The position numbers and the translations under genes were made by a program. Source: Tetracentron sinense (Eukaryota; Streptophyta; Magnoliopsida; Trochodendrales; Trochodendraceae). From it: a DNA stretch of 64,000 bases. Where the stretch lies: the NCBI GenBank assembly GCA_015143295.1, contig CM026551.1, positions 9,444,499 through 9,508,498 of the forward strand, in the 5' to 3' direction. The notes below the pieces were generated by a model. That model was not told the DNA's origin. It worked only from the letters and a program-made list of their open reading frames with translations, and made no database searches. Shown here piece by piece: positions 1-64,000 of this stretch (position 1 is its first letter; the number at the start of each line of letters is the position of its first letter).

Positions 1-118
1 CTCAGCTCTCATTATGTGAAATTAAGGTTCGTTAATTACTTTTTTGGGTTTAAATCCGATTTTTTCTGCCAAATGATTCTACTTTTTCCTCTCTTTCGAG
101 TTTGTAAGATATATTTTT

Positions 119-478
119 GGAGTCAAATCTTCTACGGTGAGAACCGTGCAAATCCGATTATCACCCCTAGAGGTCACCAGGTGTCTCCTTTGACACCCCT
201 TAACCGTGGGTACGGTTCACCCACCCCTAAAGTTCACCCACCCATTTTTGGTTTTTTTTTTCTAAATATTAATTTTTTAAATAAATTAAAAAACTGGTTT
301 TAGAGTTTTTTTAATATTAAAAACAGTTTTTTAATTTTAAAAAAAGAATTAATATTTGGAAAAAAAACCAAAAATAGGTAGGTGAACTTTACCCACGGTT
401 AAGGAGTGTAAAGGAGACACATGATAACCTCTAGGGATGATAACTGGATTTGCCAAATCCGGGAGATGATTTGGCTCC
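119..478. mobile_element. Foldback MITE, Mutator-like, 9-bp TSD
   Basis: A 360-bp hairpin element. Ends are GGAGTCAAATC and an inverted GGAGCCAAATC; arms of about 120 bp flank an AT-rich loop (about 250-360). The 9-bp flanks TATATTTTT (110-118) and TATATTTTA (479-487) differ by one base. Each arm contains the recurring GTGTCTCC...TTAACC...TTGGTTTT module. No coding capacity. Confidence 0.8.
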
Positions 479-484
479 TATATT

Positions 485-859
485 TTATTTTTTTTGGAGG
501 TAGGTGGGTGCATTGGAGGACACAACTGAGTTGGATACGAAGACACTGGCGGATGCCAAAGAGCTGACGATCAGGGTATTACTGTTGTTGTGCCTGGTGG
601 TTCTGGTATTGTGGATGATGATATTGAGTTCTTGGAGGACCGTAATGGTGTGCAACGGATCTATATCCGTCATGCTGGATATTAGACTCCTGGTGATTTC
701 GATTGTTTTTTTGGTTGGATACAAAGAACACCACTACCACCGCTAAAACCCCGAGTTTGTGAGTCCTATTTCGTACTGATGGTGAACATCCACCATATTC
801 GGTGGAGGCAGAGAACAGCCTGAATTTTATTGTTTGATTGATTTATCTAATTAATTTAT
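485..859. other. Spacer with no recognised gene
   Basis: Short open frames exist on both strands here, but they overlap each other and resemble no family I know. No TIR or repeat structure was found. Confidence 0.4.
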
Positions 860-1740
860 GGGGAATGCTAGCCCTAGTTTCCTAAATACTCACTTTCCCT
901 ACTTAACAGACACGTATACTTACTTTTCCTGGCTACTTTTAAAACCGGTTAAAACTTCGTCTGACATCTATCTTTAAGGTAGCCCCTTAATAGTTTTTGA
1001 TTTATCAAAAAACCCTTTCATGTTGAAGACAAAGGAACAAATAAAATTTCTCACATGTGTATCAGCAAAGTAATCTCTCGCCCCTATTTTTTTTTCTCTC
1101 TCAACTCCAGTGTCCCTTTTTCTAACGGAGAAGAAGATAATGAAACTTCACACCTTTTCTTAGGTTCTCACCATGAGAGAATTTTTCTGCAATACTAAAA
1201 TCGTAAAGAAAGTCAGACTCAAATGGGAGGGTTTTTTTAGGAGAGTTTCTCTTTTCCCCACTTCCTCACTTTTTGAGTAAAGGCTTAAAGAAAAAGGCAA
1301 CCAGACTGAATACGTAAAAGAAGATGATACCTTCATAACTGCTCTCAACCTGATAAACTCATCACCTACTCAAATTAAAAGAGAAGGGAGTCTTTTCCTA
1401 TTACTTTTACGTAGGGCGATCGATGAGGGAGATTGTTGAGATGTTGTAAGGGAAGTGATTTCGCGAGAGATAAAGTGGGATGGGAGATTGAATGAACAGG
1501 AGGAGTAAAACCAAGAAAATTAAAAGAGAACAAGAGAGAGAAAATGTTCTCTCCATTCGTACTCTTTTGTTTAAATGTGGATGATTTTTTTTATAAATTA
1601 CAAACTAGTAAGGAGGGATTCTAAAATATACATGTCGATGATAGTATCAACCGGCTCAAAAAGTAACCCGGTAAAGGGACTACCCGTGTCCACTTTGTAA
1701 AGAAAGTGAGGAAGTAAGGAAACTGGGGCTAGCATTCCCC
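860..1740. mobile_element. Mutator-like nonautonomous element with perfect 9-bp TSD
   Basis: 881 bp. The TIR begins GGGGAATGCTAGCCC on both ends and continues, diverging, for about 110 bp. It is flanked by the identical 9-mer TTAATTTAT at 851-859 and 1741-1749. The interior is purine/pyrimidine-biased with no long reading frame. TIR length and the 9-bp duplication fit the Mutator superfamily. Confidence 0.85.
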
Positions 1741-1901
1741 TTAATTTATAATACTGAAGGTATGATAGAGCTGACAAAGTCTGAATCAAATTAAAACCCA
1801 GATACAGAGAAATAACAATTTTTTATGGTTTGTTTGTTGAGAAGCCCTGACAATTTTTTTTTCCTTTTCTGTATCAATTTAATCCTACGGACTTTGCTAC
1901 T

Positions 1902-1942
1902 GAGACCGCATTGTGCGCGAGGTCTCGGCCTTATGCGGTCTC
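1902..1942. repeat. Small hairpin, GAGACCGCAT stem
   Basis: GAGACCGCAT (1902-1911) pairs with ATGCGGTCTC (1933-1942). A related GAGACC/GGTCTC cluster with a similar GGACTTTGCT flank occurs in opposite orientation near 22703-22740, so this is probably the end of a dispersed repeat. Confidence 0.45.
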
Positions 1943-2901
1943 AAAAGCATTTCCTTAATCCTACACAATCCATAGGACAGACCGAGGGACTGTGATGTTT
2001 TACACTAGCCGAGTGCTGAAAAGAGACTTAGAGTTTGGATATCGAGCATCGGAAGAATATGAGAGAGAGTGATATGAAGAAAGCTTGCCAATGGAAAAGA
2101 GCTTCATCAAGTCACAACCATGACAACAAGAAGTTTCTTTATTGAGCTGGAGAGGTTCAGTCTTTTTTTTTTTAACCTACTCTAAGCATCAGCCAATTTT
2201 CATCCAATCCATTCCACTAAAACATTTTTCACTTCTATCAAAATATTGTTAGATTGGGATAAAAGTTCTTTTCCTAAACTTTCAAACACACCAAAACAAG
2301 TAGGACAGTAACAGTTACACTTTATTACAGTTAAGTTGGTTAGTTTAGCTTTACTACATGCTTTCCTTCTCACTATTGATATTGTTGTTACTATTATAAG
2401 AGAAAGAGAGGGAGTCATATACAGTTCGTTCTTTCTAACATAAATTCTCACATAATTTGTTTGAGTCAGTGATTAGCCAACCTTCATTCGGTAAGCTAGC
2501 CCATTCCCTTCTCATTTCCCCCACCCCACCTCCTTAATTGTGGTTAGGCTTAATTAACTTAAGGTATTTTTTTTTAATTCTAAAAGCCAAGGTTAAATGG
2601 TGGGACGCTATCTATTTCTCAATTAGTATCATTCTTTAACTCTAAAATCTTTATTGTATTTTGATTCAAAAAATTTAAAAGTACTATGTCAATTTAAAAT
2701 TAAAAAAAGTTTATTTCCTTTAAAATTCCTATGCATCGTACGGGTTACTTACTAGTTCTTTATAAAATTAAGATATTACCTCCAATATTTGGAATAATGT
2801 ATACATGAGAGACATTTTGAGTAAATACAAATCCCTCAAATATTTGGATGAAATGTCACGTTGATTGTACTTGTCCTCCTTTGGAAGTGGCTGCTTCAGA
2901 G
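1943..2901. other. AT-rich spacer, nothing recognised
   Basis: The only landmark is the sequence at 2768-2880, which resembles the 62-bp tandem unit at 8520-8713 (TTTTGAGTAAATACAAA, then ATATTTGGATGAAAT). No supported gene. Confidence 0.4.
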
Positions 2902-3187
2902 CAGGAGTGGAGCCACATGGGGCCGGCCCCCTGAAATTTTGAAAGAAAAAATAAAATAAAATAAAATAAAATAGAGACATAGCTTAAGAAAGGGGTTGAG
3001 CTGGGGACGGGTGCTCTAACTCCCCCTAAACTTCTGAGAAAAAATATATTATCTACAAACGGATACAAATGGATGTGATTACCCATGAACTTGACCCTAA
3101 AAAAAAAGGGAAGAGGGAGGAGGGGGTGCTATACCCCCGCACCTCACATTTTCAGCCCCCCTTCAAGAGAATCCTGGCTCCACCCCG
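2902..3187. mobile_element. hAT-like MITE (GGTGGAGCC family), copy 1
   Basis: 286 bp bounded by CAGGAGTGGAGCC and inverted GGCTCCACCCCG. The interior shares a translated stretch (FFLRSLGG) with the copy at 11364-11629, so the short frames here are shadows of the repeat. The TSD is degenerate. It contains an (AAAAT)n run at about 2949-2972. Confidence 0.6.
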
Positions 3188-3384
3188 CTTGGAAGGGGTA
3201 TTAAGGTTAATTTTTGGCCCCTAGGTGATTCTCAAATTGAAAAAGAAATCCTTCATATTTTTTTTTCTCTTTTCTCCTATGTTTTGAGAATTTTTTTTCC
3301 TTCAAAACATAAAGTAGAACTAAAAACTTAATTGCAATAAAAAGCTTTTTTTTAGGATACCAAATACATAAATTAGATTTTCAC

Positions 3385-3620
3385 TTGAAATAATTCAGTG
3401 CACATATTTTTCCTCCAAACAAATGTAGCCTTAACTGAAATTTTCTCTCTACGTCTATGCATATAATCAAGGTGGAAAAATGGAGTTCCCTTAAGCAATG
3501 ACACTTTTGTAAGTATAAGGAGAGACAGTGACAATTTCGTAAGACACTTTCTCTCCCATAATTACAAGATTGCAACCATTTACACCACAAAAGGTGCTCC
3601 GCTCTGTATTTAAACTCTAT
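3385..3620. repeat. Degenerate member of the GGAGCTC-type MITE family
   Basis: Shares the layout of family copies near 28678 and 45330: a GGAGTTCC-like word, a spaced TTGTAAGTAT, AAGACACTTT, then a TACACCACAAAAGG and GCTCCGCTCT end before TATTTAAA. Weakly conserved. Confidence 0.35.
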
Positions 3621-3690
3621 AATCATTAAAGTTCTTTACAATATTTCACTATACGTTTCAACAATAACCATTGGTAACCCTTGTGAATAA

Positions 3691-3800
3691 CTAGGGTTGT
3701 TAAAGGGCCGGGCTGGACCTGGCCTAGGTTTTACCGGACCGATCCTCATTCATCGGGCTGAGGCCCTAACCTGACACTAGCCCTCAAAGGGCCTCCATGC
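3691..3800. mobile_element. Truncated hAT end (TAGGGTTGTTAAAGGGCCGGG)
   Basis: Starts with a TAGGGTTGTTAAAGG end like the hAT elements at 18411 and 24326 and continues into CCGGGC/GGCC-rich sequence. The other end was not found. Confidence 0.4.
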
Positions 3801-4536
3801 CAGCACCGAAAGAAAGAAAAAACTATATAATGTATTAGCAATTTTTTCCTACATTGACGAATCAATTTTTATTTTCCCTCCTCTTTTATTCGGGCTTCGG
3901 GACTGATAATCCAAGATAAGGATTGCTATCCTTATACGTACTTCTATTACAGTGAGGGGTTAGGTTAGATTAGGTTTAGTTTATAGTGTTGGGTGGTGAA
4001 ACTACCACCATACCCCAATTAGTGTTGTTAGATTAGTAAGGTTAGATCTCAAATCCGTGAGAAAAAAAGATGGGAGAATTTTCAAGTGTGGCACATGTTT
4101 GATGTTTTGTCACAGCGAGCAGAAGTCCTCAATTCAGAAACTTTAGACCAACTAGTTCAATATTGTGCCTCCTGAGAACTACATACATCTGCCAGATATG
4201 GTTGAACCACCTCACTGGAATACCCATAAACCTGTAACCATCCTTGAGCTTATAGTTATGCTCCCCTCAATCCTCCAAACCAAGGCCAGATTCGATATCC
4301 TCATCCTCTTTTGAAATCCATAAATCATTCTATCAATTATGAGAATGCAATTCCAGCAACCCTTCTGCACCTCAACCTGTCTCTTCGACTAGAAATCTAT
4401 AGCACATGTTATTCCAAATATCCAAAAATTAGATGGTCAACCAAAAGAGGCCCAGTGAGAAATCACTTGCCGAGTCGAAGAGACAGGTTTATAAAGCAAT
4501 TTGAAGTTGAACATGGGTTGAGTTTATAAAGAAATA
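3801..4536. other. Spacer with a 17-bp inverted repeat
   Basis: A perfect inverted pair AACCTGTCTCTTCGACT (about 4374-4390) and its complement (about 4473-4489) lies in otherwise unremarkable sequence. Short frames here have no recognisable homology. Confidence 0.35.
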
Positions 4537-4875
4537 TCACCCTGCTGTTATCGGAATCTTTGAGGCAAGAGCTCGGAGCAATTTGGTTGAACATGGATTG
4601 TGTTTTGAAAAGTGACTTTGGTGAATGGGGCTGCCAGAGGTATTAACAGAAGCTGACACCTTATAGACTATTTTCACTATGATAACTGCCAGGAGGCAGG
4701 GGAAACAGAGTAATGGGATGGATATGTATCCCCAAGCTCCCTGCGCTGCGGACGGTGAGATTTCACTGCCCACACTCCCCATCTTGGGGGTAATTGTATC
4801 ACAATGAATACTTGCTATGACCTCAAACATGTTGGTATCGATGACAGAAGCCTGATTGGATTTTTTTTCCTGCTG
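4537..4875 (-). CDS. Hypothetical open frame downstream of the beta-amylase
   Basis: Minus-strand open frame with a hydrophobic segment (WGYISIPLLCFPCLLAVIIVK, about 20 residues) that could span a membrane. It follows an intron-like pyrimidine stretch ending in AG near 4876, so it could be a terminal exon, but no upstream partner or family was recognised. It may be chance or a gene remnant. The frame continues open upstream to 5034 in low-complexity sequence. Confidence 0.2.
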   Translation of the reverse strand, partial: QQEKKSNQASVIDTNMFEVIASIHCDTITPKMGSVGSEISPSAAQGAWGYISIPLLCFPCLLAVIIVKIVYKVSASVNTSGSPIHQSHFSKHNPCSTKLLRALASKIPITAG

Positions 4876-5108
4876 GAGAGAAAATAAATGGGAGAAATAA
4901 GCAAAACTTTTTACTAGATGAAGAAATATTACAAAGAACATATACTTGTGATTAGAATATATACTTGCAAGAAGTTCAAATCTCTTATCTTTTTTTGTTT
5001 GTTTGTTTTTAAATACAAATTCTAAGTTCTTCAACTACAATAAAATTACAGTATATATGCATCCCCCGTTTTTTTTTGGTCCTCCTCTTCTCCATAATCT
5101 ACAAACAA

Positions 5109-8049
<2,941 letters not shown>

Positions 8050-8120
8050 TTTTTTTTGTGTGGTGTTCTTGAGATAATGAATAGAAGGAGATGTGAGAAT
8101 GTATGAAGGAAGTGGAGGTT

Positions 8121-8128
8121 TATTTATA
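8121..8128 (-). promoter_or_regulatory. Candidate TATA box of the beta-amylase gene
   Basis: Reads TATAAATA on the minus strand, 72 nt before the ATG at 8049. This predicts transcription starting roughly 30 nt downstream and a 5' UTR of about 40 nt, rich in A and C, as is common in plants. The position and match to the consensus are seen; use as the promoter is inferred. Confidence 0.55.
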
Positions 8129-8519
8129 AAATAAATTTGCATTTGAGTGAGTTCGTTGAAGGAGACAATGTTGGTGGGCTCCTGTTAAAAAACAGAATAG
8201 GCGCAAAAAATCAAAACTAAGAGTCGGCTTACCTTTTCTTATACGCGGTTATTGTAGGGCCATTTAACGGTTACCTCTGAGGGTAAAAAAGTCATTTGGC
8301 ACTTTGAACTTTGTCCTAAATTGTCCTGGTATCATTCTCCTCCCTTGAACCTTACTAGTGGGGGGTCCTTTGGCTGCAACTTGCAAGTGGGTCAAATGAC
8401 TATTTTACCCCTTAGCGCTTAAAAATTCGAGTTGGACAGTACAGGATATCCAATTTGTATACTCTGTATACAAAATTAATATAAACTTCCATTATTTGGC
8501 TACTACTTGGAGGAATAAA

Positions 8520-8713
8520 GTGCACATTAGTGATATTTTGAGGTAATACTAAACTCCTAGATACTTGGATCGATGAACAAAGTGCACATTTGAGAAATTT
8601 TGAGGTAATATAAAATCTTCAGATATTTCTATCGACGCATAAAGTGCACAATAATACAATATAGATATTTTGAGGTAATACAAAAACCCTAGATATTTCG
8701 ATGAAATACCGCG
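8520..8713. repeat. Three tandem ~62-bp units
   Basis: Units start at 8520, 8582 and 8644, each opening GTGCACA and containing ATTTTGAGGTAATA and AGATA(C/T)TT. The period is exactly 62 bp for the first two; the third is about 8 bp longer and ends in GATTGCACTTGTCC-like sequence. A diverged copy lies at 2768-2880. Confidence 0.7.
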
Positions 8714-8791
8714 TTGATTGCACTTGTCCGCCTTCGGAAGTTGAGTCGAAGAGGCGTTCAAGGCCATTTTCCCTTAGGTGAATCTTAAATC

Positions 8792-8976
8792 CTAGGAAAC
8801 ACGGGTACGGTGATACTTAGATATGGCGATACGATACAGGTACGGCGATATGGTAGAAATTATGAAAAACAACTAAGTTTTATCTTAGAGTGTCGTATTC
8901 GATACATATCCGATATGATGATACGGGTATTGCTATACGAGTACGTTTCCATTTTCAAAGTATTCGTGCTTCCTAG
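8792..8976. mobile_element. hAT-like MITE, 8-bp TSD with one mismatch
   Basis: 185 bp with TIRs CTAGGAAACACGGGTAC and inverted CTAGGAAGCACGAATAC. Flanked by CTTAAATC (8784-8791) and CTTAAAAC (8977-8984). The interior is rich in GATACGG/CCGATATG words. No coding. Confidence 0.65.
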
Positions 8977-8984
8977 CTTAAAAC

Positions 8985-10770
8985 AAATAATAATAATAAT
9001 AATAGAAAACTCTTTTTTTTTTCTGTGAAAAGCCCTCATTTAGATCATATGTGGCATTTGTATTGTTTATGCATATAATCATGCAAGGTTCATTACAAAT
9101 TTTCTCCCTACGTTTCAACAATATCTTTTGGTACCAAATGGGTGGGTTTGCTTGGCCACTGGCAAGCAAGGAATCCCACAAGCCAAGCTATCTTTTGCAT
9201 ATTTTCTCTTCTACACACTTTCTACTCAAGTGGACAACAAAATATTAGAAAATACATAGTTTTTATTTTTAATTTTCATTGGTTTTCTTCAGCTTAGGCT
9301 AAGAAGACTGGGATTCTTTTCATGAGGGAAAGCTAGTGGTTGTAACCGACTCCATGTTTCTCCTTCCTCACAACTTTCTTTTATCCCCCACCCTCTCTGT
9401 TGTTTTCTTCTATTCCTATGAATAGGATTGCTAAGCCTATATACCCTCATAATCCCTACTCTCACCTTTTTCAGACAATAAGATTAATGAGTTTGTGTGG
9501 GGCCCACAAGTGGGTTCATGTAAGTCACCAGAGCGCTGATGAGAGTGTCAAATTTCAATTTATGATAGGGTCCGGAGAGCCAATATATATATACACACAC
9601 ACATGTATATTTGATTAATTCTTGAAAATTTACTTTTAAATGCAATATTATATCTTTTTATTTTTTAAAATATAAGAAAATTTTGATAATATCATTTATT
9701 ATTCAATATTGTAATCACATGCATGTAACTATTATTATATTAAATGTATCATTTCAAATTCAATTACAAGATCACTAATAATTAACAAACCTTATAAGAA
9801 TAGTGTACCCTACAAAAGAAAATGATAAAATACACCTTACTTAACATGAAAAAAAATGAAACTTTATAGAAACTATGCTCTCTATAAACCATAAACCGTA
9901 TTCTACATAACTAAGTTGAAACCGAGCTCCAGAGGTGAGATCGAGATTTGAGAGAGGAAGCGAGTAGTAAGTTAGGAGGTTTGGGTTACTAAGGAGCTCA
10001 CTCAAAGTCATGAGAGTATGATTGTGAGAATATGCTTAATTAGCACCGCTTTACAAGACGTGAATATGTTGTTTTTGTTCTTCATAATTGATTCAATTGA
10101 CTATTTCCCAACAGATTCTTCGCACGGAATCGAGCGAAGAATCCAAAAATTTGGGAATTGATTTGTTTCCAAGAATATAGATAGAATCACTATAATTGAT
10201 ACCAAACAAGCCCTAACTTGTGCTGGGGAATCCGAATGGTCTATAATTGATCCCAACCGTTGTTGTAAATATCGTTCAAACATAGAGCTACAGCTGTCTA
10301 GATTGTCCTATCCAGACAAAGAAAGTGTATTTCTTTGAGGATTAATTTGGTAGCTTGTGAGAGACCATGTTAAAAGGTCTTATGGGACTATAACAACTGA
10401 TCATGAAACCTGCAAGAACACTTTAAAAGAGTACCTATCTTCAAAGTTACACATCCTTTTCTGCTATTCTCTTACTTTCGTAATTTTTGATCGCACCAAT
10501 TCACTTATTATTCTCATTGGTGTTGCCATTAGTCTTTGTTGAAGATGTCGAATCATCTCAACAAATTCAACTCAATAATAATATATCTATTACTGCCAAA
10601 GTGAAAAGGCAGAACAAAATTCGTACAATAATAATAATAATCTCTAATTTCAAAGGTATTCCATGAGTTTTGGGCAGTTCTAATTCTACTGGGATTTTAG
10701 AAATTAAAGATCTAATTCTTTGGTTGTTCTAGGGCTTTATGAAGGGAAAGATATTAACATCTAAACTCTA
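8985..10770. other. AT-rich spacer, nothing recognised
   Basis: Holds an (AAT)n run at about 8987-9003 and short TA/CA runs at about 9583-9602. No gene, TIR or RNA gene could be supported. Confidence 0.45.
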
Positions 10771-10957
10771 GGGCTCCGTTTGTTTAGCAAGAAAGCACAA
10801 GAAAATAATTTTTTTTTTTAGAATTCAAAGTTTATTTTTTCTTTCTTTTTTCCCCTCCGTTTTGTTAAAGAAAACACAAGAAAAAGAAAAAAAAAAAAGA
10901 ATTCAAAGTTTTTTTTTCCATTCCTATCATGTATTTTCTTGATGAACAAAGGGAGCC
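10771..10957. mobile_element. Tourist-like MITE candidate
   Basis: 187 bp with ends GGGCTCCGTTTGTT and inverted GGCTCCCTTTGTTC, interior A/T runs, and 3-bp flanks CTA and TTA. The layout is typical of PIF/Harbinger MITEs; the imperfect TSD keeps this tentative. Confidence 0.5.
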
Positions 10958-11093
10958 TTAAAAGAATGTTGTTGCAACCCTTAATAGTGTCGGTGACACT
11001 CATTTTGAAGCTTAGAAGAGTTATAAATGTTATATGAGAGAATTCTACTAATCACTATTTGTAATGATAACAGGAAAGTGATGAAAAACTCTA

Positions 11094-11240
11094 GATAGTA
11101 CCTACTATCGAGAGCTGGAATGTAGGATTAAAAATCCAATGGCTCCATGTCCGCATATGCTTTAAATGATGGCCCCACTTAATGACTGACACCGTTATAT
11201 TGAAAATCCAACAGTCCAGCTCTCGATAATACCTACTATC
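11094..11240. mobile_element. Short MITE with GATAGTA...ATCGAGAGCTGGA ends
   Basis: 147 bp. The left end GATAGTACCTACTATCGAGA and right end invert onto each other for about 35 bp, including ATCGAGAGCTGGA and GGATT. The TSD is not clear. Confidence 0.5.
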
Positions 11241-11363
11241 AACAATTTTAACTCACTTCCCATGATAATATCTCATATGGTCCTTAGTGTTGATGATTTC
11301 GTTTTATTCTACTGAAATTTCCTGCTTCGTGACTCTTTTTTTTACGTATACATTTGTCTGGAG

Positions 11364-11629
11364 GCAAGGGTGGAGCCAAGATTCTATTGCAACAATGGGG
11401 GTTCGAGGAAGTAACTCCTGAATTTTTTTCTTTTAGGACTAAGTTCATGGTCCATCGCGTCTGTTTGTGCCCGTTTGTAAGGAATGTATTTTTTCTCAGA
11501 AGTTTAGGAGGGGCTAAAGCCCTCGTTCCCCCAAATTTGCCCCTCTCCCAGGCTATGCCCTTATTAGTACTATAAGAATTTTTTCCCCAAAATTTGAAAC
11601 CCTCCTAGGCTCCATGTGGCTCCGCCCTG
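11364..11629. mobile_element. hAT-like MITE (GGTGGAGCC family), copy 2
   Basis: 266 bp bounded by CAAGGGTGGAGCC and inverted CAGGGCGGAGCC. The 8-bp flanks TCTGGAGG and TGTGGAAG match at six positions. Same family as 2902-3187. Confidence 0.6.
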
Positions 11630-11659
11630 TGTGGAAGACATGGGCCCTTATTGACAACA

Positions 11660-11697
11660 TCCCCCCCCCCCCTCTTCTCTCTCTCTCTCTCTCGTGA
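11660..11697. repeat. Poly-C and CT microsatellite
   Basis: About 13 C followed by TCTT and a (CT)n run ending in CTCGTG. Confidence 0.85.
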
Positions 11698-11699
11698 GT

Positions 11700-12175
11700 A
11701 GAGATGGAAACCAAGGAGATGTTTGAGTGCAAAGACAAGAGATCGATTTTCGAGATTTGTTGCTTTTCTGTCACATGAAAAGAGGTTGATGTCATCTTGA
11801 CATAGTTTCTAATGTTAAGACCTCTTAAATGTGTGTTGAAAATGTGTGTTGAAAGAATGCTAAGCTTTTACTCATAATTTCTGTTCTCACCTTTTTTTTA
11901 AATAATAAGACAAGAGTTTTTGCCAGCTCACTTAGAGCCCTGTACAAATTCAAAGTCATTTGTTTTACAACCATGCTTACCCTATTATTAGGCATTTACT
12001 GCTTTTAACCAAAAATCAACACATGCTAAAGCAATGACACATATTGATTTTTGGCCAAAAGTAAGGAATGCCTGAGAATAAAGCTAGCACGCCTCTTTAT
12101 TTTATTTTCAAAAAGAGTAAAAGTAAAGATTATGAGAGTATGCTTAGCATTCTTCATGTGTTATTTGTGGAACTA
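11700..12175. other. Spacer, nothing recognised
   Basis: Ordinary AT-rich sequence; no element ends or coding evidence. Confidence 0.35.
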
Positions 12176-12390
12176 CAATTCCTCATCTCTTACCAGACAA
12201 AAGGTGGAAAAGAAGGAAAATCCAAAAAACAAGGCCAAAACCACTCCATGACTTTATTGGTAGAAATTAGGTCCTCTCTCTCTCAATTCCTCATCTCTTG
12301 CAAGACAAAAGGTGGAAAAGAAGGAAAATCCAAAAAACAAGGCCAAAACCACTCCAAATTAGGTCCTCTCTCTCTCTCACACACACACAG
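12176..12390. repeat. Two tandem ~108-bp units with CT tracts
   Basis: CAATTCCTCATCTCTT begins units at 12176 and 12284; both carry GACAAAAGGTGGAAAAGAAGG and end in GTCCTCTCTCTCT. The second unit lacks about 15 bp. The duplication creates a short lysine-rich open frame at 12068-12433 that I do not regard as a gene. Confidence 0.75.
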
Positions 12391-13070
12391 GGGAGGAGGG
12401 ATCTCATTTCATTATCATGAAGAAATTAGATAGTAATTATGTAAACTTTGAGATCTAAGTCGGGGTTGAAACTGGGAAGCCCTTATAGTGTTTGCCTTTT
12501 TCCCATTTGAAAAGCGAAAAGCAAAGCAAAGATGGGATTGTTTTGGACCAAATTAAAGCAAAGGTCCGTGTCCTCGTGTATCAAGGAAAGAAAGGAGCAA
12601 ATGTCCCACAAGAATTCCCAAAAGTTGCAATTTTTTGCTTGTGGTGCTCTATAATTGGATTTTGTTCACTCCAAACACCTCACTGCCTTTTCTTTTCGTG
12701 GTCATGCATCTCTCCTTCACGTTATAACAAAGTCAATGATGTTTTTGTACAAAAGTTAGTATATTTTAACTTACCAAACATGTTTTGTGTCTTAAGAGGC
12801 TGTTTGGACCTTAGTGCCTGGAACCTCCTAGATAGGTTCCCGAGTTCCCACCATGAACCTTGATTCGACACTTTGAGGATATCTTTCTCCGAACCTCGTT
12901 CTTATAAAATTAGGAGCGAGGAAGGCGGCAAGCAAGGTTTGAAATCCCAGTGGAATTTCATGAAATTTCACGAAATCTCATTCTCATCCACCCCGTTAAT
13001 CGATATGTGTGTTTTTTTGGGACGGTAATCGATATGCGTGTTATTTTGGAATCATATTAGTAAGAGTAGT
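12391..13070. other. Spacer, nothing recognised
   Basis: No TIR, LTR or coding signal supported. Confidence 0.35.
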
Positions 13071-13076
13071 GATAGG

Positions 13077-13160
13077 CGGACCCATGGATCCCATTAGCTA
13101 ACCTAAGGCATCCATCCATTGGTGGATGCCTTAGGTTAGCTAATGGGATCCATGGGTCCG
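13077..13160. repeat. Perfect 38-bp hairpin with 8-nt loop
   Basis: 13077-13114 is the exact reverse complement of 13123-13160, separated by TCCATTGG. Arms begin CGGACCCATGGATCCC. Weaker pairing extends outwards (ATTAGTAA.../...ATTAGTAAT). Either a very small foldback element or the core of a hairpin RNA. Confidence 0.85.
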
Positions 13161-14385
13161 TTCACTATTTTCCTATTAGTAATATTAGTACTACCGCTAC
13201 TATAGAAGGTAACTTGTGCTTATTGTAGTAGCCCATAGTCACACAAAACGAAGATACAAGAGATCCAATGAGATATTTTAAAAAAGGGAAGGGCATAATA
13301 AAAGAAGATGCAAGAGAATCTTATGAAATATCTAAAAAATGAAAGGCTACTCTTTAGTGATAGGAAACTTACAAATAAACCTCTCCCTTTTTCTTTTTCT
13401 TTTGGGGGTATGCTACGACCAACTTTTGCTGATATACACCAACTTAATAGTTAAATTTTATAAACACATATTAAAAAAAAAGGAAAATGATATAACTATC
13501 CATTCTTCAAGGTTTTTTTTGTCATTTCTTGTTGACTACCCATCTTCAAACTCTGACGACATCTGTTCTTCATTTAGCTTGGTCGGTCATCCCTTCTTCA
13601 GGCTCTGATGGAACTAAATCTTCTTCAAGTGAGTGAGAAATTAAATCCACTAAATACAGCAGCCTCCATCTCGGATACTACTTCCTCCGTTAATATCAGA
13701 TTCCCGAGATCGAAAAGAGATTTATTGAGAATAACTTGGATAATTTACATTGACCCCATAGAGAGTTTATATAGATATTACATCATCTCAAGATAGAAAC
13801 TCTATCAAATCTAATCTCAATCAAATCAAATTAATTGATCATAATTTTTTTAAAATTCAAATCTACCTAGATAACTATATCATCTCACCTTATTATATCA
13901 CTCTGCATTCTCTAAACTATCTCTAATATCCTCCTGCAATTGCATGGTCTTTTAAAGAATGATCGTGCAATTGTTGGAAAAAAAAATAACCCGTGATCAT
14001 TTGAATATTGTTGATAAGTGACCAGAACATCTAATCGTGTGTGTATGTTGATGATCACCGTCTATCTGTAAAGTCCATCATTGTCGCATCTTGCTCATCT
14101 TATAACTTGTCGGAACTGGTTGTCCACTAGAGTAGATCATCACGATCTCTCTCAATACCACATTAAGAGAAGCTGGTTGTTTAAGGGGAAAAAAATGAAC
14201 TCAGAGTTATTAATGATGGAGACATTTCAATTAGAGTTTGTAATGACTACAATTTTGAGAAGAAAAAAAAAAGGTTTAGGTTGGATGAGTGACATTGTCG
14301 CCCGCAGGGAAAAAAACGAAATTGAAAGAAAGAAAAATTCAAAATATCCGATCTACCCACTCTGATACCATGATAGAAAATAGAT

Positions 14386-15724
14386 GGGTAAATTACACTC
14401 ACCTCCTCTGAGGTGTGGTGAAATTTCAGAAACCTCCCATCTAGTTTATGAAATTACACTGCCCTCCTCTGTCAGACTTTTAATAATAACACTATTAATT
14501 AAAATTAACATTTTCCCATTTTACCCCTATTACTTGATTGAGGAAACAATTCTTTACCATTTGAAAGCCCAACTAATAAAAAACATAAACTCCCAAACCG
14601 CCACGTGTCCCTCTTAATAGCCACTAACTATGATTAAGATTTACTCACCCATAGATTTTATCCATCTAACCTTACTTTTAGAGAAAAAATAACCTTAGGT
14701 TGGTTATGCTTAACCACAATTAAAGAGGGCTATACAAGCCGCCATGTGTCCCTTTTAACACCCACTACCGTGGTTAAGATTCACTCATCCCTAGGATTCA
14801 TTAATCTAACCTTGGTTATAAGAAAATAAAATAAAAATATTAATCTTAGGTTAATTATGTTTAACCACAGTTAAAGGATCTCTATAAGCCACCACATGTC
14901 CCTTTTAACACCCACTAACTATGGTTAAATCTCACTTACCACTAGGGTTTATCCATCAAACCTTGGTTTTAAAAAAAAAAAACCTTAGGTTGCGTATGGT
15001 TAACCACAATTAAATGGAGCTCTACAAGCCGCCACGTGTCCCCTTTAACACCCACTAACTATGGTTAAAATTCACTCACCCCTAGGATTCATCCATTTAA
15101 CCTTGATTTTTAGAAGAAAAAAAAACCTTAGGTTGATAATGCTTAACCACAATTAAAGGGGGCTCTACAAGCCGCCATGTGTCCCCTTTAACACCCACTA
15201 ATTGTGTTTAAGATTCACTCACCCCTAGGATTAATCCATCTAACCTTGCTTTTAAAAAAATATATATATATATTAACCTTAGGTTAATTATGTTTAATCA
15301 CAGTTAAAGGATCTTTATAAGTTGTCATGTGTCCCTTTTAATATCCACTAACTATGGTTAAGATTCACTCACCCCTAAAATTCATCTATCTAACATTGGT
15401 TTTTTTTTTTTTTTAATATATATATACTTGATTTTGGAAATATATATTAACCTTAAGTTGATATTATTAACCTTGGTTAGAAACTAATTATCATTTATTT
15501 TATTGAATTAACTAACCTTGTATTGAAAATGGGTAATTTAGACATTTTAAAATGTTTAAATGATGATATCATCAAAGTCTATCTATAAAGTAACGGTAAA
15601 TTTAGGGGAATGAGGTATATGTTACAGACAACCAAAGTCGAGGGGATGGCAGTGAAATTTCAGAAACTAGAGGGGAGGTTTCTGAAATTTCACCAAACCT
15701 CAAGGGAGGTGAGTGAATTTACCC
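14386..15724. mobile_element. Mutator-like element carrying a six-unit tandem array
   Basis: 1339 bp, TIR of about 85 bp starting GGGTAAATT(A)CACTCACC and including GGTGAAATTTCAGAAACC on both ends. The TSDs AAAATAGAT (14377-14385) and AAAATAAAT (15725-15733) are 9 bp with one mismatch, and removing the insert restores a continuous LTR edge. The interior is almost entirely the tandem array described separately. Confidence 0.85.
14599..15470. repeat. Six tandem ~145-bp units of the CACGTGTCCC module
   Basis: Units begin at about 14599, 14740, 14889, 15030, 15173 and 15323 (spacing 141-150). Each reads GCC(A/G)CCACGTGTCCC-like, then AACACCCACTAACTATGGTT, CACTCACCCCTAGGAT, CATCTAACCTTGGTTTT, an A-rich spacer, and ACCTTAGGTT...TTAACCACAATTAAA. 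Confidence 0.85.
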
Positions 15725-15950
15725 AAAATAAATTTATTGGAAATAACTTGGGTGATTGACAATGACCATATAGAGGGTTTATATAGATATTACAACATTT
15801 TAAAATAGAAACTCTATCAAAACTAATCATAATCAATCAAATCAAACTAATTGATTCTAATCTTTTTCAAATTCAAATCTATTTAGATATGAGCTCTCAT
15901 CTCACCTTATTACACCGCCTTATATTCTCAAAAGTGTCTTTAATATCTCA

Positions 15951-16440
15951 AATGTCACATCAGATGTCATTTCCTGAAACCAGAGTGAACATGTTCTTAT
16001 TCGATTTTTGAGGGGCGATTGTGCTTGGTTCGGAAGAATGGATGTCATGAACAGAGATAGACAGATTTATATCGGGCGATGTTTGTCATGGATTGGGATA
16101 GACATCAGAGTTATCGAAATTCTCCCATTGGGAAGGGCTCTGTTGGAGGGATTGTCGTCCGTCGATGGAGAGTTCAAGTTGTCTCGAGAAGACAAGCAAT
16201 TGTAAAAAGGAGGAGAGAGAAGAGGATCCCATAAAAGTGAGTGGTGGAGTTTGTATGTTTGCTTATGCATCTTTCCGTCTCTTCTATTTTGAACAGAATT
16301 TTTCTGGGGATTTGAATGATAGCTGAGTTATGACCTCGCCTTTGGGAGTCTCTTCGGTTGCGTTAAGGCAAGAAGAGCTTAAAGAAAGGGGTAGTTTCTG
16401 TTATATTTTAAAGTGTTTTAAAATAATTAGTGATTCAAAA
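15951..16440. other. Spacer, nothing recognised
   Basis: A 65-residue open frame (16008-16205) opens with GDCAWFGRMD but matches no family I can name; probably chance or transposon debris. Confidence 0.3.
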
Positions 16441-16960
16441 TTTGTCTCCACATGACTTGTCTTTTTGTTTTGTCTTCAAATATTTTTAAATTTGAATTCA
16501 AATATTGTAAGTTGCTTAATGATAACTGTTATCAACCAAATGGTGTAACCTTTCAAAGGTTACCGTTGGAACAGTTACATCTCTTAAGAGATGCCTCTTG
16601 GTGTCTTTATAAACCCCTTTGTGTCTATGGTTTTTTTTTAAAAAAAAACTCTCTCATCTGAAATTTGTCTTCCAACAGTGTCTCTGTAACATCTATAGAA
16701 CATTGTTTTCCCTACTATTCAAACTCTACTTTGTTTGGGTTATAACTGTGTGGTGGTTCGGGTCTACTAAAAGTGTAGTGCACACATACAGTGGACGACG
16801 ATCGTTGCATCCTGGAAATCGACTGCTCTTGTAGCCCTTGCACTCAAGGATATCATCCGGAGGGGGGTAGATTGGTTTCAAGCCCAGTGACTCTGTCACG
16901 ACTCGATCAAATTACAAATCAATAAGTTTTCTGTCTCTGATTTTATTCAACTCTGTTTTG
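16440..16960 (+). mobile_element. LTR-like promoter region with three palindromes
   Basis: Palindromes GATAACTGTTATC (16521-16533), GTAACCTTTCAAAGGTTAC (16545-16563) and CATCTCTTAAGAGATG (16578-16593) stand just upstream of a TTTATAAA box (16606-16613). This looks like the U3 of a copia LTR, but termini and a partner LTR were not found. Confidence 0.35.
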
Positions 16961-17274
16961 TCTAATTTTTATATCCTTCTTCTAACAGTTTCATCATTGT
17001 TTTTTCTATAGCATTGCTCAAATTGTATTATTAAATTGGTGTATAGTTAGTAAAAAATGGTCTACTCTGGCAGCAATCTTTCCCCAGGAAACGAATTCTC
17101 AACTTAATTACACATAATGGCGGTACTAAATCTATTTAGAGATTAATTTTCATGGGTTACACACATTGCCCACTCATGGGTTACACACATTGCCCCGTAG
17201 TGTAAAAAGGGTGCTTCGCATGATGGAGAGCTCCGCTTCATATTTAAACTGATCTATTTATTGGAAACAACAAT

Positions 17275-17354
17275 ATTTCCTATCAGAGTGGTTTCGTGCG
17301 TCCTTAGTCACAATTTTTCCTATCAGAGTGGTTTCGTGCGTCCTTAGTCACAAT
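17275..17354. repeat. Perfect 40-bp tandem duplication
   Basis: TTCCTATCAGAGTGGTTTCG and the following 20 bases occur twice head to tail, with a period of exactly 40 bp. The lack of divergence implies a recent event. Confidence 0.85.
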
Positions 17355-17359
17355 TTATG

Positions 17360-18005
17360 TATGTGGCGCTCTATTCATGGGGGCACACAAGATTTGTGTG
17401 TTGAGTTGCACACACGCTTATTTGCCCCATCTAATTTCTCCTCAATGGTGTCATCTTTGTCTTTATCAAATGGAGATCTGACACTTCAAATCATTACGCC
17501 TATGGTTACTGTGTCGGATGGTCGAGAAAAAGTTTACTTTCCTTACTTAGAAGCGAGAAGACAGTTTCCGAAGAGCTTGATAATAGGAACACTATCAGAA
17601 CGAGTTAGTGATTGGCCTAGCTAGCTATCTATTGATCAGAGAGAGACCTTAATGTTCCTAAACAAGTCATTTGCAAATTCTTCAAATGATTTTGATAATT
17701 AGCCTGAGAACTTCAGAACATGCGAAAAAGGTAATAGTTCTATAACTGAGAACATCATGAAATTCAAATCATAAGTAAAATTCAAATCATAAGTAAAAGT
17801 AACAGAATAGAAGATAAACACAATTGGGTAAGAAATACTATGTATGCGTTCACTACTATCCTGGCTATGCGTCTTTCTACCACGTGGTGTCAATTTATAT
17901 CCTCTCAAAAGCTACGAGAATAGGAGAATAGAAAGGGAAAAGACACTCTAAAAGACGATACAAGAAAATCCAATAAAATATCTAGAATGAGGACATGTTA
18001 CTCTA
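17360..18005. other. Spacer, nothing recognised
   Basis: A 98-residue + strand frame (17328-17624) begins within the 40-bp duplication and has no recognised homology. A small direct repeat of AATTCAAATCATAAGTAAAA lies at about 17761-17800. Confidence 0.3.
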
Positions 18006-18011
18006 GTTCGG

Positions 18012-18190
18012 CCTAGGATTGTCTCTGGCGAAGCCAGAAAAGGCTTGTCTCGGGCAACCATAGAATAGGGGACAAGTGGTGTAGAAGTCATAATCATGGA
18101 GAGAAAATGAAATGGCTTATCCTCCCCTTTTTATCACCACATGTCCCTTATCCCTTTCCTCTAGTTGTGGAAACTTATTACTATATCTCA
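18012..18190. mobile_element. Partial copy of the 32587-32874 MITE family
   Basis: Shares GGCCTAGGATTGTCTCTGGC, CCATAGAA, GGGGACAAGTGG and AGAAGTCA(T)AATCATGG with the complete element at 32587. The right TIR is missing or degraded. Confidence 0.6.
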
Positions 18191-18217
18191 TTTAAATAAA
18201 GAAAGTCTCCCATTCAT

Positions 18218-18301
18218 ACATCATTGTTGTACTAAGGGTGTTTGGAAACATTATTATTTACATCATTGTTGTACTAAGGGTGTTTGGAAACATTATTATT
18301 A
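18218..18301. repeat. 42-bp tandem duplication at an element edge
   Basis: ACATCATTGTTGTACTAAGG and the following 22 bases are repeated at 18218 and 18260. The duplicated block spans the flank and first bases of the TIR of the large foldback element, giving that element two left ends. Confidence 0.85.
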
Positions 18302-20890
18302 AATAATTTTTTACTTATTCATGAAAATAAAAATAAATGCTTATTTATAAATAAGTTTGTAAAGCTGCTACGCTGTTGTGTTTTAGCAGCTTTGCAAATA
18401 CACTGTTATGTAGGGGTGTCAAAGGGCCGGGTTGAGGTAGGGCCGGGGTCAACCCTAACCCTACCCTTCCTTATAAGAGTAGAGCCCTAGCCCAGCCCTA
18501 GCCCTTTAAGGGCCGGGGTTGATTGGGCCCTAGCCCGGCCCCTCAAGGGCCGGGGCCAAGCCGGGCCGGAAGAAAGAGCGGAATTTTTTATTTTCATCTA
18601 AGATAATAAATTTTTTTTTACTACACCGACTGTCAACCTTACATGGAAATGGATACCCTCCTCTTTATTCGGGTTTGGGATCAACATTGCAACAAAAAGA
18701 GCAATGACAGAGTTAAAAAAAAAATTTCCTTATCAGTGACAGTCATGCATAATAAACCAAAACATAGTATAGGTAAACAAGTAGAATAATAAAACTATAT
18801 AGAACAAAATTGAAAATATGTTTAAATATAAAACTGAAAGTAGAGAGTAAGATATGAGAGAGAGAGAGAGAGATGATCGATGAAGAGCCGAAGTGGTATG
18901 TGGCCTGTGCGATTGAAGTTGAAGAATGAAGAGGCAAAGTCTTAGAATGTGAATACAAGTTAGGGTTTGGTCTGTGTTAGGTTGGTTTTTATAAGGTCTT
19001 TAGTTGACGCAATTACAAACATAGCCCTACTTTCATAACGTTAATGAAAGGTTAAAGGGAGCATATTAGTAAAATTATTAAAAAATATTTATCTTAAGAT
19101 AAAGTAGGGCCGGGCCGGGCCGGGCCGGGAAGGGCCAGACAGGGGGAGCCCTAGCCCGGCCCTAGAGAACAAGGGCTTCCAATTTTTTGGCCCTGCCCGG
19201 CCCAAGGGCTGGGGTAGGGCCGGGCTTTGGAGGGCCGGGCCGGGCCGGGCCGGGCCGGGCCGGGTACCCTTCTATATGGGCTTTTTTGACAGCCTTACTG
19301 TTATGAGTAATAGTTTTCCAAATTAACTCATGGTTTTCCAACCGTTAGACAAGTAACCTCAATCCTTAGTTTTCTTAGACATCCATTTGTTCTTGTTAGC
19401 AAAATGACTATTATGCCCTTATAATATTTCATAATCTCACAAATCTTTAACTACTCTTCCACTATAGTTAATAAGTTTAGCCTTTGTGATTAAGATTCAC
19501 ACCCTTAGGGTATAAAGCATCTAACCCTCGTTTTAAAAAAAAAATTATGTGTCCCTTTTTAACTCTCTTTAACTTAGGTTAAGATACACTAAGTCTTAAG
19601 AGTTAAAGCATCTAACCTTGGTTTTAAAAGAAAAAAAATTAACGTGTCTCCTTTGAATTTCCTTTAATTGTGGTTAAGATTCATTAACTCTTAGGGTTAA
19701 ATCATCTAAGCTTGAATTTTTATAAAAAAAATTAGAAAAATTAACGTGTCCCTTTTTAACTTCCTTTAACTATGGTTAAGATTTACTCACCCTTAAGGTT
19801 AAAACATCTAACTTTGGTTTTTAGAAAAAATAATAAAAATTTAACGTGTCTGTTAACTCCTTTAACAGGGGTTAAGGTTTACCAACCCTTAGGATTAAAG
19901 CATCGAACCTTGGTTTAAAAAAATTAAAATTTTAAGGTGGTCCCTATTAACTCCCTTTAACTGTGGTTAAGATCAACTAATCCTTTGGGTTAAAGCATCT
20001 ATACTTGGTATTTAAAAATAATAATTAACGTGTCCCTTCCATAAGGGTTAGTAAACCTTAACCACAATTAAAGAGAGTTAAAAGATAGGTTAAAACCAAG
20101 GTTAGATGTTTTAATCCTAAGGGTTAGTTGATCTTAACCATAGTAAAAGGGGGTTAAAAAGGGCACGTTAAATTTTTTGTTTTCTAAAAACCAAAATTAG
20201 ATGTTATAACCCTAAGGGTCTAGTGTATCTTAACCACATTTAAAGAGAGTTAAAAGTGACATGTTAATTTTTTCTATTTTTTTAAAAATAAAAATTAAGG
20301 TTAGATGCTTTAACCCTAAGGGTTAATGAATCTTAACCACAGTTAAAGGGAGTTCAAAGGGAACACATTAATTTTTTTTCTTTTGAAACCAAGGTTAGAC
20401 GTTTTAACTCCAAGGGTTAGTGTATCTTAACCTAAGTTAAAGGGAGTTAAAAGGGGACATGTTAATTTTTTTTAAAACTAGGGTTAGATGCTTTATCCCA
20501 TAAGGGTGTTAATCTTAATCACAAAGATTAAACTTATTAACCATAGTTCAAGGGTAGTTAAAGATATATGAGATTAGGAGATATCGTAGGGGCAAATTAG
20601 TCATTTTTCTAACAATAACAAACGGATGTCTAAGGAAACTAAGGATTGAGGTTGCTTGTCTAATGGTTGCAAAACCATGAGTTAAGTTGCAAAGTTATTA
20701 AAACACAGCAATTGATATGCAAAAACCCCTAAAAATAAATAAGCAACAAATAAAAGTGGTTAGTAGCCCAAAAAAGTACTTATAAATAAGTAGCTCCATA
20801 CATACTTATTATAAGTACTTATTTACAAAATGTGCTTATTCATAAAAAGTACTTATTGAGCTTATAGTAGGAAGTGTTGCCAAACGCCCT
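18235..20890. mobile_element. Giant foldback element with Tourist-like ends
   Basis: Outer ends AGGGTGTTTGGAAACA and inverted AGGGCGTTTGGCAACA, flanked by CTA on both sides (18232-18234 and 20891-20893). The arms (about 19310-20030 and 20040-20695) are inverted copies at roughly 85-90% by eye. Each arm is a ladder of about six diverged copies of the GTGTCCC/TTAACC/GGTTAAG module spaced 92-100 bp. A hAT element (18411-19297) is inserted in the left part. Non-coding; transcription would give a very long hairpin RNA. Confidence 0.7.
18411..19297. mobile_element. Nonautonomous hAT element, GGGCCGG-rich, perfect 8-bp TSD
   Basis: 887 bp with ends TAGGGGTGTCAAAGGGCC and inverted TAAGGCTGTCAAAAAAGCC. 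The TSD CTGTTATG is present at 18403-18410 and 19298-19305. Both subterminal regions are long runs of GGGCCGG words (for example 18520-18570 and 19104-19265). Confidence 0.85.
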
Positions 20891-21065
20891 CTAATAAATC
20901 TATTATTTCCTTTCTCTTTTTTCTTTTTTTTTCTTCTTATTCTTTTATTTATTTTTTTGAGGCTTCCTTCTTTTTCTTTACTTTTTTTTAATTAATTTTT
21001 ATTTTTGCTTTGGGTGAGCTCCTTTGGTATTGGAAACTATAATATTTTGTATCTTTTTCTTTTTT

Positions 21066-21212
21066 ACTTCGAATATCATTTACCTACATTAGTAGGGTTA
21101 GGGGTTATTTTGGGGATTAGAGTTCTTGCAGACTCATCACCCGAGGAGATTGGATCCCCAAGACTCCCTCAATAGAGAAGCCACACCCCACCACTAGCGC
21201 AAGAGGTGGAGT
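21066..21212 (-). mobile_element. tRNA-derived SINE, copy 1
   Basis: On the minus strand it opens with a box-A-like GCTAGTGGTGGGG and GTGTGGC, has a box-B-like TCTTGGGGATCC about 35 nt on, and ends ATGTAGGTAAATGATAT before an A-rich tail. Same family as 29288-29450. Confidence 0.55.
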
Positions 21213-22700
21213 GTTTAATATTTTGTATCTTGAATGGTCTATTTAAGAGAATGAAGACCCATCTCTCAACTCACATTTTGAGTAAGAGTTCTAGTTCTAT
21301 TCAATTCTTTGCTCCTCAATCCCCTATTATTCTACAATGTTAGTTAGCTTCTTTAGAACTAGGCCCGGCCCATTGACAGCCCTAAGTCTAATTCTCCCCA
21401 CAAGTCCTAACTTATTATATATGTAAGAGGCAATAAGAGCTCTCAAAATAAAACTACTAGAAAGAGTTCAAGACTAACATTCTGATCAAGACAATACCTT
21501 AGAGAAGGAAGCCCGACATCCCACCAATAATGGCAAGTATGTATTTATATGTTCTTTATTTGTTTTATTTTATGTGCAAAGTAAGATCCTGATTTTCAGT
21601 AGCTTCAAGAGAAAACAAGAAAAACACAATATATTACAAGAGACACAATTAGAGAGTCTCACAATTAGAAGAAGTGGAGGAAGATGAGAGAAAGACAGTC
21701 GTAGCACAGGAGATGGCATAGTATCCCCTAAGTTTACATCGTTAAGGACGGGCCATTGAGTTGATTTCAATTTAATCAATATTAACCAATCAAATACCAC
21801 GAAATCCATTTGCTCTTTTTTAATAGCTTGTGGCATTACTGTAGCCACTTTCCTATGGCGGCTTTTACTTTGCCCAGTGGCATCTAAATAGCCTTTCCTC
21901 AGTTCGCCCCCTCCATGACTCGAACTTGACACATGGTATCAGAGCTTTGATACCAAATTTTAGAAACTTAACCAATACTCTAAAATACCTTAGGATGATT
22001 AAGGAACGGAAAGTTACGTTCAGAAACCATAAGGGATCGTAACAGAACAGATCTCCTATTTCACATCTTATGATACAATCATATGATATTTTTCTGATGA
22101 TACCTTTAAGTATCCGTTTATGAGATGACCAATGGTAATCTTGATTTCTTTCCGATTGATACATTAAATTTGATAAAATCTCCTCCAAATACAACGATAC
22201 AAAACGACCCTATGGAGTACAATAGGGGCTGCTGCTTTATCTAGTAGCCTTCCTATTCCCATTTAGAGCTATTTAACACGACAGAGTAATATGAGAGAGT
22301 TTAATAATAAATTGGAGCTCCGGTTCATAAAACAATCGGAGCTCCCCTGAAATAGCTAAATGCAGGTGTATTTAGGAAAATACACGAAAATGCCCTCTTT
22401 GATTTGTGTATTTCCCAAAATGTCCCTGCAATTAAGGGTCTTTTTGGGCAATTCCGGATATCTTTTGAATGGGAGCTCCTCTGTTCATAGTTAAAACTCA
22501 ATATGTCCCACCCGACCCGCAAGCCCCTCATGCTTCATGGGTTGGGTTGAGGTTCTGAGCCCGTGAGTCAGGTAATTTTCTCATTGAGGGCCTAAGGGTT
22601 CCCTTATTGGGTTGGATTGGGATGCCTTGGTCTTTTCAACCCATTTACAAATGGGTCGATTCGACCCGGTTCAGCCCATTGCCATTTTGCCACTTCAATT
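21213..22700. other. Repeat-derived spacer with an isolated primer-binding site
   Basis: TGGTATCAGAGC at 21934-21945 is an exact copia-type tRNA-iMet primer site, preceded by ACTCGAACTTGACACA, so an LTR end may lie just left of it. A short inverted ATCGGAGCTCC pair lies at about 22313-22346. Open frames at 21570-22194 show no recognisable domain. Confidence 0.35.
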
Positions 22701-22778
22701 TAGTGGTCTCGGCCCTAAGGGGTCTCGGAAGCAAAGTCCTTTAATTTATACCAGCTGAGAGAAGTTAGGAGATGCTTA

Positions 22779-23031
22779 CTTTCATGAATAATGGGGGGAG
22801 GAGTTTGCACCAAATCTCACCGAGTCTCCTACTAGTTTCCTCAAACGAAGAAGCCTTAGCCGATTTCGATGTCATCATCACAAAGAACGTATAAGAACTG
22901 CCTGGCTTCACCGGAAAACTATGCCCCTCTTCAACACTTCCCTTCTTTCTCTCCTTTCTCTTCTCGTCTTTAATTTCGTCCAAGACCACAAATCTCTGCG
23001 TGCAATATCCGATGACTTGCCGACCCACCAA
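22779..23031 (-). pseudogene. HMG-box-like exon remnant
   Basis: Open frame ending at a good donor GTAAGC (about 22774-22779). The residues KPGSSYTFFVM followed by SFEETSRRLGEIWCKL resemble helices 1 and 2 of an HMG box; helix 3 would be in a following exon, which I could not find. A lysine/arginine-rich segment (DEIKDEKRKERKKG) precedes it, as in many HMG proteins. No intact start is tied to it. The nearest candidate first exon (23452-23778) is separated by a MITE. The assignment is by pattern only; a chance frame is possible. Confidence 0.35.
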
Positions 23032-23232
23032 CGTTTTTCACAAGAAAAATATACATGCAACCGGAGATATCAAGCCACTCCGGAGCCTAGTTACAACGGC
23101 CAATTCATCAGTAATATCACCATCTTGGGACGCTGGAAGGGGTAAGACCGAATTCCGGTTGCTCAAAGTCGTTAAATTCGTGAAATTGAGGAGTTTTATC
23201 CAACAGTTCAAATATAACGGCTTAAATATCCA

Positions 23233-23462
23233 GGGGAGCTCTGCGGAGCTCCCTGTTTACACTTACATGGGGGCAAAAGTGTAATAATGCGGAGCTCCCT
23301 AAGAAAATTAATCTCTAAATGTGTGGAGCTCCTCCTTTTACACTATCCGGTGGCAAATGTGTAATTATTATGTGTTGCAAAAATTACCCAAGCCTCTATC
23401 AATAATTACAAAAATGCCACATTTATAGCGTAAAAAAGGGAGCTCCTCTTCAACGAGCTCCG
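23233..23462. mobile_element. GGAGCTC-type MITE, copy in a gene-like locus
   Basis: 23321-23449 is a near match (about 88% by eye) to the reverse complement of 28701-28820: GGAGCTC, TTTACACTATC, GGTGGCAAATGTGTAA, TATGTGTTGCAAAA, CTCTATCAATAATTACAAA. Extra GCGGAGCTCC words to the left suggest more than one insertion. Confidence 0.6.
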
Positions 23463-23778
23463 GCTCCGGCTCCGGCTCAAGCTCAAAATTAAGCTCTTTA
23501 TCCAAATGGGTTGATGGGTTTGTGTCTATGATATGATCTTTCTCTGCATGAGTTGTACTCGGCGATATCAGGGAGGGATATTGGGATGTGTTTTGTGGTG
23601 GGAAAGTGATGTTGATTTCTAGAAATTTGTTTCTGGTGGATGTTGAAATGACCGCAGATATGTAAGTTTCCGGCATTAATTCCTTCGACGTGAATGGTGT
23701 CTCCGGCGAGAAATCCGGATAAATGGAAGGCATAGGTGGTGAAAGTGGTGGGTTTTCTTCTAAATGGACGTTGGCCAT
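23452..23778 (-). CDS. Proline/acid-rich N-terminal frame, possible first exon
   Basis: A minus-strand frame from an ATG at 23778 runs for about 109 residues before entering a MITE. It is rich in Pro, Ser and Thr, with a Glu-Pro run (ELEPEPEPEL) coded by a GGCTCC repeat. Beyond that the frame reads 27 residues of MITE sequence to a stop at 23368. No family recognised. It could be the broken 5' end of the HMG-like locus to its left, or a non-gene. Confidence 0.25.
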
Positions 23779-24317
23779 TGAATAGGAATTTTTAATGGAA
23801 AGATGTTAATGGATTGGAATTTAACTGTCGGATGCGTAACGCAAGAAAGAACTACTGCTACTAGGTTAGGACAACCGTTGTGTCTTTACTATTTCACCTT
23901 TTCTAATGGAGGAGTACTATCCCTACTCTCGGTCAACTCATACTCTCACCCACAACCAACCATTTGTCCACAAAGCAATGATTAAAACACTTTTTCACAA
24001 AAAGTAGATAGGTGGGAGCAAATGAGCAGTCTAGGCTATTGGTCTTTTTATTTTTGTTTTGGTAAAGGTCATTACATTACCTACAATAGGTTCTGTGATC
24101 CTCAAAAGAGGGAATAGAGATACTTTGGTTCAAAGCTATCTGAACTTGACAGTTCCATATTTAAATCACACCGAACAAACCGGAAATAAACTACCTCAAT
24201 CTGGTTGTGACCATATTGGTCCACTCCAATTTAAAAAAATTGAGCATTAAATCATATTTTTTCAAAAATCATTAATACCCCTTCCCAAGGCAAAAATTGG
24301 GTTGCCCTGATTGACTG
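23779..24317. other. Spacer upstream of the acid-rich frame
   Basis: Nothing recognised; no clear TATA box for the minus-strand frame. Confidence 0.3.
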
Positions 24318-24325
24318 CTCAAGTG

Positions 24326-24830
24326 TAGGGCTGTCAACGGATCGGATTCGGACCGGATCTGCCTAGATCCGAATCCGATCCGATTAAGAATCCGACTGAT
24401 CCGATCCGAGATCCGTCGGATCATGAAATAACCGATCCGAATCCGATCCGATTATATATCGTCCAATCCGAATCCGAATCCGATCCGATCCGATCCGAGT
24501 AAGGTTATTTTTTTTTATAAAAAATCTATTTTAATAATAAAAAATCTAATAATACCTTAATTAATACTAATTAATGTTAATTTTTTTAAAAATTATTATT
24601 TTATACATAGAAAATCTAAATAATATATTTAAAATAATTAAAAATTATTATTATTATCGGATCGGATTTTAATCGGATCGGATCACCCTATATCCAGATC
24701 CGATCCGATTATAATCGGATTCCACCCTTCCGATCCAAATCCGACGGATCACATATAGGGTCCAAAGTCCGGCTAATCGGATCGGATTCGGATCGGATCC
24801 GGATCATGATCCGGTCCATTGACAGCCCTA
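24326..24830. mobile_element. Nonautonomous hAT element, CCGATCCGAT-rich, perfect TSD
   Basis: 505 bp. Perfect 12-bp TIR TAGGGCTGTCAA / TTGACAGCCCTA. TSD CTCAAGTG at 24318-24325 and 24831-24838. Subterminal regions are iterations of GATCCGAATCCGATCCGAT facing each other, so the element folds into a long hairpin around an AT-rich core. Confidence 0.9.
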
Positions 24831-24904
24831 CTCAAGTGAAGCTCCTGTTTATTGTTATTCTCAAATACTATTTAGAATTTTTTTATTATTATTATAGTTG
24901 ACCA

Positions 24905-25496
24905 ATACCCTGGATACTCTAGGGCTTTAAATAAATCCGATCAAGATCTAGATCTTGATCCTATTATAAATCTATCGGGTCAGCTACGAATTGATCTTGA
25001 ATTCGATTATAATCAGATTGGATTAAGATCTATAGCGATATGATCCCGTTAAATTTTTATTCAATAATAATAATAATAAAGGAACTGATAGTTTGTGTGG
25101 ACGCGTTTCACTTAACGGAACGTTTGTGCGCCCACAGCCTGCCATATGCCCATTTCCTATCTTTTTTTAATCATGATTAAGTTTAACTAACATGAGGTTA
25201 ATATATTTTATTTTTTAAAATAAACCAAGGTAATTAGATAGATGAGCCCTAGGCATGTGTGAATCTTAACCATAGTTAATTAGTATTAACTAATTTAAGG
25301 TTATTTTTCTAAAAACCAAGGTTAGATGGATAAAGCATAAGGGAAATTGAATCTTAACCACAGCTAATGAGTGTTAACTGATTTGAGAATATTTTTCTAA
25401 AAACCAAGGTTAGTGGATGAACCCTATGGGTGAAGGAATCTTAATCACAGTTTATAAAAGTTAAAAGAGACACATGGCATTCGGTGGACGTGTGTG
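24905..25496. mobile_element. Decayed hAT fragment and module array
   Basis: 24919-25060 resembles a hAT end (TAGGGCTTTAAATAAATCC, then GATCAAGATCTAGATCTTGATC). 25150-25490 holds about three reverse-orientation copies of the CACGTGTCCC module (AACCAAGGTTAG, CCTA.GG, GAATCTTAACCA). This region seems to be the left part of a foldback element whose right part lies beyond the solo LTR (near 27781-27815). Confidence 0.45.
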
Positions 25497-25501
25497 CCTT
25501 C

Positions 25502-27780
25502 TGTAAGCACCCTATTTTTGCACCCCCTTATCCCTCTTCCCGCTTCTTCAAATGCTTCAAGGTTTACCTAAGGCCCAAGCTCATTTGGCCAAACTTGTAC
25601 TCAAACAACTCAATCAAACCCAATTACTTAATTCTATTACCCAAGTCCAAGTAGCTAAGCCTAATTACCCAATTGTCTTAACCAAAACTCAATTGTTTTA
25701 GTGAAAGCCTAATTACCATAACTCAGGCCTAATTACCGTAGCTAAAGTCCAATAACCATAACCCATGACCCATCTACTAACAACCCATGATCTATAAGAT
25801 CTAGTTCACATACCCACATCCATTCAACCCATATCTAAGACCTACAAACTCAAGCCGACTTTACACTTTCCTACAAATGACCTTTTATTTTTTCTTCAAA
25901 CCCCAAATAGCCTTATTTTTGTGTTTACATGTCTTTTTGACCACCTAATCATCTCTCATCAAGTGCACACATTTTTTACTAATCAATCACATCCATTACT
26001 CTCTTACACCTCTTACAACTCATTCTTACACCTCTTACAAAATAATTAATTCTCTTACACTCCTTTTGACCACCAAATCACCTCTCATCAAGTACATACT
26101 GTTTTTATTACCCAATCACCAACCACATCCATTTTGACCAATCAATCACTTCCCTTCTTCTCACCCAACCCTATATTAATTACCAAATTGCCACAACCCC
26201 TTGAAAACTCTATAAATACAAGACTCTCACAAGTCATTTCTTTCACCTCCAAAATCCCAAGTGGAAACTCTAGCTCTTCTTCCTCTCACCCCTTATATTT
26301 CTTTTTAGTCTTAAAGAATTAGAAAAAACTAAGGTTTGTTGAGAATTCTAGGACTAAATGCCTAGAGTTCTTCACTAACTTTCTTCCTTTGTGGACTCTA
26401 AAAACTTCTCACCTCTTGAAGCATTGGAAAAGAATTCTTGGAGGAGTAGGCACTCCTCCATTTATTCTTCATCTTCTTTTTTACTTGTTTTTTTATTTCT
26501 AGTTTTTTTCTAGAACTATTTGGGAAGACCTCTCTCTTCTCAAGTTTAGTAGGGTCTCTCTACACCAATCTAATGGTGTAGAGAGACCACATCTCAAAAG
26601 AAAAGAGATGTCTTCTTTTTTTTCTTTCATGTAAATATTTCTTTTTTTTTTATGTACACATTAGTGTGGATATGGGTAGGCCCATAGAGAGTGGACGCTA
26701 AAGCTATACTTCTCTTTGTATTTTATTGTTTCATTTAGATTCTAGTCCTTCATCTAGAATCATTTGGGAAACTCATCATCACTCAAATTTTCATATTTAG
26801 AGTCTCATTACATCATTCATAATGGTGTAAAGGAACTACATTAGATGGGAGATGATGAGTTTTCATTTTCTCTACTTGTTATATTTTTTTCATTTCTTTC
26901 TTTTTCCTTCATGTTCTACTTTGAATGGGTAAATGTTGATTTATGGACTTAAAGATGACATTATCCAAAATGCCTCATACTGATCTATTATCAACATCAA
27001 TCCAACAAAATATGTATTGACAATAGACCATTTACTATTCATAATGCACACCCCTCTTTATGTCCTAAATATAATCTTTTAGCCTAACTTTTCCTTAATC
27101 TTTTTCTTGGATTAAATTTGACTTTAGTTAAGTTTGCCAAAATCCTACCTATATGAAAATCCAAAAAAAACATAATAAAATCTCAAAATACCAAAAACAT
27201 TATAAAATCTCAAAATACCAAAAAAATCTATTAATACAAAAAGAGCAAAAACATACTTACTAGGATTTTTTGACCTTGGTTAGCTTACCTAATCATAGTT
27301 AATACCCTTCTAACCGCGGTTAGACCTAAACCTTGCAACTCTAGCCTTTGGCTAGACCCTTGACTACCCTATGCACACACACTCACCCTTAGCCTTGGCA
27401 CGGGCTCATGTGCCAGAACTACGCTCGGTCTGATCTCACGCCAATGTGAGTACGTAGGCAACCCAACCCGGGTTCGACCCTATCCCATCTCGCTTTCTAT
27501 CTTTCTTGAATTAGCATTCGATTAAACACTTAGGCATCTTAATTAATATTGAGATTAAATTAACTTAAATTTAGGGAGTAAGTAACCATTGCAAAATGGG
27601 GGTCCTAGGGTGCTTAACACCTTCCCCAGGACTTAATCGAACCACTTACCCTAAATCTGAATGGACCATTTGCCTTATCCAAACAAACAAATACCCGAGA
27701 CCTATCTCTTAGAATGAATAGGTGGCAACTCTCAGTCAAACACATAATGTGAAAGTGGGTAGGAAAATCTCATGCTCACA
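25502..27780 (+). mobile_element. Solo LTR, probably Ty3/gypsy, 2.28 kb
   Basis: Begins TGTAAGCACCCTATTTTTGC and ends CATGCTCACA, with the 5-bp TSD CCTTC at 25497-25501 and 27781-27785. A TATAAATA box lies at 26211-26218. The conserved tail region GGTCCTAGGGTGCTTAACAC is near 27600. No internal domain follows, so the element was lost by LTR-LTR recombination or this is an intact LTR alone. Strand is inferred from the TATA and tail order. Confidence 0.8.
26553..26588. repeat. 15-bp perfect hairpin inside the solo LTR
   Basis: GGTCTCTCTACACCA pairs exactly with TGGTGTAGAGAGACC across a 6-nt loop, about 340 bp downstream of the TATA box. It would be transcribed in the R/U5 region of an active element. 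Confidence 0.75.
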
Positions 27781-27785
27781 CCTTC

Positions 27786-28677
27786 CGCTAGGCGGAATGC
27801 ATTCGCGCAAACAATCATTCTACTAATAATAATATTTTAAATATATTACAATTCAATCCACAAAGCCTTTTAATTTTAATTAAAAATTTATTTATTAAAA
27901 TACATTAATATTAATCAGATTCAAATCTTGAACAGGTTCAAATCTTGAACAAATACTCGAATTCAAATTCTTGAATATTCAAAATTTGACGGATCTTGGA
28001 TCAGATTCGAAATCTGTCACATTTTTTAGATTTGTATATTATATATAAATTTAACGGTGAAAAAATATGGCTTTTTTGAAATTAATACCAAACTATATGA
28101 CATTCTATAATTATGGAAGATATTTTCTTTTGCAAAATTGCCACAAATTCACTATAATTATAGGAACACCACCCACATTGAACGTGCGTGATCTTTTAGG
28201 CTATGTTCTTTTGCTGGAACTTTACATTAATATTTTAGGAACAAGATGCAAGAGTCTAAGAGGAGAGAGAAGAGGGTTTCTAACTCTTTTATACAATGAT
28301 ATCTTAGATTTATCAGGTTCAGTTTAATTAAAAGTTCTACATTTATGGAACTTAAAATATTCAAAATTTTTGATGGAATTTGAAAGTTCCATATTTGTAG
28401 ATCATTTGCACTCTATGAAATAATATAGTTTTAGATATTATAAGTAAAATTAGTTGTGAAACAAAATTCTATGCTTTAAAAGTTTCACCAAAAGAACGGA
28501 CTCTTGGAGTTTCACGCATTGCATGAACTCTAACAGCCCCATATATATATAGGACGCGCATGACAGTATTATGCATTCCATGGGTCATAACCACTATAAA
28601 TCACCAACAAAGGACGCCCACAATGTATATGTATGTTTTGTCTTTGATTTAAGATTTACAAGAGAATAATTTTGAGC
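27786..28677. other. AT-rich spacer
   Basis: Right-hand remains of the elements split by the solo LTR (CGCGCAAAC near 27803; TCAAATCTTGAAC repeated at about 27921-27950), then nothing recognisable. An 86-residue frame at 28067-28327 has no known domain. Confidence 0.35.
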
Positions 28678-28905
28678 CGGAGCTCTGCTTCACGGCGTTG
28701 ATGCGGAGCTCCCTTTTTTATACTATAAGTGTGGCATGTTTGTAATTATTGATAGAGGTTAGGGTAATTTTGCAACACATTATATTTACACATTTGCCAC
28801 CTGATAGTGTAAAAAGCTCTGCACAACATGATGAAGCAGAGTTCCTCTTTATATTTAAACAACATGATGAAGCAGAGCTCCTCTTTATATTTAAACTGGA
28901 TTTAC
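28678..28905. mobile_element. GGAGCTC-type MITE, best-preserved copy
   Basis: Opens CCGGAGCTCTGCTTCA and contains TTTGTAATTATTGATAGAGG, TTTTGCAACACAT and GATAGTGTAAAAAGCTCTGC. A 47-bp segment (ACATGATGAAGCAGAG plus TCCTCTTTATATTTAAAC) is tandemly repeated near the right edge (about 28826-28903). Relatives are at 23321, 45330, 3385 and a fragment at about 17195-17250. Confidence 0.6.
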
Positions 28906-29287
28906 AATAGTTATCAATTATTATGAATTGCAATAATCATTGTCCTTATTATTTTGAGAAATGCTATAAGACCGTTGGTCGTAGAGAAATCCATGATCGT
29001 TTTAAAGGAGACAAAATACTTTTCCTAAAGTGTTCATTACTTGTTTATCTAATAAATTTTTATTTATTTTACTTGAGTCAAGTTTTGTGAGTGTACCATG
29101 CAATTCTAATGATTGAAAGTAAGATTACCTGAAGCAAGTTATTTTACTAAAGAAGGAAGGAAAAGTAATGAACTGGGTAGACAAGTTAGGAGACTTTAGG
29201 GCATCCCAAGATTTTTGATACCCTAATATGGTATCTCTTTGGGGACGTTATTTTTTGTTGACAATGATCATAGTAAAAGAAAATGTA

Positions 29288-29450
29288 GCCTCTTTTTTTT
29301 TGGGTAATCGATATCATTTACCTACGTCAGTAGAGTCAGTCGATCAAAAGTTAGCATGGGCAGTGGAGCTCTTGCCGCGGGGGTGATTGGATTCCTAGAC
29401 CTTCCCCTTGGAAGGCCACACCCCTACCACTCAGCCTCTTACCTATTTGA
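29288..29450 (-). mobile_element. tRNA-derived SINE, copy 2
   Basis: On the minus strand it starts near GGCTGAGTGGTAGGGGTGTG (box A), has box-B-like GGTCTAGGAATCC about 30 nt on, then a unique body ending GTAGGTAAATGATATCG and an A8 tail. Shares body and tail with 21066-21212. Confidence 0.65.
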
Positions 29451-29697
29451 AGACAAAATGAAATTGTACGTACTGAACAACATGCCAGTCATAAGGTGCC
29501 ATATAGATGATTGATTATTCATATCGTTAAACCAACACCCCTGTTACGCAACATATCAAGGTCCTTGCATGCCATACTTGTTTTTACATTTTAAGCTACA
29601 TGGTTGAAAATAGTACTTCCATTTAATAGGAAGCTAAATGCCACGTTAAAACTTCAAATTATAGTCACACATGCAGTGAAAATTTAGGAGAGCAGGT

Positions 29698-30290
29698 CAT
29701 AATATGAATCGGTAGTTAATTCCTCTATTCAATTATTTTGCTTCTTATTGTTGTTGCATATTTCGTTGGTATAAATCTTCTTTTTGTTTCACCAGCCTCT
29801 AGTGAGTTAGAGACAGAGTTCGAAAAGATAAAATCTTTGATGATTCCATCAAATTTGATTGAGTTGCAAAAAGATCTTAACAGGTATCCTACATCTGAAC
29901 TGAATTAATTCTTGTTGAAAATATCTATTTGTAGTTGCTCCGGAACAATTAAGAGATTTTCTAGTAGAAATATGAGGTTATGCTTCTGGTGGACATAATA
30001 TGAATCGGTAGTTAATTCCTCTATTCAATCATTTTGCTTCTTGTTGTTGTTGCATATTTCGTTGGTATACATCTTTTTTTGTTTCACGCCTCTAGTGAGT
30101 TAGAGGTAGAGTTTGAAAAGATAAAATCTTTGATGATTCCATCAAACTTGATTGAGTTGCAAAAACATCTTAATAGGTATCTTACATCTGAACTGAATTA
30201 ATTTTAGTTGAAAAAATCTATTTCTAGTTGCTCCGGAACAATTAAGAGATTTTCTAGTAGAAATATGAGGTTCTGCTTCTAGTGGAAACA
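29698..30290 (+). repeat. Tandem 296-bp duplication containing an exon-like unit
   Basis: Copies start at 29698 and 29994, roughly 95% identical by eye, with a truncated third start near 30288. Each holds an 88-nt segment (29796-29883 in copy 1) bounded by TTTCACCAG and AG|GTATCC that reads as open protein ([14 protein letters not shown], then [12 protein letters not shown]). In copy 2 the acceptor AG is lost (TTTCACG). It looks like one exon of a gene fragment that was captured and then duplicated; the parent gene is not recognised. Confidence 0.65.
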
Positions 30291-30383
30291 TGATCGGGAG
30301 TTCCTCTATTCAATCATTTTGCGTATGACCTAAGAGATCTACATTTTTTTTCTTTATGAATATCCTAGAATCCTCATCATCGG

Positions 30384-30525
30384 CTAGACCTAAGAGATCT
30401 TTTTGGAGTTGAAGGATCTATGACTGGTGATTAGGGGGTATGACCTCATCGGTAGACCTACTAGATCTTTTCAGAGTTGAAGGATCTTCAGCTGGCGATT
30501 AGGAGGTATGATTTGCATTGATAAG
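30384..30525. repeat. Two diverged ~70-bp units
   Basis: TAGACCTAAGAGATCTTTTT and TAGACCTACTAGATCTTTTC begin units about 71 bp apart. Both continue AGAGTTGAAGGATCT(A/T) and GGCGATTAGG-like sequence. Confidence 0.55.
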
Positions 30526-30589
30526 TCTTCTCGTTGTAATATTAAGTGTTATCATTTGATTTTTGCTCAGTTGGTCTGGGGGTAAGGGT

Positions 30590-30672
30590 ACCCTTTTTTT
30601 TTTTTAACTAACTGGTAAGGGTGCGGCCAAACCCCCTTCCCCCACTTTGTGGCTTTTATGAAAAAAAATAGA
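30590..30672 (+). mobile_element. 3' end of a LINE/SINE-like retroposon
   Basis: GTAAGGGTGCGGCCAAACCC, CTTCCCCCAC, GGCTTTTATGA and an A8 run. The same tail occurs at about 54394-54470 (GTAAGGGTCCATGCCAAACC...GGCTTTTATTAAA). Only 3' ends are visible. Confidence 0.4.
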
Positions 30673-30927
30673 TTTCTCTTGAGAGAATATGATTCTTTTT
30701 TTTTCTTTTTGATCTGTGAAGGGCTATTTGGCCACTGAGCTAAGTTAAATATGTTGGATTAAAATACCCGCTACAGGGACTTTAACAATATCCTATTTGA
30801 CTATAGAGGCTCAAAACATTAAATAGTCAGACTCCACTCTACTCAAGTGCTCTCACGGCTGGTGTCACTGCTTTCAGTTCAACCTAGTAAAAGGAAACGA
30901 GATCCCTGTATTCACATCATAATCACC

Positions 30928-31145
30928 AAAGCGAGAAGCAAAAATGCAAAGTGAGAAGCAGTCATATATTTGACTTTGCCTTACATGAGATATGCATAGA
31001 GAACTAGGACCCTAAGTTTTGATACAGTAATGTTTGCAGCAGGAGTTGTACACTTTAGGCTGTAAACTTGGATCTATCCCATTATGTACGAGATGAATAG
31101 CCCTCTTTTACCACTAAATAGAACATGATGAAAGTGAGCATATCA
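30928..31145. repeat. Dispersed repeat shared with 53872-54145
   Basis: Both loci share GCGAGAAGCAAA, TTACATGAGATAT, GGATCTATCCCAT-like sequence, AGATGAATAGCCC and a final GATGAAAG(T)GA. Identity is moderate. The unit was not found to have TIRs. Confidence 0.5.
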
Positions 31146-31539
31146 TCCTAATACATAGCTTCCCCATAACTACAATCCAAACACTTTTTTTTTTTTTTGG
31201 GTAACTAAACACATTACATGATGGTCGAACGTTCAAATAGACGAGAAACATGCTTTGCCCAGCAAATTGTGTTTCTCATTCATTTTTTTTACATTTGTTT
31301 TAGTTTCCTTTCATGGACAAATAGAAATCATGACACTATATCTTTCTCTTTTAATTGTTTTTGGAAAAGTTGGGGATATGGAAAAGAATTTTGAGACTAT
31401 GGACCCATTCAACATCAACTCCTTTGATAATCTATTCCTAGAAATGAATTGATTCCCAGATTTCTAGATTCTCATAATCGCCTTCATTCAAAGAACTCGT
31501 TTGAAAGTAGTTAGTTAGAATATATTACAAAGAGATGGG

Positions 31540-31690
31540 TGGTAGGAGTGGCAGTGGTGGTGGAGAGTGTTGTGGTAGTGGCGCTGTGGTGGTGGGGAAG
31601 GTAGGGGATGGTGTGCGTGGGGTTTGTGGTGGTAAAGGGTGAATGATGCGGGTAATGGGGATGGTGGAGGAGGGTGGGGTGGGGTGGCAA
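31540..31690 (+). repeat. G-rich GTGGTGG tract
   Basis: About 150 bp of GGTGG/GGAGG/GGGTGGGG sequence with many spaced runs of three or four G, for example GGAGGAGGGTGGGGTGGGGT near its right edge. Capable of G-quadruplex folding. The complementary frame is an artefact of composition (Pro/Thr/His only). Confidence 0.7.
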
Positions 31691-31699
31691 CAAGGTTTA

Positions 31700-32570
31700 G
31701 TCACCGAAATTTTGGTAATTCCGGAACTAGGGACCGAAACGAAAATTTATGATATTTTAGAATATCGACCGAAATCTAGCCTTTTTCGCATTATTGTATT
31801 TAAATAAAATAAACTTCCAAAATTTCCCACTACATTCTTTATATATAGTCTTGCAATTATAACATAAAGATTATACATTTGAATAGAGTATAGTGCTAAC
31901 ATACTAATAAAATTAACTATCACAGTTTCAAATTAAAAATAGTTAGTGAAGAAGTATCATCATCCACCATTTCTGTTTTGAGCAATGAGTAGTTTGTTAG
32001 TCAGTTACCACACTGAATGTTTGGCAGTCTCCAAGTTATACAAAATTTCCTACATAGGGGATTCATCCTCTATGAGGAACAAACTCTTAACACCCCTCCT
32101 TTTGGGCAGGTGTGTGGATATGTATATAACATTAATCACTATGTGCTATAATTATGTTGGGCTTGAGCCTATAGCTCAATCCGACAGTGATCGTCGCAAC
32201 CATTCTACCAAGAGAAAAAAAAAAGTTCGAATTTGTAAATAAAATAAATGAACATGCTTATGGTTTTAACCAACTCTTAATCATGTTTCGAAAGAAGAAA
32301 AATTTTCTATAATTCTTTGGATTGATAGTTATTTTGGTAATAAAAAATATTTTTCATGCATTTGGTTAGTCTCAGTGCCGATTTTTCTCTAGCATCACAT
32401 AACTCAAACACTGTTATATATCTATTGTGATTTCTCCTCATCTATGACTTAATCCAGAACCACTCTCTCAACTTGAGACACACCTTTGCCATTTGAGCCG
32501 AGAGACACATTTGCATTATTGTGTTGTATTTGTGCGCTAGAGCGCCAATGTGTTTTATTATAATTTATTG
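31700..32570. other. Spacer, nothing recognised
   Basis: AT-rich, no supported gene or element. ACCGAAA words at 31705-31775 are locally repeated. Confidence 0.35.
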
Positions 32571-32586
32571 GAAAGTGAAAAAGAAA

Positions 32587-32874
32587 GGCCTAGGATTGTC
32601 TCTGGCGCCGGAAAGGGTTTATCACAGGGTTCCATAGAACAGGGGACAAGTGGTGGAGAAGTCAAAATCATGGGACCCATGATTTTGACTTCTCCACCCA
32701 TAATAAGACATGTGGTGATAAGTGTGTGAGAATAAAGGGGAGAGATATCAAATGGGGAGAAGTCAAAATAATGGGGAGAAATGAAATTACTTCTCCCCAT
32801 TTATATGCCAACTGTCACACAATGTATGGAACCCCGAAAGCCCTTTCTGGCTTTGCCAGAGACAATCGGAGACC
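32587..32874. mobile_element. Mutator-like MITE with perfect 9-bp TSD
   Basis: 288 bp with TIRs GGCCTAGGATTGTCTCTGGC and inverted GGTCTCCGATTGTCTCTGGC, flanked by AAAAAGAAA at 32578-32586 and 32875-32883. Inside, 32653-32697 is a 45-bp palindrome (GTGGAGAAGTCAAAATCATGG and its complement around one central A). A partial copy is at 18012-18190. Confidence 0.85.
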
Positions 32875-32899
32875 AAAAAGAAAATATGATTGGTTGATG

Positions 32900-33900
32900 A
32901 GCCATTTTTTTCCTTTGAAAAAATGAGTCCACCATTAACTCCACACTTCAGGTTGATAAGAGCTGAATACTAACTAGCTAATACACGACAATGAATGAGT
33001 ATAGAGCTCGGTAACCTATTTAATTGTAAAACAGAAAACCCAAACTCATTAACCAATTTTGTTTAAAAATTATTTTATTTTTGGTCGGCAAAATCTATTA
33101 GTTGGTCGGTGGTTCGATACGAGGGGGCTTACGTACTGGTGCCTCACTATAGGTGAGCTTATCAACCATTAATACCCTTTTCTTACAAGGACTCCATCCA
33201 AGGTTAATTTCCCATAGAGCACGCTACATACCATCCAAGTGATTAGGCCTATCTGTATGCCTATTTAATTTGGTTTAGATTATTGTAGTACAAAGCGATT
33301 ATGCTGCTAACCGTTATTATAGTAGTAAGTGATTATGTTCATAAGCGTTGTCATGAATAAGAATTGTTAATAAGCAGTCACAACTATAATCCTAATTTGG
33401 TTGGCACTCTTTTAATAAACGATTATCTAGTTATTTTTTAAAATATATTTTGATTATTTTGAAAAAATAAAATAATATTTGAAAAAATCTCTTTCAAGCT
33501 TGATGATCTTATAAGCTTTAATGGGTACAATTTTGGATGCTTACAATAATTTTACATATGATCTTAAAAGTGTATAAACAGTTATACTCCACAATAATTA
33601 CCCCTAATTGGATTAGCTGGATTATGGAATCACCTTTTGTTTTCATAATCACTAATGATGAGTCAAACCAATTAACCAAATACTTATGGGAACATAATTG
33701 ATTATATAAACCAAACGAGTACGCAGTTATAAAAAAAAAAGTAATAAAAAAAGAAAATGGCAGTGCATGCAGTTATCAAAAAAATAATATATGAATTAAA
33801 TTTCAAAAAGAAAATACATAGACTTCCACAGTCCACCCCACAACACAAAAAAAAAAAAAAAAAAAGGTTTTCCAATTTTTATTTTATATTTAAAATTAAT
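32900..33900. other. AT-rich spacer downstream of the RING E3 gene
   Basis: Contains a run of about 22 A near 33848-33868. No element ends recognised. Confidence 0.35.
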
Positions 33901-33904
33901 CGAT

Positions 33905-33910
33905 TTTATT
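33905..33910 (-). terminator. Candidate polyadenylation signal of the RING E3 gene
   Basis: AATAAA on the minus strand, 93 nt past the stop codon at 34003, with an AT-rich stretch following. A plausible near-upstream element for 3' end formation. Confidence 0.45.
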
Positions 33911-34002
33911 GATTTTTCACTTTTTCTTCTTCAACCAATTACCTGTACTTCTCCGGTTCTCCGGCTAATTTGGGCCTGAAACTTGGGACTTGGGGCTTGG
34001 GC

Positions 34003-35249
34003 CTATGAGAAATAGACTTCAACGCTAGCACTTCTGAGAGAGTGACAAAGGGGACAGGCTTCAACGGCGGTGTCACAAACTGTACAAAGGCAGAGATGCC
34101 GACACGGCAACAGCACCATAGACGCAGCTCGTTTCCGACACGCCTTACACGCCGGTCCCGAAGACACGACTCTTTCCGGATCGATGTAAGCCGACTCGGC
34201 GTCTTCAGCTTGTCCCTCGCCACCTCCTACCTCTTCCCTCTTATCCTGTGCACCCCCACCCATCATAGCTTCTTGTAGCTGTCCTTGTAGAGACACTGCT
34301 GTCGCCTCTTGTTCTCTGGCTTTGACTTGCCAAACCTGCGCCTCCACTCTAAATTGCGCCACTCGCTCTTGCAGCTCGGCGTTCCGGCGCGCTGCTTTCT
34401 CTACCTCGGCGTCTTTCTCTCTCAGTCTCCGAGCCGCTGATTCTTCTGCTGAACCCAACAGTGCACGGTAGTGTCTCTCTCGTGTCTCCGCTAATGTACG
34501 CCTCAACTGATCCCCCTGCACAACAACCCGCCATTAAAGAATCAGAGAAGAAAGAGATTGAGGAATCGAGAAGTAACAAAAAAAAAAAAACCATCTGAGA
34601 TCGGATAAAATTAGTGCCTGGGCTTGAAGGAATTGGTCGATTTCGTCTCTCTGTTGTTTGATTTGGGCCGTGAGATCTTCTGAAAGAAAGGATGAGAGAT
34701 TCGAAGAGGGAAGAACCAGACTCTGTTGTTGTTGTTGCTGTTGTTGGTCTCCGAAAGCCAAACGAAGACCAGTGGAGACGACGTTTGGTTGGTGGTTTTG
34801 AATTTGAGCGAGGTTTAGTAGCGTCTGTGGATGAGGCTGATGTTGCAGAGAGAACAGGTTGATCGGAGCAACTTCTCTTACCCTCTTGCGTGGATTAGCG
34901 TCCACTGTAGACAACACCATAGCCATTTTAGAGACAAACCCATCTGAATTCAGACACCCCAAATCTGCAAACATGGCGCAGAGAAATCGAAGAAAAAAGG
35001 AAACCCCTTCTCACCTCCATTGTTGAAGAACATATTGGATTGATCGAAATATCCACTTGGTTGTGGTTGCAACGAATAATCGCTTCCAAGCGCGTTCTTT
35101 AGGTCTTGCCCGCTTCTGCAAACATCAAACCCATTAAAATGAGACAAGGAAAAACAGATTAACGGGGAGAGATTGGGGGTGTAATGGAGAGAGATTTCAG
35201 ACCTGTTGAAGAGTAAAATATTAGATGGGTATTGAGCTTGAACGGCCAT
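34003..35249 (-). CDS. BOI-type RING-finger E3 ubiquitin ligase (4 exons)
   Basis: Member of the plant BOI/BRG family, RING E3 ligases known to act in stress, cell-death and gibberellin responses. Exons on the minus strand are 35249-35203, 35115-35015, 34943-34618 and 34515-34003, giving 328 aa. A second in-frame acceptor lets exon 3 start at 34964 (335 aa), but that leaves a 50-nt intron. Seen: the family N-terminus MAVQAQYPSN; a basic NPRKRVRE patch; eight Gln in a row at about 116-123; a helical region rich in Glu, Arg and Gln (about 143-245) that looks like a coiled coil; and a C-terminal C3HC4 RING starting CKACRKR at about 281, with CRHLCLC and closing CPLC, then SASVEVYFS at the very C-terminus. 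The intron between exons 3 and 4 begins with GC (34616-34617) and ends with AG. CT/GA-rich tracts lie upstream. Which BOI/BRG paralogue this is cannot be settled here. Confidence 0.93.
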
Positions 35250-36400
35250 TGGGGACAATAAAGGAAGGAAATACAGAGAGAGAAAGAGATGGGTATATAA
35301 AGGTGGAGATTAAGCGCAGGCTAATTATGGTGCACACATGAGAAGCATGAGAGAAAGAGATGCCCCAAATCAAGGCGGACTGTTCAATGAATGGAAAGAA
35401 GGAATCGAAAGCAATGAATAATGCCTGAGAGAGAGTCTCAAATCTTCTCCACTTTGTTTTCACCAACGTCTCTTTTGTTTGCTTTTCTTTCTTATTATTA
35501 CTCTCACCCACACAAACACCACATTGAGAATGAGAAAGAGAAAGAGACAGAGAGATGCGATATTCTCCTTCTATATATCTCTCTCTCTCTCTCCCTCCTT
35601 TGCTTCAATTCTTGTTCTTGTGTAGGTTGGCTTTTCTTGGGTTTCAAAAAGAGAGGCTAATCTTCCATTAATTTAATGTCTGATTAGAGGGAGAGAAGTG
35701 CTGGCGTTGTTGAATGTTGATGTTGTTGTTGTTGGGTTGTGCAGGTCGTTGCCGCTGGGATTGTTTTTATATGCCCCATACTCCTCTCGCCAGCTTCTTC
35801 TCTCTCCTGTTTATAGTTTTAGAGAGAGAAAAAAAAAAAGATTAAATCACAGAATTTTTTTATTTTTTTTTATTTTAGCCTAGGAATTTCTCTCTCTCTC
35901 TCTCTATATATATATATTTTTTTTATTTTTTCACAAATATTTTTCTTAGTTTTTTTTCACCACAAAAGTTTTCTATTTATCTAATTATCTCTCTTTTCTT
36001 TAATTTCTTAGATTTTCAATTTTCTTGGTTGTGGGTTTATAATTTAGAGAGGAAGACAAGAAAAAAAAATACATTTTTGCTGGTTTTTTTTTTTTATCAC
36101 CAATAACTTTTCTCACAATTTGTTTTACATTTTCCTTGGTTTTCACCATGAAAATTCTCTCTCTCTATCTCTTTTTTCTCTATCTTTAAGTTTTCTTTAA
36201 AGAAAAAAAAAAAAGGATTTGTGGTTTATAATTTTAGAGAGGAGCATAAAAGAAATGATTTTTCTTTTTCTCTTTTTACTATTTTAGGTTTAGTTTTTTC
36301 AACCTAAACGTTTCTTGGTTTTGAAGATTCAAGCTTTCAACAGCTCCATTCCTTTTCCCTCCTCATTCCTTTTCTTAGAAAATAAAGAAGGGAAGGGTAA
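35250..36400 (-). promoter_or_regulatory. Upstream region of the RING E3 gene with CT/GA tracts
   Basis: On the + strand this stretch carries long CT runs (about 35577-35596 and 35889-35907) and many T and A runs, which read as GAGA on the gene strand. Candidate TATA-like words on the gene strand lie at about 35294-35303, 35567-35575 and 35764-35772; none stands out as the core promoter, and the first would leave almost no 5' UTR. No coding sequence was recognised. Confidence 0.35.
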
Positions 36401-36663
36401 TAAGATTACTTTCTCCCACCTAATTGCTTGGTTGTTAGTTAAGCTTGTGTTCTTCTCCAAATCTAGTTTTTGATAAATTCCTCCTTAAGACCATGTCAAT
36501 GACTAATGTAGCCTTTTCACCCTTTATTTAGGCGCACTAGGAGATTCCAATTGAAAACTGATTCTGTTATAACAATGCCCTTTTAAATCACTAATATGAA
36601 TTTGCAACTTTCATGCATCATTAAGGTAACCTTTTTTTTTCATTTCACAACCCTCCATGGTCC

Positions 36664-37327
36664 TAGGGTTGTAAGTGATTCGGGATGGATTTGGTTATAG
36701 CCAATTCCATCATATCAAAAATTCAACACATCCAAATTCGATTTGAGATGTGTTGGATTGTGAATTGCCCATTCGATTCGATTTTTTTTTATCAAGATTC
36801 GAATTTGATATGATAAATACTATATCTTTATAAATTAATATTTTAATTACAAAATTAAAAGATTACGTGCGATGCACGTGAAAGCGAGGGGAAAGAGTTA
36901 ACCACGGTTAATAGGAGTTAAAAGGGACACGTGTTAACCCGCTCGTGTGACTCCCCAAATTCAATCACGATTGACTGTGATTCTATTTTTTAAATAGATA
37001 GATGAGCGTAGTTTGGGAATTAAAGTAAAATATTAAATTAAAGTTTTGTTTTATATAATGGTAGTTTAGGAATTTAGAAAATTCAGGCTACGCCTGCCTC
37101 TCCCATTATAATAGTAAAGAAGTATATAGATATTGTTATTGTTGTTATTATTATTTATATAATACAATCAATTCCAATTTTAATCGGAACATATCGTTAG
37201 AAATCTAATTTGATTATAATCGTATTAAAGATTTCTAATGTGTATTTGATCCGACAGATCTATAGTAGGATCAAATCCAGTCTATCAAATCATATTCGAA
37301 TCTTGATTCGATCCATTGATAGCCCTA
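36664..37327. mobile_element. Decayed hAT element with partial module
   Basis: 664 bp from TAGGGTTGTAAGTGATTCGG to GATCCATTGATAGCCCTA. Flanks CATGGTCC and GATGGTCT match at six of eight bases. Inside, 36895-36945 is a fragment of the CACGTGTCCC module (TTAACCACGGTTAATAGG, GGGACACGTG). Confidence 0.55.
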
Positions 37328-37329
37328 GA

Positions 37330-40140
37330 TGGTCTGTAATCAAGGTAGTTTCAACTTGGACCACAATTAAACCATCGACACATGAGTCCTAAGGAATTGG
37401 AACCTTTCACATGCTCTCATAGATGTGGTACCATCAGTAACTCTTAAGGGGAATTGAAACTTGGATTTTCTTAAACACTAATCCATATGGTTCGGACGAT
37501 TACTTAGCATTGTGGTACCAGAGTTTTGAAGGCTCCATCAACGTAACTACATGGATATAATTAGGGTTTCGGTCGGAAACACTAACTCTCGACGCCTCAC
37601 CCTACCCTATAATTTTGGTCACCAAAATGAAGAACTAAGCCCTAAATAATCAAAGGAGAATATTTAGGGTTATCTTTTTCACACATTAGTGCTTAGGAAT
37701 GGCACAAGGGTGTAAATGTCATGTACATTAATTAAAAGGGTTTAAAGTCAATTGGTAATCTTCTTCAAAACCAAGAAGGATTTTTGCTTTAACTAATAGA
37801 GGTGACAAAGAAAGAGAGAAGCTACCAAGACGGACGCGGGGGTGGGGGGGAGATATATATATAAAAGGGGGAGAGTACTTGGAAGGGCATAATGCAAAAT
37901 GTCATTGCTTAGGACCCACGAGGTCGGCCAACTCCTTGTATTAATCTCTAATAGCAACAACAACCCTGCACGGCAGCAAAGACTCCTCTCACCCAACTCA
38001 CCAAGACAGCATGTCCTCTTTTTCTTTCATGACCCCTCTTTTTCATTTTTTCTCTTTTCTTGGTTTTGTTTTCTTATTGCTTTATGCAATGCTACCTTTG
38101 AATCTTCTCTTGGTTTTGGTTTTTCCCAAACACAGGACTTTCTACTTAGGGTTTAAGGCATGAAACAAAATCATGGAATTTGGTGAGTTACAATTAGATA
38201 CCAAGAACTATTATACAGAAAATAAATAAATATTGGGTCACTAACATTAGTAAATTGAATCAACTAGTAGTAACATACAGCATAAAAAAAATTGAAAATT
38301 AAAGTTTTTCGTATTTTTTCCAAGAATTCTCCATGCACATGTACTCCATGTCAGGGTGTCAGAGGAAAGCGAGTTACCCCGTTATAACTCAAATCTCTAA
38401 TCAATTGAGTCTTCTATATTTTTTTAATTTTCTAAGAGAATTTATTACAAAGGGTGCATTTGGAAGGTGGTTAATTTTTTGTTTCTTCTTTATATGGGTT
38501 GAACTTGAACTCTAATATGAATCATCATATCCAAGAAGTGTCCTCAAATAAGGCCAATTTCCATGGATTGTAGACATCATACCCACTTTACTTAACATTT
38601 CTTTAATCCTAATCCACCCATTCTCCATGCATTTCATTGACCCCCCCCAAAAAAAAAACCTTTTTCTTTTTTCTTGGATTCATATCTCTTTCTTATTTTA
38701 GAATTTTGTTTTGTTTTTTTAGGAGATGGCACCATCCTCATTTCTCTCCACCACTCCTCCACAGTCTACCCACTACCTTTTGTTTTCCTCACACCAAAAG
38801 CAAACACAACCATCCATAGGCAAACCCACAAGAGGGGCAACAAGGTTCTTACCTTACCTATAATATCTCATCTTTTCATGAACATTATATGGGTTAACAA
38901 AGAAGGTAATGAAGTCATAGTGATGGGGCACATTTGTTGGTTAAAAAATTCATGGAATATTACCTAAAACAACACTACCATCACTCACCCATTACCTTGC
39001 AATTCTTAAAAATAGTATATAATATTAACACAAGCTACGATATGTATAATGTAACCATTACATCTCTACTGGAAGAATGACGCGGACTGGAACATAAAAT
39101 CGAATGAAAGAAGAGATTGCCATCTCTCTATCTAAAAACCAACCTTGAATTCACAACAAAAACAGAGAACTCTTTATAGGAATCAAAAATCTATGAGCCA
39201 AAAACTGAAAAATTCATTAAAATAGTAGCTTAAAAACATCTCAAGCCCTAATTGGACTCAAACTCTCCTAAAATGAGAACTTGCCAAAAATAGTAAGTGT
39301 CTAGAAATAACAAAAACTATAATAATAATTAAAAAAAATCTCAAACCCTTACTAAATTCTTAGTTAAGAGTTAAGGTTTCCAAACCCAATTAGCCTTTTG
39401 GAATCCAAAACAAACCTAAAATAACAAAATAAAAATTTACTAAAAATAAATAAATAAATCACTTCAACCTATATTATGCCCCTCTAAACGGACTCTTTTC
39501 ATAATGAATTAAAGGTCCAATGGATTCCCTTAAATTGAATAGTCGTAGGGTTTGTATTAGCTTTCCAACAATATATAAAAATAGTCACTCTTTCGAGTGC
39601 AAATTGAAAGTTAAGAAGCCCAGAAGTAGGCTACTTCTTCCTTTGGCGGATCGATTTCTTCTTATCCAATTGTTCTAGAAATTCACCCGCCAGTAGAAAA
39701 TTATATTCGACTACCAAGTTGACCTTGTGGTCCGCTAATCACTGTAAATTTGTCATTTTGTCAGTACATGGGAAGATGGAAGGTGTTATGACTCATGAAC
39801 CATGTGTGTCCTTTGGTCTCTCAACTGATAATGCCTGTCACAAGAGCTTGCATGAGAGCCTCATGGAGTAAAAGGGGTTTTCAAAAAAAATAGATTTTAG
39901 AATTGACAGAAGCCAGCATGAAATTTGTGGGGTTTTTTTCCTTTTTCTTCAAAGAATCAAAGCTCCCTGCACCGATGCACCCCCACCCTTATTCAATGTG
40001 GTCACACCTTTGGAGCTATCTAGCTAGGCCCATTTCCATTACAGTTGAAATACGAATCAGAAGCATATCACCATTCAAAGACGAGTATATGCTTCTTCTT
40101 TTTTTGGTTCGAGATATACATTTAGGCCGCAACGCCGGTT
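37330..40140. other. Long spacer, nothing recognised
   Basis: AT-rich with C8/A-run at 38641-38658. Short frames lack domains. A block of GGGGGAGATATATATAT at about 37845-37862 is low complexity. Confidence 0.4.
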
Positions 40141-40144
40141 AGGT

Positions 40145-40262
40145 GTTAGTATTGTTCAGATAGTGGGGGGTGGAGAGTATATACAAACTCTCACCCTCTC
40201 GGGAATGGAACCTGGTACCTCCCCCCAAAGCAGAAAATACACTACCACTGGGACAAAGCCCT
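40145..40262 (-). mobile_element. tRNA-derived SINE of a second type
   Basis: Minus strand: box-A-like GTCCCAGTGGTAGTG, then AGGTTCCATTCCC as box B about 40 nt later (consensus GGTTCRANTCC). The spacing fits a pol III internal promoter. Tail not clear. Confidence 0.5.
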
Positions 40263-41460
40263 GGTGTATATGCTTAATATTAAGACGAGTATATGCTTAA
40301 TATTACTTTTATCCAAAGGAGAGAATCCCTTATGACCTCATCGTGGTCGCAAGCCATTGCCATATCAAGACCTTGTGGCCCTCTGACCCAGAACGTATCC
40401 ACACTAATAAGCAAATGCCATGTGAGTTCTCATCTAGTGAGAAGTTAATCTACATACACGTTTTTAAACCAACAATACTTTTGTTTCATCACCCCTCCAA
40501 ATTAACCACTCCCCTTAATTAAAATTATTTCAATCTAACTAACAGTTTTTTTTTTGGCCTCAATATGAGAGTGTTGGGGGTTTTTTGCTTTTTTTTTTGC
40601 CTCAGTAACGAAGTGGATAGTGGACTTTCAGAATTTGATAAGATTACAATGTTCAACTAATTCAAATTTGATTCGATATCCGGTGGATATATAGAGAAAT
40701 ACAGTATCTATATAATATTCGACTTGGATTACACTATTTGAATTAAGATATTATTGGAACTATCAAATTACTTTAATAACAAAATTTTTATTTTAAAAAA
40801 GACGAAAACTATAAATTTTATTTTTAACAATGATAAATTACTATTTTATCCCTATTTATATTAAAAATAATAATTTAATATATATTAAGATTATATGATA
40901 AATATTTATTAATAAAAATATTTTAGTCTTATGAATTTATATATATATACTGTAGTTAGACATATATTTATCGAATAATATATACAAATGTCCAAATCCC
41001 ATCCACTTATAATCGGATAGGAAAAGGCCTATTTGAATTTGTTCCATCGGACACCTATTCAGGTAATTATTCGATTAAACGAATTCGGATACTAATAGAG
41101 ACAACATCCGTATCCGTAATTGATAGAGACCTCCTACTCCATCACCCTAAGAAAACTTTTACCAATCCATTAGAAGTTTTCTCTCTATAAATTAAAACCC
41201 TTACCTCATCCTAATTAAGGAGAGGTTCGCCTTCCGAATCTTAGCTAGAATACTAGCCAGGTACTAGAAACAGATATATATACATACATACGTACATAAA
41301 TACCTGCTTTCTCTCATACGGGACCAGTTAGTTACGGAGAAAGAAAAGGAGGAGGGGAATCCATCTATGAGTTGGCATTTTCCTCCATTAACTGTTCATT
41401 GGCACTATATTGATTTGATGCAAACAAGAGAGGCGCTTCTCTTTTAATGGTGCTAAGGGA
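40263..41460. other. AT-rich spacer with repeat debris
   Basis: 40640-41130 is full of GATTCGA/ATCCGAT-like words like the subterminal zones of the hAT elements, but ends were not identified. TA/CA runs lie at about 41275-41300. Confidence 0.35.
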
Positions 41461-41468
41461 ATATTATT

Positions 41469-41860
41469 GGCACAGGATTCTCTCGAGTTGAACTTGAAAG
41501 AATCTCTCGAGTTCGAACCCCTAGTGGTCACCACGTGTCTCCTTTGACACCCCTTAACCATAGGTAAGGTTCACACACCCCTAGGGTTCACCCATCCATC
41601 CTTGGTTTTTTTTTTATATATTAATTTTTATTTTTTTTAATTAAAAATACTGTTTTTAGAGTTTTTTTAATATTAAAAAAAGTTTTAATTAAAAAAATAA
41701 AATTAATATTTTTTTAAAAAAAACCAAGGATGGATGGGTGAACCCTAGGGGTAAGTGAACCTTACCCATGGCTAAGGGGTGTCATAGGAGACACGTGGCG
41801 ACCTCTAGGGGTTGGAACTCGAGAGATTCCCTCGAGTTCAACTCGAGAGAATCCTGTGCC
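41469..41860. mobile_element. Foldback MITE with GGCACAGGATTC ends
   Basis: 392-bp near-perfect hairpin. Arms of about 145 bp (around 90% by eye) start GGCACAGGATTCTCTCGAGT, then CCACGTGTCTCC, CACCCCTTA, CCTAGGGTTCACCCATCC and CTTGGTTTT. The flanks ATATTATT (41461-41468 and 41861-41868) are identical but AT-rich. The inner part of the arms is shared with 119-478, whose outer ends differ. Confidence 0.8.
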
Positions 41861-41869
41861 ATATTATTA

Positions 41870-42630
41870 TTACATGCAAGTTCCTTTTCCTTTTCCTTTT
41901 ATCTCCTCCTCCTTTTCCATATACATATATATTGAGAGAGAGTTATTAGTTGGTTGTGATTGTGGGATATATATGAGGGGCCTAATTAGAGAGACCTTTT
42001 TTCTCCAAAAAGAGGGCCAAGCGGCTATCATGTGTGCTTGGTTGGGAAGTTAGAAATTAAATTCAAAAAATAAAAAATTATTTTCCTTGAAGTGTGTAGG
42101 AAACAAACAAGGCTAGCAACATCATTTCTGTCCATTTTCTCCTTCTACCCCCCAACCCCTTTTGGTGTCATTTTCCTACAAGTGGTCAAGAGCAGTGATT
42201 CAGTGGTAGACCTGTCTATAGTCGATTATTGACCTAACAACCATCATCCCCTCTGGTAGGTAATGGTAGAAAACAAAGGCCCACCACTTATCTTGTGTTG
42301 GTGAGATCCAAATGGTGATTAAAATGACTTACATAGTTGTTAGGCCAGTGGGTCTTCTTGATTTCTATTATACGCATATTGCACATTTTTATCTATCTTG
42401 TGTCTGGTCAAAATATCCCCATTGATTTGATTATTATAGCCATCTGATCAGCTGACTTTTACATGGTCCATCTGTGATAGCTTGTTGACCATTCAAAATT
42501 AGGACATTGGACCATTTGAATCATGTGGGCTGGGTGAGGAATGGGTAGCTCAATAATTGCATTGCTAATTGTCTTCTCCCTCATTTTAGTGTCTACTCTC
42601 TTATCCCAAGTGATTGGAAATTGAAGAAAA
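41870..42630. other. Spacer, nothing recognised
   Basis: No supported feature. Confidence 0.35.
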
Positions 42631-42631
42631 C

Positions 42632-42752
42632 TGATTTTCAGCATGGGTGCCAATGGGCCTAATTCGGGCCACAAAAACCTCTTGAATGGGCTTGGTCTAA
42701 TTGAGTCAAAAATCACAAAAATGCAAGCCCAAGCCCGTCTCATTGACAGCCC
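42632..42752. mobile_element. Truncated hAT right end
   Basis: GGGCCTAATTCGGGCC, GAATGGGC and AAGCCCAAGCCCG lead into TCATTGACAGCCCTAA, the conserved hAT terminus seen at 24830. The matching left end is weak (GGGTGCCAATGGGCC). Confidence 0.45.
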
Positions 42753-43474
42753 TAATTTTCACTATTAAAGGGAGTTTTCTAGGCGAAACAGTCTTAAGAG
42801 ATTTCTAAGACTTTGTTTTATGACCAAATGATAATCAAAATAGTTCGAGCGCCCGGTGAGGCCCGGGCATCCCATCAAGTCCGGGTTTCAAAACACTTGC
42901 TGGGAGACTACACCTGCTTAATCCTATTTTGATTGTCGCTTTAGCACCACTAATCCCTTACTAGAATCCTATCTAACTTTTTATAATAATCATACAAACT
43001 GGCAAAATTTTGGCATCTTTTCTTTGCTTTTTCCAATAGGATGTGTGTGAAAAGTGGGAGAGGAAAAAAAAGGGAAAACAATTCTCTTTCCTTATCTTTT
43101 CTTCTTGTGTAGTTGGATGGAATTAATACCTCAACAAATCTCCATTTTTTTTTCTTGTTTTTAGTTGAGATTCTCTTGTTTGAATTGATTTCTTCTAAGG
43201 GTTTTGGCTAATTGATTTAAGGGCCTTTGATCAATTTATACAAGTCAGTTTCATATGGGTAATGTGACATGTTTGGTTTGGGTCATTTTCAAGGAAAAGC
43301 AAATGCAATTTTATAAGTATTGTGATAAAATTATATAAATTCGCCCACCTTTTTTGGGTGGCAAAAATTCACCCACATTATTAAAGATCTAAGGAAAGAA
43401 TGTAGATCTTTCATGCTTTCCATGGTGTACCTTTTTTTTTACCTTATCGTCCACCATTAGTTAATTCTTTGACA

Positions 43475-43715
43475 CTGGGTACTTCGTCACTAATTCTCAT
43501 TTTTTAACCAACCAAAATCTATCAATTAGTGACGGAAAAAATCTGTCGTTAATTAGCGATAGATTATGATAACCGTCTCAAAAACTCATTACCCACAGTC
43601 GCATTAGCAACAAAATAGTGACGGACAAAAGTTCCATCTCTAATGCCAGTAGCGATGGAAAAATGATTACAGAGGAAGAATATTTCTATCTCTAATTAGT
43701 ATATTTCTTGTAGTG
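43475..43715. mobile_element. CACTA (En/Spm-like) end
   Basis: The right edge reads TTTCTTGTAGTG, i.e. CACTACAAGAAA on the other strand, the classic CACTA terminus. Subterminal GTGACGGA/AGCGATGGA words repeat through the segment, as in CACTA elements. The left edge CACTGGGTACTTCGTCACTAA is only a partial match, and no 3-bp TSD was seen. Confidence 0.6.
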
Positions 43716-43810
43716 AGGGGCTTTCCAACTACCTCACCCCTAAGAGACTCGAACCCAAGTCTTCCCCCTTGTGGGACACACTTTCTAACACAGTAACAAC
43801 CAGTGTCTTA
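43716..43810 (-). mobile_element. SINE-like fragment
   Basis: Minus strand carries GGGTTCGAGTCTCTTAGG, a box-B match. The box A is weak and no tail was seen. Confidence 0.3.
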
Positions 43811-45329
43811 GGAAGACAGTTACTGCGTTAAGCCTATTTTGCAAATATAGTATTTGGGAAAACCAGTTTGCGAAGAAGTGGTTCTTACACTTAACCATTA
43901 AACCTCATTCGATAGCAAAATAACTGAATTAACCCCAATGCCATATAGGACATTGGTTATTTTCTCTCTCAAATATAAGGCATTGGGGTTAGTTTGGTCA
44001 TTTCACTAACAAATTGAAAGTTTCTTCTTCCCTCTAATTTTTGAAATTTATAAATGTGGATTATTATTATTATTATTTATTATTATTGTGTGTGTGTGAT
44101 TTCAATATGGAGACATTTAGGTCTACCAAATATTTGAACGTTAGTTGGGGTCATTGATAGTTTGGGTCTAATTCTAACGGAAGAACCAAATGACACTGTG
44201 TGCTTAACTGTGTATAAACAATATAATAGGCTAAACCGATCACATATATGACTTGTTAAAATCCCTTTTTTCAATTGTCATGCAGATGAAAATAAAAAAC
44301 TAGACACCAAAAAGGGAATGACTTCAATTTTTATGCATGTGGAACAAAAAAAATAGGAAGAGCGCATAAAAAATGAGCCATGACCCCCCAGGGAAAAAAA
44401 TATTTCTTCCTCTCGGTCTCATTCCATCCCATCCCGGAACATTGCACGGACAATGTTCAAATTACCAGAGAATAGATACTATTTCATCTACTGACGATAA
44501 TACTGTGGCAAATATCTGCCTCTCTATAAATCATTAAAATGGGGTTTACTTCTATTGAAGTCATTGATAATGGCTTGCAAAGCTTGGCACTTGATGATTT
44601 ATTCAATGTAAAAGAACACATGTATAGTCAAATGACGAGACTTGCAAAGCCTGGCACTTGAAGTTGCGGCACTTTACGAATCTTGACACATTCCAAGTCT
44701 CAACAAAAGAAATAACCCCTATAAACTTTATTTTCTTGGGCCATTTATAATTGGCCATGGTATAATTAACCCAAAATAATATAATCAAATGTATATTATC
44801 ATCAATTTGGATCAATCATCTCTACCATGAATAGACAATATCTCATCATGAGCAAAGGACATTAGATTGTTCCATTCTTCTTCTAATCACCAACGAATTC
44901 AACTATACCTAAATTAATTTCCAAACAAAAAGAGTCCCCTAGGCATCATATCACAGTTGCATTGTAAGCAACTATCTTTTTGAAATGTCATAGATATCTC
45001 ATGGAAGATGTAAAAAGGAAGAGACCTGAATTCTACTCTTTTTGCCAAACACTACCACCAAGATTATAACATATATTATCTAAAGGGAGTTTCCCTAGGC
45101 ATCACATTCCCACTTACTATGTAATTGATCAACTACAATTATTGATGGAAAGAAGAAACCATTGCTTCTCTCTCTCTTTGTCGCACCAATATCAACAAGA
45201 GAATCCCAACTTCAAATACAAGAAATATTCAAGGGGGTGGGGGAGAATACAACCATCTAAAGTTATAGAGAGTTCTCACCCTAAAAAAAAAAAAAAAACA
45301 AACAAATAAGAGTTTTTTTAGACTAATGT
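43811..45329. other. Spacer with ATT and GT microsatellites
   Basis: (ATT)n at about 44060-44088 followed by (GT)6 at 44088-44098. CCTAGGCATCA(T/C)A is repeated at about 44938 and 45092 in similar contexts. No gene. Confidence 0.4.
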
Positions 45330-45530
45330 TGAGGCAGAGCTCTGCTTCATGGTGTTGAAGCGGATCTCCTCTTTTCAGTGTATAGTGATGCCATTTTTAT
45401 AATTATAGAACCATGCAGTGACGGTTTTGCAAAACACTTTTTCTCCACAACTACAATATTGCCACCACCATACACTATAAAGGAGACTTCATAACACCGC
45501 TTTGTATTTAAAATACATTTTTTTTTGTTA
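45330..45530. mobile_element. GGAGCTC-type MITE, diverged copy
   Basis: AGAGCTCTGCTTCATGG, GCGGATCTCC, ATAATTATAGAACC, TTTTGCAAAACACTTT, CATACACTATAAAGGAGAC and TATTTAAAA parallel the order of words in 28678-28905. Confidence 0.45.
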
Positions 45531-46435
45531 TAGAAATAGAGAGATAATGTATATGCTTTTTCTTGTTTTTAGCATTGTAAGGTAGCTAGAAAAAAATGCA
45601 AACATCAAATGGTGAAGGTGTGCTTCTCATTGAGGTAGGTCTTGGGATCAAGTCTTAAAAGAGAGCTCCCAATAAATTGGTAGCAGTTCTCTCCGCATCC
45701 GCATGATGTGGCTTCATGTAAATAAATGATGCCTATGAGAGAGAAAGAGAGAGAGAATGTATGGTGGGTTGGGTCAATTCATCCCTTAACCCCACCCCAA
45801 CCAATATTATTAAGAAGGATACAAAGAGTCTCTCTTAATTAGTCTTAGTTTAACCCCCCAAGCAATGGTGCAAGGATTCCTTTCCTTTGCCTCCACGTTG
45901 CCTCTTGGCCTCCTTTGATGCTATCACGCTCTCCTTAACTACACATCTTGCATATATCTCCTAATTCAAATCTTCCCCTCTTCACCAACCTTAGTTAAAA
46001 GAAAGAAGAAAAGATAATAGAGAGAGATTAGCCTTGGATTAGATTTCGCTTTCTTCATGGATACGTATTAAAAGGGTTCTCAAGTTTCAACTTTCTTCGG
46101 TTTTGTAAAGCATTTTCCAACCTCCCATCACATGGATCCTTCTTTTGTCATCTTTGAATTCTGACTATCTATGCTTTCTTGAGTAGAGGTTTTCCTCACA
46201 CTGCACGATTCACATCAGGCTCACCCACCAAAACCACCTCTTATCTCTCACTTCCATGAAAATGGCACAAGATATGGCCAAACCCAAAATTAACAATATC
46301 ATATCCGTGTACAGTATCTACAACCGACATATCAGGACATATAAAATTATTTTTACAAAATCAGTGACGTGCACATGTCTGCTTGGATGGCAAGTATCAT
46401 ACTCTCAAATGAGAGGCCAGAGATAAGTCCCTAAT
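45531..46435. other. Spacer, nothing recognised
   Basis: CT/GA-rich patches at 45738-45755 and pyrimidine-rich sequence around 45890-46000 look like plant 5' leader composition, but no coding region follows on either strand. Confidence 0.3.
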
Positions 46436-46438
46436 AGG

Positions 46439-46957
46439 AGATCGAATCATAGCCAATCACGACTGAACTTGGGGAGAGTTCAATATTTGCACCCACAGGT
46501 CAACACGTGTCCCTTTTAACCCTTATTAACCTTGGTTAAGATTTACTAACCCTTAGTGTTAAACAACCTAACCATGATTTTTTAGAAAAACGTTTTATAA
46601 AAATTTAACCCTTGCTATGTTTGGTTGTCGAGAAAATAGGTGAAAACTTAGAAAAGAAAAGAAAATTTTAGATTTCTAATACAATTGTTAATTGTATTTT
46701 GTCCAATTTCTTTTCTTTTTCATGTTTTTACTTATTTTCTCAGCAACCAAACATTGGGTAAGGGTTGAGATATGTTACTCCTAGGGTTAATTTTTTTTTT
46801 TTTTTTTAATTCTACAAACCAAAGGTTATTTTATTGAACTCTAAACAGTTAGTGAATCTTAACCACTGTTAATAAGGGTTAAAAGTGACACGTGTTGACT
46901 TGTGGGTGCGATTGAACTCTCCCTGAGTTCAATCATGATTGAATGTGATTCGATCTC
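46439..46957. mobile_element. Foldback element with module arms
   Basis: Arms run inwards from GGAGATCGAATCA and its complement GATTCGATCTCC and share GAGAGTTCAAT, GCACCCACA, CAACACGTGTC(C/A)C and the TTAACC/GGTTAAG module. A second small MITE (46618-46754) sits in the loop. TSD not identified. Confidence 0.6.
46618..46754. mobile_element. Small MITE with TGTTTGGTTG ends
   Basis: 137 bp bounded by TGTTTGGTTGTCGAGAAAAT and inverted TGTTTGGTTGCTGAGAAAAT; the arms pair further through AAAAGAAAAG. Inserted in the loop of the 46439-46957 foldback. Confidence 0.6.
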
Positions 46958-46959
46958 CG

Positions 46960-49900
46960 CTGATAGTAGTCTTTGCGACCAACTACTAATGTATTTTGAA
47001 GTAGTCTTTGGACTAACTACTAATGTATTTTGAAGTCTCTCATGACTTTATATAACATATATCAACCTTGCCTATACGTCAAGCACATACTACTCAGACT
47101 CTATACACAGGCAAGGTTGCCTATGTATGAGAGTGCTAGGCCAACTCTCCGACAAGCAGACTCGCCCTCATTACGGGAAAAATCAAGGTAGGCCAAGAAG
47201 AAAGCTGTCATTCCTTTCTAATTTTTTCCATGAATCAGGCGAGTCTGCTTGTTCGGCCTAGCAGTCCCCATCCAAGGGCACAATTCTTACATTGCTTTCT
47301 TTGCCAAATCGCTATGATATCTCTGTTGTTTAATTGAATTGGAATGCCAAGTCTTCACTACTTATTGAAGCATGATGGCCTTTACAAAATGCCGACATCA
47401 CTCACTACTTGCATGTTTCTGTAAGGAGGATACCCATATCTCTCTGCAATCTCAACCTCTTCCCCCCAAAGTCCTTTGTACTTTGCCAAAACAACTTAGT
47501 ACTATTGCCAATTGATGCCTTCAAATATTCCTTCTTTTCTCTCTCAATGTAGAGCCCCTCATGGGGTTTGAAGTCGGAAAAAAAAAAACTTATGCTCCAT
47601 TTGGTTGCACTTTTTTTTTTTGCTGTTATGTGGTTTACCAAATGTGTTTTCAGATTTTAAAACAAGTAACAGCTTGGAAATTTTGGAAACCGAGAAAAAA
47701 AGTCATTTCTAATTTTAAAAAACAGGAAGAAAAAAAAAACGACAATGCATCAAAACGCAACTTTGAAATTTCAGTCTCTAATCCACATGTTTTTGTCTCA
47801 AAAGGAATTCATTCAATGAACCCATCTGAGAAAAAAAAAAAAACTATATAGATAAGCTACAAGACAAATTGGGTTTCATTAAACACAACTATATTGTTAT
47901 TATAATATTATATTATATTAAATAAATAGAAGATAATCACAGGGGTCGAGCCTCATGCCACATCGGTCTAGACGTAATGCTTTCGACACCTCAAGTGGGG
48001 TTGGAATCTCCTGTTTGGATTGTTCTCCCCATAAACCTTATGAAACACTACGGGTATCGCGTAATGTGGATGGAGTTCCACCTGCTTTCCTTGACCTAAT
48101 CCCATAATCCACGCTTATCTCTATTTTCTAGAACTTAGGGTAAGGTACTATAATTGAATTATCTGTGGCATGAATTAGGGTGGACAATTTGCATATGTAA
48201 TTGGTTTTAAACTTGGTAGGGACCATGACAGATACTATTCCTGACTATTACTATGTTTCATTTGGACTTACCTCCACAAAAATAATGGTAGAATAGTCTT
48301 CAGAGCACCCCTAATATGCCATTTTTCTAAGTCATTGTCATATCTAAGATGATAAGGACCATATTAGAAGCTTTGCCTTAGCCATCATGTTGGACCCCAA
48401 TATCTTTAAATTATGTACAGCCATGGTGTGGCACTGAGGTGCTTGACAAGTAACCATTATAAAACTTTAGTTATAAAACTTTAGTAGCTTAGAATGGCAT
48501 ATACCCACACCTTTGATTGCTCTAACAGAAATTGTAAAAGTTATAGAGAAAAATGATTCTTCACTGCACAAACACATGGAAAGACTTTTTCAGAGAGAAT
48601 AACAACTATGAAAGGATAGAAGATGAAGCATGCTTGATTAGAAATCACCAAATATCTGTTTACTTTTTAATTATTGGTTGAGAAATCACCATTACCATGT
48701 AATTTTTCTCTGACTTGAAATAAACAATGTCGGTGTGATAATCATAATCGGCCATCTTCCTGCTGTTATAGTTTAGATAATCAACTTTGTTTTGAATCAA
48801 TAGGGTTTTCAAAAGAAAGTTAACACAAAGGATGGGGTAATCAACTAGTCCTAATCTTTTCTTATTTTCCTTTTTACTTTCCTAAAAGGCTGTGTATTTG
48901 TTCGCCACATTGAAGCCGAAAACCCGTCGGGGAACCACTAACAAAGCTTACAATTGATGGGTTTTCATGTAATTTATTTTTATTTTCTATTAATCAGATG
49001 TTTTGTTCATTTAAGTATGGTACTAGTTGAATCAAACCACTTAGAAATACTCATGATTAAGATTAAGAGATTGAATAGTGTAGAAGAACAAAGACCATAG
49101 AATTGTAGCACTGATAGCTCTATTTCAGAGTATAGCCTATGAAAGATATCCACCATGAAAGGTGAGTGAGATTAGGAGAATAAAGCAACAAAGCACTATG
49201 AAGACACCCACCAAGCCAGATGGGTTTAAAGAGACTTTGGGAGAAAAAAATCAGAAAGATGGAATCCCCTTGTCATAATGGTATGTGCCTTTAAACCCAT
49301 TTAGGATTCTTTTATGAGAGCACTATCAATCCCACAAAAATAGTATGACTTTGATTGAAAGATAAAACTTTATTGAATAATGAGTATTCATAAATTGATT
49401 TCAATTGAGCAATTTTGAATGCAAGGAAGCTTTCAGATAGATTAAAGGCATGATATCACTTGAAAACCACATATACCATATTGAAGTTTCTTAAAAGGTT
49501 GGAGAACCTGTGATAACAGCAAATAATATAATATATTGCCTGTTTGGAAATCTTTCAGGCTGTTGACCCACTCCACTTAGCCCAAATAGCCTGTCCTGCC
49601 AAAAGTAGGGTTTTCTTCAAATCCCCTTAAGTTGGCCTTTGAAAGTCAGACTAGGAAAATTAACATTTAAGGGAGCTGTGGGTCTTGATCAGATATGTTG
49701 ACAGGAAACTGTTTAATCTTCCTTAATTAATTAATAATCCTCATTTAATGAGGGGGAAGTTTTGATCAAATTCATGAACTCAAACAATGCGATAATTTGA
49801 AATGATCAAACTCCATATTTCATCATGCTGGTGCAATTCATTCTGCAGAGAAAGAAGCAGTGAAATTAAAATGTGATCTATCTCTCTTGTATACTTTTGC

Positions 49901-50170
49901 AAATTTTTAGTTAAATGCACCAGTCCACATGGAGAATTACAAGGGCAAGCTAGTACCCATAATAGAACCCAGTTAAGCTTGAAAATTGGACACAGTTTCT
50001 AGATAAGCAACAATCAATCTTTATGAAAAATGCCAATGAGGGGATCTTACATGAGGAATTCCAAACTGGTGCTGCTTCTATTGCATAAGGGGATTCCCAC
50101 GAAACAATCCCTTACATCGTAACATTATTATACAACCCCAAGGTACCCCATTTCCTCCAACATTTTCAAT
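46960..50170. other. Long spacer, nothing recognised
   Basis: A CAAGGTTGCCTATG/GCCTATACG cluster (47066-47125), an inverted AGGCGAGTCTGCTTGT-type pair (about 47150-47165 and 47236-47254), and poly-A runs. No supported gene. Confidence 0.35.
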
Positions 50171-50339
50171 ACCTATATCATCTTGATACACTGTCAAAGA
50201 ACAATTGCAATATTAAGTCCTCTATCAGATATCTAGTGTGAGGAGCCCCCACTCTCTGAGACGTGCTACACAATCTAGGTAGAGAATAATCTAGTTCTTG
50301 TCTGGCTATGGAAGCATCTTTGGCATTCTGCTCCTTAGA

Positions 50340-50880
50340 TGTCTCAACATTCTTACTTTCAGTTAAGACTAGCTTTCTCATGCCGATTAAACAACTGGGA
50401 CTTCAGCTCCAAGCAGGTTTTCAAATCGATTACTCAATTTATCGATAAGATCACTTATTGCAGAAGTCCTCTTTGGCAGAAAATTGCCTGCCTTCTTTAA
50501 CCTTTTAAGCTCCTTCTAGCCATCCAATCATCGGTGGCACTCATCGATCATCATCTATCTATCAGGTCTGCAGCTTCCTTAATCCCCCACTAACAAATTC
50601 TTACATCCTGTCTGAAGTCTCCCAGTGCTTGATCATAGCTTCATCTTCACCCATGAGATCACTATCCAGCTATTTTCTTCCCCAGAAGTACAGTTAGGGT
50701 CCAATGTAGGCAACACATCTGCAGTGAGCCCTCCCAGTGAAGAATTTACGAAAATGCTTCCTCCAGCAAACAAACATTCTGCATGTATCGGTCGAAATCT
50801 TGATTTACTGCCTCCATGTTTTTGTCCTTGTACTCCTTCAGCTTGAAAAAGCTGAATAATATATAGCTGCAGCATCCTGA
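50340..50880 (-). pseudogene. Frame-broken coding-like remnant
   Basis: On the minus strand, protein-like stretches occur in changing frames: LKEYKDKNMEAVNQDFDRYM near 50840-50780, LDSDLMGEDEAMIKHWETSD near 50670-50610, and RLKKAGNFLPKRTSAISDLI near 50510-50450. The composition (charged, helical) and the order suggest one gene fragment with several frameshifts. I do not recognise the family. It could also be chance. Confidence 0.25.
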
Positions 50881-51403
50881 ATCAGCTTCCCTAGGAGAGA
50901 ACAGCACTTTTTACACCAAAGAAAAAGAAATATAATAATAAAAATCAGCTTAGTATGTGCACCTTTTCTGATCACAGCTGCCTCTTTGCACGAAATGAAA
51001 CTTGGGATCCATTGAATTGGGTAAAATTGGTGGAAAGTTGCCGAAGTGAAGCAACCCTAAGCCAAGTCCTGAAACCAAGTCCAGCACGGGAAGGACAGAA
51101 CCAATGATCAAAACCAGGAGACAATATGGAACTTGCATAGAAGCCCCAACGAGTCAACTTGGCTTAATCAACTGTGCAGCCGAGTCAAGCAAGTCGATGG
51201 AATAGGGACGAAATTACAAATTTATTTCAAGATTTTAAGGAAAGCAAAAACCAGGAAATTTCAGGAATTGTTTAAAACAAAAGTGTATAGATAGAGAGCT
51301 GGGTAAACAATTAAGAGTTTAAGAAGAAAATAAAAGTGAAAGCAGATCTGGCAGTTGACCTTGGAACAGATGATTCATAAGAAGTTTGATAAGGTCAGTT
51401 TGA

Positions 51404-51584
51404 AGTGTAGTCAAAATGTCGCCTAGGCCGCGCTTCACCTAGCAAGGACCCCTATCACCTAGATAATCATTTAGGTGGGCGATCACTAAATCTTATATAA
51501 TTTAAAAATAAAATGTAAATTTTGGTCACCTCGGCATCGCTTCACCTAGGGGAACCCTGATCGCCTAGAGGCTTTGACTACATT
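51404..51584. mobile_element. MITE with AGTGTAGTCAAA ends, copy 1
   Basis: 181 bp. The left AGTGTAGTCAAAATGTCGCC and right AATGTAGTCAAAGCCTCTAGGCG (reversed) are TIRs; CTAGG/CGCCTA words fill the interior. Same family as 55029-55711. Confidence 0.6.
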
Positions 51585-53132
51585 GGGGTAAAGATTCAAA
51601 TATAAAAGTAAAAAATCATTTCAGCACCAGTTTCCCTCTTATTAGAAACTACATGATACAAGGTTGTTAAATCGAAAATTCGTTTTGATACATATTCAAT
51701 TCAAATTGGGATTCAAATCATAAATCGTAAGGTTCAATCTATTTTTTTTTAAATTGTTAAAACAAATACAAAAAATACTTAATAAATAAAAAATGGAAAA
51801 ATCTATTATCCAAAAGATTTTATTCATATCTATTGATAAAAAAAAGTAATGAACATTTCATTGCATACACTACAAAACGCAAATGAACTCCAAAAAACAA
51901 AATATTACCCCCAATATTAACAAAGATATATCAACAAAAGTAAACTCATATAATCATGATGTATGAGATCAAGACTTGTAAAATTAAAAAGACTAATAAA
52001 ATAAACTATCAAGTTCTCCCGAAGTCCAACTCCCCAACTCCATCATCTTTCTTCTTCCTCCTCTCATCTCTTTTTTTATTTCTTTTTTTTTTTCTCGTTT
52101 CACAGCAATTGAGAGAAAAACCAAATAAGAGTTTAGGCATGGCTGTAACAGGGGTTTTCCCATTTCTTCTCTTTTCTTAAAAGACATAAAATACCTTTAG
52201 AAAATTGGAAAAAAAATGGAGTATCGGTCCGTAACAGGGGTTTTGAACTCGAATCGTACGATTTGAATCGCAAATCGAATGAGATTTACCCAATTAAGAT
52301 TTGCATCTACGATTTGAATCATTTTGCCTGGAATTCGATTCAAATCGTAGAATTTGAATTGGAAATCACAAAGATTTAACAAAAGTAATTAAATTCACTA
52401 GTCTTTTGAATTCCAATGCACATGTTAGGTCATCTCCGAATTGATTCGTCTGATTTCTCAGTTGGCTTAGTAAATCTCTAAACCATTGCTGCCAGTAAGA
52501 GAAACAGGCGAGGGAAGAAATGCAAGAAATTCTCAACTGTCATGACATTTTTAACTGCAATTATCTGACTGTAAGAAACGGGACGCGACCAATCCAGGTC
52601 TGAGAGGGGAAACCTTTTCCCGGTAGGGCTGTAAACGGAGCGAAATCTAAGAGATATCCAGCAGATAGTTAAATAGAATAATACCCCATTTCAGGGTTAT
52701 TATAAAACAGTTTGCACAGGTGGAGTCAACATCTATTTGTGAGGTGCTGCTATTATATGACTTACCCTGTGGAAGATACATTAGTGATTGTTGGAAGAAC
52801 ACGGAAGCGTAATGTTCGCCATGGTGTGTACGAGGCCGAGCACATTCAGTTGGTGTTCTTAGAAGGAGTCCTTGAAGATGGAGTCTTGTCCAGAAAAGTC
52901 GCATTTGGTTTCAGAACTGCAATTTCAGTTCAGAAGATGAGGGAAACAAGAAAAACAGAGTAATGGTCTATTATTACCAATTAAAAAAAAAAAAAAACAG
53001 AAGAATATCAAGAAATGCATAATAATAATAATAAATCCATAAAAACCTCCATGAAAGTTTAGATCTGTTCTGATCACTTCTCAGGAGAGAGGAAAACCCA
53101 ATATGGATGCTAAAGCATTGCTTCTCTAGGTA
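51585..53132. other. Spacer with hAT-like subterminal debris
   Basis: 51661-51740 and 52240-52365 carry GATTTGAATCG/CGATTCAAATC words facing each other, as in the hAT elements, around an AT-rich core. Precise ends are not clear. The frame at 52712-52963 and its complement at 52647-52904 show no domain. Confidence 0.35.
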
Positions 53133-53305
53133 TTATTGTCAATGGATCGGATTAGGATCCAGCTCTGATCCAAACCCAATCTGATTAGAGCAGATATTGA
53201 TCTCGTTGTAGATCCATCAATCGGATACAGATCATATTTTCTAATCTGGTTGTTATCAAATTGAATTTAGATCAATGGTGATCTGATTCGATAATGTGTA
53301 ATATG
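53133..53305. mobile_element. hAT left-end fragment
   Basis: Begins TATTGTCAATGGATCGGATT and continues with GATCC/GATCTG words like 24326-24830. The right end is absent; the copia LTR starts next to it. Confidence 0.4.
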
Positions 53306-54510
53306 TATGTGAATATTGTGGAGAAAAATGTTCTATTTATTATAATATGGGTTGTTATATGGGATCTTCCATGTAAGGACATTTTATGTCCTAATCCAAA
53401 GTTTTTATAATAATAAAGATAATAAGGAGAAGGCGTGACACACTATTCATGTTTCCCCCTATTTCTCTCTTCTATTTTCTACTTTTTCCTCCTGTCTTCA
53501 TTCTTTAAACTCTAGCATCTAACTCAACTTGGTATCAGCACAAAGGAGGATTATTATCAACTGATCAACATAAAAAATAAAAAAAAAAGAGTTTCCCAAG
53601 GGCTAACATCACAGGCGCCAGCCCGTTTCTTGAGAGGTATTTATCCCCTTAATCTAAGATTTTTTTCTGCAGATTTGTGGAGATTAGTTTAAATCCCTAA
53701 AATCAGATTTCAAAAATTTTAAATTTAAATTATTCTGATATTTGGGCTTTCTTGAAGGATGTTTATGGTTTGGAATCTGGATTAATGAAGTTTATGTTTT
53801 AGAAATTAATGGAACTGGTCCCATCATTTTTGGATGAGAATCAAGTGTGTTATGATCATACTTACCAAAACGAGAAGCAAAGCAAATGCGAGATGCGGGA
53901 AGCGAGACTAAAAAAACCGTTAGGAAATGGCAAGTGAGAAATGAGATATATGAGCCTCATTCCCATTATATTAGGATGGCCAACCATACCATAAATTTTT
54001 CTTACATGAGATATTTGTGGAGTTTCAATCTAACGATGCTTGCTTAGGATCTATGTCGTAGGCATTAAGCTCAGGTCTATCCCATCACTTTCTAGATAAA
54101 TAGCCCCCTTTGACAACTAAATGGGGTATGATGGAAGCGAACTTCCTGGAAACGAGTTGCCACCCCTCCTAAGATGTGCTTTTTTTAATATGTTTTTCTG
54201 CTTAAACTAGTTGAAAACAACCTTGTTAAATAGGGTTGTGTGATCCTTGTATGGGATTGTGGCTGATTTGTGTTCATTAAAGGGTGTCTAGTTCTTGATA
54301 AAATGGTTGTTTCTAATTTAAGATGCTAGTTACTTTGAGATTGAGATAAGGTTTATGTCCCCCTCTTGGTTGTATTTTCTTTAGATTATTAATAAAACTA
54401 GTAAGGGTCCATGCCAAACCCCCTCCCCCACTGGGAGGCTTTTATTAAATTTTTAAAAAAAAAACTTGTTCTTCAGTTGAGTAAATTGTGGGATTGTGTG
54501 AAGTTTTTCA

Positions 54511-55028
54511 ATGGCATCCAACAGTAGATCTAATGTAAGTTCCTCCAACCCTAGACACCTGGAAGTCGTAGGAGGTGTAAATACTCGGAGTGATAGCCCA
54601 AGTTACGGATTACAACAGTGCAATTTAATGGATCCAATTATCTAGAATGGTCTTGGTCAATGAAGATGTTTATCGGTGGCAGGGGTAAGCTTGGGTATAA
54701 AATGGTAGAATAGTTGAAACTGATGTGTCAGATTCCACACATGAGAAGTGGGAGATTGGCATTTTAACTATAATCTTGATTTGTTCACTCTATGCAACCA
54801 CAAATTAGTAGGGTTTTCTATTCCTGGTAGTTGCTCAAGAGATTTGGGATGTTGCTACTAAAACTTACTCCCAAGTTCAAAAATTTTCTCCAGTTTATAA
54901 GCTGAGTCAAGATATAGCTCATTATCGTCAGGAGGAGAAGACCTTGGCTAATTACTTTGCCTCTTTACGGAGTAAGTGGGAGGGGCTAGACCATTGTGAT
55001 GTGTTTATACATGTGTGTCAGGTTGATT
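54511..55028 (+). pseudogene. copia gag, first part
   Basis: Starts at an ATG (54511) after the leader. A typical copia gag phrase (FNGSNYLEWSWSMKMFI) is at about 54625-54675 and LRSKWEGLDHCDVF at about 54964-55005, but in different frames with stops between. Gag packages element RNA into particles in active copies. Ends at the MITE at 55029. Confidence 0.65.
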
Positions 55029-55593
55029 AGTGCAGTCAAGGTGTCGCCTAGACGTTTTTGGACCATCATCGCCCAGACGCTTCTCTAGGCGGGTGGTCAA
55101 GAACAAAATTAGCTTTTTATGGATGAGGTCAAAACTTCAACTTACAAATGCCAAAGTATTTCTCAAATCTTATAATTTCTTAAAATTCTAATATATCAAA
55201 CACTATTGAAAATATTTTAAAAAAAATTGTAAGAAAAGTCTCATATTTTAGCCTTCAAAAATATTTTTATCTATAGTGTCAAAAAGTTAAGTAACAATTC
55301 AAAAGAAAACTTACACCACTTGATTTGTTGGACATTTATCTTGTTCCAGACATTGAGAGAGAGATTGGAGCATTGCAATTAGAAGTATGTGGAGAACTTC
55401 CCAATGATATTCTCATTTTTGTTATTGGTGTCAGATTTAACTAGAGTCACCATTGTGTCAATAAAATAAACGTGCTACTGAGATAAACAGGAAATAAGGT
55501 GGGCATTTAAATGTTAATTCACCTAGATTATTGTCAACCCTAGGATGTTTGAATTGTTGTGTATATATTAATATTATATAAATGTATATTTGA

Positions 55594-55624
<31 letters not shown>

Positions 55625-55711
55625 TTTAATTAATTTTATTGCCAATGCATCACCTAGCCAGGCTTAATCGCCTAAGCATCACCTAGACCACTAGATGCCT
55701 TTGACTACACT
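55029..55711. mobile_element. MITE with AGTGTAGTCAAA ends, copy 2, inside gag
   Basis: 683 bp. The left AGTGCAGTCAAGGTGTCGCC and right (reversed) AGTGTAGTCAAAGGCATCTAG are TIRs. The interior is AT-rich and holds a (TA)n run at about 55593-55618 and a second CACCTAG cluster near the right end. Gag-like sequence stops at its left edge and resumes at its right edge. Confidence 0.65.
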
Positions 55712-56196
55712 GGAATATAAGAAGAAAGTGGAGAGAAGCCGGATTTTGAGTTCTTAATAGGTTTGAACCCAGAATTTGAGTTGGTTAGGGTTCAAATTCT
55801 TAGTAAGGATGTGTTATCATCCCTTAATCGGGTTTATGCATATGTGTGTTGTGCAGATTGAGGAGAGTAGGAGGAATGCTACTCAATGGTATAATTTCTC
55901 AATTCTTGATAGGTTTGCTCTTGCTTCATCTATTATTCCTCAGAGACGAAATAGAGGGGGAGGGAAGAAGTTTCCAAAGGTGGGTCTGATGGTAAAGATA
56001 AGTTGAAATGCATTCATTGTGGGAGATCGAGGCATACAAAAGAAATTTGTTGGGATCTAGTTGAGCGCCCAGTAAAGTTCAATCAACCAGGAACATCAAC
56101 AGCATATACTGTCTCCTCCACCAGTACCACTAAGAGCAATGACACATGCAACGACTCTCTTCTTCTAGGGAGATGGTTACTATTCCCAAAAAAGAG
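55712..56196 (+). pseudogene. copia gag, second part with zinc knuckle
   Basis: Contains the CCHC knuckle KCIHCGRSRHTKEICWDL at about 56006-56060 (C-x2-C-x4-H-x4-C), the nucleic-acid-binding motif of retroelement nucleocapsids. An indel around 55985 separates it from the upstream frame. Interrupted at 56196 by the inverted-LTR element. Confidence 0.75.
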
Positions 56197-57736
56197 TGTT
56201 GGATGTATGGGTGTTGTACCCAATCAGCGCTGGATGTATGAATATTGTACCCAATCATCCCTCTAGGGGTATTTTCATCTTTTTTATTATTTTTCCTTTT
56301 ACTTATGTCTTGTAAACCCTAATCTTAGTATGAATGAAATTATTGAACGTTACTCAAATTGACAAATTCTCCATGGTATCATAGCAAGAAGACAAGTCAT
56401 ATGTTCATTTTTTTTCCGTTTTTGGTTGGCCCCACAGGGGCTCTTACAAGGCGATTAGGCATGGACCTCAACCTGTCCACGAAATACAAGACTGCTCCAA
56501 CCATAGCATACTTGTATATCGACCACAAGTAGCGATATAAAAAGCCCAGGACTCGAAGCTGGATTTGGAATGTGAAAAGTGAATACACTTACCATTGATA
56601 CACATCACAGTCGATCGTAAAAGAAAATTGATAATTCATTCCAATTAAGTTTCCGTCATTAATCTGGACATTCTTCTCAAAAACAATAAAATGATTCAAT
56701 TCCAGAGCCAAATATCATAGTTCTCGAACGAGCAATTGAAAAGATATTAGAGCATCCTTAGGGTGAGATATTGTTCCTCCAATGATTGTAGTACCAAATA
56801 CCTCCTGACGAGCTCTAATATGATCTGATTTATAAGTAAGCATCTCTTGTAAAATATGAGTAACACAAAATCCCTCCAAAGCCCAAACTTTCATTTCTCC
56901 AATCTATTGCCCTACTTGCTTGGCTCTTCCTCTAAGACTATTGTGTAACAAGTGTATAATGTCCATGGATTTTATCATCAACTTGATGAATTAATTTAAG
57001 GATCTAAGACTTTCCTATTATAACAGGATGTTCAAAAGGATCTCAAGTTCTTCCATCAAATATTCTGCTTTTTTCGGGTATGGGTTCAAATATTCATTGA
57101 TTTGTTGTTTGCTTACTAGCTTTATAAAATTCTAGAAATACCAGTTTTCTCAAAGCTTCTAGTTCATATCTCTCATCAAAAGTTGTTATTCGATGATGCT
57201 TGTCTAGCAAACCCCCTCTAACCCAAGCGAGCATTCAAATACTTGTTTAGCATTCATTCGTGAAGGTACTCCTAATGGGTTGAAGATTATATCAACAAGT
57301 TTTTCATTTTGCAAATAAGGCATATCTTGTCTAGGAAAAATTTTGTAAATGATACATTTATTTCTGTCTTCTTGTGTATCAATGGTCAGTGTATTCACTT
57401 TCCACGTTCTAAACCCGACTTCAAGTCTCGGGTTTTGCATATCACTACATGTGGTAGATATACATGTTATGGTTGGAACAGTCTTGTACTGCATTGGCAT
57501 GTTACGGTCCATGCCTAACCGCCTTGTAAGAGCCCTTGTCGAGGCCATCCAAAAAACATGAAAAAGAAATCAGGTCTTGTCTTCCAGCTCTAATACCATG
57601 TAGAATTTGAGTAAACTTAAATAATTTTATTAATACTAAGTTAGGATTTACAAGGTATATAAATAAAGTGAAAAATAATGAAAAGACTAAACTATCCCTA
57701 GAGGGTTGATTGGGTACAATACGCGTACATCCAACA
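56197..57736. mobile_element. Inverted-LTR element carrying a plastid rpoB fragment
   Basis: 1540 bp with perfect 11-bp ends TGTTGGATGTA / TACATCCAACA. The arms 56197-56604 and 57373-57736 are inverted copies (about 80% by eye). Each arm reads as LTR (TG...CA), then a tRNA-iMet primer site (56374-56385; complement at 57587-57598), then a leader. So two LTR+PBS+leader units stand head to head with plastid DNA between. The left arm has an extra tandem copy of about 30 bp (CTGGATGTATGAATATTGTA). The TSD is imperfect (AAGAG against AAGTT). The host gag frame resumes right after 57736. Confidence 0.75.
56605..57372 (-). pseudogene. rpoB: Plastid rpoB 3' end (NUPT), frameshifted
   Basis: The minus strand encodes the C-terminal part of the plastid RNA polymerase beta subunit: [10 protein letters not shown], then [12 protein letters not shown] and FECSLGLEG at about 57350-57215. 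The coding similarity then continues in another frame down to about 56640, where the ending (FGSGIESF region and the trailing spacer) and an ACGATCGAC word at the rpoC1 start position can be matched. A single-base loss near 57222 and several others break the frame, so it makes no polymerase subunit. It fills the space between the two inverted LTR arms. Confidence 0.85.
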
Positions 57737-58157
57737 AAGTTTGAGAGTGTTCTACGTATTATGTCTCAGCTAGGGAACACTTCAGTTTTGGCTCTTACTC
57801 ACACAAATACTCATGTATCTTCCCTCCATGCCACTTCCAGTACTGATACTCCGTCATGGATTATTGATTCTGGTGCTTCAGACCACATGTTGGATATGCT
57901 ATCTCTATTTTGTTCATATAATATTTGTTCTGATTTCCAAACTTGCTTCTATCATTTGTTCTTCATTTTCCTAATCTTTCAGTAGCATCACTATAAACTT
58001 GAATTTTAGTGCCACCTTCTTTCCTAATCATTGTGTTTTTCAGGACCTAAGTTCAAATAAGATGATTGGCAATGGTCGTGAGGCTGACAAATTATATCTC
58101 CTTGAGGGCACTCCAACAAATTCTACACACACCGTAGTAATATTAATGGTATTATAA
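57737..58157 (+). pseudogene. copia protease and pre-integrase part
   Basis: Aspartic protease active site SWIIDSGASDHM at about 57859-57894 (D-S/T-G motif). Further on, in shifted frames, the pre-integrase region NHCVFQDLSSNKMIG is readable around 58027-58070. A stop at 57983 shows decay. Confidence 0.75.
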
Positions 58158-58502
58158 GCATAGTTACCAAACACCTGTATTGTACCTGTCTAATACTTTT
58201 AGGGGGGTCGCCATTTAAAAATGCGTACTTTTGTCGTGTTACGTATTATAGGTGTATCGTCGTAGAATACTCATTTAATACGTGAATTACTGTAGCACCC
58301 CAGACTTTTCCATCTTTAAATGAATAGGCATTTCGTAGCTAATTGGCCTTCCTCATAGTCTAATTAATAAATAAGAGAGAAATCGGAAATTCCGAAACAT
58401 CAGAAATGTGCGTTTTCGAAAGACGAACCCAACGCAAGTTGAATCGTCGAAATCCGACGAGCGAGTCAAAAGATATGGTCAAAACAGTCCAGACATACAG
58501 AG

Positions 58503-58690
58503 CACCGATCGCTCGGTCCAGTCAGCGATCGATCGGTCCATAACCGATCGATCGGTAGCTATCGCACGGTCAGAAATTTTGTATGGGGAAATTTTCCAGA
58601 GAGTGAGTTTTTGACCGGTCGATCGGTCAGTAACACCGATCGCTCGGTAGGCAACCGATCGATCGGTCATAACCACCGATCGCTCGGTCC
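58503..58690. repeat. Cluster of palindromic ACCGATCGATCGGT words
   Basis: Seven or eight copies of ACCGATCG(A/C)TCGGT or one-base variants lie within 190 bp, spaced about 15-70 bp. Each is a near-perfect palindrome rich in CpG and GATC, in otherwise AT-rich DNA. Both strands are open here as Asp-Arg-Ser repeats, a by-product of the palindromes. Confidence 0.85.
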
Positions 58691-59680
58691 CCGTGTTTTG
58701 CAGAAATTTCAGTAAGGGCTTTTTCGTCTTTTGGGCGTTAAACCCTTACCCATAAGGGTTTGCTCGACCCTTTGAGGCCTCACTTACAACATTTGAGGGA
58801 TTTTGAGAGATAGAGAGAGAAGAGGAGAAAGCTCTAACCTAGGGTTTGGTATTGAGGAAGAAATCAAAGGGGTGGACCATCCTTGGTCGTCCTCAAACTT
58901 GGATTTGCTTCAAGTTCAAGGCTCAAGCTCGTGTGGGAGCCACTCTCCAAGCTAGGACAGCCATCTCACGTACGTGTTGAAAGGGGTTTCTTCCCCAACT
59001 CGAGTCTTCCTCAAGCAAGGGTTGTTCCCTACCCTTTTGGAGCTTCAATCAAGTTTCCCACCAAAGATCAAGCCTTGAGCAAGGTTAGTACACCCTACTA
59101 ACTTTCCCTAGCAATAACCTAGGTTTTCTAGTGTAAATGGTGATTCTATATATTATGCTTTTCCTTCCCTATGCATTGTATTAGCTCAACAAATATAAAC
59201 AAGATAAGGGAAATGGAATGAATGTGTGGATGGGAGATTGGATGTGGCGATTGGATGCCGAATGTGATGTATGATGTGTGGGTTGTGGATTGGAAAATGG
59301 AGGATGGGCATAGTACAAATAACAAACTTACCATTGTGTGATTGAATGGAAAATATGCATTTAAAAGAAGGAAATAAACTACTAAGGAATAATGTATGAA
59401 AGTGTTTGACAAAATACCTAAACTATGAATAAATGATCTCAATGAAGAATATAGAAATGGGTTTTATGCATGCGTTCTTATAAATGATAAATTGATCAAA
59501 TGTTATGCAAACTACTTATGTTACCTATGTTCATATCATGAATTGAATTGTAATGTCATATTTTGGTTATTCTCATTATCATGATTGTCACTATGGACAC
59601 GTACACGAGCACGCATGATAGCATGAACCGAGATTTCAAGAGCATGTGCATATAATAAACAACAAGAAAATATTGCATGT

Positions 59681-59955
59681 CAAGGAGGTTGGTAGCCCAG
59701 GGAGGATTCGGGTACTATCCTCTGGCTCACAAGAAAACTAAACAAGAAGTAAAAATCACCTATTGTCAAGGAGGTTGGTAGCCCAGGGACATTCGGGTAC
59801 TAACCTCTGGCTCACAAGAAAACCCTGCATTTCATAACAAGGAGATTGGTAGCCCAGGGAGATTCGGGTGCTAACCTCTGGCTCACAAGTGCATTGCATA
59901 TCAAGGAGGTTGGCAGCCCAGGGAGATTCGGGTGCTAGCCTCTGGCTCACAAGTT
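59681..59955. repeat. Four variable-spacing repeats, each a hairpin
   Basis: Units start at 59681, 59766, 59838 and 59902. The core of about 52 bp is CAAGGAGGTTGGTAGCCCAG, GGATTCGGGTACTAACCTC and TGGCTCACAAG; the spacing shrinks (85, 72, 64 bp). Within each core GAGGTTGGTAGCCC pairs with GGGTGCTAACCTC. Confidence 0.85.
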
Positions 59956-60895
59956 ACAAGATGGAGGTTCACAAGATGATAATCATGCATTCATGCATGC
60001 ACGCATACATGATTTCTACGAGGCATACCGGGACATGACAGGGGTTTTCAAGCACGAGTTTTATCGGCGTTTTCGCATTCATGTACGCACGTCAGGATGC
60101 TTGTATTGTGTCATGCCCTATACTGTTTCTTTGCGATGTTTCTATTACTGCTTGTATAATATTACTATTGTGTGTTTTATTATTGTTATGGTCTGCTAGT
60201 AGCTTGTACTCGCTGAGTATTCCATGCTCAGCCGTACTTTCATGTCGGCAGGTACTGAGGGAGCCCTCGACCCGGAGCCCTGGGTCGAGGAAGAGTATAT
60301 AGAGGAGAGAGAGCCGACTATTCCATTACAGTCTCAGGCGGACCGAGACCTCGATGCGTGGCCATACCTTGACTACTGTTGAGGGGAGAGTATGAGAGGG
60401 TCTTGTGTATTTTGATATTTTGATAGGTGGGCCTGTCCACCTTAGACTTAGACATGTCTTGTATTTATGTTAACTTGGAATACTATTTTGGATCATCAGA
60501 GGAAATGAAAATTTGTTTACGCTTCCGCATATATGATAGCTTCCGCGCTCTGATTATCGTTGTTAGTACTGTATTTTTATCTTGTGCATTACAGGATGGT
60601 TTGATAGGTACGCAGTGTGACACCTAAAATATCCCTAAACTCCTAGGGGGTATTTCGGGGCGTTACAATTACGCATTAAACGTGTACAAATATGTATTTT
60701 GTCGTACTTTTACCGTGTTAAACACATTTTCCCTATTAAATAATTGTTATTTGTTCATATCATGATTTGCATTTATTTATAATTATTGATTATTTTTTAA
60801 TTTTCTCGTACTTTTGCCGTGTTTTTACCGTATAACATATACTTCCCAAACGGATCATTGTTGTATTATACCTGTACTTGTACTTGGTAACCATG

Positions 60896-61267
60896 TTAAT
60901 AAGGACCAAATAATGCATTGCCATTATTGTTTGGGTCACTTATCATTTATATCTATAAAATGATTATTTCCTAGTTTATTTGTTTCATCTTCTTTAGTTC
61001 CTTAGTGTGATGTTTGTGAATTTTCCCAACACTGTCGTAGTTTTTATCATTTGAATAGTAACAAAAGTTATATACCTTTTGCACTTGTTCATTCTGATGT
61101 TTGGGGGTCTGTCTCTACTACATCTTTAGTTAGATATCGCTACTTTGTGTATTTTGTGGATGATTGTTTCAAAAGTACTTGGGCATATCTCATGACGTCT
61201 AAGGATGAGGTATATTCCATTTTGAAAATGTTTCATAAGATAGTTTTCACTCAACTTTATAAGTCTA
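60896..61267 (+). pseudogene. copia integrase, N-terminal part, cut by a LINE
   Basis: GHLS/CDVCEF zinc-binding-like region (60930-61035), then PFALVHSDVWGSVSTTS and YFVYFVDDCFKSTWAYLM, typical of the copia integrase core with the first catalytic Asp in HSDVWG. The frame runs into the LINE poly-T at 61268, so the DDE core is incomplete. Confidence 0.85.
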
Positions 61268-62690
61268 TTTTTTTTTTTTTGATCGGTAAAAGCAATTTAT
61301 TAAAAAGCAAACCAAGCAAATTCACCAAAAGTGAATCAACAAAGCAAAACAAGGAAAGTTAGCAAACTAACAACTAAGCAAACAAACCAACCACAAAACC
61401 ACTCCATCCCAACACAAACAACCCCTGCCCCAACTAGGAAATCAACTCATCAAACCCTAATTCCCCCACATCAACTTTTGTAGAGATCCAGTCCCGCATC
61501 AAACTTTTCGATTTGAAGCACACTCTCTCGATAGGCATAGCGGAATTATCGAACACCCTCCTATTCCGTTCCTTCCACAAGGACCACGAAACCACACCCG
61601 GAAGGGAAGCCCAGATGAGATCAAAGGGGCTCTCAAGCGAGACTGAAGACCAACTAGATAAAAGGCTCTGAAACGAAGACGGGAAGATCCAGGCCACTCC
61701 AAGCTGGCAGAGATAGTGAACCCAAAGCCTCCTCGCAAAAGAGCAATGCACCAACAGATGATCAGTCGTTTCCTCCTCCATCGAGCACAAAAAGCACCGA
61801 TTAGGAAGACTCCACCCTCGTTTCCTCATATTGTCGAGGGTCAAGATCTTGTCCAAACAAGCCGACCACAAGAAGATAAAAACCTTTGACGGGACTCCTG
61901 AGAACCAAACCACCCGGTGAGGGAAAAGCGAATGAGCATCCGGATGAGTTATCTGCAAAAAAGATTTGACAGAGAATAACCCTTTGGAGTTGGCGGTCCA
62001 AACACGATGATCCTTGGAAAATGCCTCAACACGCACCGACTCTAATAGACCCAAGAAAACAGCAAAATCCTGAACCTCCCAATCATTTAACGGCCGCGTG
62101 AACGAAGGGCTCCACACCCTAACACCTGATCCCCTATCAACCATATCCGCAACTGAGGCCATCCTATCCGTGGCTAAAGAGAAGAAAGCGGGGAATACTT
62201 GCTTCAGGGGAGAGGAACCACACCACGAATCCAACCAAAACTTAACATCTACCCCATTCCCAACCACGATGCGCGTATACTTAACAAACTCTGCCCAACC
62301 CGCCACAATAGCTTTCCAAAGGCCTATCCCATGAGGACCTCTAGGCGGCCGAGGCTCCCATTTATCTCTACTCCCATGACGAGCCACAATAACTGCTCTC
62401 CACAAACTGTCCCGCTCGACCCCAAAACGCCACAACCATTTACCCATCAAGGCCTTGTTAACTCGCCGCATATGCCAAATGCCAAGCCCCCCATTCTGTT
62501 TAGGACGGCAAACCCAATTCCACTTAACCAAATGCATCTTTTTGACCACCACCTTATCGTTCCACAAAAACTCCCTCTGCAAACTCTCTAATTTAGCCGC
62601 AATGGAAACCGGGATTTTAAACAGAGAAAGGAAATAGGTTGGAAGACTGCAAAGCACACTCTTCAACAACGTAAGTAATAAAATTCTGAG
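61268..62690 (-). mobile_element. 5'-truncated LINE (L1-like), zf-RVT domain
   Basis: Minus-strand retroposon. A poly-A tail (poly-T at 61268-61280 on +) marks its 3' end. The open frame 62669-61434 (411 codons, alternative or truncated start) begins in the end of the reverse transcriptase/thumb region (LLKSVLCSLPTYFLSLFKIP) and runs through the zf-RVT domain (RVVWFSGVPSKVFIFLW, RCFLCSMEEETTDHLLVHC) to the C-terminus (SLWKERNRRVFDN). The upstream endonuclease and RT core are missing. The open frame with no stops suggests a young insertion. Confidence 0.88.
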
Positions 62691-62714
62691 TTCAAATAAT
62701 GGGGGAAATACATG

Positions 62715-63240
62715 TTTTTTTTATCAGTAATCAAGTCATCCATAAATAAATGAAGCAAACATACAAAGAAGTTCACAATGAATGAACAAAGGAAAGCAGA
62801 ACAAACAAAGCAAAAAAAACATGTAAAGGATATATAAAGTAACCACTGCCAATGGCCAGCTAAATTAGGGTCAGGGCGCCTCATAACAAAATAACCCCCA
62901 CTTCCCCTCCCAAATGAGTAACGGACAACCAATCCACAATCATGCGCCAAATACGGGCTAGGATGAGAGAGTTGGGCGAGGATGAATTGTCAAATGCGCG
63001 ATAATTTTGTTCCTTCCAGACCCCCCCCCCAATGATATAGCTCCAGGTAGCTTAGACCAAATCGCTTCCTTAACCCCCACCATTGCAGCCAATTTCCAAC
63101 CTGATAAGAAGCTCGGCAAGGAGGAAGGGGAGACCCACTCCACACCTAACATAGTGAAGAAGAAGACTCAAATCTCATAGACAACCAGACAATGCAAGGT
63201 CAAGTGATCAACTAACTTTAAAGACTGAAAATATAAATGC
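62715..63240 (-). mobile_element. Second LINE 3' end, decayed
   Basis: Poly-T at 62715-62723 marks the tail. The zf-RVT end LGVEWVSPSSLPSFLSGW at about 63152-63100 and the following SKLPGAISL correspond to LGVAWIFPSSFQSLLSSW and ASLPGVVSW in the neighbouring LINE. Frameshifts (for example at the C run 63020-63030) and a stop near 63165 show it is older than its neighbour. Confidence 0.75.
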
Positions 63241-64000
63241 CTAGACGACTGTGCCACAATTTGAGTTGTGCATCTTTATTACTCCTAATACGACCACTAC
63301 TAGACTATAATGATGGAGAACTAGCAACGTTCAGGAGGTAGAGACCATTTGCTATACAACTATTCCCCAATCATTTCCTTCATCGCCAAGTTCTGGAAGA
63401 CACAATGGATAGAAAACAAAGGTGACACAACAGTTAGAACTTTTAGTAATACTACTAATAAATAGCATGTTTATCGAAAAATTTAAAACATGAAGAATAG
63501 ATGACCCGATTTCTAGGTATATTATATATATATAAAAATATAATCCAAGTGGTTTATTGACCCGATTTCTAGGCATCTAATGTACATGATCCATGATGGG
63601 TATTTGTACTTAGGCACTCATTTTTGCTTACTTCATGTAGGTAGATTAACAGAATTTCACACACAATAAAATGACCCTCCACTAGAGTGATTGATTTTAC
63701 TAGTCAAGCTTGAAGAGGGATGTTTGCAAAACTCTTCAAGCAATGTCATGTCTAGTGTATTTTTCTCTATTTTTTAAAGACCCACATGACTTGTATTTAT
63801 ACACAGTTAAAGCAGTGAGCATGTTAGGTTGGTGAAGATATTCGCAACTGTAGCCTGTAGGGTTTGAAACAACACACACTACCTAAAAAAGGGGGTATTA
63901 TCTTTGGAAATTTTTAGGCCTGCTAGATTTCCTCCTATTTTAGGGGGGCGACGAGGGTATCCTGGCCTCTTAGAGCACCTGACTAAGTCCTCCCTTCATA
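63241..64000. other. Right edge, nothing recognised
   Basis: AT-rich. GACCCGATTTCTAGG(T/C)AT is repeated at 63504 and 63560. The copia integrase does not resume before the window ends. Confidence 0.35.

Follow-up and report, generated by a model that had tools for sequence, protein, structure and literature searches.

Facing LTR-SINE arms around a plastid rpoB fragment, probably an unusual retroelement insertion, in a Copia gag of Tetracentron sinense

Several described systems share features with the locus reported here. Copia-type TRIMs are closest in their parts, sharing with our element LTRs of about 140-150 bp with TG...CA ends and a primer site directly behind; at our locus, in contrast, two 5' LTR arms face each other, the end formed by a tract plus a 3' LTR is lacking, and plastid DNA and a SINE-like repeat lie inside. 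TRIMs with small-RNA heads are also on record, according to the accessible part of PMC10886601. Complex LTR insertions attributed to template switching in Triticeae were integrated whole with 5-bp target site duplications (TSDs) (Sabot and Schulman 2007; PMC1950507, in its accessible part), and they resemble the present element in being chimeric retroelement DNA thought to have been made before integration and inserted as one unit. They differ from it in having three LTRs and clean 5-bp TSDs, and the word "inverted" is absent from the main text of that paper (PMC1950507). In LTR-mediated retrocopies, template switching joins other RNA into copies of LTR elements (Tan et al. 2016, as cited in the accessible part of PMC5408686); as described there, those have ordinary LTR ends and mRNA cargo, in contrast to the two U3 ends and plastid cargo of our element. 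Retrosequences of Ty1 are covered in PMC7175516, likewise accessible in part. DIRS-1 has inverted LTR-like ends in common with our element, but it encodes a reverse transcriptase (RT) and a tyrosine recombinase (PMC5633606, accessible sections), whereas no open reading frame (ORF) of at least 200 aa is present here.

Among the titles and opening lines of abstracts in the open-access literature, we found no integrated plant LTR element with inverted LTR arms, and the accessible portions of the literature on template switching, retrosequences, DIRS and TRIM elements held no case of facing 5' LTR arms around plastid DNA. The locus looks to us like a one-off aberrant retroelement insertion, with the two U3 ends and the plastid cargo as what is unusual about it. 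Fragments of rpoB occur at several other places in the same genome, and we take these to be NUPTs (nuclear plastid DNA); the piece described here differs from them in that the SINE heads of inverted arms bound it on both sides.

The inverted-arm structure around plastid DNA, at positions 56197-57736 of the window (the whole 64-kb stretch of DNA analysed, which contains no N), is real. In a blastn comparison of the element with its own window, the arms at 56197-56604 and 57373-57736 were inverted copies of each other with 78% identity over 377 columns (E = 1.6e-80), and repeat finding recovered the same pair as several ungapped inverted blocks. Both outer ends start with TGTTGGATGTA, which bears out the perfect 11-bp ends given in a preliminary description of this DNA. 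That description had read each arm as LTR, primer-binding site and leader; the inverted pair of LTRs and primer sites stands, and the inner half of each arm turned out to be a SINE-like repeat and not leader. From outside to inside, each arm thus comprises a TRIM-like LTR, a primer site, a short leader and, in reverse, a SINE-like repeat with its head against the plastid DNA.

The left arm (408 bp) begins with an extra 31-bp copy of its own outer end, that is, of the LTR 5' end (56197-56227, plus strand; a direct repeat at 84%). It continues with the LTR (56228-56373, plus strand), which matches direct LTR pairs at other loci, and with the primer-binding site TGGTATCATAGC (56374-56385, plus strand), which directly follows the LTR, aligns with the same site in TRIM-like relatives and is presumably complementary to initiator tRNA-Met. 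Behind it are a leader (56386-56418, plus strand) and the SINE-like repeat (56419-56604, minus strand), which is reversed, with its tail at the primer site and its head at the plastid joint, and has LTR-free copies elsewhere (e.g., L016-L020). The right arm (364 bp) runs from its own SINE-like repeat, again with the head at the plastid joint (57373-57556, plus strand; matches to dispersed copies), through a leader (57557-57586, minus strand; placed by arm-arm alignment) and a primer site reading TGGTATTAGAGC on the minus strand (57587-57598; placed by arm-arm and LTR alignments) to the LTR (57599-57736, minus strand; LTR matches elsewhere), whose outer end is the LTR 5' (U3) end. The U3 terminus is exact at both outer ends of the element, against intact host sequence. 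In the alignments, the two arms break off on the SINE head at points no more than about 4 nt apart, the head being slightly longer on the left arm than on the right, and the joints at the plastid piece look blunt or share 0-2 bases, with no clear microhomology. The blastn match of the element to the window held no trace of a direct right LTR, and the window ORF list held no ORF of at least 200 aa overlapping the element.

The extra 31 bp is confined to the left arm; the right arm has no such repeat. The first 32 bp of the left arm are identical to the LTR start at L009:4050, and the differences between the two left-arm copies of the LTR start (5 in 31) sit in the inner copy (window 56197-56258). 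If the extra copy arose as a later tandem duplication, 5 differences in 31 would be in line with the age of the element.

The centre of the element (56605-57372, minus strand) has stops in all six frames and was assigned by protein and DNA matches to the decayed 3' end of plastid rpoB, a spacer and an apparent rpoC1 start. On its minus strand, a 58-residue stop-free piece had as best PDB match the RNA polymerase beta chain 8w9z_B (1070 aa; E = 1.6e-19), a chain that we take to be from a plant plastid, and Pfam domains PF00562 and PF04560 (Rpb2 domains 6 and 7) were found as well. Judged by these similarities, the centre is a sequence encoding the decayed C-terminal part of RpoB, in agreement with the rpoB 3' end reported in the preliminary description. 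Read against two nuclear plastid-like copies, on C5 and C9, the plastid piece seems to extend further, to the first codons of rpoC1, with what we take to be the start of that gene marking its end. These two copies continue past both borders of the centre and agree with each other there. The other nuclear rpoB copies are of different ages (e.g., C5:47506807-47507592 and C9:28428417-28429169) and lie 0.4% to 8.9% from a per-site majority to which they themselves contribute. We also considered and rejected a single nuclear plastid copy as the source of the centre, as none of seven copies has most of its private changes in common with it (0 to 10 shared of 2 to 44, in a comparison that was not exhaustive). 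A DNA search of the centre in plasmids gave one weak bacterial match only.

Searches for relatives covered a genome of 1.16 Gb, in which the best candidates were scored, so that the counts given here are lower bounds. The LTR search returned 30 matches at the own locus and elsewhere, with all 30 candidates scored. A direct LTR pair was present at all seven loci fetched around the stronger matches (L009-L015), with LTR starts 1.07-1.65 kb apart. A primer site, decayed to varying degree, is recognizable behind the left LTRs of these relatives. The right-arm LTR matched both LTRs at each of the seven loci at 74.5-85%, the match covering only a part of the LTR at some of them. Next to the LTR ends, 5-bp target duplications were matched at 5 of 5 positions at three of these loci and at 4 of 5 at another three, with one unclear. 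When a relative's LTR was used as the query (40 matches; pairs derived from coordinates), all nine non-self LTR pairs within 5 kb were direct, seven of them being the fetched loci, and an opposed LTR pair was absent from the 30 LTR-match loci, with about 1.5 kb on each side, except at the own locus. A G-rich tract lies ahead of the right LTR in L009 and L015; inside our element there is no polypurine tract before a 3' LTR, both LTR 5' ends facing the host, and its five purine runs of at least 9 are A-rich or mid-rpoB. At C4:39105048 (L062, C4:39104700-39106700), a Copia-like primer site and leader with 85% over 48 bp to the arms' leader stand behind a different LTR and without the SINE, which suggests that LTRs and leaders were exchanged between families.

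The inner arm piece (56419-56604 and 57373-57556) occurs without the LTR at many places in the genome, with an A-rich tail in four of five aligned loci (L016, L017, L018 and L020; not clearly in L019). We regard it as SINE-like, with a putative tRNA origin; a B-box-like stretch was seen by eye, and over 56100-57850 ARAGORN predicted 0 tRNA genes and Rfam gave 0 matches up to an E value of 1. The joining of this repeat to the LTR was found in our element only. With the whole left arm as the query (best 40 of 56 candidates scored), LTR plus SINE was spanned only by the two own arms; with the stretch from the right-arm primer site to the SINE head (best 40 of 43), the primer-site end was covered only by the same two arms; and the three candidates for a 101-bp junction piece, all scored, were the two arms and the SINE-less place on C4. 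No donor with the LTR-SINE fusion was thus found outside the two arms among the scored matches. That the junction is common to both arms and occurs nowhere else among these matches argues that either one arm was copied from the other or both came from one donor. The genome-wide count called for in the preliminary description gave one full copy (best 40 of 160 candidates; whole left arm, best 40 of 56). Because the fusion occurs only in the two arms and the LTRs elsewhere are direct, the element looks, on these comparisons, like a single event and not a mobile family, which argues against a family of transposons with terminal inverted repeats (TIRs).

The host is a decayed Ty1-copia-type gag. 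To the left of the insertion it occupies about 54511-56196 (plus strand; start approximate) and contains a zinc-knuckle-like motif, CIHCGRSRHTKEIC; to the right it resumes at 57737-57960 (plus strand) with the end of gag and the protease motif DSGASDHM, as judged from translation and relatives. Alignment with empty sites places the triplet GAG (56194-56196, plus strand; AAGAG if 5 bp are taken) as the last host bases on the left and AAG (57737-57739, plus strand; AAGTT if 5 bp) as the first on the right. A right-flank query (best 40 of 75 candidates) yielded 40 host matches, of which eight were fetched, picked for reaching near the insertion point; all eight were continuous and lacked the element at the site. 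Two of them (L054 and L059) read GAA-GAA-GAG-TTG-G there, L055, L056 and L058 differ from this by one to three bases, and L057, L060 and L061 differ more, while the window reads CCC-AAA-AAA-GAG, element, AAG-TTT-GAG-AGT. Compared with the uninterrupted relatives, the site has kept all host bases and has gained 3 bp net. No clean 5-bp target duplication was seen between AAGAG and AAGTT; the flanks could be a duplicated 3 bp in which one base has changed, or a duplicated 5 bp, AAGAG, whose right copy would have lost AG.

The resumption of the host gag frame across the element, which had been pointed out earlier, holds locally: the joined flanks, unmodified, translate as ...VTIPKKE|KFESV..., with one extra codon relative to VTIPEEELESL-like sequences in the relatives (by eye). 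The host gag is frameshifted further upstream, and the resumed frame is therefore a local one only. A 5-bp duplication restoring the frame was rejected, as it gives the wrong frame, and comparison with the relatives shows ...VTIPKKE|KFESV with a 3-bp gain. The absence of host loss, the 3-bp gain and the U3 identity of both outer ends together indicate that the unit arrived whole, as had been proposed; exact U3 ends against intact host sequence would not be expected from an ordinary insertion rearranged in place. The same Copia gag contains a second insertion at about 55020-55710, AT-rich and with inverted-looking ends AGTGCAGTCAAGGTGTCGCCTAG and CTAGATGCCTTTGACTACACT (by eye), perhaps a non-autonomous DNA transposon.

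The trapped plastid piece allows the arms to be compared with an internal standard, and the locus can serve as a dating check in which arm-to-arm divergence is set against the decay of the centre. Against the per-site majority of the seven other nuclear copies, the centre has 80 differences over 744 sites (10.8%; 20 ambiguous sites excluded). Without the extra 31 bp, the arms differ at 59 of 358 to 66 of 361 sites in trimmed pairwise alignments, depending on the gap setting, and at 71 of 362 with MAFFT, that is, at 16-20% of aligned sites with gap columns (17-25) excluded. The corresponding JC distances are 0.186-0.227, versus 0.232 (2 x 0.116) expected for two identical arms decaying at the rate of the centre. 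As arm divergence is about twice the decay of the centre, the arms were almost identical at the time of the plastid capture, and this capture and the palindrome are of about the same age, a dating that rests on similar neutral rates and on the majority sequence as a stand-in for that of the plastid. Multiple alignments that include relatives put the arms further apart: 34 of 144 sites differ in the LTR and, counting some non-homologous end bases, 60 of 241 in SINE plus leader, and the resulting JC distances of 0.28-0.30 are above the 0.232 expected. A tree of LTRs only (19 sequences) did not group the arms, each being nearer to L010:2825 than to the other arm, with weak supports, whereas a SINE tree (7 sequences) placed the two arms next to each other with 60% support.

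The explanation that we favour, and to which we give about even chances, is one aberrant retrotransposon insertion, in which palindromic retroelement DNA with two U3 ends was inserted whole into the Copia gag. The starting point would have been a small non-autonomous TRIM-like element in which a SINE-like repeat followed the primer site, and from it an incomplete DNA copy consisting of LTR, primer site, leader and SINE would have been made. The inner end of this copy, at the SINE head, would have been joined to a plastid rpoB-rpoC1 fragment, and synthesis would then have turned back close to this point, by fold-back or strand switch, and copied the arm in the opposite direction as far as the U3 end. 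The product would be a linear palindrome that ended in the same U3 terminus on either side and entered the Copia gag in one piece, the most likely enzyme being a Copia integrase supplied in trans. Copying back from one molecule would account both for inner ends within about 4 nt of each other and for U3 at both outer ends; formation outside the chromosome, fold-back in preference to the joining of two molecules, and integrase as the enzyme are what we infer from the features above. More tentatively, and as a possibility we would lean against, a plant Copia integrase may have accepted two U3 ends and no U5, and the palindrome and the trapping of plastid DNA or mRNA may have been a single event. 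In that case the slightly longer SINE head of the left arm would mark this arm as the template, with the growing strand passing onto the sense rpoB-rpoC1 strand, as it would when plastid mRNA is copied. Several observations count against the favoured explanation. The flanks are GAG and AAG with a 3-bp gain, which fits a 5-bp duplication only if AG later disappeared on the right; the 31 bp on the left is unmirrored, which makes the right arm an inexact copy up to the present left end unless the repeat arose later; and the joints lack clear microhomology, the LTR tree, with weak supports, does not unite the arms, the divergence from multiple alignments exceeds expectation and no donor of the LTR-SINE fusion was found among the scored matches.

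The main rival, which we think rather unlikely, holds that a pair of independent incomplete copies, derived from one element or from two close relatives, were end-joined inner end to inner end with plastid filler and then integrated as a unit. Plants often trap plastid DNA during end joining, the joints here look to be of the blunt or 0-2-base kind, and an unmirrored 31 bp and an LTR tree that does not unite the arms come more easily with two molecules; but both molecules would have to carry one and the same LTR-SINE fusion, which was seen nowhere else among the scored matches, and their inner ends would have to lie no more than about 4 nt apart, at the SINE head or close to it. The arrangement could also have arisen in place, if an ordinary direct-LTR element was inserted first and a later break repair copied its 5' arm in reverse together with plastid DNA. 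Break repair is known to leave inverted copies with filler, and the LTR family is ordinary elsewhere, with nine of nine other pairs direct. Repair in place predicts, however, an outer U5 end at the target duplication on the right, where an exact U3 terminus abuts intact host sequence, and the window match gave no trace of a direct right LTR, so that we consider this course improbable.

The preliminary description had offered two readings, a palindromic product of reverse transcription and a TIR transposon that uses former LTRs as its ends. The former is now the better supported, by arrival as one unit, a clean site, arms of about the age of the capture and a single copy. The latter, including a DIRS-like variant with plastid cargo, would explain the inverted ends with their 11-bp perfect match, and a 3-bp gain would fit some TIR superfamilies; it is nevertheless very improbable and gained no support from the genome search, in which there was one full copy, no other inverted LTR pair and no other LTR-SINE fusion among the scored matches, and the lack of any ORF of at least 200 aa over the element leaves it with no transposase, RT or tyrosine recombinase gene. 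A false inverted duplication produced by the assembly, with junctions at assembly joins, had been raised in the same description, together with the prospect that the arms exist elsewhere only as ordinary LTRs. The arms' LTRs were indeed found elsewhere only as ordinary pairs or singly, but assembly joins can be dismissed at the junctions: between the arms, 59-71 of 358-362 aligned bases differ, in addition to 17-25 gap columns, the window lacks any N and the host is continuous on both sides, which makes the likelihood of an artefact negligible.

If the integrase reading holds, the machinery of LTR elements can insert molecules with U3 ends only, and inverted retroelement dimers would be one route of organelle DNA into plant chromosomes. 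Such insertions could escape annotation that seeks only direct LTR pairs, or be listed as TIR elements.

The remainder of the window has further repeats and ORFs. Repeated palindromic units, CGATCGATCGGT and CGATCGCTCGGT, occupy 58520-58690, and direct 64-bp repeats, three in register, lie at 59755-59953. ORFs on the minus strand at 5109-8142 resemble exons of a chloroplast beta-amylase gene (by eye), and a 411-codon ORF at 61434-62669 resembles, likewise by eye, the C-terminal part of a plant LINE reverse transcriptase.
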